Source: Anaerolinea sp. (GTDB taxonomy: Bacteria > Chloroflexota > Anaerolineae > Anaerolineales > Anaerolineaceae). From it: a stretch of 64,000 nucleotides of DNA. The stretch lies in the NCBI GenBank assembly GCA_020725865.1, contig DYEC01000011.1, positions 186,001 to 250,000 of the forward strand, in the 5' to 3' direction. Below the pieces are notes generated by a model. It searched no databases, had not been told where the DNA came from, and worked only from the letters and a program-made list of their open reading frames with translations. Each line of letters starts with the position of its first letter. Within the stretch, counting starts at the first letter, position 1. Of this stretch, positions 1 to 64,000 are shown one piece after another. Position numbers and translations under genes: made by a program.

Positions 1-594
1 CGCCTGCTGGCGGCACTGCGTACCGTCCCGCGTCACCGTTTTGTCCCGGAAGAGCTCCGCCGTCAGGCGTATGATGACCGCCCACTGCCAATCGGCAGTG
101 GACAGACCATCTCGCAGCCGTATATCGTTGCCTTGATGACCAGCCTGCTGCAATTGAAGGGTCATGAAAATGTGCTGGAAATCGGCACCGGTTCAGGTTA
201 CCAGGCGGCAATTCTGGCATGTCTGGCGAGAACCGTCCATAGCGTTGAATACCGCCCTGAGCTGGCAGAGCGGGCGCAAAAAACGCTGGCTGAGCTGGGT
301 TATACCAACGTGTATGTGCATATCGGTGATGGTACCCTGGGCTGGGCAGAAGCCGCCCCCTATGACGGCATTCTGGTCACCGCCGCTGCGCCGCGCCCGC
401 CTGAACCTCTGTTGCAACAGCTCAAGGACGGTGGCAGGCTGGTGATCCCGGTCGGCGCCTGGCATGTGCAGGAATTGCAGCTCTGGGAACGCGAGGGTGA
501 GCATTTCTCTTCCCAGGATATGCTGCCAGTGGCTTTTGTGCCACTGCGCGGTCAGCATGGCTGGAAAGAAGAAGAATGGGCGGAAAGTTATTGA
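1..594 (+). CDS. pcm: Protein-L-isoaspartate O-methyltransferase (5' truncated)
   Basis: Repairs damaged proteins by SAM-dependent methylation of L-isoaspartyl residues. The frame is open from base 1, so the N terminus lies outside the window. Visible parts are the family opening around RLLAALRTVPRHRFV, the substrate loop with QTISQPYIVA, and the Rossmann SAM motif VLEIGTGSGYQAAILA, followed by GDGTLGW and ILVTAAAP. The C terminus is complete. The gene converges on the RNase J gene with only 3 bases between the two stop codons and no hairpin there. Family assignment is firm; the true start cannot be seen. Confidence 0.93.
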   Translation, partial: RLLAALRTVPRHRFVPEELRRQAYDDRPLPIGSGQTISQPYIVALMTSLLQLKGHENVLEIGTGSGYQAAILACLARTVHSVEYRPELAERAQKTLAELGYTNVYVHIGDGTLGWAEAAPYDGILVTAAAPRPPEPLLQQLKDGGRLVIPVGAWHVQELQLWEREGEHFSSQDMLPVAFVPLRGQHGWKEEEWAESY

Positions 595-597
595 AAT

Positions 598-2244
598 CTA
601 TACGCGGCTGACGGTGACAAAAACGACCGGCGAGCGGCGAGTTTCATTATATAAATGAGTGCGCATTAGTTGTTCAACTTGTTTTTCGACATTACCGTTG
701 GCACCGGCTTTGGTGAGTTTTTCGATAATGCGCTGGCGGGCTGTTTCCATCAACGTTTCGGCTTCACCGTTCAGCATGAAACCATGACAGCGAATTTGCG
801 GCTCTTTGAGCAGGCGTCCGCTCTTTTCATCCAGCGTGAGGTTGACCAGCACAATACCGTTTTCTCCAAGCGCCTCGCGCTCGCGCATCACATCCGGTCC
901 AACATCGCCTACCCCAGAGCCATCTACGTACACATACGCCGCCGGCACGCGCTCCGCGGCGCGGATGGATTGACCATCCAGCTCGATAACCTGCCCGTTT
1001 TCGCTGATGAGGATGTTCTCTTCGGGGATGCCAAGCTGCCGTGCCAGATAGGCATGTCGCTTTAGATGACGGATTTCGCCGTGGATGGGAATGAAGTATT
1101 TGGGACGCACCAGATTGATCAACAGCTTCATCTCTTCCTGGCTGGCATGACCGGAAACATGTACAGGCGCAATCGCTTCATACAAAACATTCGCGCCGCG
1201 TTGGAAGAGGCGGTTGATTGTGCGGTAAACATTCTCTTCATTGCCGGGGATCGGGTGAGAAGAAAGTACCACTGTATCACCCGGCTGGATGTCAAACGAG
1301 CGGTAGTTGCCCACGGAAAGCCTGCCCAGAATGGAGCTTGGTTCCCCCTGTGATCCGGTGCACATGATGACCACATCGTGGTCCGGCATGCTCAGTGCCT
1401 GATCAAGATTGACCAGCAGTCCCTCCGGGATGTCCAGATAACCCAGCTTGCGCGCCATTTTGGCATTGTCAATCATGCTGGTGCCGGCAAATGCCAGCCG
1501 CCGCCCGTGCCGTTCGGCGGCATTGACTACCTGTTGCATCCGTGAAATCAACGAGGCAAAGCTGGCGATGATGATACGTCCGGGCGCCTCGCTGAAGACC
1601 TGCTCAAAGGCAGCATCCACCACCCGCTCAGAAGGTGTCCAGCCCGGGCGTTCGGCATTGGTCGAATCTGCCAGCAATGCCAGCACGCCGCGCTGTGAAA
1701 ACTCCGCCAATTTTGCATAATCGCTTGGCCAGTTGTCCACCGGTGTATGGTCAAACTTATAATCACCGGAATGGACGATCAACCCCAGCGGGGTCTGAAT
1801 CCCCAGCCCGACACCGTCCGGGATGGAATGACAGACATGGAAAAATTCCACCTGAAACGGACCAATTGCCACCATCTCGCCTGCCTGGACAGTGTTCAAC
1901 TGCGTTTTGGAAAGCAATCCGTTACGTGCCAGTTTGACTTCCAGCAAGCCGCGCGTTAGGGGTGTGGCGTAGACCGGTGCGGTGACTTCTTCCAGCAGGT
2001 GATGAATTGCTCCGATGTGGTCCTCGTGTCCGTGTGTGATGACAATCCCAGCGACTTGCCGCCGGCGGTCGCGCAGGTATTGCAGGTCGGGGATAATGTA
2101 GTCCACCCCGAGCATGTAATTTTCGGGGAACATCAGCCCGGCGTCCACTACCAGACAGACACCGTCATATTCGTACACCATCATATTTTTGCCGACTTCA
2201 CCCAACCCCCCCAGGGGAATCATTCTTAATGGTATTTGTCTCAT
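598..2244 (-). CDS. rnj: Ribonuclease J
   Basis: Metallo-beta-lactamase/beta-CASP ribonuclease (548 aa, normal family length) with 5' exonuclease and endonuclease activity in mRNA turnover and RNA maturation. The zinc motif HGHEDH sits at residues 71-76, with further metal ligands in HVCHSIPDG and HSGDYKFD. The beta-CASP part holds SFASLISR and SSHPIPGNE, and HVSGHA and PIHGE follow. The ATG at 2244 is preceded by AAAGAGG with 9 nt spacing; a TTG one codon upstream is the alternative. Transcription probably starts from the promoter at 2391-2419 and must pass a terminator-like hairpin at 2272-2299 to reach the gene, so the leader may control expression. Confidence 0.95.
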   Translation of the reverse strand: MRQIPLRMIPLGGLGEVGKNMMVYEYDGVCLVVDAGLMFPENYMLGVDYIIPDLQYLRDRRRQVAGIVITHGHEDHIGAIHHLLEEVTAPVYATPLTRGLLEVKLARNGLLSKTQLNTVQAGEMVAIGPFQVEFFHVCHSIPDGVGLGIQTPLGLIVHSGDYKFDHTPVDNWPSDYAKLAEFSQRGVLALLADSTNAERPGWTPSERVVDAAFEQVFSEAPGRIIIASFASLISRMQQVVNAAERHGRRLAFAGTSMIDNAKMARKLGYLDIPEGLLVNLDQALSMPDHDVVIMCTGSQGEPSSILGRLSVGNYRSFDIQPGDTVVLSSHPIPGNEENVYRTINRLFQRGANVLYEAIAPVHVSGHASQEEMKLLINLVRPKYFIPIHGEIRHLKRHAYLARQLGIPEENILISENGQVIELDGQSIRAAERVPAAYVYVDGSGVGDVGPDVMREREALGENGIVLVNLTLDEKSGRLLKEPQIRCHGFMLNGEAETLMETARQRIIEKLTKAGANGNVEKQVEQLMRTHLYNETRRSPVVFVTVSRV

Positions 2245-2263
2245 CAATAAAAACCTCTTTCAA

Positions 2264-2299
2264 CAGAAAAACACCCCGACAGGGTAACCGGCCGGGGTG
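2264..2299 (-). terminator. Terminator-like hairpin in the RNase J leader
   Basis: Read on the minus strand, CACCCCG (2299-2293) pairs with CGGGGTG (2278-2272), and a run of five T follows at once (2271-2267). The rnj SD starts a few bases further on. It could end transcripts of the upstream 2445-3113 gene, but it also lies inside the leader of the rnj promoter, so it can act as an attenuator. Confidence 0.6.
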
Positions 2300-2390
2300 A
2301 ACAGAATTCAAAAACAAACCAGTGTAAAGACATGTCCAGAAAACAAAAAGGATTTAATCCACTGCACGCTCTACCCTTTATTCAGTGTCC

Positions 2391-2419
2391 ATTTTAACAT
2401 GATATACTGGGATTGTCAA
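2391..2419 (-). promoter_or_regulatory. Sigma70-type promoter for rnj
   Basis: On the minus strand TTGACA (2419-2414), a 17-nt spacer and TAAAAT (2396-2391) are seen, with a TG one base before the -10 (extended -10). The start would be near 2384, giving a leader of about 140 nt before the rnj ATG. Confidence 0.65.
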
Positions 2420-2444
2420 AATTGGGTCGGAATTCCAAACAAAC

Positions 2445-3113
2445 TCATTTTTTTCGCCGCGGGTTCTTCAGCCCTGTAGTGAGCTTATTCATCACCTCGC
2501 GTTTTACTTGCGCATGGAGGACGTTTTCGTAGTCTTTCAAGAATTTTCTCACTGCTTCTGCATCATGCACAACCAATTCACGCAGAGCCCATGACATTGC
2601 TTTTGCAACCATCTCATCATGGTCGTTCACCAGCAGACGGCATACCGCGAGCGTGCGAGGAACATCCCCTCTCCCGCCGCGCGAGCGCACGTTCAGAGCC
2701 ACAGTGCTTACCAGCGCCGCTCGCCGCCACCAGCGGTCCGTTGAATGCGCCCAGCGGTCAATCAGCGCGTCTGAAATCTGTCCTTTTAGCCATGCCGGGC
2801 CTGCCAGGGTACGGGCAAAAGAGTCCACAGCCCCCCAGCTATTGATGCCTTCGCCCAATTCTTCCAGTTCTGTCTCGCCGATTCGCCGAAAAGCTTCCCG
2901 GTGATCGGCGATTAACTCGTAAGCCAGCCAGCGGCGATGGTAATCTTTTAGGAGCGATTTTGCTACGTCCAACACAAACTCCGGGTTCGTCCCTTTCAAA
3001 AAATGTGAGTATTTCCGCCGCACAGCTCTTTCATTCGCCGTATTTTGAACTGCAAGGGAGCGGATTTCGGCATCTATCGCTGCGGCTGCTTTTAGGGGGT
3101 GATCAAAAACCAA
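2445..3113 (-). CDS. DNA alkylation repair (AlkD-like HEAT-repeat) protein
   Basis: A 222-aa all-helical protein of the AlkC/AlkD DNA glycosylase superfamily, whose members excise alkylated bases by cradling DNA with HEAT-like repeats. Typical stretches are ADHREAFRRIG, the conserved SWGAVDSFAR, WAHSTDRWWRRAALVST and VAKAMSWALREL. The C terminus ends in a basic NPRRKK tail. The start appears to be TTG at 3113, because no in-frame ATG fits the domain start; AAGGGA lies about 11 nt upstream. It follows the small membrane protein gene by 35 nt and probably shares its transcript. Family is likely; substrate is unknown. Confidence 0.75.
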   Translation of the reverse strand: MVFDHPLKAAAAIDAEIRSLAVQNTANERAVRRKYSHFLKGTNPEFVLDVAKSLLKDYHRRWLAYELIADHREAFRRIGETELEELGEGINSWGAVDSFARTLAGPAWLKGQISDALIDRWAHSTDRWWRRAALVSTVALNVRSRGGRGDVPRTLAVCRLLVNDHDEMVAKAMSWALRELVVHDAEAVRKFLKDYENVLHAQVKREVMNKLTTGLKNPRRKK

Positions 3114-3148
3114 CTGGTGATTTATCCCTTAACCTGTGTTTTTTCTGG

Positions 3149-3373
3149 TTAAAAAATCGCCCGTATTAGCAACAGAAAGCCCACAATGATCAGCGGGATA
3201 CCCACCATTGCGCCAACCACCGTCAGTGAAGCAACGATGCCGGCAATCATCAAAGCCAGCGCCAGAACCGCCCCCACGATCCTCCCGGTGAGCTGGATAA
3301 TCAGCAACAACAGTTTCCAGATTGCCCAGAAGGGCCAGAGAAACCATGCTACATGAGATTTTTCCTTTGCCAT
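3149..3373 (-). CDS. Small membrane protein, two or three TM segments
   Basis: A 74-aa hydrophobic protein starting MAKEKSHVAWF. GGAGGT lies 5 nt before the ATG at 3373, which decides this start over an upstream ATG. Hydrophobic stretches cover about residues 8-30 and 35-72; the second is long enough for a hairpin of two helices with small residues (VGAMVGIPLII). I do not recognise a family. It is first in a minus-strand pair with the AlkD-like gene and is divergent from the YbjN-like gene, so promoters for both must lie in 3374-3572. Confidence 0.7.
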   Translation of the reverse strand: MAKEKSHVAWFLWPFWAIWKLLLLIIQLTGRIVGAVLALALMIAGIVASLTVVGAMVGIPLIIVGFLLLIRAIF

Positions 3374-3572
3374 TTCGACCTCCAGATATATATACGCTTT
3401 CATCCATGAAAAGGTTGCGCAGCCGTCTGCCGTCTTGTGCTAAAATTAACTTGCAACGCAGATTGGTCATCCATTGCCAAGCGGTACTCTTATCATGGCA
3501 GGAGGTTACCACGTCGAGTGTACAACAACTTGCCGGTGCGGTGTGATGGAATCTTTATATCGAGGAGCGAGA

Positions 3573-4034
3573 ATGGGTGAGCTGTTTGACATTGTGAGCA
3601 AGTTTTTTACCGATGAAGAATGGTACTTTATGCAACTGGATGACCGCCCAATCCTGCAGATGAGCTTTCAGGGAAAAAATGGAAAATGGTCCTGCTATGC
3701 TCAGGTGAACGAAGAGCAACACCTGTTCTTTTTTTACTCCGTTTGTCCGGTCAATGTGCCACCAGAAAAACGCCCGCCGATGGCGGAATTTCTGACCCGC
3801 GCCAATTACGGGTTGCGCATCGGCAATTTTGAGATGGACTACAACGACGGCGAAGTGCGTTACAAAACCAGTATTGATGTTGAAAATGACCGTCTTACTT
3901 CTGCTTTGATTTCTAATCAGGTATATGCCAACCTGTGGACAATGGACCGCTACCTGCCGGGAATTTTTCTGGTGATTTACGGGAATGTACCGCCGGAGGA
4001 AGCCGTGCGGAAAGTTGAACAAGGAGAAGAATAA
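3573..4034 (+). CDS. YbjN-domain protein (putative)
   Basis: A 153-aa soluble protein starting MGELFDIVSKFF. GAGGAG sits 5-6 nt before this ATG, so I reject the longer frame beginning near 3474. The sequence has the fold signature of the YbjN/T3SS-chaperone-like group: an initial helix, then strands such as LQMSFQGKNGKWSCYAQV and FFFYSVCPVNVP, then FLTRANYGLRIGNFEMDYNDGEVRYKTSIDVE. Members are thought to act as chaperone-like or regulatory proteins; no enzyme motif is visible. The nitroreductase gene follows after 3 nt, so the two are translationally linked. Confidence 0.7.
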   Translation: MGELFDIVSKFFTDEEWYFMQLDDRPILQMSFQGKNGKWSCYAQVNEEQHLFFFYSVCPVNVPPEKRPPMAEFLTRANYGLRIGNFEMDYNDGEVRYKTSIDVENDRLTSALISNQVYANLWTMDRYLPGIFLVIYGNVPPEEAVRKVEQGEE

Positions 4035-4037
4035 TTT

Positions 4038-4547
4038 ATGGACACCATTGAGGCTATTCTGACCCGCCGCAGTGTGCGTCACTTTCTCCCGCAGGCTGTG
4101 CCGCAAGAGATGGTGGAAACACTGCTTAAATGTGCCATGCATGCTCCTTCCGCTGCCAACGCGCAACCCTGGCACTTTGTGGTCATCAACGACCGCGAGA
4201 TTCTGGAAGAAGTCACCACCTTTCACATCGCTGCCGAAAGCCTGCATGAAGCCCCGATGGCAATTCTGGTTTGCGGTGATGAGCGTCTGGAAAAGCGCCC
4301 TGACCGCTGGATCCTGGATTGTTCCGCCGCTACAGAGAATATCCTGCTGGCGGCTCATGCCATGGGATTGGGTGCGGTTTGGTTAGGGATTCATCCTGAC
4401 CCGATTCGCATTGAAGGTATGCGCCAGCTTGTGGAATTGCCCCCTGAAATTCATCCCCTTTCCTTGGTTGCTGTCGGTTATCCTGCCAAAGTGCCTCCGC
4501 CGGTCAACCGATACCGGGCAGACCGAGTACATTATAATACCTGGTAA
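4038..4547 (+). CDS. Nitroreductase family FMN oxidoreductase
   Basis: A 169-aa short nitroreductase. The N-terminal TRRSVRHFLPQAVP motif binds the FMN phosphate, and APSAANAQPWHFVVI is the second flavin-binding block. The C-terminal block AAHAMGLGAVWLGI and the SLVAVGYPAKVPPPVNRYR ending are also typical. Such enzymes use NAD(P)H to reduce nitro compounds, quinones or flavins; the physiological substrate cannot be read from sequence. It begins 3 nt after the YbjN-like gene and is followed by a strong terminator, so these two genes form a short operon. Confidence 0.9.
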   Translation: MDTIEAILTRRSVRHFLPQAVPQEMVETLLKCAMHAPSAANAQPWHFVVINDREILEEVTTFHIAAESLHEAPMAILVCGDERLEKRPDRWILDCSAATENILLAAHAMGLGAVWLGIHPDPIRIEGMRQLVELPPEIHPLSLVAVGYPAKVPPPVNRYRADRVHYNTW

Positions 4548-4552
4548 AACTT

Positions 4553-4581
4553 GAGAGGGCGCTGACCGCCCTCTCATTTTT
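4553..4581 (+). terminator. Rho-independent terminator
   Basis: GAGAGGGCG (4553-4561) pairs perfectly with CGCCCTCTC (4567-4575) around a 5-nt loop, followed by ATTTTTG. It lies 5 nt after the nitroreductase stop. Confidence 0.9.
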
Positions 4582-4623
4582 GTGATATTGCTCATCTAAC
4601 ACAAATTCCCGGTCGTTCAGCAA

Positions 4624-5727
4624 TTAATAGCGCAAGTAGGCCCCTATGCTGCCATGTTTTTCAAATGATGGGTTAGCGTGCATTACTTCCACCTCACCGC
4701 CGCGCCGCATTGCCTCGCCCACTGCCAGCTCGATGACATCCGGCACAGCTTCCAGTTTTGCGCCGCAGACCGTGCAATGATTGGAAGCGCCTGAAAGTGT
4801 CAGATTGTAACAACCTGTACAGCGGTACCCCGCAAGATGAAAGCCTTCACTGACTACCAGCGTTTGCGCTCGTCCCTCGCTGACTGCTTTCAACGTATCT
4901 TCCACGCCGATCGTTGCGTTACCTTTTTTAAGCGCAGTGGTGATCAGGTTCTCTACCAGACTGGCTTCACGTTGGCGCTCTGCTTCGTTGCCGATTTGCA
5001 TGGTGCGCGCCAGCACCTCCGCATGACTGGCAGTCATGCCAATTGCAAAGGTTCCTTTGACCAGACTCTGCCAGGCTTTGGGCAGCAAGCTGCGAAACTG
5101 TGCCACGTTATCATCTGTCCCGCCGATCAACACACGGCGCACGTGATTTTCTTCAAAGAAACGCACGGCAAAATCTGCCGCCTCTTTCATATTGCGTTCA
5201 ACCACTTCATCTGCGTATTGTGTCTGCCCGGCTGTCCCACCACGCCGACCGGGTTTGGACGAAGCCCCTCCGCGCTTGGTATGTTTCACCAGCTCACCCA
5301 GTACGCCATCCTGCTCACGCAGCTCGCCCAGATGAAAGTAAAATAACCGCGCGCCCTGTTTGTCCACCAGCACGACACCGTAGCCGCCGTAATTATCCAT
5401 TAAGTCAGCCAATATCTTGACACTCGGACGGTCGCCTACAAAGATAAAATCGCGCACAGCCAGCGCCAGCGGATAGGCGCGGAAAAAATTCTCCCCCGAG
5501 CACGAAAACACTGCTACACTGCGGCCGGACCAGTCATATTCTCGGTCAAAATAACGCTCGACCGCAGCCACATCCTTTGGAAGGTTCACGCTTTTTAACA
5601 TGTTTCGCAGACGCAGCTTATATACATCTGCATTCCCCTCCGAGGGTTCTGTGTTCAAATACACACTTAGAACCGGCTGGGGAGATGTGAATTCCAGCAG
5701 TTCCCGCAAGTTTGTTTCGGAAAACAT
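4624..5727 (-). CDS. Bacterial eRF1/Vms1-like (VLRF1-type) protein with zinc ribbon
   Basis: A 367-aa protein with the three-part layout of archaeal and eukaryotic release factor homologues found in bacteria (baeRF/VLRF1 group). The N-terminal part opens LLEFTSPQPVLSVYLNTEP. A glycine-rich loop at residues 152-168 contains GGTAGQ, at the place where the catalytic GGQ loop of eRF1 lies. A pelota/eRF1-3-like part follows (VLIGGTDDNVAQFRSLLP, then a domain around TLKAVSEGRAQTLVVSEGF). A zinc ribbon uses C303, C306, C318 and C321. GGAGG lies 5 nt before the ATG. Proposed role is peptidyl-tRNA hydrolysis in ribosome rescue, by analogy with Vms1/ANKZF1; this is inference. It stands alone, with short gaps on both sides. 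Confidence 0.8.
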   Translation of the reverse strand: MFSETNLRELLEFTSPQPVLSVYLNTEPSEGNADVYKLRLRNMLKSVNLPKDVAAVERYFDREYDWSGRSVAVFSCSGENFFRAYPLALAVRDFIFVGDRPSVKILADLMDNYGGYGVVLVDKQGARLFYFHLGELREQDGVLGELVKHTKRGGASSKPGRRGGTAGQTQYADEVVERNMKEAADFAVRFFEENHVRRVLIGGTDDNVAQFRSLLPKAWQSLVKGTFAIGMTASHAEVLARTMQIGNEAERQREASLVENLITTALKKGNATIGVEDTLKAVSEGRAQTLVVSEGFHLAGYRCTGCYNLTLSGASNHCTVCGAKLEAVPDVIELAVGEAMRRGGEVEVMHANPSFEKHGSIGAYLRY

Positions 5728-5780
5728 TGCAACCTCCTGGATATGAAATAATTAAGGATAGGCGACTGCGCCGATACTGC

Positions 5781-6971
5781 TCAAGGGCGCTTATCAAGTG
5801 TCAGGGTGATCTCCTTCTTTTCTCCGTTGCGTAAAATGGTGAGAACGATGGTATCCCCCGGACTCTTGTATTTCATCAAGTAACTTAACAAATCCCCAAA
5901 AACCCGCACCGGCTGACCATCCACGGCGATGATCAAGTCGCCGCCTGCCAGCAAACCAGGGATGCTGGTTTGACGCGAGCCGCCCTTCAGACCAGCTTTA
6001 TCCGCCGGTCCGCCGCGCGTTACTTCTACCACATACGCTCCAATCGCTGTTGGCAGTCCGAGCGCTTCTTGTTCAATCAGACTGATTTCCTCGCGGGCGC
6101 GCACACCCATATAAGGGTAATCATATTTTCCTTGTGTGATCAGAACGGGCACCACGCGGCGGATGATATTAGAGGAAACAGCAAAGCCAATCCCGCTGTT
6201 GACCGGTTCGCCGGTCAGGGTGGTTCCGGTAGCGCGGATGGCACGGTTCAACCCAATCACTTCGCCGTTCAGGTTGAGCAGCGGACCGCCTGAGTTGCCA
6301 GGGTTGATGGCGGCATCCGTCTGAATCACATCCCCAGCCGAGAAAGAACCACCCTCAGGCGCGGTGCGGATGGATTCCAGCGTGCGCCCCTTGGCAGAGA
6401 CGATGCCCAGCGTCATGGTTGAGCTTAAGCCAAATGGGTTGCCGATCGCCACGACCATTTGCCCTACCTTGAGCGCATCCGAGTCGCCCAATACCAGGGG
6501 CGTGAGCTGGTCGGCTGGTACATCCACCTTGATTACCGCCAGGTCGGAGTCCAGATCGTTGGCGATCACTTCGCCGCGCACCTTCAAACCGGAAATAAAA
6601 TCCACTTCCAGGTCGGTAGCATTTTCTACCACGTGGTAATTAGTCACAATGTGTCCCTCGTGGTCATAAACAAAGCCTGACCCCAGTCCTCCGCCAACAT
6701 CGGAGAGCGTCTGAATCGCCACCACGCCGGGACTGACTCTTTCGTAGAGTGCGGCTAGTAAATCTTCCTGCTGGCGCAGGTCGCCGATGACTACCGGCGG
6801 AGCAGCGGATGTCGGCAGAGGGGCGGGGGTGAGAAAAATGATCTGCGGTGTGGAAACGCCTGCGGTTGGTTGAGCAAACTGGTTCAGGTCAAAAGACGTC
6901 TGGCAGGCAATGCCCACTCCAAAGAATATTGTTATCAATAGGAACAAGGGAAAGAGTCGCTTCGTTGTCAT
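5781..6971 (-). CDS. HtrA/DegP-type serine protease with PDZ domain
   Basis: A 396-aa S1C protease for extracytoplasmic protein quality control. The start MTTKRLFPLFLL has GAGGTG just upstream; a longer frame to 7040 lacks this. An N-terminal hydrophobic segment ends in GIAC (C23), either a lipoprotein site or a simple anchor. A Pro/Ser-rich linker leads to the trypsin-like domain with catalytic H113 (TNYHVVEN), D143 (DSDLAVIKVD) and S227 (GNSGGPL). One PDZ domain fills residues about 295-390 (MGVRAREEIS, GGPADKAGLKGG, GGDLIIAVDGQPV). It starts 37 nt after the dnaJ stop on the same strand, so the two probably form a stress operon. Confidence 0.93.
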   Translation of the reverse strand: MTTKRLFPLFLLITIFFGVGIACQTSFDLNQFAQPTAGVSTPQIIFLTPAPLPTSAAPPVVIGDLRQQEDLLAALYERVSPGVVAIQTLSDVGGGLGSGFVYDHEGHIVTNYHVVENATDLEVDFISGLKVRGEVIANDLDSDLAVIKVDVPADQLTPLVLGDSDALKVGQMVVAIGNPFGLSSTMTLGIVSAKGRTLESIRTAPEGGSFSAGDVIQTDAAINPGNSGGPLLNLNGEVIGLNRAIRATGTTLTGEPVNSGIGFAVSSNIIRRVVPVLITQGKYDYPYMGVRAREEISLIEQEALGLPTAIGAYVVEVTRGGPADKAGLKGGSRQTSIPGLLAGGDLIIAVDGQPVRVFGDLLSYLMKYKSPGDTIVLTILRNGEKKEITLTLDKRP

Positions 6972-7008
6972 ATGCCACCTCGTAAAGTAAAGCCCGTCAA
7001 ACCTGACG

Positions 7009-7926
7009 TCAGCTCTTGCGCAGTTGTTCGTAAAGCTCACGCTGCTTTGGCGTCAGGTTGCGGGGAATTTGAACTTTTAGCCGTACGTATAAATCACCGT
7101 GATCCTGCGGATTGCGCAGCTTGGGCATGCCGCGTCCGGCAAGTCGGAATAGCTGTCCGGGTTGCGATCCGGGCGGCACGGTCAAAATGACTTTGCCTGC
7201 CAGCGTGGGAACTTCCACCTGTCCACCAAGAATCGCGGTCAATACATCCACCGTTACCTCGCTGTATAAGTCGTCATCCTTGCGCTCATATTGAGCGTCG
7301 GGGGCAACATCCACCACGAGGTACAAGTCCGCTGAACGCCCATTGCCAAGCGGCACAGCGCCCGCCATGCGCACTTTTGTCCCGCTCTTTGCGCCCGGCG
7401 GGATTTTGACCTCCACGCGGCGCCCGTCAATCGTCAGCACGCGCTGTGTGCCGTGGTAGGCTTCCTGCAGGCTGATGGTGATCGGCTGTTCGTAGGATTG
7501 CGGTTGTTGTGTCGCCGTGCGGCGCCCGCGCGTGCGGGTGGTCGCACCGCCCATTCCGCCAAAGAGCATGTTGAAAAAGTCGGAAAAGCCGCTTTCACCG
7601 AACAGGTCGCCGATATCACCCACTTCCACGCGCACACCGCCGGGCTGTTGGGTGAACCACTGCGACCAGTCGAAACTGCCCGTTCCGCCCGCCTGTTGCC
7701 AGCGGGCATAATTCTCGCCAAGCTGGTCATAGCGCGCCCGCTTTTTCTCATCCCCCAGCACTTCATACGCCTCATTGATTTGCTTGAATTTATCCTCAGC
7801 GGCTTTGTCGCCGGGGTTACGGTCAGGGTGATATTTCATCGCCAGCTTGCGGTAAGCGCGCTTGATCTCATCCTGACTTGCTTTTCGATCCACGCCGAGA
7901 ATCTTGTAGTAGTCCTGATATTCCAT
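7009..7926 (-). CDS. DnaJ/CbpA-type J-domain co-chaperone (no zinc finger)
   Basis: A 305-aa class II J protein that stimulates DnaK ATPase. The J domain (residues 1-70) holds the HPD motif at 33-35. A Gly/Phe/Gln linker (about 75-145) is followed by two beta-barrel substrate domains ([16 protein letters not shown], then [24 protein letters not shown]). The four CxxCxGxG zinc repeats of full DnaJ are absent, so CbpA-like is the better name. No SD precedes the ATG; instead a -10 box lies 6 nt upstream, suggesting a leaderless mRNA. htrA follows 37 nt downstream. Confidence 0.93.
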
Positions 7927-7932
7927 ACTTTG

Positions 7933-7962
7933 ATTTTATGCATAGGGAGTATGCAAAGTCAA
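7933..7962 (-). promoter_or_regulatory. dnaJ promoter with internal palindrome
   Basis: On the minus strand TTGACT (7962-7957), an 18-nt spacer and TAAAAT (7938-7933) are followed by 6 nt and the ATG, so transcription should begin at or near the start codon. The spacer holds an inverted repeat TGCATA-CTCCC-TATGCA, a possible repressor site. Confidence 0.6.
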
Positions 7963-8116
7963 GCGGAATGGGAAGAATCTTATAGAACTCTAATTGTCGT
8001 ATCTCATCGGGCAGTTTGATGTCTAACGAGTATTGGCTTTAAGGTGCAAGCAGGTGCTGAATATCCTCCTTCTGCCTGCTGTGGACGGCTTTCAAACCTT
8101 ACAAAATTTTTAACGC

Positions 8117-8140
8117 TGAGATGATGAAAAGGTCATCTCA
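8117..8140. repeat. Short perfect hairpin upstream of subtilase 1
   Basis: TGAGATGA (8117-8124) and TCATCTCA (8133-8140) form an 8-bp perfect stem with an 8-nt loop. No T run follows on either strand, so it is not a standard terminator. It lies just upstream of the proposed -35 box at 8147 and could bind a regulator. Confidence 0.45.
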
Positions 8141-8146
8141 ATGCAC

Positions 8147-8174
8147 TTGTATTTCCACTATGGCTAGCTATAAT
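8147..8174 (+). promoter_or_regulatory. Putative promoter of subtilase 1
   Basis: TTGTAT (8147-8152), a 16-nt spacer and a perfect TATAAT (8169-8174). The start would be near 8181, leaving a leader of about 218 nt before the coding region. It lies in the 472-base gene-free stretch 7927-8398, which otherwise holds the dnaJ promoter, a hairpin and this leader. Confidence 0.5.
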
Positions 8175-8180
8175 CAAAAA

Positions 8181-8398
8181 GACGGTTTTTTTACTGGTGT
8201 GTAGTATCTTGATTTTTCAGCGCGAATAGAAACGCATCCGCGAATATTCATTTGGTATTCCTCAGAGGCATTGGGGTGAGGAAGGATAGGTTTTTTTATT
8301 TATCGAGGAGGTAAAGTATGAGGTAATACGAGATATCCGCTTTTCCGCAAAAACTCTAATTTATAAATACCACTTTAGCTTAAGGAAGGAGAATGATC
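8181..8398 (+). promoter_or_regulatory. Long leader of subtilase 1
   Basis: This stretch contains a direct repeat of CGCGAATA (8221 and 8239), a stem TTCCTCA/TGAGGAA (8258-8264 with 8277-8283) followed 7 nt later by seven T, and then a strong SD feeding a two-codon ORF (8318-8326). The combination looks like a regulatory leader. The stem is weak as a terminator because of the 7-nt gap before the T run. Confidence 0.4.
8318..8326 (+). other. Minimal upstream ORF (Met-Arg-stop)
   Basis: AGGAGGT (8306-8312) lies 5 nt before ATG AGG TAA. The SD is stronger than that of most real genes here, yet the frame closes after two codons. It may be a ribosome-loading or stalling site controlling the subtilase mRNA, or a chance match. 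Confidence 0.4.
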
Positions 8399-10873
8399 AT
8401 GAAAAGGTTTCGGTTTTTCAGTGTGCTGGCAGTACTGGTGCTAATTTTGAGTATGTTGCCGGTTGCGGCGCTGCCGGTCTCCGCCGATGACGGCGGCCAG
8501 GGACAGGAGGTCACCCGCGATGTCCTGTATATGCCGGGCGAGGTGATTGTCGGTTTTGCCGAAGGGACGAGCGCCAAACAATCTGCGGCGCAAGCGGCGG
8601 CGCTGGCGGGCGAGGTCGGGGCGCAGGTGGCGGAAGTTTCTGCCAATACTGCCCTTTTGCGCTTTGCTCCGGATGCTGATGTGCCGGCGCTGGCCGAACA
8701 GCTCGGTGGCATGGCGGACGTGGCTTTTGCCGAGCCAAACTACATCAACTGGATACCGGAAGAGAATGCTCTCGGCGAGGCGCATCCGGTGGATGAGGTG
8801 AGAATTAACCTGCAAATGACGAGCGGAAGCGGCAAGCGAGAGAAAACCCTTTCAGAGATTCCAGCTGTAGATGATGTGCGTCAATTAACCCCCAGCATAA
8901 ATGAACTGCGGACTGCGCGCCGGATGAGCGGCAAACAGAGCATCCCCGCTTTTCCCACCGACCCATTTTTGTGGGACGACTGGGGCTGGGATTACGCGCA
9001 GGCAGATATTATCTGGCCCGATAAAGCCGCCAACCCGATGGTCTGCGTGATTGATACCGGGGTTGACATCAATCATCCTGACCTGAAAGGCAGAGCGCTG
9101 AACGGACGCGATTTCGTCAATGATAACGAATCCCCGAACATCGCCAATGATGACAACGGACATGGTACGCACGTTGCCGGAACGATTGCCGCGGTAATGA
9201 ACAACAAAAAAGGCATCGCCGGCATCTCGACCGGCAAGGTGCTGGCTGTGAAAGTGCTCTCGGCGCAGGGCTGGGGGACGACCTATGACATCGTTCAGGG
9301 TATCCGCTACTGCGCAGATAACCCCTATGTGAAAGTGATCAATATGAGCCTTGGCGGTCCCTCCAGCGATGCTGAATACAATGCCCTCTATTACGCCATT
9401 GTCACTAAAGGCAAGCTGGTGGTGGCGGCAGCCGGCAACAGCAGTACCTCGAACCGCAGCTACCCCGCTGGCTGGGCGGATCACGGCGTAATCGGGGGTG
9501 GGCTGGTTTCAGTGGCGGCGGCGAGGCCCCGGTACAGCATGTGGAATGATGATGATGGAGATGGCTTGTTATGGGTTGATACGAATGGGAATGACGTTCA
9601 GGATTCGGGTGAACTTTTCTACCCGGACCAGTGCGCCGCTTTCTTCAGCAATTACGGTTCATGGGTGGAGATGATTGCTCCGGGAGAAAGCATCCTTTCC
9701 ACTGTGCCGCTCTCCTACAATTACTATGATAAATATTTCGGCGGTGTGGATGCAGACGGGGATGGATACGAGTGGTTCAACGGCACCTCAATGGCGGCGC
9801 CGCATGTTGCCGGAGCGGCGGCACGCGTCTGGAGCGTATTCCCAACCTACACGAACAGCCAGATTGCCTCCCGTCTGTGGGAGGAAGGTGATGAAGCCGA
9901 TAGCTGGTGGACCACGGCGATGGACCCGGATATGAGCAACCCCGCTTCTGGGTATGGTGCAAGCTGGGGAGGCGGCGAGGCGCCTTACTGCTGGCCTGAT
10001 GGCACTAAAGGTGCTGAATACAGCATGGACAATGCCCGTTACCTGAACGTGGCGGCGGCGATGGGGCGCGGCGCCATTGTGGCCGCGGTAACAGATGCTC
10101 TGACCGGTTTACCGCTGGAGAATGCTTACGTATATGCCCGTGATTACTATACCGGGGCTTTGAAAGACACTGCTGTGGTTAGCCGCGGTAACCGCATCGT
10201 CTATTTGTTGAATCTGCCGGAAGGCTGGTATAGCATTTATGTCAACAAGAGCGGTTATACGAGCGGAGCTGCTTGGGTTGCCTATCAAAGTACTGCAGCA
10301 GGAGACACATATACAGGTCCCTGGCTGTGGCTGGGGGTGCCGCCGCGAGGAAATATCACTGCAGTGGCAAACTGGTACGATGAAAGCGACCTTGACTTGT
10401 TTACCTGGCTGCCAAATGTCAGCTCTCCCGGCGGGGTGGTGGGCAGTAGTTATTCTGGTCACCCACAGTATCAAGGTATGGGCGATTTATCGGACTTCCC
10501 GCGCGCCCGCTGGAACCGCGATGGCGGCTGGATGGATTGGATGGGGATGGAATCCATCAGCATTGCTCCGCGCCCGGGTTACCCTACAATACCCTACTAT
10601 AATCAAACCTCCTCAGATTACTATGATTTCCTGATGCGAGACTTTGGCGCTTTGAGCGGCTATGTAATCTTGCGTATCTGGACTGGTGGAAAGGTCATTG
10701 GGGCTACCGAGGCAAATCCTGCCTGCTCAGGCGGCGAGCTATGGTATTGGGCGGGGTACCTGTGGTTTGACAAGTACGAGCCTGTGGACTGGTGCGGTGA
10801 CTCTGGTGTCTGGCCCTATGCCAACAGTTATAGCCCGAGCGGTGTCCCAGAAAAGCCCACGACGAGCAAGTAA
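8399..10873 (+). CDS. Secreted subtilisin-like serine protease (subtilase 1)
   Basis: An 824-aa S8 protease. AGGAAGGAG lies 7 nt before the ATG at 8399; the ATG at 8393 is too close to it. An N-terminal signal peptide (about 1-28) is followed by an I9-like propeptide (YMPGEVIVGFAEG to FAEPNYINWIPE). The catalytic triad is D219 (DTGVDINHPDL), H255 (GHGTHVAGT) and S464 (GTSMAAPHVAGAA), with oxyanion N347. Acidic inserts such as DDDGDG and DADGDG look like calcium loops. The C-terminal 280 residues hold a carboxypeptidase-regulatory-like beta domain (VTDALTGLPLENAYVYARD) and a Trp-rich module (DLDLFTWLP, MGMESISIAPRPGY) also present in subtilase 2. Likely role: extracellular protein degradation for nutrition. 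Confidence 0.95.
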   Translation: MKRFRFFSVLAVLVLILSMLPVAALPVSADDGGQGQEVTRDVLYMPGEVIVGFAEGTSAKQSAAQAAALAGEVGAQVAEVSANTALLRFAPDADVPALAEQLGGMADVAFAEPNYINWIPEENALGEAHPVDEVRINLQMTSGSGKREKTLSEIPAVDDVRQLTPSINELRTARRMSGKQSIPAFPTDPFLWDDWGWDYAQADIIWPDKAANPMVCVIDTGVDINHPDLKGRALNGRDFVNDNESPNIANDDNGHGTHVAGTIAAVMNNKKGIAGISTGKVLAVKVLSAQGWGTTYDIVQGIRYCADNPYVKVINMSLGGPSSDAEYNALYYAIVTKGKLVVAAAGNSSTSNRSYPAGWADHGVIGGGLVSVAAARPRYSMWNDDDGDGLLWVDTNGNDVQDSGELFYPDQCAAFFSNYGSWVEMIAPGESILSTVPLSYNYYDKYFGGVDADGDGYEWFNGTSMAAPHVAGAAARVWSVFPTYTNSQIASRLWEEGDEADSWWTTAMDPDMSNPASGYGASWGGGEAPYCWPDGTKGAEYSMDNARYLNVAAAMGRGAIVAAVTDALTGLPLENAYVYARDYYTGALKDTAVVSRGNRIVYLLNLPEGWYSIYVNKSGYTSGAAWVAYQSTAAGDTYTGPWLWLGVPPRGNITAVANWYDESDLDLFTWLPNVSSPGGVVGSSYSGHPQYQGMGDLSDFPRARWNRDGGWMDWMGMESISIAPRPGYPTIPYYNQTSSDYYDFLMRDFGALSGYVILRIWTGGKVIGATEANPACSGGELWYWAGYLWFDKYEPVDWCGDSGVWPYANSYSPSGVPEKPTTSK

Positions 10874-10890
10874 TATCGGTATGTTTTCCG

Positions 10891-10931
10891 CCATACTCCC
10901 GGGTCACACAGGCTTGGGAGTATGGTTTTTT
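10891..10931 (+). terminator. Rho-independent terminator of subtilase 1
   Basis: CCATACTCCC (10891-10900) pairs perfectly with GGGAGTATGG (10916-10925), followed directly by six T. Confidence 0.93.
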
Positions 10932-10958
10932 CCGCAACAAGCTAACCGGGCTTCAGCG

Positions 10959-11001
10959 CAAAAAAATCCCCCTTCCTCCGGAGTTCCGTTAGAAGGGGGA
11001 T
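10959..11001 (-). terminator. Rho-independent terminator of the catabolic cluster
   Basis: On the minus strand ATCCCCCTTC (11001-10992) pairs with GAAGGGGGAT (10975-10966), followed by a run of T (10965-10960). It lies 36 nt after the last gene of the minus-strand cluster. Confidence 0.93.
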
Positions 11002-11036
11002 AAAGAGGGGGAAGGGAGAAGCGGAAAGAGCTACCG

Positions 11037-12086
11037 TTAATACTGCCCGAACTCCCTGGCGGCTTTGCTCATCAAGTAAATATGGTAGGGCGGTACGGTT
11101 GCCGGGATGTCACAGCCGCCCATGAAGACAAAGCCGCTTTTGATTTGTTTGCCGATTTCGATGTTCTTTCGGCAGGCTTCATAGACTTGGTCTGGTGTGC
11201 CCTTGACAATAATGGCGGGTTCGACATTGCCACAGATGATTTCATTGGGGAAAATCTCAGCCGCTTTGAGCAGGTCCACCTCATGCCCAAAGCTGAGCAT
11301 CCCCGGGTCGCCCCAAGGCAGACGCGCCAGCAGGGGCAGGAGCTTGTTCTGGTCGCCGCAAATATGGTCATAAATATGCTTGACGCCCTTATCCAGCACG
11401 TACTGATGCAGTTCCATGCGGTAGGGAAGTACCAGACGTTCATACATGCGCGGCGAAATCAGCCCATCGGTCGGTGAAGCAATACGCGGCAGGACGCGCT
11501 CCGCCCCAAACGTGTCAATGAACCAGTCTGCCACCTGTTTGAGATGGTCGGTCATCAGGCGCATCACGTGGTGGACGGCATCCGGCTCACTGGCTGCCCA
11601 TTCAAGAAACTTATCCACCCCGCACAGGTTGGCGCAAAAAGTGAACGGACTACCGTAGATAAAAGCGATTTGCGTGCCGTATTTTTCCTGCAATTTGGCA
11701 AATTCCATCATGCGCGGCAGACAGCCTGCTGTCTTGACATCCGGCAGTTCCAGCCGGTAAATATCCTCCAGCGTTTGCACCGGGCGCCTGGCAACCGAGG
11801 GTCCCGAAGCCCAGCGGTCCTCAGGCCAGGAGATCTCACCGCCAAACTCCCATGCGCCATACGCCACGAACGTATAGAACGGGGCAATTTCAGCATCATA
11901 CTGCTCCATCGTCCACATCTGCGCCAGATAGCTGCGCTCCGGGAATTCAAAAATATCCGCCTTTGGGATGCCTACATTTGCAGCACAGAAGCTGTAGCCC
12001 TTATGCACAAACGGGACGGCATCCACCGGCTGGCGGTTGAGCAGTGCCTCAATGCGTTCGTTTTGTGTCATCGGTCTATTGGTCAT
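11037..12086 (-). CDS. MtaA/UroD-superfamily protein with HxC...C zinc motif
   Basis: A 349-aa TIM-barrel protein of the uroporphyrinogen decarboxylase/methylcobamide:CoM methyltransferase superfamily. GAGAGGAG sits 8 nt before the ATG at 12086. Residues H241 and C243 (YDHICGD) and C325 (MGGCDIP) match the HxC-Xn-C zinc site that activates thiols in MtaA/MtbA-type methyltransferases. The N-terminal arginine motif of true UroD is not seen. It is the last gene of the cluster, starting 14 nt after the alcohol dehydrogenase stop. No corrinoid protein or heme-synthesis gene is nearby. A role in demethylating or handling a C1 group of the imported substrate is a guess. Confidence 0.8.
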   Translation of the reverse strand: MTNRPMTQNERIEALLNRQPVDAVPFVHKGYSFCAANVGIPKADIFEFPERSYLAQMWTMEQYDAEIAPFYTFVAYGAWEFGGEISWPEDRWASGPSVARRPVQTLEDIYRLELPDVKTAGCLPRMMEFAKLQEKYGTQIAFIYGSPFTFCANLCGVDKFLEWAASEPDAVHHVMRLMTDHLKQVADWFIDTFGAERVLPRIASPTDGLISPRMYERLVLPYRMELHQYVLDKGVKHIYDHICGDQNKLLPLLARLPWGDPGMLSFGHEVDLLKAAEIFPNEIICGNVEPAIIVKGTPDQVYEACRKNIEIGKQIKSGFVFMGGCDIPATVPPYHIYLMSKAAREFGQY

Positions 12087-12100
12087 GGTTTGGGCTCCTC

Positions 12101-13159
12101 TCACATCACGGTTGGGTCAATGGCAAATTTGATACCTTCAAAGCGGCGGATGCGCTCAAAAGCGGTAATGAGCTGGCTGAGCGGCATGGTATCGGTGATG
12201 AACTTTCGTCCATCTACCAGCCGGCTGGCAAGCAGGTTCACCGAGCGCCGGTAATCGTCCGGGTCCTGATGGAAAACGCCGATCAGCTTGTGTTCAAAGT
12301 AATGCATGGCGTGCGTATCCACCGTGATGGTCGTTCCGGCTTTGCAGCCGCCATGGAAGACAACCGTGCCGGCTTTGCGGATCATCTGGATGGCTTCTTC
12401 CCATGCCTGTGGAAACCCCGCTGCCTCAATTGCTACATCTACACCCCGCCCGCCATCGGTCAGGTCTTTGACCATCTGGATGCGGTCTTTGGGCTCGGTG
12501 ACTTCCAGAATGTTGATGAATTCATTCACTCCGAATTCACTCGCCACGCGTTTGCGTTCTTCGGTAATCTCGCCGGAGAGGATGACCCGCGCCCCCTGCA
12601 GATGCGCCAGACGGCTGATCATTAATCCCAGCGGACCGGAGCCCAGCACTGCCACCGTATCCCCCTGACGAATGCCGGCGTGGCGGATGCAGTGAATGGC
12701 GGTGCCCAGCGGTTCAGAAACCGCCGCTTCCTGAAAGGTCATGTGATCGGGAATCTTATAGACATTGTGTTTGACCATGCGCGCCGGGATGACAATATAT
12801 TCGGCATAAGCTCCGTTGAGGATGAGCAGGTCCTCGCACAGGTTGCGGTGTCCGATTTTGCAGTAATAGCATTCGCCGCAGGGCACTGCGTTGCAGGTGC
12901 AAACGCGGTCGCCTTCCTTAAACTGAGTCACTCCTTCGCCAACCCCGACCACCTGACCGCTGAACTCATGCCCAAAGGTGGAGGGGACTTTTTTAATGAT
13001 GGCGGGATGTCCGCGCTCGTAAGTCTTGATGTCCGTCCCGCAGGTCAGCGCAGCGCCGATCTTAACCAATAGCTCACCGGGTCCCGGCGATGGAACATCA
13101 ATGCGTTCAAAGCGCACATCTTTGGGTGCGTAAAACATGGCTGCGTTCATTTTGGTCAT
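12101..13159 (-). CDS. Zinc-dependent medium-chain alcohol/polyol dehydrogenase
   Basis: A 352-aa MDR-family oxidoreductase of the sorbitol/threonine dehydrogenase type. Catalytic zinc ligands lie in LTCGTD and FGHEFSGQVVGVG, and the structural zinc is held by four cysteines in CGECYYCKIGHRNLC. The NAD(P)-binding Rossmann motif is VAVLGSGPLGLM. GGAG lies 8 nt before the ATG. It presumably oxidises a sugar alcohol or derivative in the pathway encoded by the cluster. The gene is separated from deoC by 143 nt that include a small palindrome, and from the MtaA-like gene by 14 nt. Confidence 0.92.
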   Translation of the reverse strand: MTKMNAAMFYAPKDVRFERIDVPSPGPGELLVKIGAALTCGTDIKTYERGHPAIIKKVPSTFGHEFSGQVVGVGEGVTQFKEGDRVCTCNAVPCGECYYCKIGHRNLCEDLLILNGAYAEYIVIPARMVKHNVYKIPDHMTFQEAAVSEPLGTAIHCIRHAGIRQGDTVAVLGSGPLGLMISRLAHLQGARVILSGEITEERKRVASEFGVNEFINILEVTEPKDRIQMVKDLTDGGRGVDVAIEAAGFPQAWEEAIQMIRKAGTVVFHGGCKAGTTITVDTHAMHYFEHKLIGVFHQDPDDYRRSVNLLASRLVDGRKFITDTMPLSQLITAFERIRRFEGIKFAIDPTVM

Positions 13160-13269
13160 CGCTCATTCTCCTTTTTGCCATTGCTCTGGCGGTTTACAGA
13201 TAAAGAAAACTTTTGATTCCATAACATTCGCCGCGCCATGGTGGTGCGGATTTGTAACTTGCACAAACC

Positions 13270-13289
13270 GGGCAGGCTGAAAACCTGCC
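13270..13289. repeat. Dispersed palindrome, copy 1
   Basis: GGCAGG and CCTGCC form a stem around CTGAAAA between deoC and the alcohol dehydrogenase gene. Very similar sequences occur at 35762-35782 and 54681-54703, each in an intergenic gap. The shared core is AGGYTKGAAAACCTG-like. Confidence 0.6.
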
Positions 13290-13302
13290 TTTAAAGAAAA
13301 TA

Positions 13303-14013
13303 CTAATCCAGTTCCATCAGTGTTCCGGCAGCGGCACGCTTGACAGCCTCGTCCAGAATAACAGCGGTGGCGCGTGTACCGATCATCGCTGCGCCCGCTT
13401 TGCGGTATTCCAGCACCTGATCCAGCGTGCGGATACCGCCGGAGGGTTTGACCTTGACTTTTGGACTGCAACTGGCGCGCATCAATTTGACATCCTCCAG
13501 TGTTGCCCCGCCCGGACCGTAACCGGTGGAGGTCTTGACAAAGTCTGCTCCGGCACGTTCGCTGATCTGACAGGCGGCGACAATGCGCTCTGGTGTCAGG
13601 TAACAGGTCTCGAAAATCACCTTGACGGGCACACCGCGCGCATGGGCGACTTCCACGACTGCACGGATATCTTCTTCGACGTAGTCGTAATGCCCGGCGA
13701 CCAACCGGCTGATCGCCAGTACCATATCCAGATGGGCAGCGCCGTTATCCATTGCCAGCTCCGCCTCATACACTTTGGCTTTGGTCAGGTTGGAGCCATG
13801 TGGAAAATCCACCACTGTGCTGACCTGAATTCCCGTGCCAGCCAGCCGTTCAACCGCTTTCGGGACGTCATACGGTGCTACCATCACCGTCGCACAGCGG
13901 TATTGTTTAACCAGTTCAACCCCTTCGTCAAATTCCTCATCTGTCAAAGTGGGTCGTAACAGCGAATGATCTATCATTGCTGCAATATCTGCTACAGTTA
14001 ATACCTTACCCAT
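13303..14013 (-). CDS. deoC: Deoxyribose-phosphate aldolase
   Basis: A 236-aa class I aldolase that splits 2-deoxyribose 5-phosphate into glyceraldehyde 3-phosphate and acetaldehyde, or a close analogue. The Schiff-base lysine is K160 (DFVKTSTGY), the second lysine is K189 (VKPSGGIR), and the conserved Asp is in HLDMVLA. GAGAGG precedes the ATG at 14013 by 6 nt. In this operon, without nucleoside phosphorylase genes, it probably acts on the phosphorylated product of the FGGY kinase rather than in nucleoside salvage; that is inference from context. Confidence 0.94.
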   Translation of the reverse strand: MGKVLTVADIAAMIDHSLLRPTLTDEEFDEGVELVKQYRCATVMVAPYDVPKAVERLAGTGIQVSTVVDFPHGSNLTKAKVYEAELAMDNGAAHLDMVLAISRLVAGHYDYVEEDIRAVVEVAHARGVPVKVIFETCYLTPERIVAACQISERAGADFVKTSTGYGPGGATLEDVKLMRASCSPKVKVKPSGGIRTLDQVLEYRKAGAAMIGTRATAVILDEAVKRAAAGTLMELD

Positions 14014-14041
14014 GATCAACCTCTCTACATGAAAACCTTTT

Positions 14042-14788
14042 TTAATGCTGCGAAGTCTCCAGCGTGAAATTCAAGCGGATGACATACACGCCGCTGCCAT
14101 AAATCACCGGGCGGTCTTGCGCTGAGTAGGAGATGCGCGTGCGCAACAGAGCAGGTGTGCCGGTCTCGCGCTTGAGCAGTTTGGCTTCGCGCGGCTGTAG
14201 CGCCACTGCTCCAACCGTATCGTAGGCGCGGACAATTTTTAGTCCGTAGTTCTTCATCAGGACGTAGTAGGTGGATTGTTCCCAGCCCCGATCGCTGAAC
14301 ATATTGCGGTTAATGCCCGGGAAGTTTCTTGCAATGGTGTACCACTTCTCTACGCAGACCGGATCACCGTTTACGCTGCGCAGACGTTCCATTACAACCA
14401 GCTTCTCCCCAGTCTCAACTTCCAGAACACTGGCAACCTGTGCCGGAGCGGGAATGAAATCAAACGTCAGGATGCGGGTCACCAGCGGTTGATTCTGGCT
14501 GAGGAATTCATTGGTGAAACTGCCCAATTCGCGCAGTGTGACTTCGAAAGGTGACTTGGTGACGATCGTACCTTTGGAACGATGACGCTCCAGCACGCCG
14601 GAATACATCAGCTCTGCAATCGCCTGACGGATGGTGGCGCGGCTGACCTGAAAGCGATCCTGCAATTCCTTTTCGGTGGGGATGAAATCCCCAGGCTGGT
14701 AAACGCCGGATTGAATCTCACGCCACAGGATTTGTGATACCTGATAGTAGAGCGGTATGGGAGTTTCGCGGTTAATTTCTTTTGCCAA
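14042..14788 (-). CDS. GntR/HutC-family regulator 1 (UTRA ligand domain)
   Basis: A 248-aa transcription factor. The winged helix covers residues 1-75 (PLYYQVSQILWREIQSGVY, then LQDRFQVSRATIRQAIAELM), and a UTRA effector domain covers about 90-245, ending in GVYVIRLNFTLE. The start is TTG at 14788 (Met-Ala-Lys), with GAGGAG 6 nt upstream and no better ATG. It sits inside the cluster and probably senses a pathway intermediate. A second, shorter UTRA regulator is encoded at 19172-19879. The palindrome at 25006-25019 is a candidate site for either. Confidence 0.92.
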   Translation of the reverse strand: MAKEINRETPIPLYYQVSQILWREIQSGVYQPGDFIPTEKELQDRFQVSRATIRQAIAELMYSGVLERHRSKGTIVTKSPFEVTLRELGSFTNEFLSQNQPLVTRILTFDFIPAPAQVASVLEVETGEKLVVMERLRSVNGDPVCVEKWYTIARNFPGINRNMFSDRGWEQSTYYVLMKNYGLKIVRAYDTVGAVALQPREAKLLKRETGTPALLRTRISYSAQDRPVIYGSGVYVIRLNFTLETSQH

Positions 14789-14798
14789 GCTTTTCTCC

Positions 14799-15857
14799 TC
14801 ATTCCTTCAGGTATTTCTCATAGTCTGGGTTCACACAAAACTTTGGTGTCTTGTGGTTAACCAGAAACTCATACAACCCTTGCGCCATTATGGTTGCGCC
14901 GATTTCAGCCGCTTGAATGGACGCGCCTGCCAGATGCGAAGTCGCCGTGACATTTTCCAGTTCGTAGAGCGGGCTGTCGGACGGCGGCGGCTCGGCTTCA
15001 AAGATATCCAGCGCCGCTCCGGCAATGCGCCGCTCTTTGAGCGCCTTGTAAAGAGCATCATGCTGCACCAGCTCACCGCGTGCCGTGTTAATCAGGTAAG
15101 CAGTCGGTTTCATTAGGCTGATTTCGCGCTCGCCAATCATGCCTTTGGTTTCTTTCGTGTAGCGGGCGTGGAGGGAGACGAAATCGGATTCTTTTAGCAG
15201 GGTATCCAGGTCTACCGCTTTGCATCCCAGCTTTTCGATGTCTTCCACCTTTACGTAAGGGTCATAGACCAGCACCTTTGCGCCGAACGCTTGCACCAGC
15301 CGGGCCACTTTGCTGCCGATGGCACCCAATCCGACCAGCCCAACCGTCGAACTGCCCAATTCATTACCGACCATAGAATACTGATACAGATCGCCGCGCC
15401 AGCGCTTTTCGTTCATCATGGACATGTGGGCACGGGTGATACTGCGCGATTGCGCCAGCATCATACCAATTGTGAATTCCGCCACCGCCCCCGAATTGCG
15501 TCCGGGTGCATAAATCACCGGGATGCCGCGCTCGGTGCAGGCGTTCCAGTTAATGTTGACTGGACCACCGCGAGCAGTAGCGATGACCTTCAGCTTTGAC
15601 GCTCGATCCAGCACTTTGCGGCTGATTGGTGCCGTATGCGTCACTGCTACTTCGGCATCCTGCATGGCGCGCGCCGTTTCCTCTTCATCGCCGACGAACT
15701 CGCTGATTTCTTCCGTTTTCATCACCGGCGTGACAGGCCAGGTATCTGTCAGATAAGTGTATTCGAATTGAATGCCGGAGCCCTCAAAAACCTTCTCTAG
15801 TGCCCTTTGAAGCACCTCATTGGTTACGAATAAGTCGCCAAGCACCGCAACTTTCAT
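14799..15857 (-). CDS. D-2-hydroxyacid dehydrogenase (phosphoglycerate dehydrogenase-like)
   Basis: A 352-aa NAD-dependent dehydrogenase. GGGAG precedes the ATG at 15857 (MKVAVLGDLF); the longer frame has no SD. The NAD motif is GLVGLGAIGSKVARL, and the catalytic Arg, Glu and His are in NTARGELV, FEAEPP and SHLAGAS. No ACT domain for serine feedback is present, which argues against a biosynthetic SerA. In this operon it may interconvert a sugar acid and its 2-keto form. It follows the aldo/keto reductase by 28 nt and precedes the GntR gene by 10 nt. Confidence 0.9.
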   Translation of the reverse strand: MKVAVLGDLFVTNEVLQRALEKVFEGSGIQFEYTYLTDTWPVTPVMKTEEISEFVGDEEETARAMQDAEVAVTHTAPISRKVLDRASKLKVIATARGGPVNINWNACTERGIPVIYAPGRNSGAVAEFTIGMMLAQSRSITRAHMSMMNEKRWRGDLYQYSMVGNELGSSTVGLVGLGAIGSKVARLVQAFGAKVLVYDPYVKVEDIEKLGCKAVDLDTLLKESDFVSLHARYTKETKGMIGEREISLMKPTAYLINTARGELVQHDALYKALKERRIAGAALDIFEAEPPPSDSPLYELENVTATSHLAGASIQAAEIGATIMAQGLYEFLVNHKTPKFCVNPDYEKYLKE

Positions 15858-15885
15858 GCCGTTTCTCCCATTGTTTGTGTTTGCA

Positions 15886-16872
15886 TTAGCCGGCTGTTGC
15901 TGCCGCCAGTTTCTGATCGCGTTCTTGCAGATAGCGGTCAATTTCGGCGATTTCTTCTTCGGTTAGTCTCCAATCGCCGGCGCGCGCGGTTTCCTCAATC
16001 TGGTCTGGACGGCGAGCCCCTGCGATAGCGCCGGTCACTTCCGCTCGGCGCAGTGTCCAGGCGAGGGCGAGGTTCGCCACCGGTTGTCCATGACGTTCAG
16101 CAATCGGGCGCAGTTTTTCCACAAATTCCAGATTGATGCTTAAAGCTGGCTCCTGGAAATCGGGATTATTGCGCCGCCAGTCATCCACCGGGAAATTCAT
16201 TGCTCGTTCTTTGGTCATTTTGCCGGTCAGCAAGCCAGCCTGCATTGGACTATAGACAATGACGCCAATGTTGTTCTCTTTGCAGAAGGGCAGGATCTCT
16301 GCCTCGATGTCGCGCTTGATCATGCTATAGGGCGGCTGCAGGGAGGCAATCGGATGAATCTTCTGCACGCGCTTCATCTGCTCGACGTTGAAGTTGGAAA
16401 CACCGCCGTAGCGCACCTTGCCCTCTTTGATTAGTTCTGCAATAGCGCCCCATCCTTCTTCTATGTCTTCATCGGGCCAGGGCCAGTGAATCTGATAAAG
16501 GTCAATGTAATCGGTGCCCAAGCGTTTCAGGCTGGATTCGCATTCGGCTTTGATGCTGTCTTTCTTCAGCCAGCCGTAGATGTCACTGCCGTCTTCCTTC
16601 CAGAGGATGCCGCATTTGGTAGCGATGATGACTTGGTCGCGGCGGCCTTTGACTGCCTGACCGACAATCTCCTCCGAATGACCGTGACCATACCCTTTGG
16701 CGGTGTCCAGCCAATTGATGCCCAGGTCAATGGCGCGCTGAATGGTAGCAATGGAATCTTTATCATCTTGTGGACCCCAGCCGTAGGGGTTGTCACCTCC
16801 GCCAATTGCCCAGGTGCCCAAACCAATGGTGGTGATATACAGATCGCTGTATCCTAACTTACGCTTTTCCAT
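15886..16872 (-). CDS. Aldo/keto reductase
   Basis: A 328-aa NADPH-dependent oxidoreductase with a TIM barrel. The catalytic tetrad is visible as the Asp of WLDTAKGYG, the Tyr of KGYGHGHSE, the Lys of IATKCG and the His of YQIHWPW. The C-terminal cofactor loop contains GAIAGARRPDQIEE. It likely reduces or oxidises a sugar aldehyde or keto intermediate. The gene lies between the first ABC ATPase and the hydroxyacid dehydrogenase in the same transcription direction. Confidence 0.92.
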   Translation of the reverse strand: MEKRKLGYSDLYITTIGLGTWAIGGGDNPYGWGPQDDKDSIATIQRAIDLGINWLDTAKGYGHGHSEEIVGQAVKGRRDQVIIATKCGILWKEDGSDIYGWLKKDSIKAECESSLKRLGTDYIDLYQIHWPWPDEDIEEGWGAIAELIKEGKVRYGGVSNFNVEQMKRVQKIHPIASLQPPYSMIKRDIEAEILPFCKENNIGVIVYSPMQAGLLTGKMTKERAMNFPVDDWRRNNPDFQEPALSINLEFVEKLRPIAERHGQPVANLALAWTLRRAEVTGAIAGARRPDQIEETARAGDWRLTEEEIAEIDRYLQERDQKLAAATAG

Positions 16873-16923
16873 TTCTGCCTGCCCCTTTCTTTTTGAAAAT
16901 TCAGATTCGTGTACTCCCGTTTC

Positions 16924-18027
16924 TCACTGAATGGTCAGCGTAGTAGCTGCATCGAAGTAGTAGAAACGGTTAATATCCATCTCCAGCCCGATGGTACTAT
17001 GCAGCTTTGGAATCACGTCCGACGACACTTTCGCCTTGATCTCTTCCGTTTTCAAGCGCACAGTGACGATGGAAGTTTGCCCCAGCGTATCCAGCAACAC
17101 AACTTCGCCGCGCGTATGCGCCCGCGGGTCATCTGGTGGTACCATGCGAATATCCACCGGTCGAATGCCAATTTTCAGCTGACAGCCGCCCATCTTCTCC
17201 GCCAGCATTGCCTGATCACGTTGCGGGATTGGTACGCGGTAAGGTGTATCACACTCGACAATTGCATAATCCCCGTGATAATCTACCGTAAAGACGTTCA
17301 TTGGCGGATCGCCCACAAAGGTCGCTACATAGAGATTGACCGGACGGTAATAAATCTCGTCCGGCTTGCCAACCTGTTCGATGACGCCCTTGTGCATAAC
17401 AGCCACGGTATCCGCCATTGAAAGTGCCTCTAACTGATCGGGGGTGGCATATAGTGTAGTGATGCCCAGCCCTTGCTGTATCTTTTTTAGCTCAGAGCGC
17501 ATGCGGTGGCGCAATTTAGCGTCCAGGTGGGCGATAGGCTCATCCAGCAAATAGGCTTTGGGACGTCGTACCAATGTTCGCCCAAGTGCCACGCGCTGCC
17601 GCTGACCGCCGGAGAGTTCGCGCGGGTAACGGTGCAATAAGTCACCCAAACCAAGCATCTCTGCCACTTCTTTGACGCGCATCTCACGCTGCTCGCGTGT
17701 CAGGGTGCGTTTGCGTTCCGGAGCTTCAAGAGGAAACATCAGGTTTTCAAATACGGTGAAGTGTGGATAGAGAGCGTAGCTTTCAAAGGCAGTTGCAACA
17801 TCGCGGTTCTGCGGGAACTCTTTGGTAATATCCCGTCCATCCAGCAATATTTGACCTTCATCTGCCTGCTCAATGCCGGAAATAATGCTGATGGTGGTGG
17901 ACTTCCCTGCACCGGATGCTCCTAGCAAGACAAAGAATTCACCATCCTGAATCGTGTAGCTGACATTTTTCAGGGCAGTGACCGTTCCAAAGTGCTTGGT
18001 GACATTCTTAAGTTCTACTTTTGCCAT
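16924..18027 (-). CDS. ABC sugar importer ATPase, subunit A (degenerate Q- and H-loops)
   Basis: A 367-aa MalK/UgpC-like ATPase. Walker A GASGAGKST (36-44), signature LSGGQ (138-142) and Walker B YLLDEP (159-164) are intact. The Q-loop glutamine is replaced by E82 (AFESYALYP), and the switch histidine normally found in THDQ is P196 (ATPDQ). A C-terminal OB-like regulatory domain is present. Its neighbour at 18044-19147 has a normal switch histidine, so the two probably form a heterodimer with one weakened site. This resembles paired ATPases in GlpSTPQV-type glycerol importers. GGGAG precedes the ATG. Confidence 0.92.
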   Translation of the reverse strand: MAKVELKNVTKHFGTVTALKNVSYTIQDGEFFVLLGASGAGKSTTISIISGIEQADEGQILLDGRDITKEFPQNRDVATAFESYALYPHFTVFENLMFPLEAPERKRTLTREQREMRVKEVAEMLGLGDLLHRYPRELSGGQRQRVALGRTLVRRPKAYLLDEPIAHLDAKLRHRMRSELKKIQQGLGITTLYATPDQLEALSMADTVAVMHKGVIEQVGKPDEIYYRPVNLYVATFVGDPPMNVFTVDYHGDYAIVECDTPYRVPIPQRDQAMLAEKMGGCQLKIGIRPVDIRMVPPDDPRAHTRGEVVLLDTLGQTSIVTVRLKTEEIKAKVSSDVIPKLHSTIGLEMDINRFYYFDAATTLTIQ

Positions 18028-18043
18028 GCGAGTCTCCCAGTAA

Positions 18044-19147
18044 TCAACTCATATACAGCACATTGACGCCCGTTTCGACATCGAAGAAATGCATGTGCCG
18101 CTGGTCAAAGGTAACATAAACAGTCTGATTGACTTCGGGGCGCAGATCACCCAGCACCTGAGCAAGGAAAATATCGCCGTTCATCTGAAGCGAGATGATG
18201 GTACGGTCGCCTTGTGGTTCTACAAAATCCACCCTTAATCCAAAACTGTTCGGCATGGGTGTCAGACTGACCAGTACATCTTCTGGACGAACGCCCAGTT
18301 TCAGCTTGGGATTGCCGCGGTAGCCCAGAAACCGCGCTTTACAAATATCATCCAGTTGCAGACGGAAGGATGGCGAGGTGATAAAGTAATTCTCCCCTTC
18401 CTGAACCAGTTCACACAGGGTGAAATTCATCGGCGGCTCACCAATGAAACCACCGACAAATTCGTTTGCCGGGTTGTAGTAGATATCCAGCGGTGTACCC
18501 ACCTGTTGGATGCGCCCCAAATTCATGATGGCGATTCGATCTGCCATTGCCATGGATTCGACTTGATCATGGGTGATATACAGGGTGGTGACGCCAAGCT
18601 CGGCAACCTGCTTCTTCAACTCATCGCGCATCCGGGCACGCAAGCCGGCATCAAGGTGTGAGATGGGTTCGTCCATGATCAGTACGGCTGGCTCCCGGAC
18701 GATAGCGCGTCCAATCGAAACCCGCTGCATCTCGCCGCCGCTCAAGTGCTTCACGCCTGTCTTCAGCACCGGTTCAAGCCCTAAAAATTCGGCCGCCCAT
18801 TTCACTTTGCGGTCAATCTCTGCCTCAGGCAGATTCCGCACTCGCAATGGAAAAGCGATGTTCTCGTATACATTCAGATTGGGGTACAACGCCCAGTTTT
18901 CAAAGACCATTGCGACATTGCGTTCGCTGGGGGGCATTTTGTTCACCACGCGGTCATCGAAGAGAATCTCGCCGCGGGTGATTTCCTCCAATCCAGCGAT
19001 CATGCGCAGTGTGGAGGACTTACCACAACCGGAAGGACCCAGGATGGAGAAAAACTCCCCATCATTACATTTCCAGCAGGCATCGATCACCGCCTGTACT
19101 TTGCCGCCGTAAATTTTCCAAACGTTACGCAGTTCGACACTTGCCAC
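18044..19147 (-). CDS. ABC sugar importer ATPase, subunit B
   Basis: A 367-aa MalK/UgpC-like ATPase. Walker A GPSGCGKSS (37-45), signature LSGGE, Walker B LIMDEP and switch H203 (ITHDQ) are present; the Q-loop position is again Glu (E83, VFENWALYP). Both cluster ATPases share the unusual DEPI(A/S)HLD D-loop region. The start is GTG at 19147 with AGGAGAG 7 nt upstream. It lies 16 nt upstream of subunit A and 24 nt after the GntR stop. With the two permeases and the lipoprotein it completes a carbohydrate uptake system. Confidence 0.93.
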   Translation of the reverse strand: MASVELRNVWKIYGGKVQAVIDACWKCNDGEFFSILGPSGCGKSSTLRMIAGLEEITRGEILFDDRVVNKMPPSERNVAMVFENWALYPNLNVYENIAFPLRVRNLPEAEIDRKVKWAAEFLGLEPVLKTGVKHLSGGEMQRVSIGRAIVREPAVLIMDEPISHLDAGLRARMRDELKKQVAELGVTTLYITHDQVESMAMADRIAIMNLGRIQQVGTPLDIYYNPANEFVGGFIGEPPMNFTLCELVQEGENYFITSPSFRLQLDDICKARFLGYRGNPKLKLGVRPEDVLVSLTPMPNSFGLRVDFVEPQGDRTIISLQMNGDIFLAQVLGDLRPEVNQTVYVTFDQRHMHFFDVETGVNVLYMS

Positions 19148-19171
19148 TGTTCATCTCTCCTGTAAAACCGC

Positions 19172-19879
19172 TTATACGCCCATCTGGTAAGCGGCACGGA
19201 ACAACCACACCGCCCGCGAGGCTTTAATTGGGATGCCTTTATCCGATATGGTCACGCGGAAGCGTTGCAGCACGGGCGTGCCCGGTTCAACCTGTAAATA
19301 ATCCGCTTCGCGCTTTTCCAGACATACCACGGTTACCTCATCAAACGCTTTGTCCGATTTCAAGCCAAACTTTTGCTCCATCACGGCAAACGAAGACTGC
19401 CCACTGCCCTCTTCGGTGAATAAATCAGGGGTAATTCCGGGGTAGTATTTCGCGGGGAAGTACGAGGTTTCAATGGCTACCGGTACGCCATTTACCGTGC
19501 GCAGGCGTTCCATGATCTGCACTTTGTCACCTTCTTCTAATGCCAATCGCTTTTGGATGGAGGGCCAGGCATCCACCAGTTGCCAGTTGATAATTTCTAC
19601 ACCAGGTTCTTCGCCACGCTTTTTAGCTTCTTTGGTAATACTGTGACTACCGCCCAGTGTTGCCCATAACTTGCGCTTGGGCACGCGCACCGTTGGCAAG
19701 GGTTGAGAACGCTCGCGTTCCAGCTCGCCTTCATATATCAATTCGGCAATTGCATCGGCAATCTCAGCTTCAGTTGCACCAAAGCGCTGTGCCAGTTCTG
19801 TGATTGACGGTAATGAATCGCCAGGTTTGAATTCACCCGATTGGAGGAGTTTTTCGATTTCAAAAAAGTATTTATTCAT
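19172..19879 (-). CDS. GntR/HutC-family regulator 2 (UTRA domain)
   Basis: A 235-aa regulator with a shortened N-terminal winged helix (MNKYFFEIEKLLQSGEFKPGDSLPSI, TELAQRFGATEAEIADAIAELI) and a UTRA domain (KVQIMERLRTVNGVPVAIETSYFP to the end). The recognition helix departs from the consensus VSRxTVRxAL pattern, so DNA specificity probably differs from that of regulator 1. GAGGTG precedes the ATG. It is embedded between the permease and ATPase genes, so it should be autoregulated with the transporter. Confidence 0.88.
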   Translation of the reverse strand: MNKYFFEIEKLLQSGEFKPGDSLPSITELAQRFGATEAEIADAIAELIYEGELERERSQPLPTVRVPKRKLWATLGGSHSITKEAKKRGEEPGVEIINWQLVDAWPSIQKRLALEEGDKVQIMERLRTVNGVPVAIETSYFPAKYYPGITPDLFTEEGSGQSSFAVMEQKFGLKSDKAFDEVTVVCLEKREADYLQVEPGTPVLQRFRVTISDKGIPIKASRAVWLFRAAYQMGV

Positions 19880-19904
19880 TGCTCACCTCTATTATTTCAA
19901 TGAA

Positions 19905-20807
19905 TTATCCTTTCACGCCACCGCGTGTCAAACCTTCCACCAGATTGCGAGAAAATAGGAAGACCAGAATATAAATCGGCACGATCCCTGCCAGCGCCGC
20001 AGCAGACATCTCGCCGAATTGCAAACCATGCTCTCCAACGTAACGTGAAATGCCGATTGGGAAGGTGTTTGACTGCACGCCATAGGTCAAAATCAGTGCA
20101 AACAGGAACTCATTCCAGGAAAGTATCAGACAGATCACGCCGGTCGCTAATACGCCCGGACGAATCAACGGAAACACCACTCGTCGTAATGTATCAAACT
20201 TGCTGTAACCATCAATCCACGCCGCCTGTTCCAGCTCTTTTGGAATGGCGCGGATGTAACTGTCCATCAACCAGACTGCAATCGGCATGTTTGCCATCGT
20301 GTGTACCAGCAGCAAGCCCAGCAGCGTGTTCTGCAATCCGACCATCTTCACCATTGCAAAAATTGGGATGCTGACCACAATAGGCGGCATCACATACGTG
20401 CCTAAAATCCAGGCTGGAAAGAACCAACCGCCGGTTTTGAAACGGATGATCGAATATGTGGTCGGCACGGCAATGACAAGCACCAGGATTGTGCTAAAAA
20501 ATGCCACTACCGTAGAATTGAACAAGTAGCGCACCAGCGGCACGTTGCGGAACGCTTTGATCCAGTTGATCGTTGTGATCGGACCCGTTGGCAGTAATGC
20601 GCCAGAGACGCGAATTTCAATCGGCTCCTTTAATGATGTAGAGGCAATGTATACAATTGGGATGAGAATCGCTAGGATAAACAGCAGTAGCAAGACGATG
20701 CGAAACACCCTGCCAAATAGAATGTGACTCACGTAGTAACTCACATCCTTACGGGCAACGATCTCTTCTGCTTCTGCATGGATTTCAAAAGTACCGTTGG
20801 TTTCCAT
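19905..20807 (-). CDS. ABC sugar importer permease, MalG-type
   Basis: A 300-aa inner-membrane permease with six predicted helices. The EAA loop that docks the ATPase is PKELEQAAWIDGYSKFDTLRRVVFPLIRPG. The start ATG overlaps the stop of the first permease as TGATG, and AGAGGG lies 7 nt upstream, so translation is coupled. A GTG one codon earlier is possible. It pairs with the MalF-type permease to form the membrane channel. Confidence 0.94.
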   Translation of the reverse strand: METNGTFEIHAEAEEIVARKDVSYYVSHILFGRVFRIVLLLLFILAILIPIVYIASTSLKEPIEIRVSGALLPTGPITTINWIKAFRNVPLVRYLFNSTVVAFFSTILVLVIAVPTTYSIIRFKTGGWFFPAWILGTYVMPPIVVSIPIFAMVKMVGLQNTLLGLLLVHTMANMPIAVWLMDSYIRAIPKELEQAAWIDGYSKFDTLRRVVFPLIRPGVLATGVICLILSWNEFLFALILTYGVQSNTFPIGISRYVGEHGLQFGEMSAAALAGIVPIYILVFLFSRNLVEGLTRGGVKG

Positions 20808-21691
20808 CACTCGACCCTCTTTAACAGTAGTTCGCGCCCTTTAGTCAGCAGCGTTGCTAGAACACTGATCAGAATCAGTACCAAAATGCTGAGTGCACCG
20901 CCATAGCCGGTCTGGAACTGCTTAAAACTGACGCGGTAGATGTAGAACGAGGCAACCTGCGTTGTATTTCCCGGTCCGCCAAAGGTTAACATGTAAATCA
21001 GATCAAAGACCTTCAGGGCAATCAGGAAGCGGAATAGGAAAATCACGATCACCTGCGGTGCGACCATCGGCAAAGTCAGACGCTTGAAGACATACCAGGC
21101 AGATGCGCCATCCACCATTGCTGCCTCGTATGGATCACGCGGTAGCGATTGCAATGCCGCCAGACAAAGCAAAAAGCAGAAAGGTGTCCATTGCCAGATA
21201 TCTGCCAGCATGATGGAAGGAAAAGCCAGTGTTTTATCGCCCAAAAAGGCGATTGGAGCGTTGGTTAGGCCCCACTTAACCAAATAGTAATTAAGCATGC
21301 CTTGATTGGGATCATAGATCAGCCGCCAGATCATAGCAATGGCTACCGGTGGCGTGAACAAGGGTAACAGCGCGAGCGTACGAAGCACACCGCTCAATTT
21401 TCGTTCGCGCTGCATGGCAAAAGCCAGCACAAACCCTAGAAATGTCTGTATCGTTGTCACCACAAAAGCAAAAATCAGCGTATTTACCAAAGAATCCCCA
21501 AAGACCTCATCGGTCAGGGCTTTCTTGTAATTTTCAAACCAGATGAAATCGTTGAATGGTTTTGAGATGGTTGAGTCTGTGAAACTGATTCCCAGCACGT
21601 AAATTAGCGGAACAAGCGAAATGATCAGCAGGATGACAAATGTGGGCAATACCATTAATTTGGGCGTATATTTCTCAATTGTTGCATTCAC
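20807..21691 (-). CDS. ABC sugar importer permease, MalF-type
   Basis: A 294-aa permease with six predicted helices. The EAA-like loop is PRDPYEAAMVDGASAWYVFKRLTLPMVAP. The start is GTG at 21691 with AAGGAG 7 nt upstream; the frame open to 21745 crosses the intergenic hairpin and lacks an SD. It lies between the binding-protein gene and the second permease. A stable hairpin at 21720-21745 separates it from the binding protein. Confidence 0.93.
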   Translation of the reverse strand: MNATIEKYTPKLMVLPTFVILLIISLVPLIYVLGISFTDSTISKPFNDFIWFENYKKALTDEVFGDSLVNTLIFAFVVTTIQTFLGFVLAFAMQRERKLSGVLRTLALLPLFTPPVAIAMIWRLIYDPNQGMLNYYLVKWGLTNAPIAFLGDKTLAFPSIMLADIWQWTPFCFLLCLAALQSLPRDPYEAAMVDGASAWYVFKRLTLPMVAPQVIVIFLFRFLIALKVFDLIYMLTFGGPGNTTQVASFYIYRVSFKQFQTGYGGALSILVLILISVLATLLTKGRELLLKRVE

Positions 21692-21719
21692 TGCCCGGCT
21701 CCTTAACCTCGATAGTTGA

Positions 21720-21745
21720 ATGGGGGGAGGCACTCCTCCCCCCAT
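21720..21745 (-). repeat. Intercistronic hairpin after the binding-protein gene
   Basis: ATGGGGGGAGG (21720-21730) and CCTCCCCCCAT (21735-21745) form an 11-bp perfect, very GC-rich stem with a 4-nt loop, 15 nt after the binding-protein stop. No T run follows on the minus strand. As in malE-malF gaps, it could protect the upstream mRNA or allow partial termination so that binding protein exceeds permease. Confidence 0.75.
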
Positions 21746-21760
21746 TTTGGCGAAACGTCT

Positions 21761-23152
21761 TTACTTGAGCAAATCTTCCCAAGCTTTCTGAGTATCATCC
21801 AAAGCCTGTTTGGGCGTCTTCTGTCCGGTCAAAGCCAATGACAGGTTATCATTAAGCGGCTCCTGCAACTTGAACCACAGTGCGCTGGTTGGCCAGGCAA
21901 CCGCATTCTTATGCGCTTCGCGGATGGCATCGGCAACCTCTTTGCCAACAAATTCAATATACTTTGGGTCTTCAAGGGTCGACTTGCGCACTGGGTCAAT
22001 ACCGCCTACAACGGTGTTGTAACGTTTGGCAGTCTCTGGGTCGGCGGTGAACTTGAGAAATTCAAAAGCGCAAGCCTTGTTCTTGGAACCGGTTGAAACA
22101 CCTACCCCAAAACCGGCATTGACGGAAGCCACCACTTTTCCTTTGTCGCCTGGACCTTTGGGCAATGGTACAACGCCCCATTGCCCGACAATCTTGGAAG
22201 CAGTCGGGTCATCGGTCATTGAACCCAGATCGGTCCAGAATTCCACCATGCCTACCTTGCCGGTAAACCAGCCGCCCAATGCCTCATCGAATGCCACTGC
22301 AGAAGCGGTCGGCAAAGCATATTTCGACTGCTCAACCAACCCTTCCAAAGCAGCAACTGCCTCAGGACTGTTGATGACAGGCTTTCCATTGGCATCAAAG
22401 AATGAGCCGCCGTAAGAGCCCAGACGGTTCAGATAGGTGCCAATCAGGATGAGCGGGATCTTGGCACCCATGATGGCGCAGCCATAAGCAGCACCTTTCT
22501 CGCCTTCGGTGATGGTCTTGCAGACGTTCAGGTACTCGTCCCAGGTTGCCGGTGGTTTGAGATTGTATTTCTCCAGCAACGGTTTGTAGTACCACAGAAT
22601 GTGCATGTCACCGTCATAGGGGATGCCATAGCGAGAATTGCCAATCTTGGTAAAAGTATCGAAATAGGTGGGGAAGAAGTCATCCGCCTTCAGCCAGCCA
22701 GCATTGTCCACGTACCACTGGTCAAGATTCTCTAGCACATTGCTTTCTACCAGTGTACCCAGACCAGGATACCAGTACTCAACGACATCAACCTCATTTG
22801 CGCCGGAAGTGACATCCAGAACCGCTTTCTCGATTACATTGTCATAGGGTACCACAATCAGTTCAACGGTTGCGCCGGAAACTTCCTGGAACCAGGTTTG
22901 CAGGTTCTGCGCGGCAACGTTGTGCGGCTGAATGGTCAGAAACTTGATCGTCTTACCGCTGCATACCTCTTTATTAACCGCTGCAGAAACCTCTGGCGGC
23001 TTTTCAGGAGCTTTGGTCGGCTCAGCAGGCTTTTCGGGAGCTTTGGTCGGCTCAGCAGGCTTTTCCGGTGCGGGGGTTGCCGCCGGCTGACAGGCTGCCA
23101 GCAACATGGCAAGCACGACAAACACGCTCAAGACTAATGTTAGCTTTTTCAC
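21761..23152 (-). CDS. ABC sugar-binding lipoprotein (family 1)
   Basis: A 463-aa extracellular solute-binding protein. The start is GTG at 23152, with GGAGGAGG 5 nt upstream. The signal peptide ends in a clear lipobox LLAAC, so the protein is tethered to the membrane. A Pro/Ala/Lys/Glu linker made of a 10-residue repeat (PEKPAEPTKA) follows, then a family 1 binding fold (ETVKKL start aside, VDVVEYWYPGLGTLVESNVLENL, GIPYDGDMHILWYYKPLLEKY). The ligand cannot be read from sequence; kinase and aldolase neighbours suggest a sugar or polyol. Confidence 0.93.
   Translation of the reverse strand: MKKLTLVLSVFVVLAMLLAACQPAATPAPEKPAEPTKAPEKPAEPTKAPEKPPEVSAAVNKEVCSGKTIKFLTIQPHNVAAQNLQTWFQEVSGATVELIVVPYDNVIEKAVLDVTSGANEVDVVEYWYPGLGTLVESNVLENLDQWYVDNAGWLKADDFFPTYFDTFTKIGNSRYGIPYDGDMHILWYYKPLLEKYNLKPPATWDEYLNVCKTITEGEKGAAYGCAIMGAKIPLILIGTYLNRLGSYGGSFFDANGKPVINSPEAVAALEGLVEQSKYALPTASAVAFDEALGGWFTGKVGMVEFWTDLGSMTDDPTASKIVGQWGVVPLPKGPGDKGKVVASVNAGFGVGVSTGSKNKACAFEFLKFTADPETAKRYNTVVGGIDPVRKSTLEDPKYIEFVGKEVADAIREAHKNAVAWPTSALWFKLQEPLNDNLSLALTGQKTPKQALDDTQKAWEDLLK
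22998..23060. repeat. 30-nt tandem repeat encoding the lipoprotein linker
   Basis: Two nearly identical 30-nt units (about 22998-23027 and 23028-23057) plus part of a third encode the PEKPAEPTKA repeats. Differences are single bases, so the array is probably recent and may vary in copy number. Confidence 0.8.
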
Positions 23153-23262
23153 AGTTTCCTCCTCCAGATAGTAAAGGATGTAAATAGGATTTTGCAATAG
23201 ATCATCTGATGTACGGCACCTGCTTTAGAACGCTCCACCTCCTTTCTGACAAGAACATTAAC

Positions 23263-24816
23263 CTATTGCCAGTGTTCGATTCCGGCATTTGCACTTTCTT
23301 CCCAGACCGGCCAGACCGCCTGAATCAAATGAATATAGATGCTGTAAAGCTGGTCATATTTGGGCATGTTATCGGTATTTGGGGTATGCTCGCGGCCGAT
23401 TTTGACCATGCTGGCGACCCCTTCGCCGTGATCCTTGAAGACACCCACAGCTACGCCAGCGTTGATCGCTGCGCCGCGTGAACCGGAATCTGCCCCTGCC
23501 GGAACGCGGATGACGCTGCCTAGACAATCGGCGATGATCTGACACCAGAGCGGGCTTTTTGAGCCGCCGCCGGAGACGTAATTCGTGTTCAGCCGCCCGG
23601 TTTTGATCATGGCTTCGACGTTGTGGCGGGTGGAGAGTGCCACACCTTCATAGACAGCCCGCAGCAGATGGGCACGGCTGTGCCAATCGCCCAGCCCGAA
23701 GAAGACACCGCGCGCTTCGGGTTTAACAAATGGTGCCCGCTCTCCCTGTAACAGCGGCAGGTAAACTACGCCACCTGCACCAACCGGTATTTTGGCGATT
23801 TCCTCGTTAATCACATCATAAACACTGACGCCGCGCTCTTTCGCTTCAGCGCGTTCGGCGGCACAGAATTCACGCTCAAACCAGTCCAAATTGCCTGCTG
23901 CCACCTGTGCCATTGAGGTTTTGTAAAAGACACCCGGCACTGTATGGCACATCAGGCTGTAAACTCGTTCCGGGTCAAGCGCAGGCTCTGCTGAAAGCAC
24001 CACATGCACGCCGGCAGTAGCGATGTTGCTGCATGCCTCGCCGACGCGGTAAGCACCTGCGCCCAAAGTAGAGCAAGCACCGTCAAACGCTCCGCTCGAA
24101 ACCGGTGTGCCCTCCTTTAAGCCGGTCAGTTCAGCAGCCTGTTTGGTAACCTTGCCTGCCACTTCCCAAGCAGGCACCAATTTAGGAAGTAGGTGTTTAT
24201 AGGCATGAATGCCAGCAGTTTCCAGCAACTCGTCCGAATAATCCAGTGTCTTGAAGTCAATTAACGCCACCGAAGCCATACTGGGGTCGGTGCTGAATTC
24301 CCCGGTCAGACAGAATTTGACCCAGTCCTTTGAGGTTAGGTTGACGTATGCCTTTTGCAGGCTCTGTGGTTCGTGTTCCATTAACCAGGGGAAGATGGTC
24401 ACCGGACCCATACCGGCGAACAGGTTCCAACCAGAGAGGTCATATAATTTAGGTAGCAATCCTTGCTCGCCCCAGGCGTCCAGATAAGGTTTAGCGCGTC
24501 CATCCAGCCAGATGATGGCTGGGCGAACGGGGCGACCTTCGCGGTCCACCAGCCAGACACCGCCGCCATGTCCGCTCAGCGAGACTCCAGCGATATCCGC
24601 TGGATCAACCCCCGACTTTTCTAGACAGTTGCGAATGGCAGAGATAGTCGCCTGCCAGATTTCATCCATATCCTGTTCTGCCCAAGCGGGTTCAGGATGG
24701 GCAGTTTTTACATCACGACCTGATGAGACTGCAATCTCGTTGCCCTCTGTATCGAACAGAGTGGCTTTGGTTGTCGTTGTACCGTTATCAATTCCAAGCA
24801 GGTAAGTCTTTTTCAT
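23263..24816 (-). CDS. FGGY-family carbohydrate kinase
   Basis: A 517-aa sugar or polyol kinase. The ATPase-fold phosphate loop is LGIDNGTTTTKATLFD, the catalytic Asp is in GAFDGACSTLGAG, and the adenosine motif is YVSGGGSKSPLWCQIIADCLG, with GSRGAAINAGVAVG following. The start MKKTYLLGID at 24816 has GGGAG just upstream; an ATG at 24828 is possible. It is the first gene of the cluster, about 200 nt from the proposed promoter. Substrate is unknown: the nucleotide loop is nearer xylulose/erythritol-type kinases than glycerol kinase, but I would not name it. Confidence 0.93.
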   Translation of the reverse strand: MKKTYLLGIDNGTTTTKATLFDTEGNEIAVSSGRDVKTAHPEPAWAEQDMDEIWQATISAIRNCLEKSGVDPADIAGVSLSGHGGGVWLVDREGRPVRPAIIWLDGRAKPYLDAWGEQGLLPKLYDLSGWNLFAGMGPVTIFPWLMEHEPQSLQKAYVNLTSKDWVKFCLTGEFSTDPSMASVALIDFKTLDYSDELLETAGIHAYKHLLPKLVPAWEVAGKVTKQAAELTGLKEGTPVSSGAFDGACSTLGAGAYRVGEACSNIATAGVHVVLSAEPALDPERVYSLMCHTVPGVFYKTSMAQVAAGNLDWFEREFCAAERAEAKERGVSVYDVINEEIAKIPVGAGGVVYLPLLQGERAPFVKPEARGVFFGLGDWHSRAHLLRAVYEGVALSTRHNVEAMIKTGRLNTNYVSGGGSKSPLWCQIIADCLGSVIRVPAGADSGSRGAAINAGVAVGVFKDHGEGVASMVKIGREHTPNTDNMPKYDQLYSIYIHLIQAVWPVWEESANAGIEHWQ

Positions 24817-24917
24817 ATGCTCCCTCATTTTGGAATGGTAAAAAATGACTGTGTGACACCACAAAATATCCCATTTTGAATAAATAGGGGCTATGTATTA
24901 ACACTGCTGGGATGCTG

Positions 24918-24966
24918 CCAAAGGTTCTTTGGTTAGTCAATACGTACATGCGTTTGTCCGTACAAA
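24918..24966. promoter_or_regulatory. Palindromes in the kinase leader
   Basis: CCAAAG-GTT-CTTTGG (24918-24932) is a perfect 6-bp inverted repeat. TTTGTCCGTACAAA (24953-24966) is a near palindrome that shares TGTCCG with the repeats at 25071-25091. They lie in the 422-base gene-free stretch 24817-25238 and may be regulator sites or RNA structure. Confidence 0.4.
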
Positions 24967-25005
24967 GCAACGGATAAAAAATTCAGAGCTAAAAAGTCGT
25001 AATTA

Positions 25006-25019
25006 GTGACATCTGTCAC
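25006..25019. promoter_or_regulatory. Candidate operator of the catabolic cluster
   Basis: GTGACATCTGTCAC is two perfect 6-bp half-sites around TC, with AATT on both flanks. It lies directly downstream of the -10 box of the minus-strand promoter, covering the expected transcription start, where a repressor would block initiation. Confidence 0.6.
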
Positions 25020-25026
25020 AATTTTC

Positions 25027-25055
25027 AGTATAGTGATTTCAAAAGCGGTTGTCAA
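25027..25055 (-). promoter_or_regulatory. Promoter of the FGGY kinase/transport cluster
   Basis: On the minus strand a perfect TTGACA (25055-25050), a 17-nt spacer and TATACT (25032-25027). The start is expected near 25020, about 200 nt before the kinase ATG. Upstream of the -35 is a direct repeat of GTTCGGACA (25071-25079, 25083-25091) with 12-nt period. Confidence 0.7.
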
Positions 25056-25070
25056 GTGCTTTCTTCTCAT

Positions 25071-25091
25071 GTTCGGACAAGAGTTCGGACA
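25071..25091. promoter_or_regulatory. Tandem GTTCGGACA repeat upstream of the cluster promoter
   Basis: Two exact 9-nt copies with a 12-nt period lie 16 nt upstream of the -35 box. A related TGTCCG occurs at 24955-24960. The placement fits an activator site, or a site for the second GntR protein. Confidence 0.4.
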
Positions 25092-25203
25092 TTTGCGTAA
25101 ATCAAGTGGGCAGAGATTAATAAAGCGGCGGTAACAATGCGTTTCAACACAGGGCGATCCAAACAGGTTGCATGTACCACGTTTTCAATATCAATAAAAA
25201 ACC

Positions 25204-25232
25204 TTGCCCGTGATTTCGGGCTGTGCTAAACT
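25204..25232 (+). promoter_or_regulatory. Promoter of the TPR gene (leaderless)
   Basis: TTGCCC (25204-25209), a 17-nt spacer ending in TGC, and TAAACT (25227-25232). Only 6 nt separate the -10 from the ATG, and there is no SD. Confidence 0.55.
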
Positions 25233-25238
25233 CATGAT

Positions 25239-27095
25239 ATGTCTACCACACAATCGGTCATGTATCAGGAAGCACTCAGGGCGATTGAGAATGGAGAACG
25301 GGCGCGTGCCCGCGATCTGCTAACTCGCCTGCTAAAAGCCAATCCCAATCAGGCGGAGTACTGGTTGTGGATGAGCGCGGTGGTGGAGACCCGCAAGGAG
25401 CGAATTTATTGCCTCAAGGAAACGTTGCGGCTCGACCCGCAAAATGTGGCAGCAAAGCGCGGATTGATTATGCTGGGACAATTAGCGCCCGATCCAAAAC
25501 TGGTTGTGCCTCTTCAATCCCAGCGGCGCAACTGGGAAAACACTCTGCCAAAGATTAAATCCCGTGAGCAACCCAAGGCGCCCATCTCCTTCCGTCAGGT
25601 ATTTCTGTTTGGCAGCGCTTTTGTGGTTCTAGTGGCTACAATTGTGTTTGCTATTATTAGCACTCGACCGCGAGTGGAAGCGCCAGTTGCAGAACGTCCG
25701 CTCTTTCCGGCAACGGCGACCGAAGCGCCCACGCCAACCTTTGGGTTCAGTACGGCGGCAAAAACCCCTGTTGGTCCAACGCCACTGTGGATGTTCTTGC
25801 AAGCAACTTACACCCCTACACCTCTGTATGTAAATACGCCGCATATCAGCGAGTCGTACAATACTGCACTGCGCGCTTTAGGGCGGGGACAGTATGACCA
25901 GATGACACTTTATCTAGATCAGGCGATCACCTTGCAGCCACAGGCAGCGGATTTGTTTTACTATAAAGGCGAAGCGTACCGCTTGCAGGGTAAGTATAGT
26001 CAGGCGAACGAATCTTACAAGCAAGCATTAGCGCTTAATCCGGATTTTGCACCAGCTTATCTTGGGCAGGCGCGCGTGGCAATGGCGGTTTCGCCTGATA
26101 ACGCTAAATCGGCGCAAGCCAGTCTGGAGAAAGCCCTGCAGTTAGACCCGCAATTATATGAAGCGCGGCTGGAACTGGCGATGCTGGCACTACAACGCGG
26201 CGATGGCAAAGGAGCACTGGCAGAACTGGAGGAAGTGTCCCGTCAGGTGCCGTCCTCCGTGTTGTTGTACTACTATCGGGCACAGGCTTATCGCTTGATG
26301 GGTGAACTGGAACAGGCTTTGCGGGATGCCGAACGCGCCAACCAGATGGACGTTACTTTTCTGGATGGATATCGGCTGGTGGGAGAAATTGCGCTACTGC
26401 TCGGCGAGACGGAGAAAGCGCTTTCAGCATTGAATACCTATCTGACTTATCAACCGGATGATGCTCAGGCATTAGCATGGCTTGGTTCCGGGTATGCGGC
26501 TAGTGGTCAGACCGATCAAGCGTTTCAAATTTTTGATCAGGCTATTCAAAAAGATAGTCGTTCCTTTGAAGCATATTTTCGGCGCGGCATGTTATATCTG
26601 GAACAAAATGATCTGGAAGCTGCCCTCAACGATTTGAACAAAGCGGTGCAGCTGAACGGCAGATCATATCCAGCGCGTATCGCGCTGGGGCGGGCATTTC
26701 TCTTGCAGGGACAGGACCGCAACGCCTATCAGCAGTTTGCCAGTGCCGAAGGGCTGGCGCAGGACGACAATGATCGGGCGGGTGTCTATTACTGGAGGGC
26801 GCAGGTATTGGAACGCATCGGAGAGAGCCGCGTTGCCATTAGAGACTGGCAGGCATTGCTGGATTTACCAGAGAATGCCGTGCCCGCTGAATGGCGCACT
26901 ATGGCTGAGGAAAGGTTAAAGACCCTGATTACTCCTACAATGACGAAAGTGCCCACCCGGACGCGCGTGCCGACCGACACACGTGTTCCGACCCGTACAC
27001 CTGTACCGACCAATACCCGCCAGCCAAGCGCGACGTGGACACCGACACGCACGCCGGCACTAACGCGCACGTTTCCGGCATCCCCAACCCCATAA
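25239..27095 (+). CDS. Membrane-anchored TPR protein
   Basis: A 618-aa protein. Residues 1-85 form a first TPR-like unit (ALRAIENGERARARDLLTRLLKANP). One transmembrane helix lies near 118-140 (FLFGSAFVVLVATIVFAII). A Pro/Thr-rich linker leads to about nine TPR units from residue 205 to 560, for example AADLFYYKGEAYRLQGKY and SFEAYFRRGMLYLEQNDLEAALNDL. The C-terminal 60 residues are low-complexity Thr/Pro/Arg repeats (VPTRTRVPTDT). It has no SD. The PBP-like gene starts 17 nt downstream, so the repeats may scaffold that protein or an envelope complex. Confidence 0.88.
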   Translation: MSTTQSVMYQEALRAIENGERARARDLLTRLLKANPNQAEYWLWMSAVVETRKERIYCLKETLRLDPQNVAAKRGLIMLGQLAPDPKLVVPLQSQRRNWENTLPKIKSREQPKAPISFRQVFLFGSAFVVLVATIVFAIISTRPRVEAPVAERPLFPATATEAPTPTFGFSTAAKTPVGPTPLWMFLQATYTPTPLYVNTPHISESYNTALRALGRGQYDQMTLYLDQAITLQPQAADLFYYKGEAYRLQGKYSQANESYKQALALNPDFAPAYLGQARVAMAVSPDNAKSAQASLEKALQLDPQLYEARLELAMLALQRGDGKGALAELEEVSRQVPSSVLLYYYRAQAYRLMGELEQALRDAERANQMDVTFLDGYRLVGEIALLLGETEKALSALNTYLTYQPDDAQALAWLGSGYAASGQTDQAFQIFDQAIQKDSRSFEAYFRRGMLYLEQNDLEAALNDLNKAVQLNGRSYPARIALGRAFLLQGQDRNAYQQFASAEGLAQDDNDRAGVYYWRAQVLERIGESRVAIRDWQALLDLPENAVPAEWRTMAEERLKTLITPTMTKVPTRTRVPTDTRVPTRTPVPTNTRQPSATWTPTRTPALTRTFPASPTP

Positions 27096-27112
27096 GCGAC
27101 GAGGAAACAGTT

Positions 27113-29992
27113 TTGCATTCGCATCTGTTATATACACTGGTCCATTGGCGGCAGCGGCGAAAAACCCACCATTTGCGAAGTCTTCAGCAACGGGCTTGGC
27201 GCGGTATGTTGGGTTTGGGGGCGGTTGTCAGCCTTTCGCTAGTTGGAGGTGTATTTGTCCTGGCTTCGTTGTTTGCCAGTTTGACCAATGCTTTGCCATC
27301 CATCGAGCAATTGCCGGAGATGCTCGACCCGCAGAATGGCTGGTTACTTGAGCCCACCCGTTTGTATGACCGCAACGGTCAGGAAGTCATTTTCAGCCTG
27401 GAGAATCCCGGCGTGACGCGCCGTTTTTTGCAGATTGATCCTCTTTTGCCGGAACATTTTTCACCCTATCTGGTGCAAGCGGTGCTGGCGCTGTATGATC
27501 CCGGCTTTTGGGGACATCCGGGGTTTGACCTGCAGCATCTGACCGATCCCAAACCGCATACCATCGCCGAGCGGCTGGTGTTGGAACTGCTACTTGAAGG
27601 TGAAGTGCCGGATGCCCGCCGCGCCTTGCGGATGCGTTTTCTTGCGGGGCAAGTGGTTGCAACCTATGGGCGAACGCGGGTACTCGAATGGTTTTTGAAC
27701 AGCGCGTATTTCGGGCATCTGGCATATGGCGCAGATAGCGCGGCGCAGCTTTATCTAGGCAAACCTGCCAGTCAGTTGACATTGGCAGAAGCCGCGCAGT
27801 TGCTAGCTGCATACGAAGCGCCTGCGCTGAACCCGTTGGATGCCCCCATCGCGGCGCGGGAGCGTCAGCGTTTTGTGCTGGAGCACCTCTTGGCAGTTGG
27901 CGCAATCAACCGGCAGGAATTTGAACAGGCTGTACAAACCCAGTTGATTTTTCGTCAGCTGGTGAAAGAAGAGGAGCAAATTGGACGTGCCTTTGTCCGT
28001 TTAGCACTGGAGCAGGCAGCCAAACAGATGGGGCGGCGGCGGGTGGAACGTGGCGGGTTGCGTATTGTGACCACGCTCGATCTGGATTTACAGCGGCAAT
28101 TGAAATGTACCGTAAAGATTCAACTGCGCCGCTTGAGCGGTCAGAGCGATGATTTGCGTGAAGATTGCCCAGCAGGGCGTTTGCTGCCCACACTTTCCAG
28201 CGATTCCCGTTCGTACCCGGCTGATCTGCGTGCTGGTGCAGTGTTGCTGGATGTGGAAAGCGGTCAGGTGTTGGCACTGCTTGGTGAAACGACACCTCAG
28301 GATGAAAAGGCGTTTCTGCCTGCCGGGCAGCCCGGCAGCCTGCTTACCCCGTTTGTGGCGCTGGCGGGTTTTACTCGCGGGATGTCGCCTGCCAGTTTGG
28401 TATGGGATATTCCTGCCCGGCTCCCGCAAAGTCTGCAGGGACGCCAAAACCCGGATGGTAAATTTCATGGTCCTCAGCGGCTGCGTCTGGCGCTAGCAAA
28501 TGATTATCTGGTACCGTTTACTGATTTACTGGTACAACTGGGTGCTTCCAATGTATGGCATCTGGTGGAACCTTTTGGACTGAGTGGACTGGTAGCCAGC
28601 CCTCAGGCAGAGGATTTGCTTTTTGACGGAGGAAACATTTCTATCTTGAATATTGCACAGGCGTATCAGGTTTTTGCCGGTCAGGGGGTGCTGGTTGGTC
28701 AACGGACAGGGCAAGATGGCACCTTTGAACCGCTGTTGGTGCTTGTGATAGAAGACTTTGGTGGTCACCGCTGGCTGGACGCAACTCAGCCCGGTGCAAC
28801 GCAAAAACAAGCAGTGGTCAGCGCTCAGCTTGCTTATCTAGTGAATCATGTCCTGAGTGATGAAAATGCCAGGCGAATCAGTTTAGGATACCCTAACCCG
28901 CTGGAAATCGGGCGACCAACGGGCGCCAAACTTGGGCAGACGGCGGACGGCTCGCAGGTTTGGACAGTCGGCTACACTCCGCAGCGCCTGCTGGCGATCT
29001 GGATTGGTTTGCCTGCTGATGCGGATGAGTCCATACGCCTTAGTCCAAAACTGGCAGCTGGCGTTTGGCGGGCAGTCATGCAATATGCAACGCGCGACCT
29101 TCCGCCCATCGGCTGGAATGAACCACCGGGTATGGTACAGGTGACAGTATGCGACCCATCCGGCAAGCTGCCGACTTCTGCTTGCCCAAGCCGGGTTAGC
29201 GAGGTTTTCATTCAGGGCAACGAACCCACAGAAGCCGATGCACTCTATCAGGTGTATCAGGTCAATCGGGAAACCGGGCGATTGGCGACGGTCTTTACCC
29301 CGCTGGAAATGATAGACGAACGCACCTATCTGGTACTGCCGGAGGAGGCGCTGGACTGGGCAAAGCAAAACAATATTCCCATCCCACCGACGGAGTATGA
29401 CACCATCCAGCCTGCGCCTTGTTCACCCGCCGCCTGCATCACCAGCCCGGCGTCGTTTACCTTTGTAAAGGGCATGGTGACAGTGCGTGGAACAGCTGCG
29501 GGAGAGGATTTTGCTTTTTACCGCCTACAAATTGGGCGCGGTTTGAACCCGCGCACTTGGCTGCAACTGGGTGAGGATAGCGCTACCCCCGTCACAGAGG
29601 ATGTGCTCGGCGAGTGGAATACCCGTGATCAGGATGGTTTGTATGCGCTGCGGCTAACGGTGGTGAAACAGAACCAGCAGGTGCTGACTTCGGTGGTGCA
29701 GGTCACGGTGGATAACACCCCGCCGGAGGCGCGCATTGCTTTCCCGCTCGATGGACAGGTGCTGCAGCGTGCGGAAGATCGTCCACTGGTTTTGCAGTGT
29801 GATGTCAACGATGCCTTTGGCATTCGCCGCGTAGAATGGTTATTAGATGGCAAAGTGATTGCAGAGAGCAACTTAGCGCCGTACAGTGCCTTATGGCAGG
29901 CGGAAACCGGCGAACATGAGCTGCGGCTTAGGGCATATGATCTGGCAGATAATATGGGGGAATCGCAGCCGGTACGTTTTCGCGTCCAATGA
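27113..29992 (+). CDS. Class A penicillin-binding protein-like, catalytic residues lost
   Basis: A 959-aa membrane protein with the layout of PBP1: short cytoplasmic part, one TM helix, a GT51 region (VLEWFLNSAYFGHLAYGADSAAQLYLGKPASQLTLAEAA is diagnostic in blocks), a transpeptidase-like region, and a C-terminal Ig-like domain. Key residues are missing. The GT51 ED-F motif reads YDPGF (Y128), its second Glu block reads RALRMRF, the transpeptidase SxxK is SLLT (409-412), and KTG is KLG (606-608). I choose TTG at 27113 with GAGGAA upstream; the GTG at 27035 would overlap the TPR frame by 61 bases. It is probably a pseudoenzyme or scaffold paired with the TPR protein. Confidence 0.85.
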   Translation: MHSHLLYTLVHWRQRRKTHHLRSLQQRAWRGMLGLGAVVSLSLVGGVFVLASLFASLTNALPSIEQLPEMLDPQNGWLLEPTRLYDRNGQEVIFSLENPGVTRRFLQIDPLLPEHFSPYLVQAVLALYDPGFWGHPGFDLQHLTDPKPHTIAERLVLELLLEGEVPDARRALRMRFLAGQVVATYGRTRVLEWFLNSAYFGHLAYGADSAAQLYLGKPASQLTLAEAAQLLAAYEAPALNPLDAPIAARERQRFVLEHLLAVGAINRQEFEQAVQTQLIFRQLVKEEEQIGRAFVRLALEQAAKQMGRRRVERGGLRIVTTLDLDLQRQLKCTVKIQLRRLSGQSDDLREDCPAGRLLPTLSSDSRSYPADLRAGAVLLDVESGQVLALLGETTPQDEKAFLPAGQPGSLLTPFVALAGFTRGMSPASLVWDIPARLPQSLQGRQNPDGKFHGPQRLRLALANDYLVPFTDLLVQLGASNVWHLVEPFGLSGLVASPQAEDLLFDGGNISILNIAQAYQVFAGQGVLVGQRTGQDGTFEPLLVLVIEDFGGHRWLDATQPGATQKQAVVSAQLAYLVNHVLSDENARRISLGYPNPLEIGRPTGAKLGQTADGSQVWTVGYTPQRLLAIWIGLPADADESIRLSPKLAAGVWRAVMQYATRDLPPIGWNEPPGMVQVTVCDPSGKLPTSACPSRVSEVFIQGNEPTEADALYQVYQVNRETGRLATVFTPLEMIDERTYLVLPEEALDWAKQNNIPIPPTEYDTIQPAPCSPAACITSPASFTFVKGMVTVRGTAAGEDFAFYRLQIGRGLNPRTWLQLGEDSATPVTEDVLGEWNTRDQDGLYALRLTVVKQNQQVLTSVVQVTVDNTPPEARIAFPLDGQVLQRAEDRPLVLQCDVNDAFGIRRVEWLLDGKVIAESNLAPYSALWQAETGEHELRLRAYDLADNMGESQPVRFRVQ

Positions 29993-30118
29993 AAGATGAG
30001 ATTTTTTAAAACAAATTAGATAATTTTTGGTAAAATCAAATATATTGTTTTTGTAAAGTTGCCGTTTGCGGCTGCAAATGGTAGCGATATTGCTTGCTTT
30101 TGGAGGGTTGGGTTTACA

Positions 30119-31099
30119 ATGTTATCCAAAGAAACAAAACTGGACATGTACTGGACGATGTTGCTTTCGCGGCGGCTGGATGAACGCGCCTGGGTGTTGC
30201 ACCGCCAGGGCAGAATCGCTTTTCACATCTCCGGCATCGGGCAGGAAGCGGCGCAGGTGGGCGCTGTATTTGCTTTGCGGCGCGGTTATGATTGGTTTTT
30301 GCCTTATTACCGGGACATTGCACTGATGCTTGCGCTGGGCTATACGCCGCGTGACTTTGCCCTGAGCATGATGGGCAAGTCAGAGGACATCACTTCGGCA
30401 GGGCGACAGATGCCCAGCCACTGGAGTTTGCGCTCTGCCAATGTTCCCAGTCAATCGGCGACGGTTGCCACGCAAACCTCACACGCGGCAGGAATCGGGC
30501 TGGCGATCAAGCTGCGCGGTGAGGATAAGGTTGTTCTTACCTGCATTGGGGAAGGCTCCACCTCACAGGGCGAATGGTATGAAGGGGTCAACTGGGCAGC
30601 TATTCACCGTCTGCCGGTGATCTTCCTGGTGCAGAACAATCAATATGCCATCTCCGAGCGTGTGGAACGGCAGATGGCAGTGCCCGGACCGGCTGCCAAA
30701 GCCTGCGGGCTGGGATTGGATGGGCGCGAGGTAGATGGCACGGATATCTTTCAGGTGTATGAGGTAATTGCAGAAGTGGCGGAAAAAGCCCGCCGCGGTG
30801 AAGGTCCCAGCCTAATTGAGGCAAAGCTTTACCGTATTACACCGCATTCATCGGATGACGATGACCGCACCTATCGCTCCCGCGAGGAGGTGGAAGCGCA
30901 TAAAAAGCGTGATCCGCTGCTGATTGCACAGGCGATTCTGGAAAAAGAGGGAGTGTTGACCCCCAAAAAGCTCGAGGAACTGGAAGCAAAAGCAAAGCGA
31001 ATCGTGGATGAAGCAGTTGCCTATGCTGAACAGGCACCGTATCCTGTGGTGGACGACAACGTCACACGGGTTTTTGCTGGGGAGGTGTCCCATGCCTGA
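30119..31099 (+). CDS. 2-oxoacid dehydrogenase E1 component, alpha subunit
   Basis: A 326-aa thiamine diphosphate enzyme subunit of the pyruvate/branched-chain/acetoin dehydrogenase family. The ThDP motif runs from GEGSTSQGEWYEGVN to VQNNQYAIS; the HSSDDD stretch is the family phosphorylation-loop region. GGAGGG lies 11 nt before the ATG at 30119. Substrate choice (pyruvate or branched-chain oxoacid) is not settled by the sequence; PSHWSLRSANVPSQSATVATQ resembles branched-chain and acetoin-type subunits. It is first in the E1a-E1b-E2-E3 operon. Confidence 0.92.
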   Translation: MLSKETKLDMYWTMLLSRRLDERAWVLHRQGRIAFHISGIGQEAAQVGAVFALRRGYDWFLPYYRDIALMLALGYTPRDFALSMMGKSEDITSAGRQMPSHWSLRSANVPSQSATVATQTSHAAGIGLAIKLRGEDKVVLTCIGEGSTSQGEWYEGVNWAAIHRLPVIFLVQNNQYAISERVERQMAVPGPAAKACGLGLDGREVDGTDIFQVYEVIAEVAEKARRGEGPSLIEAKLYRITPHSSDDDDRTYRSREEVEAHKKRDPLLIAQAILEKEGVLTPKKLEELEAKAKRIVDEAVAYAEQAPYPVVDDNVTRVFAGEVSHA

Positions 31100-32075
31100 A
31101 ATGACCCTGATAGAAGCCATCCGTCAGGCGATGGATGAAGAGATGGCGCGCGACCCGAATGTGTTTATCGTTGGGGAAGATGTTGGCAAGCGCGGCGGTG
31201 TTTTTCGTGCCACGATGGGTTTATATGAAAAATATGGCGAGAGTCGAGTCATTGATGCGCCGCTGGCGGAGCTGTCCATCGTTGGGGTGGGGATTGGCGC
31301 AGCGTTGTATGGAATGCGTCCAATCTGCGAGATTCAGTTTGCGGATTATATCTTTCCAGCATTCAATCAGATTGTTGGTGAAGCCGCGCGGATGTATTAT
31401 CGCTCCAACGGCGAATGGACGGTACCGGTGGTAATCCGCGCTCCGTATGGCGGCGGCATCAGCGGAGGGTTGTACCATTCGCAGTCGGTGGAAGCTTTCT
31501 TTGCCCATGTTCCGGGTCTAAAGGTGGTTATCCCTTCCAACCCGTATGATGCAAAAGGACTGCTCAAGTCGGCAATACGCGACCCCAATCCGGTGATGTT
31601 TTTTGAGCCCAAGAAGGGTTATCGCTTGATCCGCGGCGAAGTCCCAGAGGAGGAGTATCTGGTACCCATTGGACCGGCGAAAATCTCTCGTTTCGGACGG
31701 GATGTGAGCATCTTTGCCTATGGTATGATGCATTATTACGCGTTGCAGGCGGCGGAGATGTTAGCACAGGAAGGGATTGAGGCAGAAGTGGTGGACTTAC
31801 GTACACTGGCGCCAGTGGATAAAACCACGATTCTGGAATCGGTCAAACGGACGGGCAAAGCATTGATTGTGCATGAAGATAACCTGACGCTGGGCTATGG
31901 GGCAGAGGTGGCTGCGATTATCGCCGAGTATGCCTTTACCGATCTAGATGCGCCGGTGCGGCGGCTGGCGGGTCCGGATGTGCCGGGCGTACCGTTTTCG
32001 CCCCCACTACAGGAATGGTTTATGCCCAACCCAGAGAAAATTGCCAACGCAGCCAGAGAGCTGGCTCGGTTTTAG
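31092..32075 (+). CDS. 2-oxoacid dehydrogenase E1 component, beta subunit
   Basis: A 327-aa transketolase-like subunit completing E1. Typical blocks are VFIVGEDVGKRGGVFRAT, IDAPLAELSIVGVGIGAALYGMRP, CEIQFADYIFPAFNQI, RAPYGGGISGGLYHSQSVEAFFAHVPGLKVVIPS and LRTLAPVDKTTILESVKRTG. The ATG at 31092 has GGGGAGGTG 4 nt upstream and overlaps the alpha-subunit end by 8 nt, so translation is coupled. The C-terminal VP-SPPLQEWFMPN ending is family typical. Confidence 0.94.
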   Translation: MPEMTLIEAIRQAMDEEMARDPNVFIVGEDVGKRGGVFRATMGLYEKYGESRVIDAPLAELSIVGVGIGAALYGMRPICEIQFADYIFPAFNQIVGEAARMYYRSNGEWTVPVVIRAPYGGGISGGLYHSQSVEAFFAHVPGLKVVIPSNPYDAKGLLKSAIRDPNPVMFFEPKKGYRLIRGEVPEEEYLVPIGPAKISRFGRDVSIFAYGMMHYYALQAAEMLAQEGIEAEVVDLRTLAPVDKTTILESVKRTGKALIVHEDNLTLGYGAEVAAIIAEYAFTDLDAPVRRLAGPDVPGVPFSPPLQEWFMPNPEKIANAARELARF

Positions 32076-32090
32076 CAGGGAGGAACAAAG

Positions 32091-33380
32091 ATGGCGACAA
32101 GAGTAGTTATGCCGCAATTGGGCGAATCAGTCATTGAAGGTACAGTAGTGGCTTGGTTGAAAAAAGAAGGTGAACGGGTAGAGAAGGAAGAGGCTTTGGT
32201 GGAGATTACCACCGATAAAGTGCAAACCGAGATTCCCAGCGTAGCCGCCGGCATATTACTGAAAATACTGGTCGGTGAGGGTGAAACAGTGCGCGCAGGT
32301 ACTACGCTGGCATGGATCGGCGAACCGGGCGAGACAATCCCCGAAGGCGACGCAGGTTTACCGCAACGTCATGCCCATCCTGCTCCAGCAACCGTTCCTG
32401 TACTGCAATCGGCAACTGAGCCGTCACGCGACCTTGGTTTTATCTCGCCGGTGGTTGCCCGGCTGGCGAAAGAGCATCAGATTGATCTTGCACAGATCAA
32501 AGGCACCGGTGAAGGTGGGCGCATCACCAAGAAGGATGTGCTGACTTATCTGGAAAGCCGCAAGGCTGCTGTCAGTGAATCTCCGGCGTGGGAAACTCCC
32601 GGCGGGGGCGAACTTTTCCGTCTTCCGGAAGAAGCCCAGCCGCAGCTCCCAACACTCCAACCATCGGTTGCGACGCCCGCTCCTGTGGCGCAGGGCGATA
32701 TGCTTATCCCGCACAGCACCATGCGGCTGGCAATTGCCGAACACATGGCGCGGAGCAAGCGCACTTCACCGCATGTCACCACTGTTATGGAGGCAGACCT
32801 GTCGGCTGTGGTTGCCCACCGTGAGGCAAACAAGGCGCAGTTTGCCCGCGATGGCGTCCGTCTGACCTATACCGCCTATTTCATCTCGGCAATTATCGCC
32901 GCTTTGAAAGCCTACCCGCAGGTCAATTCGTCCTGGTCGGATGAGGGGGTGATTGTACACAGGGCAATCCATATCGGCATGGCAGTTTCGCTGGGAGAGG
33001 AAGGGTTGATCGTGCCAGTGATTAAAAATGCGGACGGACTTTCTTTGCTTGGTCTGGCACGTGCCGTCAATGATCTGGCGGAGCGCGCCCGCAGCCACCA
33101 CTTACAACCCGATGAGGTCAAAGGCGGCACCTTCAGCATCACCAATCACGGCACTTCTGGTTCGCTTTTTGCCACGCCGATTATCCCGCAACCGCAGTGC
33201 GGTATCTTGGGTGTAGGTGCAATTAAGAAGCGTCCGGTTGTCATCAATGATGCTATTGCTATCCGCCCGATGGTGTATCTCTCTTTCACCTTTGACCACC
33301 GTATTCTGGATGGTTATGGGGCAGATAGTTTTCTGGCGAAAGTGGTCAGCGTACTGGAAAACTGGACAGAAACGGGCTAA
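32091..33380 (+). CDS. Dihydrolipoamide acyltransferase (E2)
   Basis: A 429-aa core enzyme that moves the acyl group from lipoamide to CoA. One lipoyl domain (1-78) carries the lipoylated lysine K43 in TTDKVQTE. A peripheral subunit-binding domain (ISPVVARLAKEHQIDLAQIKGTG) follows a Pro/Ala linker, and the catalytic domain ends with FDHRILDGYGAD, which contains the HxxxDG active site. GGGAGG precedes the ATG. The gene lies 15 nt after E1 beta and about 120 nt before the E3 gene. Confidence 0.94.
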   Translation: MATRVVMPQLGESVIEGTVVAWLKKEGERVEKEEALVEITTDKVQTEIPSVAAGILLKILVGEGETVRAGTTLAWIGEPGETIPEGDAGLPQRHAHPAPATVPVLQSATEPSRDLGFISPVVARLAKEHQIDLAQIKGTGEGGRITKKDVLTYLESRKAAVSESPAWETPGGGELFRLPEEAQPQLPTLQPSVATPAPVAQGDMLIPHSTMRLAIAEHMARSKRTSPHVTTVMEADLSAVVAHREANKAQFARDGVRLTYTAYFISAIIAALKAYPQVNSSWSDEGVIVHRAIHIGMAVSLGEEGLIVPVIKNADGLSLLGLARAVNDLAERARSHHLQPDEVKGGTFSITNHGTSGSLFATPIIPQPQCGILGVGAIKKRPVVINDAIAIRPMVYLSFTFDHRILDGYGADSFLAKVVSVLENWTETG

Positions 33381-33500
33381 TGAACATAGTAAAATAGGCA
33401 GTAGGAAAATATAGACAGGTTTTTATGTCTGTTATCCTGTGCTACCATGCTGTGATAAGGTAGCCTATCCAAAATTCTATGAGCAGTGGAGTGTTACACT

Positions 33501-34907
33501 ATGGCAGAAGAGCAAAAGTATGATGTCATTGTTATTGGCGCTGGACCGGGTGGGTATGTTTGCGCCATTCGCGCTGCGCAGCTGGGCAAAAAAACCGCCA
33601 TTGTAGAAAAGCAATGGCTGGGCGGAGTGTGCTTGAATGTCGGTTGTATTCCTTCAAAGGCGTTGCTAAAAAATGCCGAAGTAGCACACACCCTGCGTGA
33701 GGGCGGTAAAGAGTTTGGCTTTTCGGTGGAAAATCTCAAGCTGGATTATAGCGCTGCTTTCAACCGCAGCCGTCAGGTATCGCAACGGTTGACGCGCGGC
33801 ATCAGTCTTTTGATGAAGAAAAACAACATTGATGTTTATATGGGCACAGCGGTTTTTACTGCCAAAGACACCCTGCAGGTGACCGATACGGAGGGCAAAA
33901 GTCAGGAACTGAAAGCAGTAAACATCGTCATTGCGACCGGCTCTTATACGGCGATGATCCCGGGGGTGACGGTGGACGGTAAGCACATCGTAACTTATAC
34001 AGAAGCGATTTTACAGGATTACGTCCCGCAGTCAGCAGTGATCATCGGCGCCGGGGCGATTGGCGTGGAGTTTGCCACCATCTGGAGCGCATACGGTGCC
34101 AAAGTGACGCTGGTGGAAATGCTGCCGCGCGTATTGCCGCTGGAAGATGAAGAGATCAGTGCTGAGCTGGCAAAGGCGCTCAAGAAGCGAGGCATTGAGA
34201 TTATGACCGGGACACGGGTGCTAGAGGTGCAGTCCAATGAACAGGGCGCAGTGGTAAAGGTGGCGGCTGTGGATGGAGAGAAAACTCTGCAGGCAGAGCA
34301 GGCGCTGGTTGCCATCGGTTTCAAACCCAACACGCGCGGTTTGGGGTTGGAAAAAATTGGTGTGCAGTTGACCGAACGCGGCTTTATCCAAATTGACGAG
34401 CGCATGGCGACCAGCGTGCCGGGCGTGTGGGCGATTGGCGATGTGACCGGGCAGCTTTTGCTTGCCCATGTCGCTTCGGCGCAGGGAATTGTCTGCGCGG
34501 AGAATATTGCCAGTGTGGAGACGGTACCACTGGACTACCGTATGATGCCGCGTGCAGTCTATTGCTCGCCGCAGGTGGCATCCTTTGGTTATACCGAAGC
34601 TCAGGCGCGGGAAGCCGGTTATGAGATTAAAGTCGGACGTTTTCCGTTTATCGCCAATGGCAAAGCGCTGGGACTGGGAGACTACACCGGTTTTGTCAAA
34701 ATCATTACAGATGCGAAATACGGTGAAATTCTGGGTGCGCACATGATCGGACCAGATGTTTCTGAGTTGTTGCCGGAGCTGACGCTTGCGCAGCGTATGG
34801 AACTAACCACTGCCGAGATTGCCCGCAATGTTCATGCTCATCCGACGCTGAGTGAAGTCATCATGGAAGCGGCACACGCCGCTGAGGGACACGCGATTCA
34901 TATTTAG
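33501..34907 (+). CDS. lpdA: Dihydrolipoamide dehydrogenase (E3)
   Basis: A 468-aa flavoprotein that reoxidises dihydrolipoamide with NAD. The FAD motif is VIGAGPGGYV, the redox disulfide is C44-C49 (GGVCLNVGCIPSK), the NAD site is IIGAGAIGVEFA, and the C-terminal active-site His-Glu pair is in HAHPTLSEVIMEA. GGAG lies about 9 nt before the ATG at 33501. Intergenic 33381-33500 holds two small inverted repeats (AGACA/TGTCT, and GCTACC at 33441 with GGTAGC at 33459), so E3 may have extra control. A long hairpin closes the operon. Confidence 0.96.
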   Translation: MAEEQKYDVIVIGAGPGGYVCAIRAAQLGKKTAIVEKQWLGGVCLNVGCIPSKALLKNAEVAHTLREGGKEFGFSVENLKLDYSAAFNRSRQVSQRLTRGISLLMKKNNIDVYMGTAVFTAKDTLQVTDTEGKSQELKAVNIVIATGSYTAMIPGVTVDGKHIVTYTEAILQDYVPQSAVIIGAGAIGVEFATIWSAYGAKVTLVEMLPRVLPLEDEEISAELAKALKKRGIEIMTGTRVLEVQSNEQGAVVKVAAVDGEKTLQAEQALVAIGFKPNTRGLGLEKIGVQLTERGFIQIDERMATSVPGVWAIGDVTGQLLLAHVASAQGIVCAENIASVETVPLDYRMMPRAVYCSPQVASFGYTEAQAREAGYEIKVGRFPFIANGKALGLGDYTGFVKIITDAKYGEILGAHMIGPDVSELLPELTLAQRMELTTAEIARNVHAHPTLSEVIMEAAHAAEGHAIHI

Positions 34908-34929
34908 GTTATTTCATGGGTTATCAAAC

Positions 34930-34970
34930 AATCAACCCTCACTGATTCTGGGGACCAGTGAGGGTTGATT
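34930..34970. terminator. Shared terminator hairpin between lpdA and the TetR gene
   Basis: AATCAACCCTCACTG (34930-34944) pairs perfectly over 15 bp with its complement at 34956-34970. T-rich tails follow on both strands, and both converging genes end here; the right arm reaches the TetR stop codon. Confidence 0.8.
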
Positions 34971-35625
34971 ATCCTTTCTTTCCTAATCGCGCTTCGGAGA
35001 GCGGCTGAACGGCTTGCTGTAAGCCCAGAAAGGTCATCTGGCGGAACATGTGCGCCATCTCTGCGGGCGGGTAGGGCATGCCGCTCTCCAACCACCAGGT
35101 GAGCATGCCCAGCAGACTGCCAGCAAAAAAGTTGGCGATGACTTCCAAAGGAATGGAAGGGGCATTATTTGCATTGTTCTCTTTGAAACGGGCAGATAAA
35201 AATCCCATCGCGTAGCGGCTGGCAATCTCGCGGATACGATGCATAACCTGATAGGCGCCCTCACCGCGCAGAATGATGCGGTAAATATCGGCGTTTTCGG
35301 CAGCATGCTGGAAGACAAACAAAACCGGGCTGGCTGAGGCGGAGGGTTCAGATGGTGGCTGATTCATCTCTGTCTGACTTATTTCTTCATACAGATGTGC
35401 TACCCGACTGGCAAGCTCATCGGCGGTTTCCTCAATGGACTGAAGCAGCAAATCCTCTTTGTCACGGTAGTGAAGATAGAATGTTGTGCGCCCCAAATCG
35501 GCTCGACGAGTGATATCCTCGATGGTAACAGCATCATATCCTTTTTCCAGTATCAGGGCAAATAGGGCTTCGCTCAGCAGTTTGCGTGTACGGCGGGCAC
35601 GCCGATCAAGGGATTTATCGGTCAT
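34969..35625 (-). CDS. TetR/AcrR-family regulator
   Basis: A 218-aa repressor. The N-terminal HTH is ARRTRKLLSEALFALILEKGYDAVTIEDITRRADLGRTTFYLHYRDKEDLL in segments typical of TetR; the rest is a helical ligand domain. AAGGTG precedes the ATG at 35625; an upstream in-frame start at 35661 has no SD. It is divergent from the ABC exporter operon. The gap between them has two nested inverted repeats, so it probably represses itself and the exporter and is released by an exported compound. Confidence 0.9.
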   Translation of the reverse strand: MTDKSLDRRARRTRKLLSEALFALILEKGYDAVTIEDITRRADLGRTTFYLHYRDKEDLLLQSIEETADELASRVAHLYEEISQTEMNQPPSEPSASASPVLFVFQHAAENADIYRIILRGEGAYQVMHRIREIASRYAMGFLSARFKENNANNAPSIPLEVIANFFAGSLLGMLTWWLESGMPYPPAEMAHMFRQMTFLGLQQAVQPLSEARLGKKG

Positions 35626-35645
35626 TGGACACCTTCTAAACACCT

Positions 35646-35713
35646 GTTCATTATCCGACATTCTTGATCAGTTCGTGATTGACAGTCGGATAAAGCGGTT
35701 TATAATATGAACA
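35646..35713. promoter_or_regulatory. TetR/exporter divergent operator region
   Basis: TTATCCGAC (35651-35659) is repeated inverted as GTCGGATAA (35685-35693), and TGTTCAT (35646-35652) as ATGAACA (35707-35713), so one palindrome nests inside the other. AT-rich promoter-like sequence follows (TATAAT-like at 35701). Confidence 0.6.
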
Positions 35714-35761
35714 CTTTGTATATTATTATACATTATGTATTTAAAGTTCTCAATGTTCTTG

Positions 35762-35782
35762 GTGTAGGTTTGAAACCTGCAC
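35762..35782. repeat. Dispersed palindrome, copy 2
   Basis: GTG-AGGTTT-GA-AACCT-CAC type palindrome, 42 nt upstream of the ABC ATPase start. Related to copies at 13270-13289 and 54681-54703. Confidence 0.5.
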
Positions 35783-35823
35783 TAACGAGCGGATTGAAAA
35801 CTCATCCGCGATGACCATGGGAT

Positions 35824-36555
35824 ATGGCAGCGCAATTGGAGAGTAGCCACGATACAGTGCCAATCATCGAGCTGCGCGGTCTGGTGAAGACTTATAAGAC
35901 CGGCGCAGGGGAATTCCCCGCGTTGAGAGGGATTGACCTGGCGGTTATGCCGGGTGAGTTTGTCGTGGTGGTGGGAAAATCGGGTGCAGGAAAGACAACC
36001 CTGGTGAACATGATTACCGGCACCGACCGCCCGAGCGCTGGTGTGGTGCGGGTTGCCGGGGCAGATGTACATGCTATGCACGAAGACCAGCTTGCCCTAT
36101 GGCGCGGGCGCACGCTAGGGGTGATCTACCAGAATTTTCAATTGATGCCTACGCTCTCGCTGCTCAATAACGTGATGCTGCCAATGGATTTTTGCGGTCT
36201 GTGGCGGCGTCGGGAAAGCCCACTGCGTGCACTGGAGCTGTTGCGGGCAGTGGAACTGGAGGATCATGCTTTCAAGCTGCCGTCAACTATCTCTGGCGGG
36301 CAGCAACAGCGGGTGGCAATTGCGCGCGCCTTGGCAAATGATCCGCCAATCCTTGTTGCCGACGAACCAACTGGACGGCTGGACTCAGTGACGGCAGAAA
36401 CCATCTTTCAGATTTTTCTGCGTCTGGTTGAATCAGGTAAAACGATTGTGATGGTGACCCACGATGAAAATCTTGCCCGCCGCGTCCCGCGTCGGATTCG
36501 TCTGGCGGATGGACGCATTGTTTCCGATAGCCGCGACCAACGGGGGGGTGGATGA
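35824..36555 (+). CDS. MacB/LolD-type ABC ATPase
   Basis: A 243-aa ATPase of the family that powers FtsX-like permeases. Walker A is GKSGAGKTT, signature ISGGQQQR, Walker B ILVADEPTGRLD, and the switch His is in VTHDE. No good SD is visible before the ATG at 35824, so the exact start is less sure. Its stop overlaps the next ATPase start as ATGA. The operon ATPase-ATPase-permease is controlled from the divergent TetR region. Confidence 0.92.
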   Translation: MAAQLESSHDTVPIIELRGLVKTYKTGAGEFPALRGIDLAVMPGEFVVVVGKSGAGKTTLVNMITGTDRPSAGVVRVAGADVHAMHEDQLALWRGRTLGVIYQNFQLMPTLSLLNNVMLPMDFCGLWRRRESPLRALELLRAVELEDHAFKLPSTISGGQQQRVAIARALANDPPILVADEPTGRLDSVTAETIFQIFLRLVESGKTIVMVTHDENLARRVPRRIRLADGRIVSDSRDQRGGG

Positions 36556-37619
36556 CGCCTGTAGAAGCTCAAGAGGCTTTGATTCGCCTGCAAAATGTTG
36601 TCAAAGTGTTCAAGACGCCTGCCGGCGAGGTGACGGTGTTGAAGGGCATCTCAATAGATTTTATGCATGGCGAGTTTGTTGGCATCGTGGGAAAGTCGGG
36701 CAGTGGAAAGTCCACGCTGATCAACATGATCAGTGGAATTGACCATCCCACACGCGGCAGTGTGCAGATTAACGGTATCAATCTTCATCAGCTGAAGGAA
36801 GGAAAACTGGCAGTCTGGCGCGGGCGCAATATGGGGGTTGTGTTTCAATTCTTTCAACTCTTGCCGATGTTGACAGTTCTGGAAAACACCCTTTTGCCAA
36901 TGGATCTGGCGAATGTGATCCCGCCGCAGCAACGCGAGTGGCGGGCGTATGAGCTGTTGCATCTGGTTGGATTGGCCGAATTTGCTAATCAATTGCCAGC
37001 CATGCTCTCGGGCGGTCAACAGCAAATGGCTGCTATCGCCCGCGCCCTGGCAAACGACCCGCCGATTATTCTTGCTGATGAACCAACCGGAAGTCTCGAC
37101 TCTTTGACAGCCGAATCGGTCTTCAGCATCTTTGGCGAATTGGCAAAACAGGGTAAGACAATAATCATGGTCACGCACGACAACAGTCTGGCAGAACGTA
37201 CCGGGCGCAAACTGATCATCTCAGATGGTGAGATTGTGGACGAGGCGATTGGCAGAGCTTTGCCTATGCTCTCTCATTCGCAGTTGCTGCAACTGACCCA
37301 TCTGGTGCAGCGCCATGTGCTTTCGCCCGGTGCGCCTTATCCATTGCCCGGTCTTTTCGTGGTGACGCGCGGTATGGTGGACTTGACCGGCATAGCGGGA
37401 GAGCCCTCACTCAATCCACAGCGTTTGATTACCGGCAACTGGACGAGCATCCTCGCGCTGGAGCAACAAGGGATAAAGGATGCGGTCCTTTGGGCGGTTG
37501 ATGGGACGGCAGAGTTCATTTTCATCCCGCGCCCGGATTTTGAGCGTTGGCTGGCGCAAACGCCGGATGCTCGAGAGAGCTTGCTTCATCCAGAGTACGC
37601 GGAGGTTCGCTTACGGTGA
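36552..37619 (+). CDS. MacB/LolD-type ABC ATPase with cNMP-like C-terminal domain
   Basis: A 355-aa protein. Residues 1-230 are a standard MacB-type ATPase (GKSGSGKST, LSGGQQQM, ILADEPTGSLD, VTHDN). The last 110 residues are an added domain, with LSHSQLLQLTHLV, SPGAPYPLPGLFVVTRGMVDL, a Gly-rich turn and FIPRPDFERWLAQTP, in the order seen in cyclic-nucleotide-binding-like beta rolls. The phosphate-binding cassette of true cNMP domains is not visible, so ligand binding is unproven. ATGA overlap upstream, GTGA overlap downstream. Confidence 0.88.
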   Translation: MTPVEAQEALIRLQNVVKVFKTPAGEVTVLKGISIDFMHGEFVGIVGKSGSGKSTLINMISGIDHPTRGSVQINGINLHQLKEGKLAVWRGRNMGVVFQFFQLLPMLTVLENTLLPMDLANVIPPQQREWRAYELLHLVGLAEFANQLPAMLSGGQQQMAAIARALANDPPIILADEPTGSLDSLTAESVFSIFGELAKQGKTIIMVTHDNSLAERTGRKLIISDGEIVDEAIGRALPMLSHSQLLQLTHLVQRHVLSPGAPYPLPGLFVVTRGMVDLTGIAGEPSLNPQRLITGNWTSILALEQQGIKDAVLWAVDGTAEFIFIPRPDFERWLAQTPDARESLLHPEYAEVRLR

Positions 37620-40039
37620 ACAGGGTGTTGCTAAGGCCGCGCTGGTATAAGGTGCTGGCAGACCTGTGGGGCAATAAAGTGCGCTCGCTACTGGTCATTG
37701 CTTCGATTGCGGTGGGACTGTTTGCTGTGGGCATCATCACCACGCTGGACGCAACGCTGCGGCGCGATATGCGATTAGGGTATGCGGCGGTCAACCCGGC
37801 AAATATTCAAATGGTTATCCCGAATTTTAGCGACCGGCTAATTGAGGGGTTGCGTGGGGTAAAGGGGGTTGCAGAGGTGGAAGGAGTGCGTACTTTCAAT
37901 TTGCGTGCCCGTAATAGGGATGGGGAATGGGTGACCATTACCATGAATGCTATCCCCAACCCGAGAGAGATGAAAATCAACCGTCTCATGGTTTTGGAAG
38001 GCATTTGGCCGCCGCTCAAACGGCAGCTTGTGGTAGATCGTTACAAGCTGGATGAACTTCAGTCGAATCTGGGCGAAGAAATTGAAATCGAATTGCCCTC
38101 CGGAACGATCCGTAATTTGAAACTGGTCGGTGTGGTGCAGGATCAGACGATTGGCTCTTCTGGCGCGGGAGGTGGCTATTTCCTGGCACCGGCGCAGGGG
38201 TATATCTCGATGGACACACTGGAATGGCTGGAAGAGCCGCAACGCTACAATCTGTTGTATGTTACGGTCACAGGGGATTCCAGCGATGTCCGGTATATCC
38301 GCGAGGTGGCAGATCGCGTACGCAGGGAAGTTGAGAAAAGCGGTTACGTAATCCTGGGTACGAGTGTGCGGGCTTCTGATGATCACCCGAATAGCAGTTA
38401 TACTGGTGCTATGTCCAGCGTGTTGTATGTGCTCAGTATTCTGGTGGTGTTCCTGAGCGGTTTCCTGATTTTTAATACCTTTCAGGCATTGTTGACGCAA
38501 CAGGTACAGCAGATCGGGATCATGAAAATCATTGGGGGGCGGAGCCGGCAGGTCATCGGCATCTATCTAGCGCTGATTTTTGTCTTTGGAGTGCTAGCGT
38601 TTCTGGTCGCGTTGCCGCTGGCAAACCGCGCTTCGCTTGCTTTGCTAGAATTTCTGGCAAATCAGATGAATATTGCCCTTTTGCCCTATCGCCCGGTGTT
38701 AAGAGCAACGCTACTGATGCTGGCGATTGCGCTGGTTGTGCCGCAGTTGGCAGGTTTTGTTCCCGTTTTGCAGGGGGTGCGAATTACGATTCAAGAAGCT
38801 ACCAGCGGCATTCGCAAAGAGAACGTTACAATTGGTAAGGGCTGGCTGGAACGGCAGCTGATGCGTCTCCGGGGGGTGCCGCGCCCGTTGTTGGTCTCGC
38901 TTCGCAACACCTTTCGCCGCAAGGGACGGCTGATGCTGACGCTGGTTACCCTCTCTTTAGGCGGGTCAATCTTTATCGCTACTTTCAACGTACGTGCTTC
39001 GGTGTCAGATTACATCAGCCGTGTAGGCAAGTATTTTCGTGCTGATATGAACATCACGTTCAGTCAGCCCTACCGGGTGGAAAAGGTGCGGCAGGATTTG
39101 GAAGCCTTGCCCGAAATCGAGCGTGTTGAGGGCTGGTGGGGGGCGCGGGGCGAGATTCTGGATGAACAGGGGGTGGTGATAGATACGGCTTATATTCTGG
39201 CACCGCCGGCGGGGACTCCGCTGGTTTCTCCGATTCTGCTGGAAGGGCGCTGGATCGAGCCGGGCGATACCAACGCTATCACCATCAGCGAACGTTTTTC
39301 GGATATTTTTCCCGGCATCAAGCCGGGCGATACGCTCAAGTTGCGCATCAACGGTGAAGAGAAAACATGGGTGGTAGTGGGGCGTTTTCAACTGGTGGGT
39401 AGTAGCGGGGGCTATGTGGCATACACCAGCGGTGAGTATCTGGCAAAGCAAACCGGCATGATCAACCGTACCAGTTCATTTCGAGCGGTTGCCAGTCAGC
39501 ATGGGATGACGCTGGCAGAGCAAAAGGCGCTGGCAATACAATTGGACCGCTATCTGAGAAGCCGAGGTTATGACGTGCAGGAGATCACCGCCGGGCTCTC
39601 GTTGGAAGAGAATACCACCACCGGGTTGAATATTCTGACCACTTTTTTACTAATTATGGCGCTGTTGACGGCGCTGGTGGGTTCGATCGGGCTGATGGGG
39701 ACGATGAGTTTGAACGTGATGGAGCGCACGCGTGAGATCGGTGTATTACGCGCCGTTGGGGCTTCGGATGGGATAGTGATCCGTCTGGTGATGGTCGAGG
39801 GACTACTAATTGGTTTGATGAGCTGGGGGTTGAGTGTACTGCTCTCATTTCCGATCAGCACCTTGCTGGCGGATGCGATTTTCGTGGCGCTGTTCCGGGC
39901 GAGCTGGCGGGTGGTATTTACACCGTTGGGGTTGTTTATCTGGCTGGGGGTGGTGTTGTTGCTGGCGGCGGTTGCCAGCTTGCTGCCAGCGCGCAATGCG
40001 GCGCGCCTAACGATTCGTGAGGTGCTGGCGTATGAATGA
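37616..40039 (+). CDS. FtsX-like ABC permease (MacB type, two FtsX domains)
   Basis: An 807-aa membrane protein. GTG at 37616 overlaps the upstream stop (GTGA), with GGAGG about 9 nt before it. An N-terminal helix (SLLVIASIAVGLFAVGII) is followed by a MacB-like extracytoplasmic domain, then three helices near 280-400, a second helix plus extracytoplasmic domain (about 425-660), and three final helices ending in LTIREVLAYE. This is the doubled 4+4 TM FtsX design. With two ATPases upstream it forms a complete exporter or mechanotransmission complex; substrate unknown. Confidence 0.93.
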   Translation: MNRVLLRPRWYKVLADLWGNKVRSLLVIASIAVGLFAVGIITTLDATLRRDMRLGYAAVNPANIQMVIPNFSDRLIEGLRGVKGVAEVEGVRTFNLRARNRDGEWVTITMNAIPNPREMKINRLMVLEGIWPPLKRQLVVDRYKLDELQSNLGEEIEIELPSGTIRNLKLVGVVQDQTIGSSGAGGGYFLAPAQGYISMDTLEWLEEPQRYNLLYVTVTGDSSDVRYIREVADRVRREVEKSGYVILGTSVRASDDHPNSSYTGAMSSVLYVLSILVVFLSGFLIFNTFQALLTQQVQQIGIMKIIGGRSRQVIGIYLALIFVFGVLAFLVALPLANRASLALLEFLANQMNIALLPYRPVLRATLLMLAIALVVPQLAGFVPVLQGVRITIQEATSGIRKENVTIGKGWLERQLMRLRGVPRPLLVSLRNTFRRKGRLMLTLVTLSLGGSIFIATFNVRASVSDYISRVGKYFRADMNITFSQPYRVEKVRQDLEALPEIERVEGWWGARGEILDEQGVVIDTAYILAPPAGTPLVSPILLEGRWIEPGDTNAITISERFSDIFPGIKPGDTLKLRINGEEKTWVVVGRFQLVGSSGGYVAYTSGEYLAKQTGMINRTSSFRAVASQHGMTLAEQKALAIQLDRYLRSRGYDVQEITAGLSLEENTTTGLNILTTFLLIMALLTALVGSIGLMGTMSLNVMERTREIGVLRAVGASDGIVIRLVMVEGLLIGLMSWGLSVLLSFPISTLLADAIFVALFRASWRVVFTPLGLFIWLGVVLLLAAVASLLPARNAARLTIREVLAYE

Positions 40040-40046
40040 TAAATAT

Positions 40047-40838
40047 TTACTGCTCTTTGCGGGCGCGGCGCCAGCGCCGCCCGATGAAAGCCGCCAGCAC
40101 GGTAGGCGGGAGAAGCAACGCAATACGCTGGAGCATTTGATTGAAAATACCCGGTACGATAATCCTTTTCCCTTGCAACGTTCGTTCAATGGCAATTGCG
40201 GCGACATCGCCAGCGTTCATCAATGATAATTGTCCGAACAGGCCCTGCGCGTTCAAACGACGGATGGTGCGCGGGTTGGTCGGCACTGCGCCTGGGCAAA
40301 GTACAGTAACGCTAACATTTTCGTTGCGCAGCTCTTCACGCAGTGCCAGCGAAAAATCCAGCAGAAAACGTTTTGAGGCGGCATAGACTGCCTTCATCGG
40401 CATGGGGAAAAAGCACGCCAAACTGCTGACATTGAGAATATACAGTGTTTGCTGCGGGTCTCGAAATTGCAGAATACGGTGTGTCATTTCAACCGTATTT
40501 TCGATATTCAAACGCAGGATGGTGTGCAACTCATCCAGACTTCGCCTGATAAAGTCACCTTCGTATTCAATCCCGGCAACGTTGATGAGCATGTGAAAGT
40601 GCAGGTTGAGCCGCTGGATTTCCTGCCAGAGCTCAACGCGTGAGCGCGGGGCGGTCAGGTCACATGGGTAGAAGGAGATGTTAACGTTAAACTGACGCTT
40701 CAATCCACCTGTCAGGGTTGCCAGTGCATTTTCCTGGAGATCGGTCAGAAATAGGTTCCAGCCCCGCCAGGCGCACTCAGCGGCAAAGGCTTTACCAAGT
40801 CCACCGACCGCCCCGGTGATGAGAGCGTGTGTGTCCAT
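40047..40838 (-). CDS. Short-chain dehydrogenase/reductase
   Basis: A 263-aa SDR. The nucleotide motif is TGAVGGLGKAFA, the structural NVAG motif is present, and the catalytic Ser and YxxxK are in NVSSLACFF and YAASK. The C-terminal tail QMLQRIALLLPPTVLAAFIGRR is hydrophobic and basic, like membrane-associated DltE-type SDRs. ATG at 40838 is taken as start; no clear SD is seen. It converges on the FtsX gene with a 7-nt gap. Substrate unknown. Confidence 0.9.
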   Translation of the reverse strand: MDTHALITGAVGGLGKAFAAECAWRGWNLFLTDLQENALATLTGGLKRQFNVNISFYPCDLTAPRSRVELWQEIQRLNLHFHMLINVAGIEYEGDFIRRSLDELHTILRLNIENTVEMTHRILQFRDPQQTLYILNVSSLACFFPMPMKAVYAASKRFLLDFSLALREELRNENVSVTVLCPGAVPTNPRTIRRLNAQGLFGQLSLMNAGDVAAIAIERTLQGKRIIVPGIFNQMLQRIALLLPPTVLAAFIGRRWRRARKEQ

Positions 40839-41045
40839 AGAGCGTTTTCCCAATGTCTTCTGTAGTTTACCTGCTCTGATAATAAGACAAATTTTGGATT
40901 ATGCAACCCCCAGGACAAGTTGCCGGTTGCCATTCCCGGGTAGGGGGTCCCTGTCTTTTTGTTTCGGCGGGTTTGTGAGGTGGCAACATTGATGGGATGG
41001 GAAGTTAGAATGAAAAGCCCTGGCTATCCGCCTGTCTGAAACCGT

Positions 41046-41074
41046 TTGACATCAAGCCTTATTCCATGTATATT
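41046..41074 (+). promoter_or_regulatory. Promoter of the receiver gene
   Basis: Perfect TTGACA (41046-41051), 17-nt spacer and TATATT (41069-41074). The leader would be about 24 nt. Confidence 0.65.
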
Positions 41075-41104
41075 GATAACAGACGTGGAAAGGTAGGCAA
41101 TAGG

Positions 41105-41515
41105 ATGGCAAAAGCGCGTATTCTGATCATTGAAGATAACCGCGATAACCGTGAGTTGGTGCGCTTTTTGCTGGAGCAGGCAAAATATGAAGTGCTTCAG
41201 GCTGTAACTGGGCGCGAGGGCTGGCAGATTGCACAACAAGAACATCCTGATTTGATCCTACTTGACCTGACTATTCCAGAGATTGACGGCTGGCAGCTGG
41301 CAGAACAGTTTAAAAACGATCCGGGACTGGCAGATATTCCGGTGGTGGCATTGACCGCCCATACCCTGCCGGTCGACCGCAAGCGCGCCATGGATGCGGG
41401 TTGTGTGGGCTATATTACTAAGCCTCTGGATATTCCCAATTTTATTCCCCAGATTCAGGCATATCTGGCTGGAAAACATCTATCCACAACCGACAGGCCT
41501 GGCTCTGGGGAGTAA
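41105..41515 (+). CDS. Single-domain response regulator (CheY/DivK-like)
   Basis: A 136-aa stand-alone receiver. The acidic pair is in IEDNRDNR, the phosphorylated Asp in LILLDLTIPEIDGW, the Thr in VALTAHT and the Lys in YITKPLD. No output domain follows, and no histidine kinase is encoded nearby, so it is an orphan that must act by protein contact. Start ATG at 41105; a longer frame from 41066 would begin inside the promoter. Confidence 0.94.
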   Translation: MAKARILIIEDNRDNRELVRFLLEQAKYEVLQAVTGREGWQIAQQEHPDLILLDLTIPEIDGWQLAEQFKNDPGLADIPVVALTAHTLPVDRKRAMDAGCVGYITKPLDIPNFIPQIQAYLAGKHLSTTDRPGSGE

Positions 41516-41545
41516 TCCTGACCGTACACAGTGACCAATTGTTAC

Positions 41546-41582
41546 ACCCGGCGGGTTCTTGGTAAATCTCGCCGGGTATTTC
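41546..41582 (+). terminator. Terminator of the receiver gene
   Basis: ACCCGGCG (41546-41553) pairs with CGCCGGGT (41570-41577), followed by ATTTCTGTT. Confidence 0.75.
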
Positions 41583-41616
41583 TGTTAGGATACGATAGAC
41601 TGCCAACAAAATTGCT

Positions 41617-42981
41617 CTATGGGAAGGATGGTGGCAGTAGTGTTGGTGGTGGTGGCAGAGTGGGTGGCGGTTTGAGTGTGGGTATCTGGGTTGGGTGTTG
41701 CAAGGTAGGGAAGATACTTTGTGTTGGCTGTGGTGATTGAAGGGTGCCGGTGAGTACTGGACTGGTGAGCCCCTGAGTGGCAGTTGGCGCGCCGGTTGTC
41801 AGTTGTACTGGTGGCGGGGCGCCGGCACCGGATTTGGCTGTTGGGGTAGTTACTGTCCCAGGGGTGTTCGTGGGCCAGGGCGTTAGGGTTGCGCCATTGA
41901 TAAGCGGTTCCGGCAACACACTCTCGCTAGTTGGGGTTACATCTGCCTCGGAGAGGGTGGCGGTAAATGGAGCTGGCGGAGTTTCAGGAAAGAGCGGTAT
42001 CTGGGTTTCACCCGCGAGGGTGGCGCCAGGCGTTGGTGAAGGCAAGATACTCTGCTTCTGCCACCAGAGGATGCCCCAGACAGCCGCACCGATCAGCAAA
42101 GCCAGCAGGATGCCACCTGCACAGCCGATTGCAACGCGGCGGATGGGGAAACCCGCCGGAATAGGCAAGGTCATCTCCGGTGCCTGGACGAGGATAATTG
42201 TGATGTTGTCGTGACCGCCACGCTCGTTGGCGAGGTCAATCAGTGTCTGGACGGCTGTTTCCATCGGCTGGGTTTTCAGGATTTCCTGAATTTCGTGATC
42301 TTTGACCAGATCGGTCAGACCATCCGAACACAACATTAATTTATCGCCGCTTTTCAGTACCATACCCTGATTGGCTATCGCTTCGGCGTTAGTTTCGCTG
42401 TCGCTCAAGCGCAGGCGGATGTCCACTTCGGGTGGCTGTGGTGAACCGAGATAACGACGGATGACATGGGCATTGGGGTGTCCTTCAATCTGGTCAGGTT
42501 GCAGAATACCAGCCTCTAGCGCTTCCTGTATCCAGGTATGATCAGTGCTGAGTTTACGCAGCACGCCGTTACGCAGCAAGTAAAGACGAGAATCTCCCAC
42601 CGTTGCCGCATAGAGGCGGTTCTTGATAATAAGGGCACTTACGCAGGTGGAACCCATTCCCCGTCTTTCACCATCCTGCTGGGCAAGCTGGTAAATTTGC
42701 TGACTGGCTTGAACAATGGCGGTCTGAAGGGTGTCGATTGGGTTATTGCCATCACTTTCGGCGACGACATGACTGATTGTGTTGACAGCAAGCTCGGCAG
42801 CCACTTCACCGGCGCGATGCCCTCCAACCCCATCGCACAATACTGCCAGCACAACCGGCGTCGGGTTTTTGTTACTCAATCGAAAAGCGGATACCCCAAA
42901 ACGGTCTTCATTGTTCTTCCCGCTCATGCCGGGATGGGTTTGGGCGATGGTGGTGAGATGCGCTTTTTCAACTCGGATCAT
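41617..42981 (-). CDS. PP2C-type Ser/Thr phosphatase with TM helix and Pro/Thr tail
   Basis: A 454-aa protein. The PP2C domain (1-250) keeps all metal-binding motifs: NNEDRFG, LCDGVGGHRAGE, SDGLTD and GGHDNITIIL. A transmembrane helix near 270-290 (IGCAGGILLALLIGAAVWGILWW) is followed by a 160-residue extracellular tail rich in Pro and Thr. It reverses Ser/Thr phosphorylation in the cytoplasm. Its start overlaps the FHA gene stop as ATGA, so phosphatase and phosphothreonine reader are co-translated. No Hanks-type kinase is in the window. Confidence 0.93.
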   Translation of the reverse strand: MIRVEKAHLTTIAQTHPGMSGKNNEDRFGVSAFRLSNKNPTPVVLAVLCDGVGGHRAGEVAAELAVNTISHVVAESDGNNPIDTLQTAIVQASQQIYQLAQQDGERRGMGSTCVSALIIKNRLYAATVGDSRLYLLRNGVLRKLSTDHTWIQEALEAGILQPDQIEGHPNAHVIRRYLGSPQPPEVDIRLRLSDSETNAEAIANQGMVLKSGDKLMLCSDGLTDLVKDHEIQEILKTQPMETAVQTLIDLANERGGHDNITIILVQAPEMTLPIPAGFPIRRVAIGCAGGILLALLIGAAVWGILWWQKQSILPSPTPGATLAGETQIPLFPETPPAPFTATLSEADVTPTSESVLPEPLINGATLTPWPTNTPGTVTTPTAKSGAGAPPPVQLTTGAPTATQGLTSPVLTGTLQSPQPTQSIFPTLQHPTQIPTLKPPPTLPPPPTLLPPSFP

Positions 42982-44864
42982 GGTTCATTCCCTTCATATG
43001 GTGTAATCACCGGTTGCGGAACGTGGTCAGGATGACTCAGCTCAAAGCGAAAGGTCATTCGTCCGAAATGGATCAAATCGCCATGATGTAATTGTACACC
43101 GCTTGCGGAAACGGGGCTATAGTTAACCCATGTTCCGGCTATTGAGTCTGCGTCCTGGAGAACGTAACCATCCTCAGGTGTATGGAGCAAACGGGCATGC
43201 AGGGGGCTGACTGAAGGAGAATTGAAGACACAAAGTGCAAGTTTGGGGTCGCTGCCAAAGGTCAGTTCGGGGCGGCCGATGGGAATTTCCTGTATGGATG
43301 GTGTGATCTCATCGCCCGTCAGACGGGTCAGACGCGCCGGAGCGTTCACCCGTGACAGGGCGCGCGGTATGGTGATGCTGGAGGCACTGGATGGTTGGAC
43401 AGGCGGTTTTGGTTGTGGTTTGGGTATCGGCTGGGAGATGCGCCGCAGGGGCTTTGTCGCCTGCGATTGGGATGCGCGCCTCATGCGTCTGATGAACACC
43501 ATGACGAGTGCAACGGCGATTCCCAGCATCAGAGCACCAACCGCCAGCCGCTCAGGGGGGATTGACAGGCTGAAGAGTTGGCGGGGCGGCTCAGCAACGA
43601 CCACCTCAAAGGGCCATTCGATGGTGGACTGGCTTAACCCAAGACTGTCCTCAATGCGTACCTGAAGCGTGTGTTGACCGCTGGTGGTGAATCCTGCGAG
43701 GGACCAGGTGAAACTTTCAAAAGGCGGCTGCGTGTTCTGATCCACAACCACCCCGTCCACCAACAGTTCACTGCGGATAAGTGGGCGCGGATGTCCATCT
43801 GCGAATTCAACGGCAATCTGTAGAGTGTAACTCTCAGGGGATAGGAGTTGTTCATCTTTTGTGTTCTTTTTGGCATGGTAGCTGCGCTCAATGCGGGTGG
43901 GTGGCGAGAGCAGAACGGGGTTTGGGGGGTGAACGGTCAGGTCAAACGTGCGCTGATTGCTGGTAAGTGTGGATTCGCCACGCTCAAGCTGTATGGAAAC
44001 CGTCTGCTGACCGCTGTGCTGGATGGCAGAGGTATAACGCCCGTGATACAACTGACGCAGCGGAAGAAGGTATTCTTCCATATTAGGCAGTGTTTCGCCG
44101 CCAGAGAAGACAAACATCTTGCCGCCGGTCAATACGGTCATAGCGTTCAACGCCTGTCCGGCGGTGGTATTGGCGTCCGAAGGGTTGCCAATCAGCCAGA
44201 CATTGATCTGCACGCCCAAATCACGGGCGCGCGCCGCCAGATTGGGCAGAGCTGCTTGATAGGTCGGCGAAAGCGGTGTGGTGATATAGAGCAACATGCG
44301 CTTCATGAAGGGGTCGGCGTTGGGTTCGGTTGCCAGGTCGAGACCTTGTGCCAGACTGTTCAGGCTGGGCCTTGATAATGCCAGATCGGGCTGGTATATC
44401 TGAAGCGCCTGTGCCCATTCATCTGCTCGTTTTGAACGGATGACTTGAAAACCGCTATTGGTGGCGAGCGAAAAGTCATCTTGTGACGCCGCGGATGTGT
44501 TGTTCGCCCAGTCCAGTAATGTTTGGCGGGTCAGATCGAACAGGGTAGTATTGTTGAATCTTGTCGCCATCGGCGGCGCGGCGTTGTAGGCGATAATTAC
44601 CTGGACACCGCGTTCTTCGCGCTCCAATTCACTGAGGGGGCGGATTGAGCCGTTTTCCAGCACGCGTAGCTCATCTGCTCGCAGGTTACCAATGAACTGC
44701 CCGCTTTCATCGAAAGCTTCAAAATAGAAGTCCATTTGGGGAAACCTGCTGCTGTCCAGGCTGGTGAGGATGAGCCTGTTGACGGTTTGGGCTGTGGCAG
44801 ATCGAACAGTAAGTAAGACAAGCAAGAAACAAATAAGGAAGATTGCTTTTTTACAAAGCGGCAT
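42978..44864 (-). CDS. Transmembrane protein with vWA-like ectodomain and cytoplasmic FHA domain
   Basis: A 628-aa protein. A signal peptide (1-25) leads to a vWA-like extracellular domain (VQVIIAYNAAPPM, MLLYITTPLSP, INVWLIGNP) whose metal DxSxS motif is degenerate, then an Ig-like domain (PLIRSELLVDGVVVDQ). A TM helix lies near 445-465, then a basic Pro-rich linker and a C-terminal FHA domain with IGRPELTFGSD, VSPLHARLL and GTWVNY. FHA domains bind phosphothreonine. No SD is seen before the ATG; TAAAAT lies 7 nt upstream. It probably signals across the membrane together with the PP2C protein. Confidence 0.88.
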   Translation of the reverse strand: MPLCKKAIFLICFLLVLLTVRSATAQTVNRLILTSLDSSRFPQMDFYFEAFDESGQFIGNLRADELRVLENGSIRPLSELEREERGVQVIIAYNAAPPMATRFNNTTLFDLTRQTLLDWANNTSAASQDDFSLATNSGFQVIRSKRADEWAQALQIYQPDLALSRPSLNSLAQGLDLATEPNADPFMKRMLLYITTPLSPTYQAALPNLAARARDLGVQINVWLIGNPSDANTTAGQALNAMTVLTGGKMFVFSGGETLPNMEEYLLPLRQLYHGRYTSAIQHSGQQTVSIQLERGESTLTSNQRTFDLTVHPPNPVLLSPPTRIERSYHAKKNTKDEQLLSPESYTLQIAVEFADGHPRPLIRSELLVDGVVVDQNTQPPFESFTWSLAGFTTSGQHTLQVRIEDSLGLSQSTIEWPFEVVVAEPPRQLFSLSIPPERLAVGALMLGIAVALVMVFIRRMRRASQSQATKPLRRISQPIPKPQPKPPVQPSSASSITIPRALSRVNAPARLTRLTGDEITPSIQEIPIGRPELTFGSDPKLALCVFNSPSVSPLHARLLHTPEDGYVLQDADSIAGTWVNYSPVSASGVQLHHGDLIHFGRMTFRFELSHPDHVPQPVITPYEGNEP

Positions 44865-45036
44865 AATTTATATTTTAAGCCAGGTTATAGGAAAAGGCGA
44901 AGGTTGGTTCTGCCGGTGATTTAAGGTGGCTTCAGGATTTTCATTATACATTTGGGTAAAGTCAGGCGGTTTTGATACGTAATGTTGTATAATGATTTCA
45001 GGTGATCGCAATCAGCGGTGAAGAAAAGGGTGAACG

Positions 45037-45645
45037 ATGGTGAATTTTCTGATAGATCCGAATGTATCATATTTCCTGCTGGTGCTCGGATTGATGTTGG
45101 CTGTTCTGGCATTGTTCTCGCCGGGAACAGGAATTCTGGAGATTGGCGCGGTTGCCCTGCTGGTTCTGGCAGGGTATGGAATCATCAATATCCCCATTAA
45201 TTTGTGGGCTTTGATCGTACTGGTGGTTGGCATCTTTCCCTTTTTGCTGGCATTGCGCCGTTCCAAACAATTGGTGTTTCTTGTTCTAGCATTGGCAGCA
45301 CTGGTGGTAGGTTCGGTGTTCTTGTTTCGCACGCCCGAAGGTGCACCGGCTGTCAATCCTTTCCTGGCAGGCATTGTTTCACTGGTTGCCGTGCTTTTTT
45401 TGTGGTTTGCCGGACGCAAGGGTATTGAGGCGATTATGCGCACGCCTGACCATAGCCTGGAGCGGCTGATTGGACAGATTGGGCTTGCCCAGAGTGATGT
45501 GTTTCAGGAGGGCAGCGTACATGTTGCCGGCGAGGTCTGGTCGGCGCGCAGCGAGGCTTATATTGCCAAAGGTAGCCAGGTACGTATCATCGGGCGCGAA
45601 GGATTGGTGTTAATCGTTGAGCCGTTGGAGAAAAACGTTCGGTAA
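45037..45645 (+). CDS. NfeD-family membrane protein
   Basis: A 202-aa protein with about five helices (VSYFLLVLGLMLAVLALFSPGTGILEIGAVALLVLAGYGI and on to residue 130) and a C-terminal OB-fold-like domain (LIGQIGLAQSDVFQEGSVHVAGEVWSARSE, GSQVRIIGREGLVLIVEP). It is the short type, without the ClpP-like protease domain. NfeD proteins work with slipins, whose gene follows 72 nt downstream; the pair is linked to membrane microdomains and quality control. Confidence 0.92.
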   Translation: MVNFLIDPNVSYFLLVLGLMLAVLALFSPGTGILEIGAVALLVLAGYGIINIPINLWALIVLVVGIFPFLLALRRSKQLVFLVLALAALVVGSVFLFRTPEGAPAVNPFLAGIVSLVAVLFLWFAGRKGIEAIMRTPDHSLERLIGQIGLAQSDVFQEGSVHVAGEVWSARSEAYIAKGSQVRIIGREGLVLIVEPLEKNVR

Positions 45646-45717
45646 ACCGGAGGCGAAAGAGATTTTCCAACGTGTTTTTGTCAAAAATGATTTAGTTATT
45701 TAGTTAAGGAGGCTGAA

Positions 45718-46620
45718 ATGCAAGATGCTGGTTTATCCGTCTTATGTTTGTTGGGCGTTCTGGTACTGATAGTCATTCTCTTTTTGGCGATGGCGCTCAA
45801 GGTAGTACCGGAATACAAGCGTCTGGTGGTCTTCCGGCTGGGACGATGTATTGGTCAACGTGGACCTGGGTTGGTCATTCTGATCCCGTTTATTGACCGG
45901 GGCGTTTCGGTGGATTTGCGCGAGCAGGTACGGGAAATTCCTGCCCAGACCTCGATCACCGCAGATAACGCGCCCATTTCGATTGACTTCCTGTGGTATT
46001 ACAAAGTGTTCGATCCAGTGCAAAGTGTGTTGCAAGTGGGTAACTTTGAGCTGGCGGCACAAGGTATTGCCACCACCACCTTACGCGCCGTAATTGGCGG
46101 TATTCTGCTGGATGGTGTACTTTCGGAGCGGGAGAAAATCAACAATGCCCTGCGTACCCGCTTGGACGAGGTAACCGAACGCTGGGGAGTCAAAGTAACC
46201 AACGTTGAAATCCGCGAAATTGTCCCACCGCGCGAAGTACAGGAAGCGATGAACCGCCAGCTTTCTGCCGAGCGCAACCGCCGCGCGGTGGTAACCGAAT
46301 CAACCGGCACGCGCGAAGCCGCCGTCAATGTGGCAGAAGGCGAGCGGCAGGCGGCTGTGCTGCGGGCTGATGGCGAGAAGCAGGCAGCCATCCTGCGGGC
46401 AGAAGGCGAGCGGCAGGCGCAGCTCTTGCGGGCTGAAGGCTATGCGATGGCGCTGGAAAAAATTTACAGCGCCGCGAAACTGATTGATGCCCAGACCATG
46501 ACGTTGCAATACTTTGAGACACTCAAAACCATGTCTGTTAACCCATCTACAAAGTTTATCTTCCCGATGGAATTTACCAGTCTGCTAAGTGATTTCATTG
46601 CACGACAGCAAAAGAAGTGA
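45718..46620 (+). CDS. Slipin/stomatin-like SPFH protein
   Basis: A 300-aa membrane protein. An N-terminal hydrophobic hairpin (LCLLGVLVLIVILFLAMAL) is followed by the SPFH/band 7 domain (VPEYKRLVVFRLGRC, PFIDRGVSVDLREQV, TTTLRAVIGGILLDGVLSERE, VTNVEIREIVPP). A coiled coil contains three 11-residue repeats of the EGERQAAVLRA type. TTAAGGAGG precedes the ATG. It forms ring- or cage-like assemblies in the membrane and pairs with the upstream NfeD. Confidence 0.95.
   Translation: MQDAGLSVLCLLGVLVLIVILFLAMALKVVPEYKRLVVFRLGRCIGQRGPGLVILIPFIDRGVSVDLREQVREIPAQTSITADNAPISIDFLWYYKVFDPVQSVLQVGNFELAAQGIATTTLRAVIGGILLDGVLSEREKINNALRTRLDEVTERWGVKVTNVEIREIVPPREVQEAMNRQLSAERNRRAVVTESTGTREAAVNVAEGERQAAVLRADGEKQAAILRAEGERQAQLLRAEGYAMALEKIYSAAKLIDAQTMTLQYFETLKTMSVNPSTKFIFPMEFTSLLSDFIARQQKK
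46336..46434. repeat. Three 33-nt repeats in the slipin coiled coil
   Basis: Units at 46336-46368, 46369-46401 and 46402-46434 encode the 11-residue coiled-coil repeat. They are similar but not identical, so they look old and under selection. Confidence 0.75.
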
Positions 46621-47122
46621 TGGTTTAGATGCAGAGGGGGCGGCTGTTTCAGGAGAATGGCACACCGCCCCTCAGCCTTTTTCCATTCTCACCGCCACAT
46701 GGCGCGACGTGGGGGAATTGCGCGTGTTGGAAGCAGAATGTTTTGGTGAGGATGCCTGGCCCCTGCTGGATGTGATCAGTGTCCTAACCATTGGCGGCAT
46801 CGTTCGCCTGAAAGCCGTTATCCATGAGCGGATGGTTGGGTTTATAGCCGGCGACCCGCGCGAAGAAGATACTGCCTGGATCACCACGCTTGGCGTGCGT
46901 GCGCCTTACCGCCGCTTGGGAATTGCGACCGCTTTACTGGCGGAATGTGAAAAACAGATGCGGCGACCGGTCATCCGGCTTTGCGTGCGCAAGGACAACC
47001 AGCCCGCTTTGCAATTGTATACCAAAGCCGGCTACCGCCATGTCTCAGTGTGGTGGAATTACTACCGGGATGGTCAGGATGCTTTTGTATTGGAAAAAAA
47101 GCTGGCGGAATTTAATAGTTAA
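46589..47122 (+). CDS. GNAT-family N-acetyltransferase (RimI-like)
   Basis: A 177-aa acetyltransferase. The fold is clear: ILTATWRDVGELRVLEAECF, then DTAWITTLGVRAPYRRLGIATALLAECE containing the acetyl-CoA Q/RxxGxA loop, and LCVRKDNQPALQLYTKAGYRHV. No good ATG exists; the frame opens with GTG at 46589, inside the slipin gene (32-nt overlap), with TTG at 46598 as alternative. The start is therefore uncertain. Likely target: an N-terminal amine, as for RimI. Confidence 0.85.
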   Translation: MISLHDSKRSDGLDAEGAAVSGEWHTAPQPFSILTATWRDVGELRVLEAECFGEDAWPLLDVISVLTIGGIVRLKAVIHERMVGFIAGDPREEDTAWITTLGVRAPYRRLGIATALLAECEKQMRRPVIRLCVRKDNQPALQLYTKAGYRHVSVWWNYYRDGQDAFVLEKKLAEFNS

Positions 47123-47464
47123 GGCAAAAAAGGCTAAAGTCTGGTAAAGCAGGCGATCCGCTGATGCGGCGGTTGAACAAAAGGGGGCGAAAAATGTTTA
47201 CTCTGTGTGGAAAATCTCACCCGAATTGGTAAAAAGTTGCAGTTGTGTTGCAAATCCTCTGCCCGTTTGAATTCCATTCCGGGGGATTGCTATAATCTTT
47301 TAGAGATACCCTTTAATTACAAAACGTTTCTAAAGTCATCTTTGTTTTCCCAACACGGCGGGGAAAAGCAGGCAGTGAACGGATTCTATAACTTGCTTTG
47401 AGGCAGTTTTTACCGGCGCTGTTTCGGCGCTGGTTACTCATTCTTTGAAAAATGGGAGGTTGAC
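47123..47464. other. Intergenic stretch before subtilase 2
   Basis: 342 bases without a gene. The second half holds the promoter at 47267-47296 and a leader of about 160 nt, in which TTTTCCC and GGGAAAA (near 47347-47369) can pair. The first half shows a small CCGC-TGAT-GCGG hairpin near 47158 and nothing else that I recognise. Confidence 0.5.
47267..47296 (+). promoter_or_regulatory. Promoter of subtilase 2
   Basis: TTGAAT (47267-47272), an 18-nt spacer ending in TGC (extended -10), and a perfect TATAAT (47291-47296). The start is expected near 47303. Confidence 0.65.
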
Positions 47465-49939
47465 ATGAGAGCTTTGCGTTTGATCCATCTGCTGGCGGGG
47501 TTGATGCTGGTCATCGGCTTGGTTTTTGCGGGTGCAGAGCCTGTAACTGCGGATCGGGCGGCTGAGGCTGAGATCAACCGGGATATGCGCTATATGCCGG
47601 GTGAGGTCATTGTTGGATTTTCCGAAGAATCCCAGCCTCAGCAATATACTGCTCAGGCTTTGGCGCTGGCGGGCGAAGTCGGCGCACAGGTGGCAGAGGT
47701 TTCCGGAAACACAGCGTTGCTGCGTTTTGCGCCGGATACTGATGTTCAGGCGATGGTGGAACAGATTACTGTAATGACTGGTGTCAGTTACGCCGAGCCG
47801 AATTACATTAGCTGGATACCGGAGGATTCAGCGCTGAGAGAACCTGAACCGGTGAGCGAGGTGAAGGTCAAGTTAAATCAAACCGCTGCAAGCGGAGTGC
47901 GCGGGCAAAATCTGGCGGCGGCTCCGGCAGGGACAGAAGATCAGGTCCTTGCTTTCAGCGTCAGCGAGTTGAGTAACATGCGCAGTATCCGCAATGGTAA
48001 GAGTGTGCCTACCTTTCCTACGGATACGCGGTTGTGGGAAAACTGGGCATGGGATTATGTTCAGGCTGATCTGATCTGGACCGATAGAGCTGTCAATCCG
48101 ATCGTTTGTGTGGTGGATACCGGCGTTGATGTCAACCACCCAGATCTGAAAGGACGGGTAATCAACGGACGTGATTTTGTGGATGACGACGAATATCCGA
48201 ATATTCCGGATGATGACAACGGGCATGGCACGCATGTTGCAGGGACAATTGCCGCGATCGCCAATAACAAGCGCGGCATTGCTGGTGTTGCGAATGCCAA
48301 GGTTCTCGCGGTAAAGGTGCTTTCATCGCAGGGCTGGGGAACAGCGTTTGATATCGCTCAGGGTATCCGCTATTGTGCAGATAATCCCGCGGTCAGGGTG
48401 ATCAATATTAGCCTGGGGAGTTTTGATCCCGATAATACTGAAAAAAACGCTTTGGATTATGCGATTAACACCAAAGGCAAACTGGTGGTGGCAGCCGCGG
48501 GTAACGACAGTACAACCCAGCGTTTCTACCCTGCCGGCTGGTCGGATGACCCGGTTATTGGCGGCGGGTTGATTGCGGTCGCGGCATCCCGTCCGCCTGA
48601 CAGCCAGATGGATGACGATAATCAGGACGGCAAACTATGGGTGGATGTGAACGGCGATGGCTTCGAAGATGAGAATGAGAAGTTTTCGCCCGATCAGTGC
48701 GCGGCGGATTTTACCAATTATGGCTCATGGGTAGAGATGATCGCTCCGGGTGAGGGTGTGCTTTCAACGCTGCCCGTGTCCTATACATACTATAATAAGT
48801 CCTTCCGCGGTTCAGATGTGGATAACGATGGTTATGGATTGTATGACGGCACCTCCATGTCCGCGCCGCATGTCTCCGCGGCAGCGGCGCGTGCCTGGAG
48901 CGTGTTTCCACTGTACACGAATCTGCAAATTGCACAACGTTTGTGGGAGACGGGCGAGGCTCCGGGTGACCTGTGGCTGACGGCTACCGATCCAAATTGG
49001 ATAGATACCGATCTGGGATATGCCGGCGGGGGCTATCTGGGTGAAGCCCCGTTCTGCTGGCCAGAGAGCATGGCAGACGCCCGCTATCTCAATGTTGCCC
49101 GGGCGATGGATCGGGGCGCTATTCTGGTGATGGCGGTGGATGCAACCAACGGCCTGCCGTTACAGAATGCAGTTGTATATGCGTATGATGCAACCAGCAA
49201 TGTGTTGAGAGACCGGGCAATCGTCAGCCGTGACAGCCACCGTGTGTTCTTAATCAACCTGCCCGGGGAGGGCACAGATTACAATATTTTTCTAAATAAA
49301 AGCTACTATACGTATGATTCTGTGTTCATTGGTCATGCGTATAATGTAGCCGGTTACGCCAACACCGCGGGTTCGCTGTGGGTCGGCGTACCGCGCAGAG
49401 GGAAAATCACCGCAGTGGCAAACTGGGGTAAGAATACAGACCTCGATTTGTATCTCTGGCTGCCAGAGACCAGTTCACCCGGCGGGGTGGTGGGTTACCG
49501 GAGAAAGCCCGATCTTGGTCTGAATGAATGGGAAGGGGATTTGTCGGATTACCCGCGCGCCCGCTGGAACCGCGAGGGTGGCTCGCGCGATTGGATGGGT
49601 ATGGAGTCCATCAGCATTGCTCCGCGCCCTGGCTATTCAAATATTCCCTATTACAACCAGGCGCCGGGCGATACCTATCACTTTCTTCTGCGCGACGTGG
49701 CAGGCGACGGTCTGAATAATTATGTTATTCTACGTCTGTGGGCAAACGGCAAAATCATTGGCGTCAGCGAGGCATCACCAGTTGCCTGCGCCGGCGGCGA
49801 GCCGTGGTGGTATGCCGGCTATATGCAGCTCGGCACATACACGGATGTGGGTTTATGCGGTAATGGTGCACCACAACCGGTGGGCATCTGGCCGTATGCC
49901 GATGAGCATGTTGTTCAAGGTGTATCAGAACAACCTTGA
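47465..49939 (+). CDS. Secreted subtilisin-like serine protease (subtilase 2)
   Basis: An 824-aa S8 protease and close paralogue of subtilase 1 (8399-10873), colinear from propeptide to C terminus and of identical length. GGGAGG lies 5 nt before the ATG. A signal peptide of about 28 residues and an I9-like propeptide (YMPGEVIVGFSEE, YAEPNYISWIPED) are followed by catalytic D218, H254 and S464 and oxyanion N347. Acidic DDDNQDG and DVDNDG loops look calcium binding. The C terminus repeats the Trp-rich module (DLDLYLWLP, MGMESISIAPRPGY). Likely extracellular; probably arose by duplication. Confidence 0.95.
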   Translation: MRALRLIHLLAGLMLVIGLVFAGAEPVTADRAAEAEINRDMRYMPGEVIVGFSEESQPQQYTAQALALAGEVGAQVAEVSGNTALLRFAPDTDVQAMVEQITVMTGVSYAEPNYISWIPEDSALREPEPVSEVKVKLNQTAASGVRGQNLAAAPAGTEDQVLAFSVSELSNMRSIRNGKSVPTFPTDTRLWENWAWDYVQADLIWTDRAVNPIVCVVDTGVDVNHPDLKGRVINGRDFVDDDEYPNIPDDDNGHGTHVAGTIAAIANNKRGIAGVANAKVLAVKVLSSQGWGTAFDIAQGIRYCADNPAVRVINISLGSFDPDNTEKNALDYAINTKGKLVVAAAGNDSTTQRFYPAGWSDDPVIGGGLIAVAASRPPDSQMDDDNQDGKLWVDVNGDGFEDENEKFSPDQCAADFTNYGSWVEMIAPGEGVLSTLPVSYTYYNKSFRGSDVDNDGYGLYDGTSMSAPHVSAAAARAWSVFPLYTNLQIAQRLWETGEAPGDLWLTATDPNWIDTDLGYAGGGYLGEAPFCWPESMADARYLNVARAMDRGAILVMAVDATNGLPLQNAVVYAYDATSNVLRDRAIVSRDSHRVFLINLPGEGTDYNIFLNKSYYTYDSVFIGHAYNVAGYANTAGSLWVGVPRRGKITAVANWGKNTDLDLYLWLPETSSPGGVVGYRRKPDLGLNEWEGDLSDYPRARWNREGGSRDWMGMESISIAPRPGYSNIPYYNQAPGDTYHFLLRDVAGDGLNNYVILRLWANGKIIGVSEASPVACAGGEPWWYAGYMQLGTYTDVGLCGNGAPQPVGIWPYADEHVVQGVSEQP

Positions 49940-50004
49940 AGAATTTGTTGGTTTGAAATAAATTGCAAAACAGCAACGGAGCAGATGTTTTTCGTTTTTG
50001 TAAG

Positions 50005-50033
50005 TTGACATTCCGCTAACTTTTTACTATTAT
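50005..50033 (+). promoter_or_regulatory. Strong promoter before the SWIM gene
   Basis: Perfect TTGACA (50005-50010), a 17-nt spacer and TATTAT (50028-50033). The start is expected near 50040. Confidence 0.75.
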
Positions 50034-50039
50034 ATATAC

Positions 50040-50130
50040 AAGGATCGGAGAAACCCGTTATGCGATTATCAGGTTCCGACAAAAGAATATAGCCTGTCAG
50101 AGGCACGCGGGTGCGCCGCGTGCCTTTTTG
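50040..50130 (+). ncRNA. Candidate attenuator leader or small RNA
   Basis: About 90 nt run from the promoter to a strong terminator. Near the 5' end TCGG-AACC (50045-50055, 3-nt bulge) can pair with GGTTCCGA (50073-50080). GCCT (50092-50095) can pair with AGGC (50101-50104), and ACCCG (50053-50057) with CGGGT (50108-50112); both would break the terminator stem. I recognise no known riboswitch class. The SWIM gene SD starts about 20 nt after the terminator. Confidence 0.45.
50102..50129 (+). terminator. Terminator in the SWIM leader
   Basis: GGCACGCGG (50102-50110) pairs perfectly with CCGCGTGCC (50116-50124) around a 5-nt loop, followed by TTTTT. Confidence 0.9.
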
Positions 50131-50167
50131 TACACAAAACAATCACCTGAAAGGAGACGGTAAAAAA

Positions 50168-50407
50168 ATGGATTACGGCATGATTGGCAAACTGGATAAA
50201 GCCAAGCGGTATGCCCAGCAGAAAGATCGCTTTAAGTTCTCCTCTTTTAGTGTTACCATGAATGGCGATAACAACCCGCACGTGATCCGGTATGATGGGG
50301 GAAACTGGCAATGCGATTGTGATTTCTTCCAGACGCGCGGCCGCTGCAGCCACACGATGGCGCTGGAGATCATTCTTGAAGGAATGCTTCCCGATCAGCA
50401 GCAGTAA
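50168..50407 (+). CDS. SWIM zinc-finger mini-protein
   Basis: A 79-aa protein. The SWIM motif CxCx8CxH is complete: C49, C51, C60 and H62 (WQCDCDFFQTRGRCSHTMAL). Before it lies a basic stretch (KLDKAKRYAQQKDRFKFSSFSV) and VTMNGDNNPHVIRYDGGN. SWIM domains bind DNA or proteins. AAGGAG lies 11 nt before the ATG at 50168; the frame open from 50111 would start in the terminator loop. It converges on rtcB with a shared terminator between. Confidence 0.85.
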   Translation: MDYGMIGKLDKAKRYAQQKDRFKFSSFSVTMNGDNNPHVIRYDGGNWQCDCDFFQTRGRCSHTMALEIILEGMLPDQQQ

Positions 50408-50425
50408 AAAAAGATCACCCAGAAG

Positions 50426-50463
50426 AACAGCGGGAGCATTCTATCAGCTCCCGCTGTTTTGTT
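50426..50463. terminator. Terminator between the SWIM gene and rtcB
   Basis: AACAGCGGGAGC (50426-50437) pairs perfectly with GCTCCCGCTGTT (50447-50458), followed by TTGTT on the plus strand and TCTTCT on the minus strand. Confidence 0.85.
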
Positions 50464-51846
50464 AATCGCCGTCATCGGCGCGCCCGCCCATGATGACGAT
50501 GACCGGTTTGAGGCGGGCAATGGTGCGCACCAGAACACCTTCCTGTAATGCCATGACGTGCTCAATGTCTTTATATGCCATGAAAGTTTCATCCGGCGCA
50601 CGCCGATCCCCAATATGTTGCGCTCGCGCATGTGGTCGGCGTAAATGCGGTAATCGTATTGTTTACGTGAAGCGTGGCGGCTACGCATCCGTCCGGCACC
50701 GTGCGCCGAGGAATTGAGGCTGTCCGGGTTGCCCAGCCCTTCGACCAGAAAACTATCGGTGCCCGATGAGCCGGGAATGATGCCCACACGTCCGCGCTCG
50801 GCGGGTGTGGCGCCTTTGCGGTGAATCACCAGCCCTTCCTCCAGAAAGGCAAAGTTGTGATGATTTTCCCAGCGTGCAATCTGACGCAACCCGCTGCGCC
50901 TCAGAAAGTAGTCATGGATCAGATGATGGTTTGCCTGGGCGTATCGTCCCATCAACTGCATCACTTCCCAGTATTCCTGCCCGGCGGCGGTATTTAACGG
51001 CAGCCATTCATAACCGCGCGGGATGCCAGTAGCAACGGCACGTGTTTCGCGCACTGCCAAATCCTGATAATAGTGTGCCAGCTTATTGCCGGTTCCACGC
51101 GAGCCGGAATGGGTCATAATGCAGGCAAACTTTGCCCCAACGGGCAGGGGCATCCAGTCTGCTTCGGCAACAACCTCGCCGATCAGCGCGTCAAAGAAAT
51201 GGTTACCGCCGCCGGAGGAGCCAAGCTGTTCGTGAGCAAGGGCGCGGTGTTCTCGCAGGGCGGGCAGTTCGCGCCAGAGCGGATCATCCATCACCGGGTG
51301 ATCGCGGCGGTCTTTTCCCTTGAAACCCGAACCCACTCCAAAGCTGGAAACCGCCTGCATATCATGGGCGATACGTTCACGGTGCTCGAGCAGCTCTTCC
51401 GGTGGTATGTCCAGCACGGTCAGCGTCATGCGGCAGGCAATGTCATAACCAACGAAAGATGGACTGACCGCATTATCCAACGCAATCACCCCGCCAATGG
51501 GCAGGGCATAGCCGGGATGTCCATCCGGCATGACGGCGGCACGCACTGCCACCGGCAGGCGTGCGGCATGAGTGATCTGCTCAAAGACAGTGTCATCAAA
51601 GTCTTCCCGTGGGTCGCCAAAGAAGACAATCGGCGCGGGCGGGTCGCGCGGGGCAAGCAGGGTATTTTGCGGCGGACCAAAACGGCGTTCAATTTCAGCC
51701 AGAATCTGATCATCGGTCAAACCTTTTTCATACAATTCCGCCGCAGTGCGGTGCAAAACGGCGTAATCCCGACTGCCCGCGTAGCCGGCTTTGGCAAGCA
51801 ACGGGTGCAAATTCGCACTGTTTTTACGAGTCTTCTTTTTACCCAT
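50462..51846 (-). CDS. rtcB: RtcB-type RNA ligase, interrupted by a one-base frameshift
   Basis: RNA ligase joining 2',3'-cyclic phosphate to 5'-OH ends with Mn and GTP. Motifs include VMPDGHPGYALPIGG, VGYDIACRM, GSSGGGNHF, IMTHSGSRG and the guanylylated-His block SSAHGAGR. Past ERNILG, at a GGGG run (plus-strand 50608-50611), the reading frame changes. Adding one G gives GDRRAPDETFMAYKDIEHV to MGGRADDGD and a stop at 50462 (461 aa restored). Unshifted, the frame runs to 50395 with unrelated residues. It may be a sequencing error or a real mutation. The ATG at 51846 has no SD; a -10 box lies 6 nt upstream. Confidence 0.88.
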
Positions 51847-51852
51847 AATTTT

Positions 51853-51881
51853 AAGATAACCATACCGGAGTGGTTTGTCAA
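51853..51881 (-). promoter_or_regulatory. Promoter of rtcB (leaderless)
   Basis: On the minus strand perfect TTGACA (51881-51876), 17-nt spacer, TATCTT (51858-51853), then 6 nt and the ATG. No SD is present. Confidence 0.6.
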
Positions 51882-52051
51882 TATTAACAAAACTCTTATG
51901 CAAAATCCCTCTACAATAGCTCAATTGAGTAAGCAAAATCCACCCATTCTCTGGTAAAATGCTGATAAGGACACGGATCAGACGGTTTGACATTTACCGT
52001 TAGACAAGTTGAAAAGTGCCGTTTGTAGTGTCTTTGAGGAGGTTTTCTAAC

Positions 52052-54553
<2,502 letters not shown>

Positions 54554-54580
54554 AAAGCCGGGTGGTATCCTCCGCTTTTT

Positions 54581-54613
54581 GACCGGTCTCATCTCTTGAG
54601 GCCGGTCTTTTTT
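54581..54613 (+). terminator. Terminator of clpC
   Basis: GACCGGTCTCA (54581-54591) pairs with TGAGGCCGGTC (54597-54607) with one T-G pair, followed by six T. Confidence 0.9.
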
Positions 54614-54680
54614 GGAAACTGCTCTGGTCATTTACCTGTTTTTGGGGGATAATAGCGTCAATTCAGGATACGGGAAGCGG

Positions 54681-54703
54681 GGGCAGGTTGAAAACCTGAC
54701 CCA
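54681..54703. repeat. Dispersed palindrome, copy 3
   Basis: GGGCAGGTT and AACCTGACCC form a stem with one bulged A, between clpC and radA. It is nearly identical to the copy at 13270-13289. Confidence 0.6.
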
Positions 54704-54739
54704 TAGATGAATTGATGAGGGTTTCAACCGGGAAGTGGA

Positions 54740-56152
54740 ATGATGGCAAAATCCATAAGTCATTATGTATGTCAACAGTGTGGACGAACGGCGCCGCAAT
54801 ACATGGGGCGCTGTCCATCCTGCGGAGGCTGGGGGACAATGCTGGAGGAAGTTATCCCGGCAACAGCGTCCCCCAAAGGCTCTGCACGGGGGTTAACCAG
54901 CGCCGGCACTCAACCGCGCCGCCTTTCTGAAGTGAGCGGCAATGCAGAAGAACGCCTTGCGCTCCCGATAAACGAGTTTGCGCGCGTGCTGGGTGGGGGA
55001 GTTGTACCCGGTTCAATTGTGCTGGTAGGCGGCGATCCCGGCATCGGCAAGTCCACACTTGTACTGCAAATGGCAGCTGAGATGGCAAAACAGGGGCGGG
55101 TGTTGTATGTCTCTGGTGAAGAATCCGAGCGTCAGATCAAGATGCGCGCCCTGCGTTTACTCAAATCCACCAATGGCAGTGAACCATTGATCCCTGAAGA
55201 ATTGTTTCTGGTTACAGAGACCAACCTGGACACGATCATGAACCATGTGGCGGCGGTCAAGCCGGCTCTGTTAATTGTGGATTCAATCCAGACGGTTTAT
55301 CTACCGGGGTTAGAATCAACCGCCGGGTCGGTGACACAAGTGCGCGAATGTGCGGCAAGGTTGCGTGAGCTGGCGAAAACCTCCGGAATGGCGGTCTTTG
55401 TGATCGGTCACGTAACCAAAGAAGGCATCATCGCCGGTCCGCGTGTGCTGGAGCATATCGTGGACACGGTGCTGTATCTGGAAGGTGACCGCTTTCTCTC
55501 TTTTCGCCTGCTGCGTTCGGTAAAGAACCGCTTTGGGGCAACTTCTGAGGTGGGTGTTTTCGAGATGCGCGAGCGCGGTATGGTTGAAGTGCCCAATCCA
55601 TCCGAGGCGTTTCTGGCGGAACGCATGGTCAATGCGCCAGGATCAGCAATTGCAGTGACGATGGAGGGAACGCGTCCTCTGCTGGTGGAGGTTCAGGGTC
55701 TAACCAGTCCGACCCATTTTGGCAACCCGCGCCGCACATCCAACGGGGTGGATATCAACCGTCTGCTGTTAATTGTGGCGGTGCTGACGCGGCGGCTTGG
55801 CTTGCATCTGGCAGAGCAGGATGTCTTTGCCAATGTGGTGGGCGGACTGCGCATTGAGGAACCGGCGGCAGATTTAGCGCTGGCGGCGGCGATTACCTCT
55901 TCACTGCGGGATGTGCCGGTACGTGCTGATGCGGTTTTAATCGGCGAGGTGGGACTTTCGGGTGAGCTGCGCCGTGTGGGGCACCTAGTAACACGATTGA
56001 ATGAAGCCGCCAAGCTGGGTTTTAAAGCCGCCATCGTGCCGCGCCGCATTTCCAAAGCCGAACCTTTGCCGGACAATATTCAGATACTGGAGGCGCGTTC
56101 GCTTCGTGAGGCGCTCAATCTGGCACTGGTGGCCGAAACAATGAAGAAGTGA
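54740..56152 (+). CDS. radA: DNA repair protein RadA
   Basis: A 470-aa RecA-like ATPase that helps process recombination intermediates. The N-terminal zinc finger has CxxC pairs (CQQCGR, CPSCGG). Walker A is GGDPGIGKST, the RadA-specific KNRFG motif lies in SVKNRFGATSEVG, and a C-terminal Lon-like domain follows (NPRRTSNGVDINRLLLI, GEVGLSGELRRV). ATG codons at 54740 and 54743 are both possible. The downstream hydrolase gene starts 58 nt later. Confidence 0.96.
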   Translation: MMAKSISHYVCQQCGRTAPQYMGRCPSCGGWGTMLEEVIPATASPKGSARGLTSAGTQPRRLSEVSGNAEERLALPINEFARVLGGGVVPGSIVLVGGDPGIGKSTLVLQMAAEMAKQGRVLYVSGEESERQIKMRALRLLKSTNGSEPLIPEELFLVTETNLDTIMNHVAAVKPALLIVDSIQTVYLPGLESTAGSVTQVRECAARLRELAKTSGMAVFVIGHVTKEGIIAGPRVLEHIVDTVLYLEGDRFLSFRLLRSVKNRFGATSEVGVFEMRERGMVEVPNPSEAFLAERMVNAPGSAIAVTMEGTRPLLVEVQGLTSPTHFGNPRRTSNGVDINRLLLIVAVLTRRLGLHLAEQDVFANVVGGLRIEEPAADLALAAAITSSLRDVPVRADAVLIGEVGLSGELRRVGHLVTRLNEAAKLGFKAAIVPRRISKAEPLPDNIQILEARSLREALNLALVAETMKK

Positions 56153-56210
56153 AATTGAATGCAAACTAACCGATGAGCATACCCAAACAAATGTATTGGA
56201 GGTGATTTTC

Positions 56211-56777
56211 ATGCCCGATCTCTCTGTTTTTCGTCCAGACCCGCAGCATTCTGCGCTGGTCATTGTGGATGTGCAGGAAAAACTTTCTGCTGCCATGCCG
56301 GATAATGTGTTGCAGCAGGTGGTGCGGAATATCGGGGTACTGGTGGCTGCTGCGGATGAGTTTCATTTTCCTGTGTTGCTGACCGAGCAGTATCCGCAGG
56401 GGCTGGGTGCGACGCTGGAGGCAATCAAATCTCCGCTGACAGATGTCACCCCGCTGGAAAAAATGAGTTTCAGTTGCTGTGCTGTGGCAGATTTCTGCAA
56501 ACAGTTGGAAGCCAAACGGGTGCGCGATATTCTGCTGGTTGGCATGGAGACTCATGTCTGCGTGACGCAAACAGCTCTGGATTTGTTGACCGATCATTAC
56601 CGCGTCTTTGTGCCAGCAGATGCGGTGTGCAGCCGTAGTGAGCAAAACTGGCGGCTGGGGCTTGACCTGATGCGTCAGGCAGGTGTGGTGATTGGCTCGA
56701 CCGAGATGTTCCTGTTTATGATGCTTGGCGAAGCCGGGACTGACCGTTTCCGAAAACTATCAAAATTGATACGATAG
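56211..56777 (+). CDS. Isochorismatase-like cysteine hydrolase
   Basis: A 188-aa hydrolase of the isochorismatase/YcaC/nicotinamidase superfamily. The triad is visible as the Asp of IVDVQEKL, the Lys of LEKMSF and the Cys of GMETHVCVTQTA. GGAGGTG lies 6 nt before the ATG. Substrate unknown; the length and sequence fit YcaC-like proteins better than nicotinamidase. It probably follows radA on the same transcript. Confidence 0.9.
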   Translation: MPDLSVFRPDPQHSALVIVDVQEKLSAAMPDNVLQQVVRNIGVLVAAADEFHFPVLLTEQYPQGLGATLEAIKSPLTDVTPLEKMSFSCCAVADFCKQLEAKRVRDILLVGMETHVCVTQTALDLLTDHYRVFVPADAVCSRSEQNWRLGLDLMRQAGVVIGSTEMFLFMMLGEAGTDRFRKLSKLIR

Positions 56778-56794
56778 CATTCTGGTAACATTTT

Positions 56795-56834
56795 ACAGCT
56801 CAGATTGTGAAATTTGCCACGCAAAATGAGCTGT
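56795..56834. promoter_or_regulatory. Nested inverted repeats over the nuo promoter
   Basis: ACAGCTCA (56795-56802) is repeated inverted as TGAGCTGT (56827-56834), with TTTGC-CAC-GCAAA (56813-56825) between. They surround the -35 box of the nuo promoter, which suits an operator, or a hairpin ending the upstream transcript. Confidence 0.5.
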
Positions 56835-56842
56835 GATATACT
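56814..56842 (+). promoter_or_regulatory. Promoter of the nuo operon
   Basis: TTGCCA (56814-56819), a 17-nt spacer ending in TGA (extended -10), and TATACT (56837-56842). The start is expected near 56849, 34 nt before nuoA. Confidence 0.7.
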
Positions 56843-56882
56843 ATAAATCGCTAAATCAGACCTTCTGTGTAAGGATTGTCTC

Positions 56883-57239
56883 ATGGCATCTCAGTTTTTT
56901 CCCATTCTGGTCATTCTGGCGCTGGCTTTATTTGTAGGTTTCTTTGTGGTAGTGCTGGGAACGATCTTCGGTCCCCGCCGTCCGACGGCGCGCAAATCCA
57001 GCCCTTATGAGTCGGGCATGGTGCCGTATGGACCCGGAACGCGGCGCATGTCGGTGCGCTATTATCTGGTGGGCGTCTTGTTCATTTTGTTTGATATTGA
57101 AGTAGTGTTTGTGTTGCCCTGGGCGGTGGTATTTCGCGAGCTGGGTATGCCGGGGCTGGTGCTGATGATCGTCTTTCTGGTAGTTTTAGAGGTGGCGTTT
57201 GTGTATGCGTGGAAGAAAGGAGCGCTGGAATGGGAATAG
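56883..57239 (+). CDS. nuoA: NADH-quinone oxidoreductase subunit A
   Basis: A 118-aa membrane subunit of complex I with three helices ([63 protein letters not shown]). The conserved loop [14 protein letters not shown] includes the family ESG motif, and [12 protein letters not shown] is diagnostic. The stop overlaps nuoB by 10 nt. First gene of the operon, behind the promoter at 56814-56842. Confidence 0.96.
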
Positions 57240-57712
57240 AGCAAAAAACCGGCAACCTTGGCATTGTGACCACGTCACTGGAACAGGTGGTCAACTGGGC
57301 GCGGACAAATTCGATGTGGCCCATGCTTTTTGGTCTTGCCTGTTGTGCAATTGAAATGATGGCAGCTCAGGCATCGAATTATGATATGAGCCGCTTTGGG
57401 ATGGAACTGATGCGCGCCAGTCCGCGCCAGTCGGACTTGATGATTGTTGCTGGACGGGTTTCGCGTAAAATGGCTCCCGTATTGCGTAAACTGTATGATC
57501 AGATGCCTGATCCGAAGTGGGTCATTGCAATGGGGGATTGTGCTTCCTGTGGCGGAGTGTTTAATAATTATGCGATTGTGCAGGGGGTGGATGAGGTTGT
57601 GCCTGTGGATGTGTATGTGGCAGGCTGTCCACCGCGGCCGGAGGGTTTGATACATGGGGTGATGACCTTACATGAAAAAGTCAAGAAAGAAAAACTAGGG
57701 AAGTGGAAATAA
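57230..57712 (+). CDS. nuoB: NADH-quinone oxidoreductase subunit B
   Basis: A 160-aa subunit that holds iron-sulfur cluster N2 next to the quinone site. The ligands are C38, C39 ([10 protein letters not shown]), C104 (MGDCASCGG) and C133 (AGCPPRPE). AAAGGAG precedes the ATG at 57230, inside the end of nuoA. Its stop overlaps the nuoC ATG as TAATG. Confidence 0.97.
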
Positions 57713-58224
57713 TGGACAAGACCCTTCAAACTGTTGCCCATGCGATGCAGTCTCGTTTTGGCGCCGAAGTGCAAGAAGCGCACGGCGAGATGACGCTCTT
57801 TCTGCCGCCGCAGCGTCTTGTTCCGGCTGCAAAGGCGCTAAAAGAGGAATTCGGTTTTGATATGCTCATGGACCTTACCGCTGTTGATTACTGGCCGCAG
57901 CTCAAACCGCGTTTTCATGTGGTGTATCAGCTCTATGCGTTTGGGAGAAACTTGCAACTGCGCCTGCGCACCGGGTTAGACGGCAACGCACCGGCTATGG
58001 ATACCCTTGAGACGGTCTATCCAAACGCTAACTGGTTTGAGCGTGAGGTATTCGATATGTTCGGTATCCGCTTCAACGGACATTCAGACCTTCGTCGTAT
58101 CATCATGCCCTACGACTGGCAGGGGCATCCGTTGCGAAAGGATTACCCGCTCGGGTATGAGGAAGTAGAATTCACGTTCAATTTTGATGAAATTGAACGC
58201 AAAAAACCCTATGCAAAGGAATAG
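57712..58224 (+). CDS. nuoC: NADH-quinone oxidoreductase subunit C
   Basis: A 170-aa peripheral-arm subunit (30-kDa type). Conserved parts are MDLTAVDYWP, FHVVYQLYAF and the signature EREVFDMFGIRFNGHSDLRRIIMPYDWQGHPLRKDYPLG. The ATG at 57712 overlaps the nuoB stop; a GTG at 57703 is the alternative. A strong hairpin follows before nuoD. Confidence 0.96.
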   Translation: MDKTLQTVAHAMQSRFGAEVQEAHGEMTLFLPPQRLVPAAKALKEEFGFDMLMDLTAVDYWPQLKPRFHVVYQLYAFGRNLQLRLRTGLDGNAPAMDTLETVYPNANWFEREVFDMFGIRFNGHSDLRRIIMPYDWQGHPLRKDYPLGYEEVEFTFNFDEIERKKPYAKE

Positions 58225-58234
58225 CGAGCTACAG

Positions 58235-58289
58235 CGGACATTGAGAATTTTCGAAAAACAATCCGAAATGCCAGAATTCTCAATGTCCG
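58235..58289 (+). repeat. Long intercistronic hairpin between nuoC and nuoD
   Basis: CGGACATTGAGAATT (58235-58249) pairs perfectly over 15 bp with its complement at 58275-58289, around a 25-nt loop with TTTCG and CGAAA inside. TTTGTTTG follows, so it is terminator-like although it lies inside the operon. The other nuo genes shown overlap or are spaced by 64 nt or less. Confidence 0.8.
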
Positions 58290-58328
58290 TTTGTTTGTGG
58301 TTTTGCTGCAGATGCTTTTGAGGTGTGT

Positions 58329-59558
58329 ATGACGGATATTCGTGAAGTTACTGTAGATGAACTACGGCATCTGGTTACTGATCGGGCGTTGAGCGGGGAA
58401 ACGTTGTTGCTCAACATGGGTCCTCAGCACCCCAGCACCCACGGCGTGTTACGGTTACTGCTGGAGCTGGACGGGGAAATTGTGCTTAACTGCGTCCCCG
58501 ATATTGGCTTTCTGCACACCGGCGTCGAAAAGAACATGGAAGCCAAAACGTATCAAAAAGCAGAGGTGATGACTGACCGGCTAGATTATCTCAATCCGAT
58601 TGGCAACAATCTGGTGTACTGTCTGGCGGTGGAAAAACTGCTTGGGCTGGATGTGCCGCCGCGCGCTCAGGCGATTCGCGTCATTCTGGCAGAGCTAACC
58701 CGTCTCAACTCGCATTTGCTTTGGCTCGGTACATCGGCGCTCGATCTCGGTGCGATGTCAGTGTTCTTATACTGCATGCGCGAGCGCGAGATCATTCTGG
58801 ATATTTTTGAAATGTGCTCTGGGCAGCGCATGATGACCACTTACGTCCGCCCGGGCGGCTTATGGCGCGATGTGCCGGTGGAATTTGAAAGTGCGGTGAG
58901 AAATTTTATCGAGCTGATGCCCCGGCGGATTGACGAATACGAACGCCTGTTGAGCAACAATCCCCTCTTTTTGGAGCGCACCATTGGTATTGGTGTCATC
59001 ACCCGTGAGCAGTGTATTGAGTGGGGTGTGACCGGTCCGATTGCTCGTGCCAGCGGCTTGAAGTTAGATTTGCGGAAAGCTCGTCCCTATTCAGGCTATG
59101 AGCAATACGATTTTGAGATACCCACCCAAACCGCCGGTGATGTTCGTGCTCGCTATCAGGTGCGTGTAGCAGAAATGCGTGAGTCGCTCAAAATCATCCG
59201 GCAGGCACTGGATAAACTGCCTTATGGTCCGGTACGCAGCAATAACCGCAAATATGTTCCGCCGCCGCGTTCGGAAATTGGTGTCAGCATGGAAGCGCTG
59301 ATTCATCATTTCAAGTTATGGACAGAGGGCTTTCACGCACCGAAGGGGTATGTATATGCCACCATTGAATCACCACGCGGCGAGCTGGGGGTGTATCTGG
59401 AAAGCGACGGCGGCACCAAACCTTACCGAGTTCATTACCGCACGCCAACTTTTGCTCACCTGCAGCTTATGCCGCTGTTGACAAAGAACCATTTTGTGGC
59501 GGATGTGGTGGCAATCATTGGCAGTGTTGATATTGTTCTGGGAGATGCAGACCGGTGA
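58329..59558 (+). CDS. nuoD: NADH-quinone oxidoreductase subunit D
   Basis: A 409-aa quinone-site subunit (49-kDa type), related to NiFe hydrogenase large subunits but without Ni ligands. Landmarks are NMGPQHPSTHGVLRLLLELDGE, IGFLHTGVEKNMEAKTYQKA and RLDYLNPIGNN, and the C terminus ends in IGSVDIVLGDADR. GAGG precedes the ATG at 58329. Its TGA overlaps the nuoE GTG (GTGA). Confidence 0.97.
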   Translation: MTDIREVTVDELRHLVTDRALSGETLLLNMGPQHPSTHGVLRLLLELDGEIVLNCVPDIGFLHTGVEKNMEAKTYQKAEVMTDRLDYLNPIGNNLVYCLAVEKLLGLDVPPRAQAIRVILAELTRLNSHLLWLGTSALDLGAMSVFLYCMREREIILDIFEMCSGQRMMTTYVRPGGLWRDVPVEFESAVRNFIELMPRRIDEYERLLSNNPLFLERTIGIGVITREQCIEWGVTGPIARASGLKLDLRKARPYSGYEQYDFEIPTQTAGDVRARYQVRVAEMRESLKIIRQALDKLPYGPVRSNNRKYVPPPRSEIGVSMEALIHHFKLWTEGFHAPKGYVYATIESPRGELGVYLESDGGTKPYRVHYRTPTFAHLQLMPLLTKNHFVADVVAIIGSVDIVLGDADR

Positions 59559-60073
59559 ACGAGTTACAACGAGAATATCCCGAAGAAATCGAGCGCATTC
59601 TGGCGAAGTATCCGCCTGAAAATAAACGCTCAGCCGTTATGCCGTTGCTGTATCTGGCACAGCGTCGGCAGGGTTATATCCCGCCGCAGGCGATTCAGGA
59701 AATTGCTCAAATTCTAGAGCTTTCAACAACCGAGGTGGCATCTGTGGCTGGCTTTTACAGCCTGTTTCACGAGCAACCCGAGGGACGTTGGCGGATACAG
59801 GTTTGCACAGATTTGCCCTGTGCATTGCGCGGTGCGGATGAGTTTTTGAAAAGGTTATGTGAGGCGCTTGGCGTTGCAGTTGGTGGAACAACCGCGGATG
59901 GGCTGTTCACGGTGGAAGAAGTGAAATGTCTGGCTGCTTGTCACCGGGCGCCGGTCTTTCAGCTTCAAGGGGATGGCGAAATTAAGTATTATGAAAGCCA
60001 AAGCATAGATACCGTGCTGGCACTGGTGGAAGAATTGCGCTGCAAAGCTGAAAGCAAAAAGGAGGGCGCATGA
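59555..60073 (+). CDS. nuoE: NADH-quinone oxidoreductase subunit E
   Basis: A 172-aa 24-kDa-type subunit with a thioredoxin fold holding a 2Fe-2S cluster. Ligands are C84, C89 (VCTDLPCALRG), C125 and C129 (KCLAACHRAP). The start is GTG, overlapping the nuoD stop. Its stop overlaps the nuoF ATG as ATGA. Presence of E, F and G shows that this complex I has the NADH-oxidising module, unlike the 11-subunit forms of some phyla. Confidence 0.96.
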   Translation: MNELQREYPEEIERILAKYPPENKRSAVMPLLYLAQRRQGYIPPQAIQEIAQILELSTTEVASVAGFYSLFHEQPEGRWRIQVCTDLPCALRGADEFLKRLCEALGVAVGGTTADGLFTVEEVKCLAACHRAPVFQLQGDGEIKYYESQSIDTVLALVEELRCKAESKKEGA

Positions 60074-61323
60074 AAGAACACATCCTCCTGCGTCATCGCG
60101 ATATTCCAGACCTGCACCGGCTGGAGGTGTATCAGAAACACGGCGGGTTTGAGACTTTCCGTAGAGCAGTAACCACCCTGAAACCGGAAGAAGTGCTGAA
60201 TGAAGTGAAGGCTTCTGGGTTGCGGGGACGTGGCGGGGCAGGTTTCCCGACCGGCGTGAAATGGAGTTTTTTGCCGAACAATCTCTGGCCCCACTATGTG
60301 GTTGCCAATGCGGACGAATCCGAACCCGGAACATTCAAAGACCGTGAAATTCTGGAAAGCAACCCCTATCAGTTTTTAGAAGGGTTAATGCTGGCTTCGT
60401 ACGCAGTGCAGGCAAATCTATCGTATGTCTATTTGCGTGGTGAGTTCTGGCAGATTGCCCGGCATCTGGATGCCTGCATTGCAGAGCTAGAAGCGGCAGG
60501 TTTGTTGGGGGAACATCTGTTTGGAACGGATTACTCACTGCGCATTTACACTCACCTCGGCGCAGGGGCGTATATCTGTGGTGAGGAAACCGCCTTGCTG
60601 GAGTCGCTGGAGGGCAAGCTGGGGCAGCCGCGCTTGCGTCCGCCTTTTCCGGCAGTGTATGGGTTGTTTGGCAAACCGACGGTGATTAACAACGTTGAGA
60701 CGCTGGCAAATGTTCCCCCAATTGTTGAAAGGGGAGCGAGCTGGTATCGCACGTATGGCACAGAGAAGAGTCCGGGGGTCAAGATTTTCTGCCTTTCGGG
60801 GTGTGTTAACCATCCAGGCAATTATGAATTGCCGCTGGGGACGACATTCCGTGAATTGATTTTCGAGTATGGCGGCGGTGTGCCTGCCGGACGCAAGGTC
60901 AAAGCCATTATGGCGGCGGGAGCTTCTTCTAGCTTGATCGCCGCAGATGAAAATGCGCTTGATACGCCGATGGATTATGAATCGGTGCAGGAGAAGCTGG
61001 GCGCACCTCTCGGTTCGGCTTCAGTGATTGTAATAGATGATTCGGTTAACATCGCCTGGCTGGTGAGTAAGACAATTGAGTTTTTCAAGCACGAGTCGTG
61101 TGGCAAATGCACACCCTGCCGCGAGGGCACATTCTGGATGAACCGCATCGCCCAGCGGATTGAGCATGGCAAAAGTGCACCAGAAGATGTACAGTTGCTG
61201 GAGGCGGTGGCTTCGCAGATACAGAATAAATGTTTGTGCGCTCTGGGCGAATTTTCAATTATGGCGGTGCTTTCGGGTATCCAGAAGTTCCGCACGGATT
61301 TTGAGGCAAAGGTGAATGGGTGA
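60070..61323 (+). CDS. nuoF: NADH-quinone oxidoreductase subunit F
   Basis: A 417-aa 51-kDa-type subunit that binds NADH, FMN and a 4Fe-4S cluster. The nucleotide and FMN loops are GLRGRGGAGFPTGVKW and NADESEPGTFKDR, with AYICGEETALLESLEG following. The cluster ligands are in ESCGKCTPCREGT and NKCLCALGE. The ATG overlaps nuoE. Confidence 0.97.
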   Translation: MKEHILLRHRDIPDLHRLEVYQKHGGFETFRRAVTTLKPEEVLNEVKASGLRGRGGAGFPTGVKWSFLPNNLWPHYVVANADESEPGTFKDREILESNPYQFLEGLMLASYAVQANLSYVYLRGEFWQIARHLDACIAELEAAGLLGEHLFGTDYSLRIYTHLGAGAYICGEETALLESLEGKLGQPRLRPPFPAVYGLFGKPTVINNVETLANVPPIVERGASWYRTYGTEKSPGVKIFCLSGCVNHPGNYELPLGTTFRELIFEYGGGVPAGRKVKAIMAAGASSSLIAADENALDTPMDYESVQEKLGAPLGSASVIVIDDSVNIAWLVSKTIEFFKHESCGKCTPCREGTFWMNRIAQRIEHGKSAPEDVQLLEAVASQIQNKCLCALGEFSIMAVLSGIQKFRTDFEAKVNG

Positions 61324-61387
61324 AGTTTTCCTGCTGCGCCCTATCTTTTGTGAGGGCTGGCGGTAGTCAATACAGGAGTAGCGCTGC

Positions 61388-63862
61388 ATGGTTGTAAAAA
61401 TGGTTTCTTTGACGATTGACGGTCGGGCAGTTGCTGTCCCTGCCGGAACGCTGGTGGTGGATGCCGCAAAAAAAGCCGGCATAGATATTCCGGTCTTTTG
61501 CTATCATCCTAAACTGGACCCGGTGGGGATGTGCCGCCAGTGTCTGGTGGAAATCGGCAGACCGCTGATAGACCGGGCAACGAATCAGTTTATCCTGGAT
61601 GCGGATGGTAAGCCAAAAATCTCTTTTGGTCCAAAGCTAGAAACTGCCTGTACCACCCCAGTCAGTGAGGGGATGGTCGTGGTGACGGACAGTGATAAAG
61701 TTGTTGCGGCTCGCAAGGATGTTCTCGAGTTTATTCTCACCTCACACCCATTGGATTGCCCCATATGCGATAAGGGTGGTGAGTGTCCATTGCAAAATTT
61801 GACCATGCGCTACGGTCCACCGGTGAGCCGTTTCCTGTTTGATGAAAAGATGCATTTGGCAAAGCATGTGCCGCTAGGTGAATTAATTTATCTCGACCGC
61901 GAGCGATGTATCCAGTGCGGGCGCTGTGTGCGTTTCCAGAGCGAACTGGTGGATGACCCGGTGATTGGTTTTTCGCAGCGCGGGCGGGCTTTGCAAATCG
62001 TTACCTTTTCCAATCCGGGCTTTGATTCTATCTGGTCGGGCAACACAACCGATATTTGCCCGGTGGGTGCGTTGACCACAGCGGATTTTCGCTTTGGAGC
62101 GCGTCCCTGGGAGATGAACGCCTCAGCTTCAATTTGTAATCACTGCGCGGTTGGCTGTAATCTGACTTACAATGTGCGCCGGGAAGCTAAAGCCGGCGGC
62201 AAGACGGTCATCAAACGAGTCATGCCTCGCCAGAATGAAATGGTGAATGAAATCTGGCTGTGTGATAAGGGGCGGCTGGCGTATCATTACATGGAAAGCG
62301 ACCAGCGCCTGGAACAGCCGCTGGTGCGCAAGGGTGGCGAGCTGGTGCCGGCTGGCTGGGATGAGGCTTTGAATCTGGTAACGGAAAAGCTGCGTAGTGC
62401 AGGCAACCGCATGGTCATGCTGGTGGGCGGACGACTCTCGAACGAAGACTTGTTTAATCTTGGTGAACTAACTGAAGCGCAGGGCGGGCAAAAACTGCTC
62501 TATTCGTATATGGGTGGCGGCGATCTGGTCAGCCGTTTTGCGCCGCCAAAGGGCAGTAATCTGGGCGAGCTGGGAGCGGGTAGCGTGGTGCTGGTGGTGG
62601 CTTGCGATTTGCATCAGGAAGCGCCGCTGTGGTGGTTGCGCCTGAAACAGGCGGTCAAGCGCGGCGCAAAGCTGATTGTTGCCAGTGCCCGTCCAACGCG
62701 CCTGGATAAATTCGCCACGCATGTAGTTCGCTATGCCTATGGTGAAGAAACGCGGACGGTTGCGGCATTCCTTCCGGTGAATGTTGCCGGTGCACCGCAG
62801 GTGATTCAGAGCGCGGCAAAAACGCTCACCGAAGCGGAAGACCTGATTGTCATTTATGGTAGCGACGGGCTTTACCTCGAAGAATCAACCGCACTGGCGC
62901 GCACCTGTGCCGAGTTGCTGCTCAAGACGAACCACACTGGCAAGGTAAACAGTGGATTGCTGGCAGCCTGGCAAAACGGCAACCTGCAGGGCGGTTGGGA
63001 ATTAGGTTTCCGCACCGTTCCCGACCTGGCGGAGAGATTGGAGAAAGCTGCTCTAGTTTGGGTGGCAGCGGCGGATCCGGCGGGTGATGACCCGGCGCTG
63101 GCAAAGGCGGTACGCCGAACGGGGTTCCTTGTCGTACAGGAGTTGTTTCTGACCGAGACGGCGCGCATGGCAGATGTGGTGTTTCCGGTGCTGGTAAACG
63201 CTGAACGGGAGGGTAGCTACACTTCCGGCGAGCGGCGTGTGCAGCGTTTTTATCCTGCTTTGCCACCGAAGGGTATTGTCCCGGAGGCGCGTCCCGACTT
63301 TGCCATCCCTGCACTGGTGGGTGAAAAGCTGGGCATTGAACTGGAGGATCATTCGGCCGCGCTGGTCATGGAACACATTGCGGCGAAATTTGCCGCGTTT
63401 GCTGGTATTAACTACCAGAGACTGGCAGAAGTGGCAGAGCAATGGCCTCCGGTAGGGGGAAGCGACCTTTACTATGGCGGCACTTCATATCTGAACCGGC
63501 AGGGATTGGGTGTAACGCTCTCCGATGTTTTACAAGGTGAGAGTTTGCTGAACCCTGCCCCAATCCAGACTACTCAACGGCAAAAACCTTCTGCCGATGC
63601 ACTGCCTGTTTATCCCATTCAATTGTTGTATGATCGCGGGACAACCATCCTTCCCAGTGCTTTGTTGCATGAACGGTTGGTGCAGCCAGCGGTTTGGGTA
63701 CATCCGACAACAGCGGCAGAACATAAGCTTCAAAGTAAGGCGCGGCTAATTTATGAGGGGGAAGCAGTTGAAGTGGCTGTTCTACTGAGCGAGCAAACGC
63801 CCCCAAAGGTTGCGCTTTTGCCGCGCTCGGTTGGCTTATTGGGATACTGGCTCGAAGCTTGA
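61388..63862 (+). CDS. nuoG: NADH-quinone oxidoreductase subunit G
   Basis: An 824-aa 75-kDa-type subunit. The N-terminal ferredoxin-like part binds 2Fe-2S (PVFCYHPKL, GMCRQCLVE), then HPLDCPICDKGGECPLQN, RCIQCGRCVRFQ and a molybdopterin-type CNHCAVGCNL for 4Fe-4S clusters. The last is the extra N7-type site found only in some bacteria. The rest is a molybdopterin oxidoreductase-like domain without a visible cofactor role. AGGAG lies 9 nt before the ATG. It starts 64 nt after nuoF, the largest such gap except the nuoC-nuoD one. Confidence 0.96.
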   Translation: MVVKMVSLTIDGRAVAVPAGTLVVDAAKKAGIDIPVFCYHPKLDPVGMCRQCLVEIGRPLIDRATNQFILDADGKPKISFGPKLETACTTPVSEGMVVVTDSDKVVAARKDVLEFILTSHPLDCPICDKGGECPLQNLTMRYGPPVSRFLFDEKMHLAKHVPLGELIYLDRERCIQCGRCVRFQSELVDDPVIGFSQRGRALQIVTFSNPGFDSIWSGNTTDICPVGALTTADFRFGARPWEMNASASICNHCAVGCNLTYNVRREAKAGGKTVIKRVMPRQNEMVNEIWLCDKGRLAYHYMESDQRLEQPLVRKGGELVPAGWDEALNLVTEKLRSAGNRMVMLVGGRLSNEDLFNLGELTEAQGGQKLLYSYMGGGDLVSRFAPPKGSNLGELGAGSVVLVVACDLHQEAPLWWLRLKQAVKRGAKLIVASARPTRLDKFATHVVRYAYGEETRTVAAFLPVNVAGAPQVIQSAAKTLTEAEDLIVIYGSDGLYLEESTALARTCAELLLKTNHTGKVNSGLLAAWQNGNLQGGWELGFRTVPDLAERLEKAALVWVAAADPAGDDPALAKAVRRTGFLVVQELFLTETARMADVVFPVLVNAEREGSYTSGERRVQRFYPALPPKGIVPEARPDFAIPALVGEKLGIELEDHSAALVMEHIAAKFAAFAGINYQRLAEVAEQWPPVGGSDLYYGGTSYLNRQGLGVTLSDVLQGESLLNPAPIQTTQRQKPSADALPVYPIQLLYDRGTTILPSALLHERLVQPAVWVHPTTAAEHKLQSKARLIYEGEAVEVAVLLSEQTPPKVALLPRSVGLLGYWLEA

Positions 63863-63885
63863 CAGTTTGCTCTGAAAGGAACGCT

Positions 63886-64000
63886 ATGGAAGTTTCTTTA
63901 TGGATTGAATGGGTCATCAAATCGCTCTTCATTATCCTTTTGTTGACGGGCGGGTTTGCTTATACGACCCTGTATGAGCGTCGGGTACTGGCGAGGATGC
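63886..64000 (+). CDS. nuoH: NADH-quinone oxidoreductase subunit H (3' truncated)
   Basis: The first 38 codons are visible: MEVSLWIEWVIKSLFIILLL, then TGGFAYTTLYERRVLARM. The first TM helix and the conserved ERR/KVLARMQ loop identify NuoH, which forms part of the quinone channel. GAAAGGA precedes the ATG by 5-6 nt. The gene continues past the window end. Confidence 0.93.
   Translation, partial: MEVSLWIEWVIKSLFIILLLTGGFAYTTLYERRVLARM

Follow-up and report, generated by a model that had tools for sequence, protein, structure and literature searches.

What controls a small gene that is set apart from its nearest promoter by a strong intrinsic terminator? This question is raised by a locus in a 64,000-nucleotide stretch of an Anaerolinea sp. 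contig (hereafter the window), in which an earlier note had described a near-consensus promoter, ~60 nt of structured RNA and a perfect 9-bp terminator ahead of a gene for a SWIM mini-protein. We analyzed this leader in the window, in its order and across the phylum.

Layout of the leader in the window

The promoter, the terminator and a Shine-Dalgarno sequence for the SWIM gene ~20 nt past the T-run are all present as the earlier note had described them (Table 1). The hairpin is a perfect 9-bp helix, or 10 bp when the closing G-C pair is counted (50101-50110 / 50116-50125), and the segment 50097-50131 folded more stably than 200 of 200 shuffles (z −4.6; shuffles here were of single bases, not dinucleotides). 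The claim of a structured RNA upstream did not hold up: the fold of 50040-50108 was no more stable than expected (z −0.63), with 47 of 200 shuffles equally or more stable. What had been overlooked is a short predicted upstream open reading frame (uORF), which extends as far as the terminator's base. It reads ATG CGA TTA TCA GGT TCC GAC AAA AGA ATA TAG and leaves a gap of 8 nt between its stop and the terminator stem. A scan of the window for promoters found no site between the terminator and the SWIM gene. For the latter, the start of the mechanical ORF call (GTG 50111) was rejected; conservation starts at ATG 50168.

Table 1 Features of the SWIM leader, with positions in the window.
Feature	Position	Strand	Basis
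Promoter: −35 TTGACA, spacer 17 nt, −10 TATTAT	50005..50033	+	Matches 11/12 consensus positions
Inferred transcription start (A following a C)	50040	+	In 90 leaders, C/T then A preferred 11-12 nt past the −10's first base
uORF Shine-Dalgarno GGAG	50047..50050	+	Window sequence; G/A-rich peak in relatives
Predicted uORF MRLSGSDKRI, codon 2 CGA, stop TAG 50090-50092	50060..50092	+	Sequence; statistics of frame and stop position among relatives
Intrinsic terminator hairpin, stem AGGCACGCGG / CCGCGTGCCT	50101..50125	+	Folding; compensatory changes in relatives
Terminator T-run	50125..50129	+	Window sequence; recurs in relatives (T also part of the search rule)
SWIM gene Shine-Dalgarno AAAGGAG	50150..50156	+	Window sequence; GAAAGGAG recurs in relatives
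SWIM mini-protein gene, 79 aa, PF04434	50168..50407	+	Pfam match; conservation

The leader is conserved across the order and in part beyond it

We compared 132 SWIM loci of the order, which form part of >258 matching genomes. Automatic rules found both promoter and terminator in 112 of these; the strict terminator rule excluded 17 loci and the promoter rule 3, and several of the 17 show a long-loop terminator (e.g., L023, L028, L094, and L096) that was left uncounted. A terminator ending ≤70 nt from the start codon was found at 103 of the 132 SWIM loci, compared to 7 of 304 non-SWIM genes lying near SWIM genes in relatives and searched with a nearly identical rule, i.e., more often than by chance. 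Promoter, uORF, hairpin with T-run, Shine-Dalgarno and SWIM gene recur in this sequence within the order, the promoter spacer being 17 nt in 97 of the 112 leaders and the commonest −10 element TATACT (70/112). Genus g18 carries the SWIM gene and yielded no leader terminator by rule in the five loci fetched from its seven genomes (L071, L085, L091, L105, and L112).

The uORF and the terminator also recur outside the order, in some of the other orders and classes. Using a more permissive hairpin search, we found a good terminator at 43 of 80 loci outside the order and none at the remaining 37, so many lineages there do without one. Related sequences are not independent, and redundancy was reduced both inside and outside the order. 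Overall, the conservation of promoter, terminator and SWIM gene as one layout is real. Conservation of the leader in relatives, which the earlier note had named as a check on its suggestions, thus extends throughout the order and partly beyond, and it supports the attenuator among them.

Within the 17-nt spacers of SWIM promoters, A-8, T-6, and G-3 (consensus like gACTCnGcnTATACT; window 50011-50027) occurred jointly in 39 of 97 cases and in 1 of 33 other promoter-like sites, a possible extra promoter element or operator.

The uORF ends at the terminator

A uORF start could be assigned in 90 of the 112 leaders, the window included, by start codon and Shine-Dalgarno only (ATG in 81, TTG in 8, GTG in 1); a G/A-rich peak lies 11-15 nt upstream of these starts, which were themselves selected partly by Shine-Dalgarno. 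The uORFs are typically 9-17 codons long, and the hairpin lies a median of 40 nt past their start. At four loci (L015, L030, L082, and L089) the uORF starts just 6-10 nt past the −10 element, as in leaderless messages.

When read in frame, 75 of the 90 uORFs stopped at or in the hairpin, 12 beyond it and 3 early, compared to 7, 29 and 54, respectively, in frame +1 and 26, 47 and 17 in frame +2. The 3 early stops contrast with 33.3 ± 4.5 (minimum 22) in 300 shuffles and, for non-redundant leaders, stops at or in the hairpin numbered 63 of 75 against 25.6 ± 3.7 (maximum 39) in 1000 shuffles. The pattern did not hinge on how the start was chosen: taking simply the first ATG past the −10 element gave 69 at or in the hairpin, 17 early and 17 beyond among 103 leaders (shuffles: mean 29 at or in, maximum 44), and the 22 leaders without a start by the strict rule gave, from their first start codon, 13 at or in, 7 beyond and 2 early. 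Ordinary 3′ terminators behaved differently, only 15 of 90 having a stop codon inside the hairpin or no more than 16 nt from it, and the SWIM gene's own 3′ terminator, found at 68 of 80 loci, lies 11-75 nt past the stop. uORF stops hug the hairpin, unlike those of ordinary genes.

Outside the order, where starts were sought 24-66 nt upstream of the hairpin, 14 of the 43 terminator loci had no start by rule, and the sequences had been inspected by eye ahead of the count, 23 of 29 uORFs under a nearly identical rule stopped at or in the hairpin, 5 beyond and 1 early, whereas 1000 shuffles gave a mean of 13.1 at or in and a maximum of 20. The picture there is less clean than within the order, frame +2 giving 15 of 29 at or in, 12 beyond and 2 early.

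The second codon of the uORF is also distinctive: it is CGA in 39 of 90 uORFs of the order (window 50063-50065), while CGA is rare in neighboring genes, accounting for 9.7% of their arginine codons and for 2 of 303 codons in second position.

In the order, neither the peptide nor the leader body is conserved

Within the order, substitutions were spread evenly over codon positions (44/42/47 at 172 sites each, 15 pairs), information content was near zero past codons 2-4 and almost absent from codon 5 to the hairpin, and no regulatory amino acid stood out among 688 residues (all |z| below 3), so the peptide is unlikely to act as the sensor. Two identical neighboring residues occurred in 34 of 90 peptides, against 28.8 ± 4.3 when shuffled. 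Judged by these statistics, the uORF peptide is not conserved in the order, and selection appears to have kept where the uORF starts, where it ends and the terminator.

The consensus structure of 55 order leaders contained the terminator only, each of its nine pairs showing at least one compensatory change. Folds computed without the right arm of the terminator were a little less stable than those of shuffles and revealed no antiterminator in the 90 leaders (mean z +0.36; 3/90 below −1.5). Hence, while the short segments that the earlier note had proposed as competitors for the terminator arm (ACCCG, and GCCT with AGGC) are present in the window, no antiterminator accompanies them in relatives from the order. 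No pause-like motif was conserved in the base profile of the order, a profile that unconserved pauses would escape. The riboswitch suggested earlier was not supported either: the window had no Rfam match at gathering score, with two sub-threshold, chance-like matches at the leader, and the same search at 20 related loci returned two tRNAs only, both away from the leader. We rejected an aptamer or antiterminator for the order, there being no conserved helix besides the terminator. A hairpin around the uORF start codon (CCGC-AUGA-GCGG) was likewise set aside, as its frequency was not significant overall (28/90 vs 22.0 ± 3.8 in shuffles, maximum 32); with apparent compensation in L059, L116, L063, and L111, it is possibly a subclade feature.

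One family outside the order, f30, has genomes of 1.4-2.1 Mb and six loci (L147, L248, L282, L283, L290, and L291), four of which entered the outside-order uORF count. Inspected by eye, its uORF reads MR(V/I)(V/I)...C-stop and touches the hairpin, and a GTGCT segment directly before the left arm could pair with that arm; a partly conserved peptide and an antiterminator are thus both possible in f30.

The terminator stem is conserved in sequence

The terminator of the leader is conserved beyond its ability to fold. A GCACG..CGTGC stem was found in 84 of 112 order leader terminators and in none of 90 ordinary 3′ terminators (SWIM leaders excluded). At the same 80 loci, 56 of 76 leader terminators carried it, compared to none of the 68 terminators that follow the SWIM gene; at most 11 of these 68 shared any one 5-mer in the left arm. 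We therefore rejected the stem as a common feature of local terminators. Five of its pairs (G-C, C-G, A-U, C-G, and G-C) were unchanged in 50 to 53 of 55 aligned leaders, while the loop varied in both length and sequence. Searching 41 genomes for stem plus T-run as an exact pattern returned 21 matches in 18 genomes, 14 of them at SWIM leaders. A second copy in the window's genome was rejected: the sole other exact match lies inside a 310-codon ORF and is thus not a second unit. Outside the class, most stems differ and the uORF geometry is kept.

Taken together, the order preserves the GCACGC/GCGTGC stem, which is largely restricted to the SWIM leader. This leaves room for protein-responsive control, with the SWIM protein or a different factor as a possible reader of the stem.

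The SWIM gene and its surroundings

The SWIM protein of the window matches PF04434 (E 5.6e-05, 23 bits, above the gathering cut-off of 19.6). Residues C49, C51, C60, and H62 (CxCxnCxH) and the basic residues K8, K11, and R21 of the N-terminal segment are invariant in 26 sequences. Its AlphaFold model has a mean pLDDT of 88, and Foldseek returned no solved-structure match in the PDB at E ≤ 0.001. Counting the window's own, a match was present in 55 of 61 near genomes; among genomes of the order the figure was 258 of 301 and among those drawn across the phylum 235 of 301, the best 80 named loci all belonging to Anaerolineae or Chloroflexota organisms; the leader gives a handle on this widespread and uncharacterized gene. 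In two genomes of family f23 (L136 and L137), the genome search met one TAA within the SWIM match.

Gene neighbors of the SWIM loci suggested no function. The families at 80 loci (L158-L237) were named by eye from their sequences, and Pfam confirmed two of the names, SPFH and GNAT, for the window alone. SPFH/stomatin-like neighbors numbered 27 and GNAT acetyltransferase-like ones 25, the latter lying mostly upstream and on the SWIM strand, while the 17 metallo-beta-lactamase-like and 14 RNase D-like neighbors lay mostly downstream on the opposite strand. In the window, an RtcB-like ORF (PF01139; 50395-51993, − strand) is convergent with the SWIM gene and overlaps its 3′ end; its Pfam match ends at profile position 378 of 426 and the last ~70 residues fall outside, as after a frameshift.

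In the open-access literature searched, we found no paper joining "SWIM zinc finger" with Chloroflexi. For Chloroflexi leader-peptide attenuation, none of the matches listed concerned a SWIM gene according to its description, and for transcription starts in Dehalococcoides the genus went unnamed among the matches listed. Within this literature, no earlier description of a SWIM leader switch was found.

A translation-coupled attenuator as the probable explanation of the leader

We consider it fairly probable that the leader is a translation-coupled transcription attenuator, in which translation of a very short uORF would itself be the sensor, and not the peptide made. Transcription from the promoter would yield a leader whose uORF stops at the base of, or inside, a strong terminator. 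Should the polymerase arrive at the U-run before any ribosome has got to the uORF end, the hairpin would form and an RNA of ~90 nt would be released. A ribosome positioned on the stop codon or the codons just before it would cover the 5′ arm of the hairpin and prevent hairpin formation, and the polymerase would read into the SWIM gene, to be translated from its own strong Shine-Dalgarno. SWIM output would then track how closely ribosomes follow the polymerase. We infer that the uORF is translated, that its ribosome occludes the hairpin, that translation means on and that a physiological signal is read in this way; the off state is the likely default. With the hairpin a median of 40 nt past the uORF start, either a pause of the polymerase or very rapid ribosome loading would be required for read-through.

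In E. coli, when a stop codon was shifted from 28 to 5 bp upstream of a terminator, termination fell from ~90% to <10%, an effect that was lost once translation was uncoupled (PMC4824070). A ribosome covers ~10-12 nt past the decoding site (PMC4824070, PMC4833913). The geometry of the window corresponds to the suppressed case of the stop-codon experiment, which is why we favor an attenuator that reads the arrival of a ribosome.

Not every observation sits easily with translational occlusion. Among the 90 uORFs, 12 pass the hairpin and 3 stop early; outside the order, frame +2 is also often at or in the hairpin; the base profile of the order offers no conserved pause; f30 has a partly conserved peptide and a possible antiterminator segment; and the five g18 loci, by rule, and many lineages outside the order lack the leader terminator. 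Moreover, the conserved sequence of the stem, the CGA second codon and the promoter spacer motif are outside its account.

The stem is an argument for control by a protein, an alternative that we regard as unlikely. The SWIM protein or another, possibly dedicated, factor would bind the GCACGC/GCGTGC stem and stabilize the terminator, while a ribosome on a content-free uORF would oppose it or clear the RNA, making an autoregulated contest of ribosome and protein. The stem is kept far beyond what termination needs, as its near-confinement to SWIM leaders illustrates, and the SWIM protein keeps invariant basic residues near its N-terminus. The loop, however, varies in length and sequence, most stems differ outside the class while the uORF geometry persists, and the structure search gave the SWIM model no solved relative. 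If such control were true, the SWIM level would reflect translation capacity relative to SWIM protein, and the switch between ribosome and protein may be as old as the phylum.

Rather unlikely, too, is a stress leader of the whiB7/vmlR type, in which a ribosome slowed within the uORF by antibiotic or starvation would free an antiterminator and switch the SWIM gene on. It shares the layout of a short uORF ahead of an intrinsic terminator (PMC11550727), and the GTGCT segment of f30, judged by eye, could pair with the left arm. Yet the order has neither the alternative helix nor a conserved stall peptide, and the uORF reaches the hairpin, so that little unpaired RNA would be left downstream of a stalled ribosome for an antiterminator.

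Two further readings have little in their favor. An independent small regulatory RNA whose terminator merely happens to precede the SWIM gene, as the earlier note had also suggested, is improbable: an RNA of ~90 nt that runs from a strong promoter of its own to its own terminator is indeed expected, and the terminator stem is conserved, but the body between codon 5 and the hairpin has almost no sequence conservation and no structure, selection for an open frame is unexpected in a plain RNA, and the window scan showed no further promoter between terminator and SWIM gene. Reinitiation, by which the uORF would deliver ribosomes to the SWIM start while the terminator just trims expression, is more improbable still. 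In its favor, leader genes may raise expression by reinitiation over short distances, with a peak at 10-11 bp (PMC4833913); against it, a median of 63.5 nt and a hairpin separate the uORF stop from a SWIM ATG with its own strong Shine-Dalgarno.

Comparison with known systems

In translation-occlusion attenuators, a terminator lies between promoter and gene and the leader ORF ends at or in it, as is the case for most SWIM leaders counted in the order and outside it. The pyrE attenuator of E. coli has this geometry, akin to that of pyrBI, with a leader ORF running up to or across the terminator. In pyrBI itself (leader gene pyrL), the leader ORF is translated up to or across the intrinsic terminator and tight coupling prevents the terminator from forming (PMC4824070, PMC5021804). 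By analogy, the SWIM leader would work like the pyrBI and pyrE attenuators and differ by gene and length. The pyrBI leader gene measures 135 bp, with pause sites and the terminator inside it (PMC4824070), against the 9-17 codons of a typical SWIM uORF; the SWIM leader further differs in its sometimes nearly leaderless starts, its conserved stem and its phylum, and it precedes a PF04434 gene instead of pyrimidine synthesis genes.

The likeness to other leaders is more partial. The whiB7/wblC (PMC11550727) and vmlR (PMC9226507) leaders also place a short uORF before a terminator and a regulatory or protective gene downstream, but in whiB7/wblC an antiterminator forms when translation of the uORF is disturbed, whereas none was detectable in the order's SWIM leaders. 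The trp, his, and ilv leader peptides share the pairing of leader ORF and terminator; the SWIM leaders of the order have no run of regulatory codons and no antiterminator, and their stop is pinned to the terminator. Attenuators of the B. subtilis rplJL type (PMC4538822) resemble the SWIM leader in preceding a gene for a possible nucleic-acid-binding protein, although the only conserved structure of the SWIM leader is the terminator stem and protein binding is putative. A survey of premature terminators observed that genes of RNA-binding proteins tend to be attenuated more often than other genes (PMC2965389), a trend that fits a nucleic-acid role of the SWIM protein without proving one.

The SWIM leader keeps its uORF start, stop position and terminator across an order and, beyond it, in part of the phylum. 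Most of what is known of ribosome-coupled attenuation comes from single operons. Since the peptide of the order drifts freely while these three features are kept, the position of the ribosome would be isolated here as the selected trait, and the natural variants of the leader, i.e., leaderless starts, other stems, and stops placed either at the base of the stem or within the loop, would allow transcription-translation coupling to be probed beyond E. coli.
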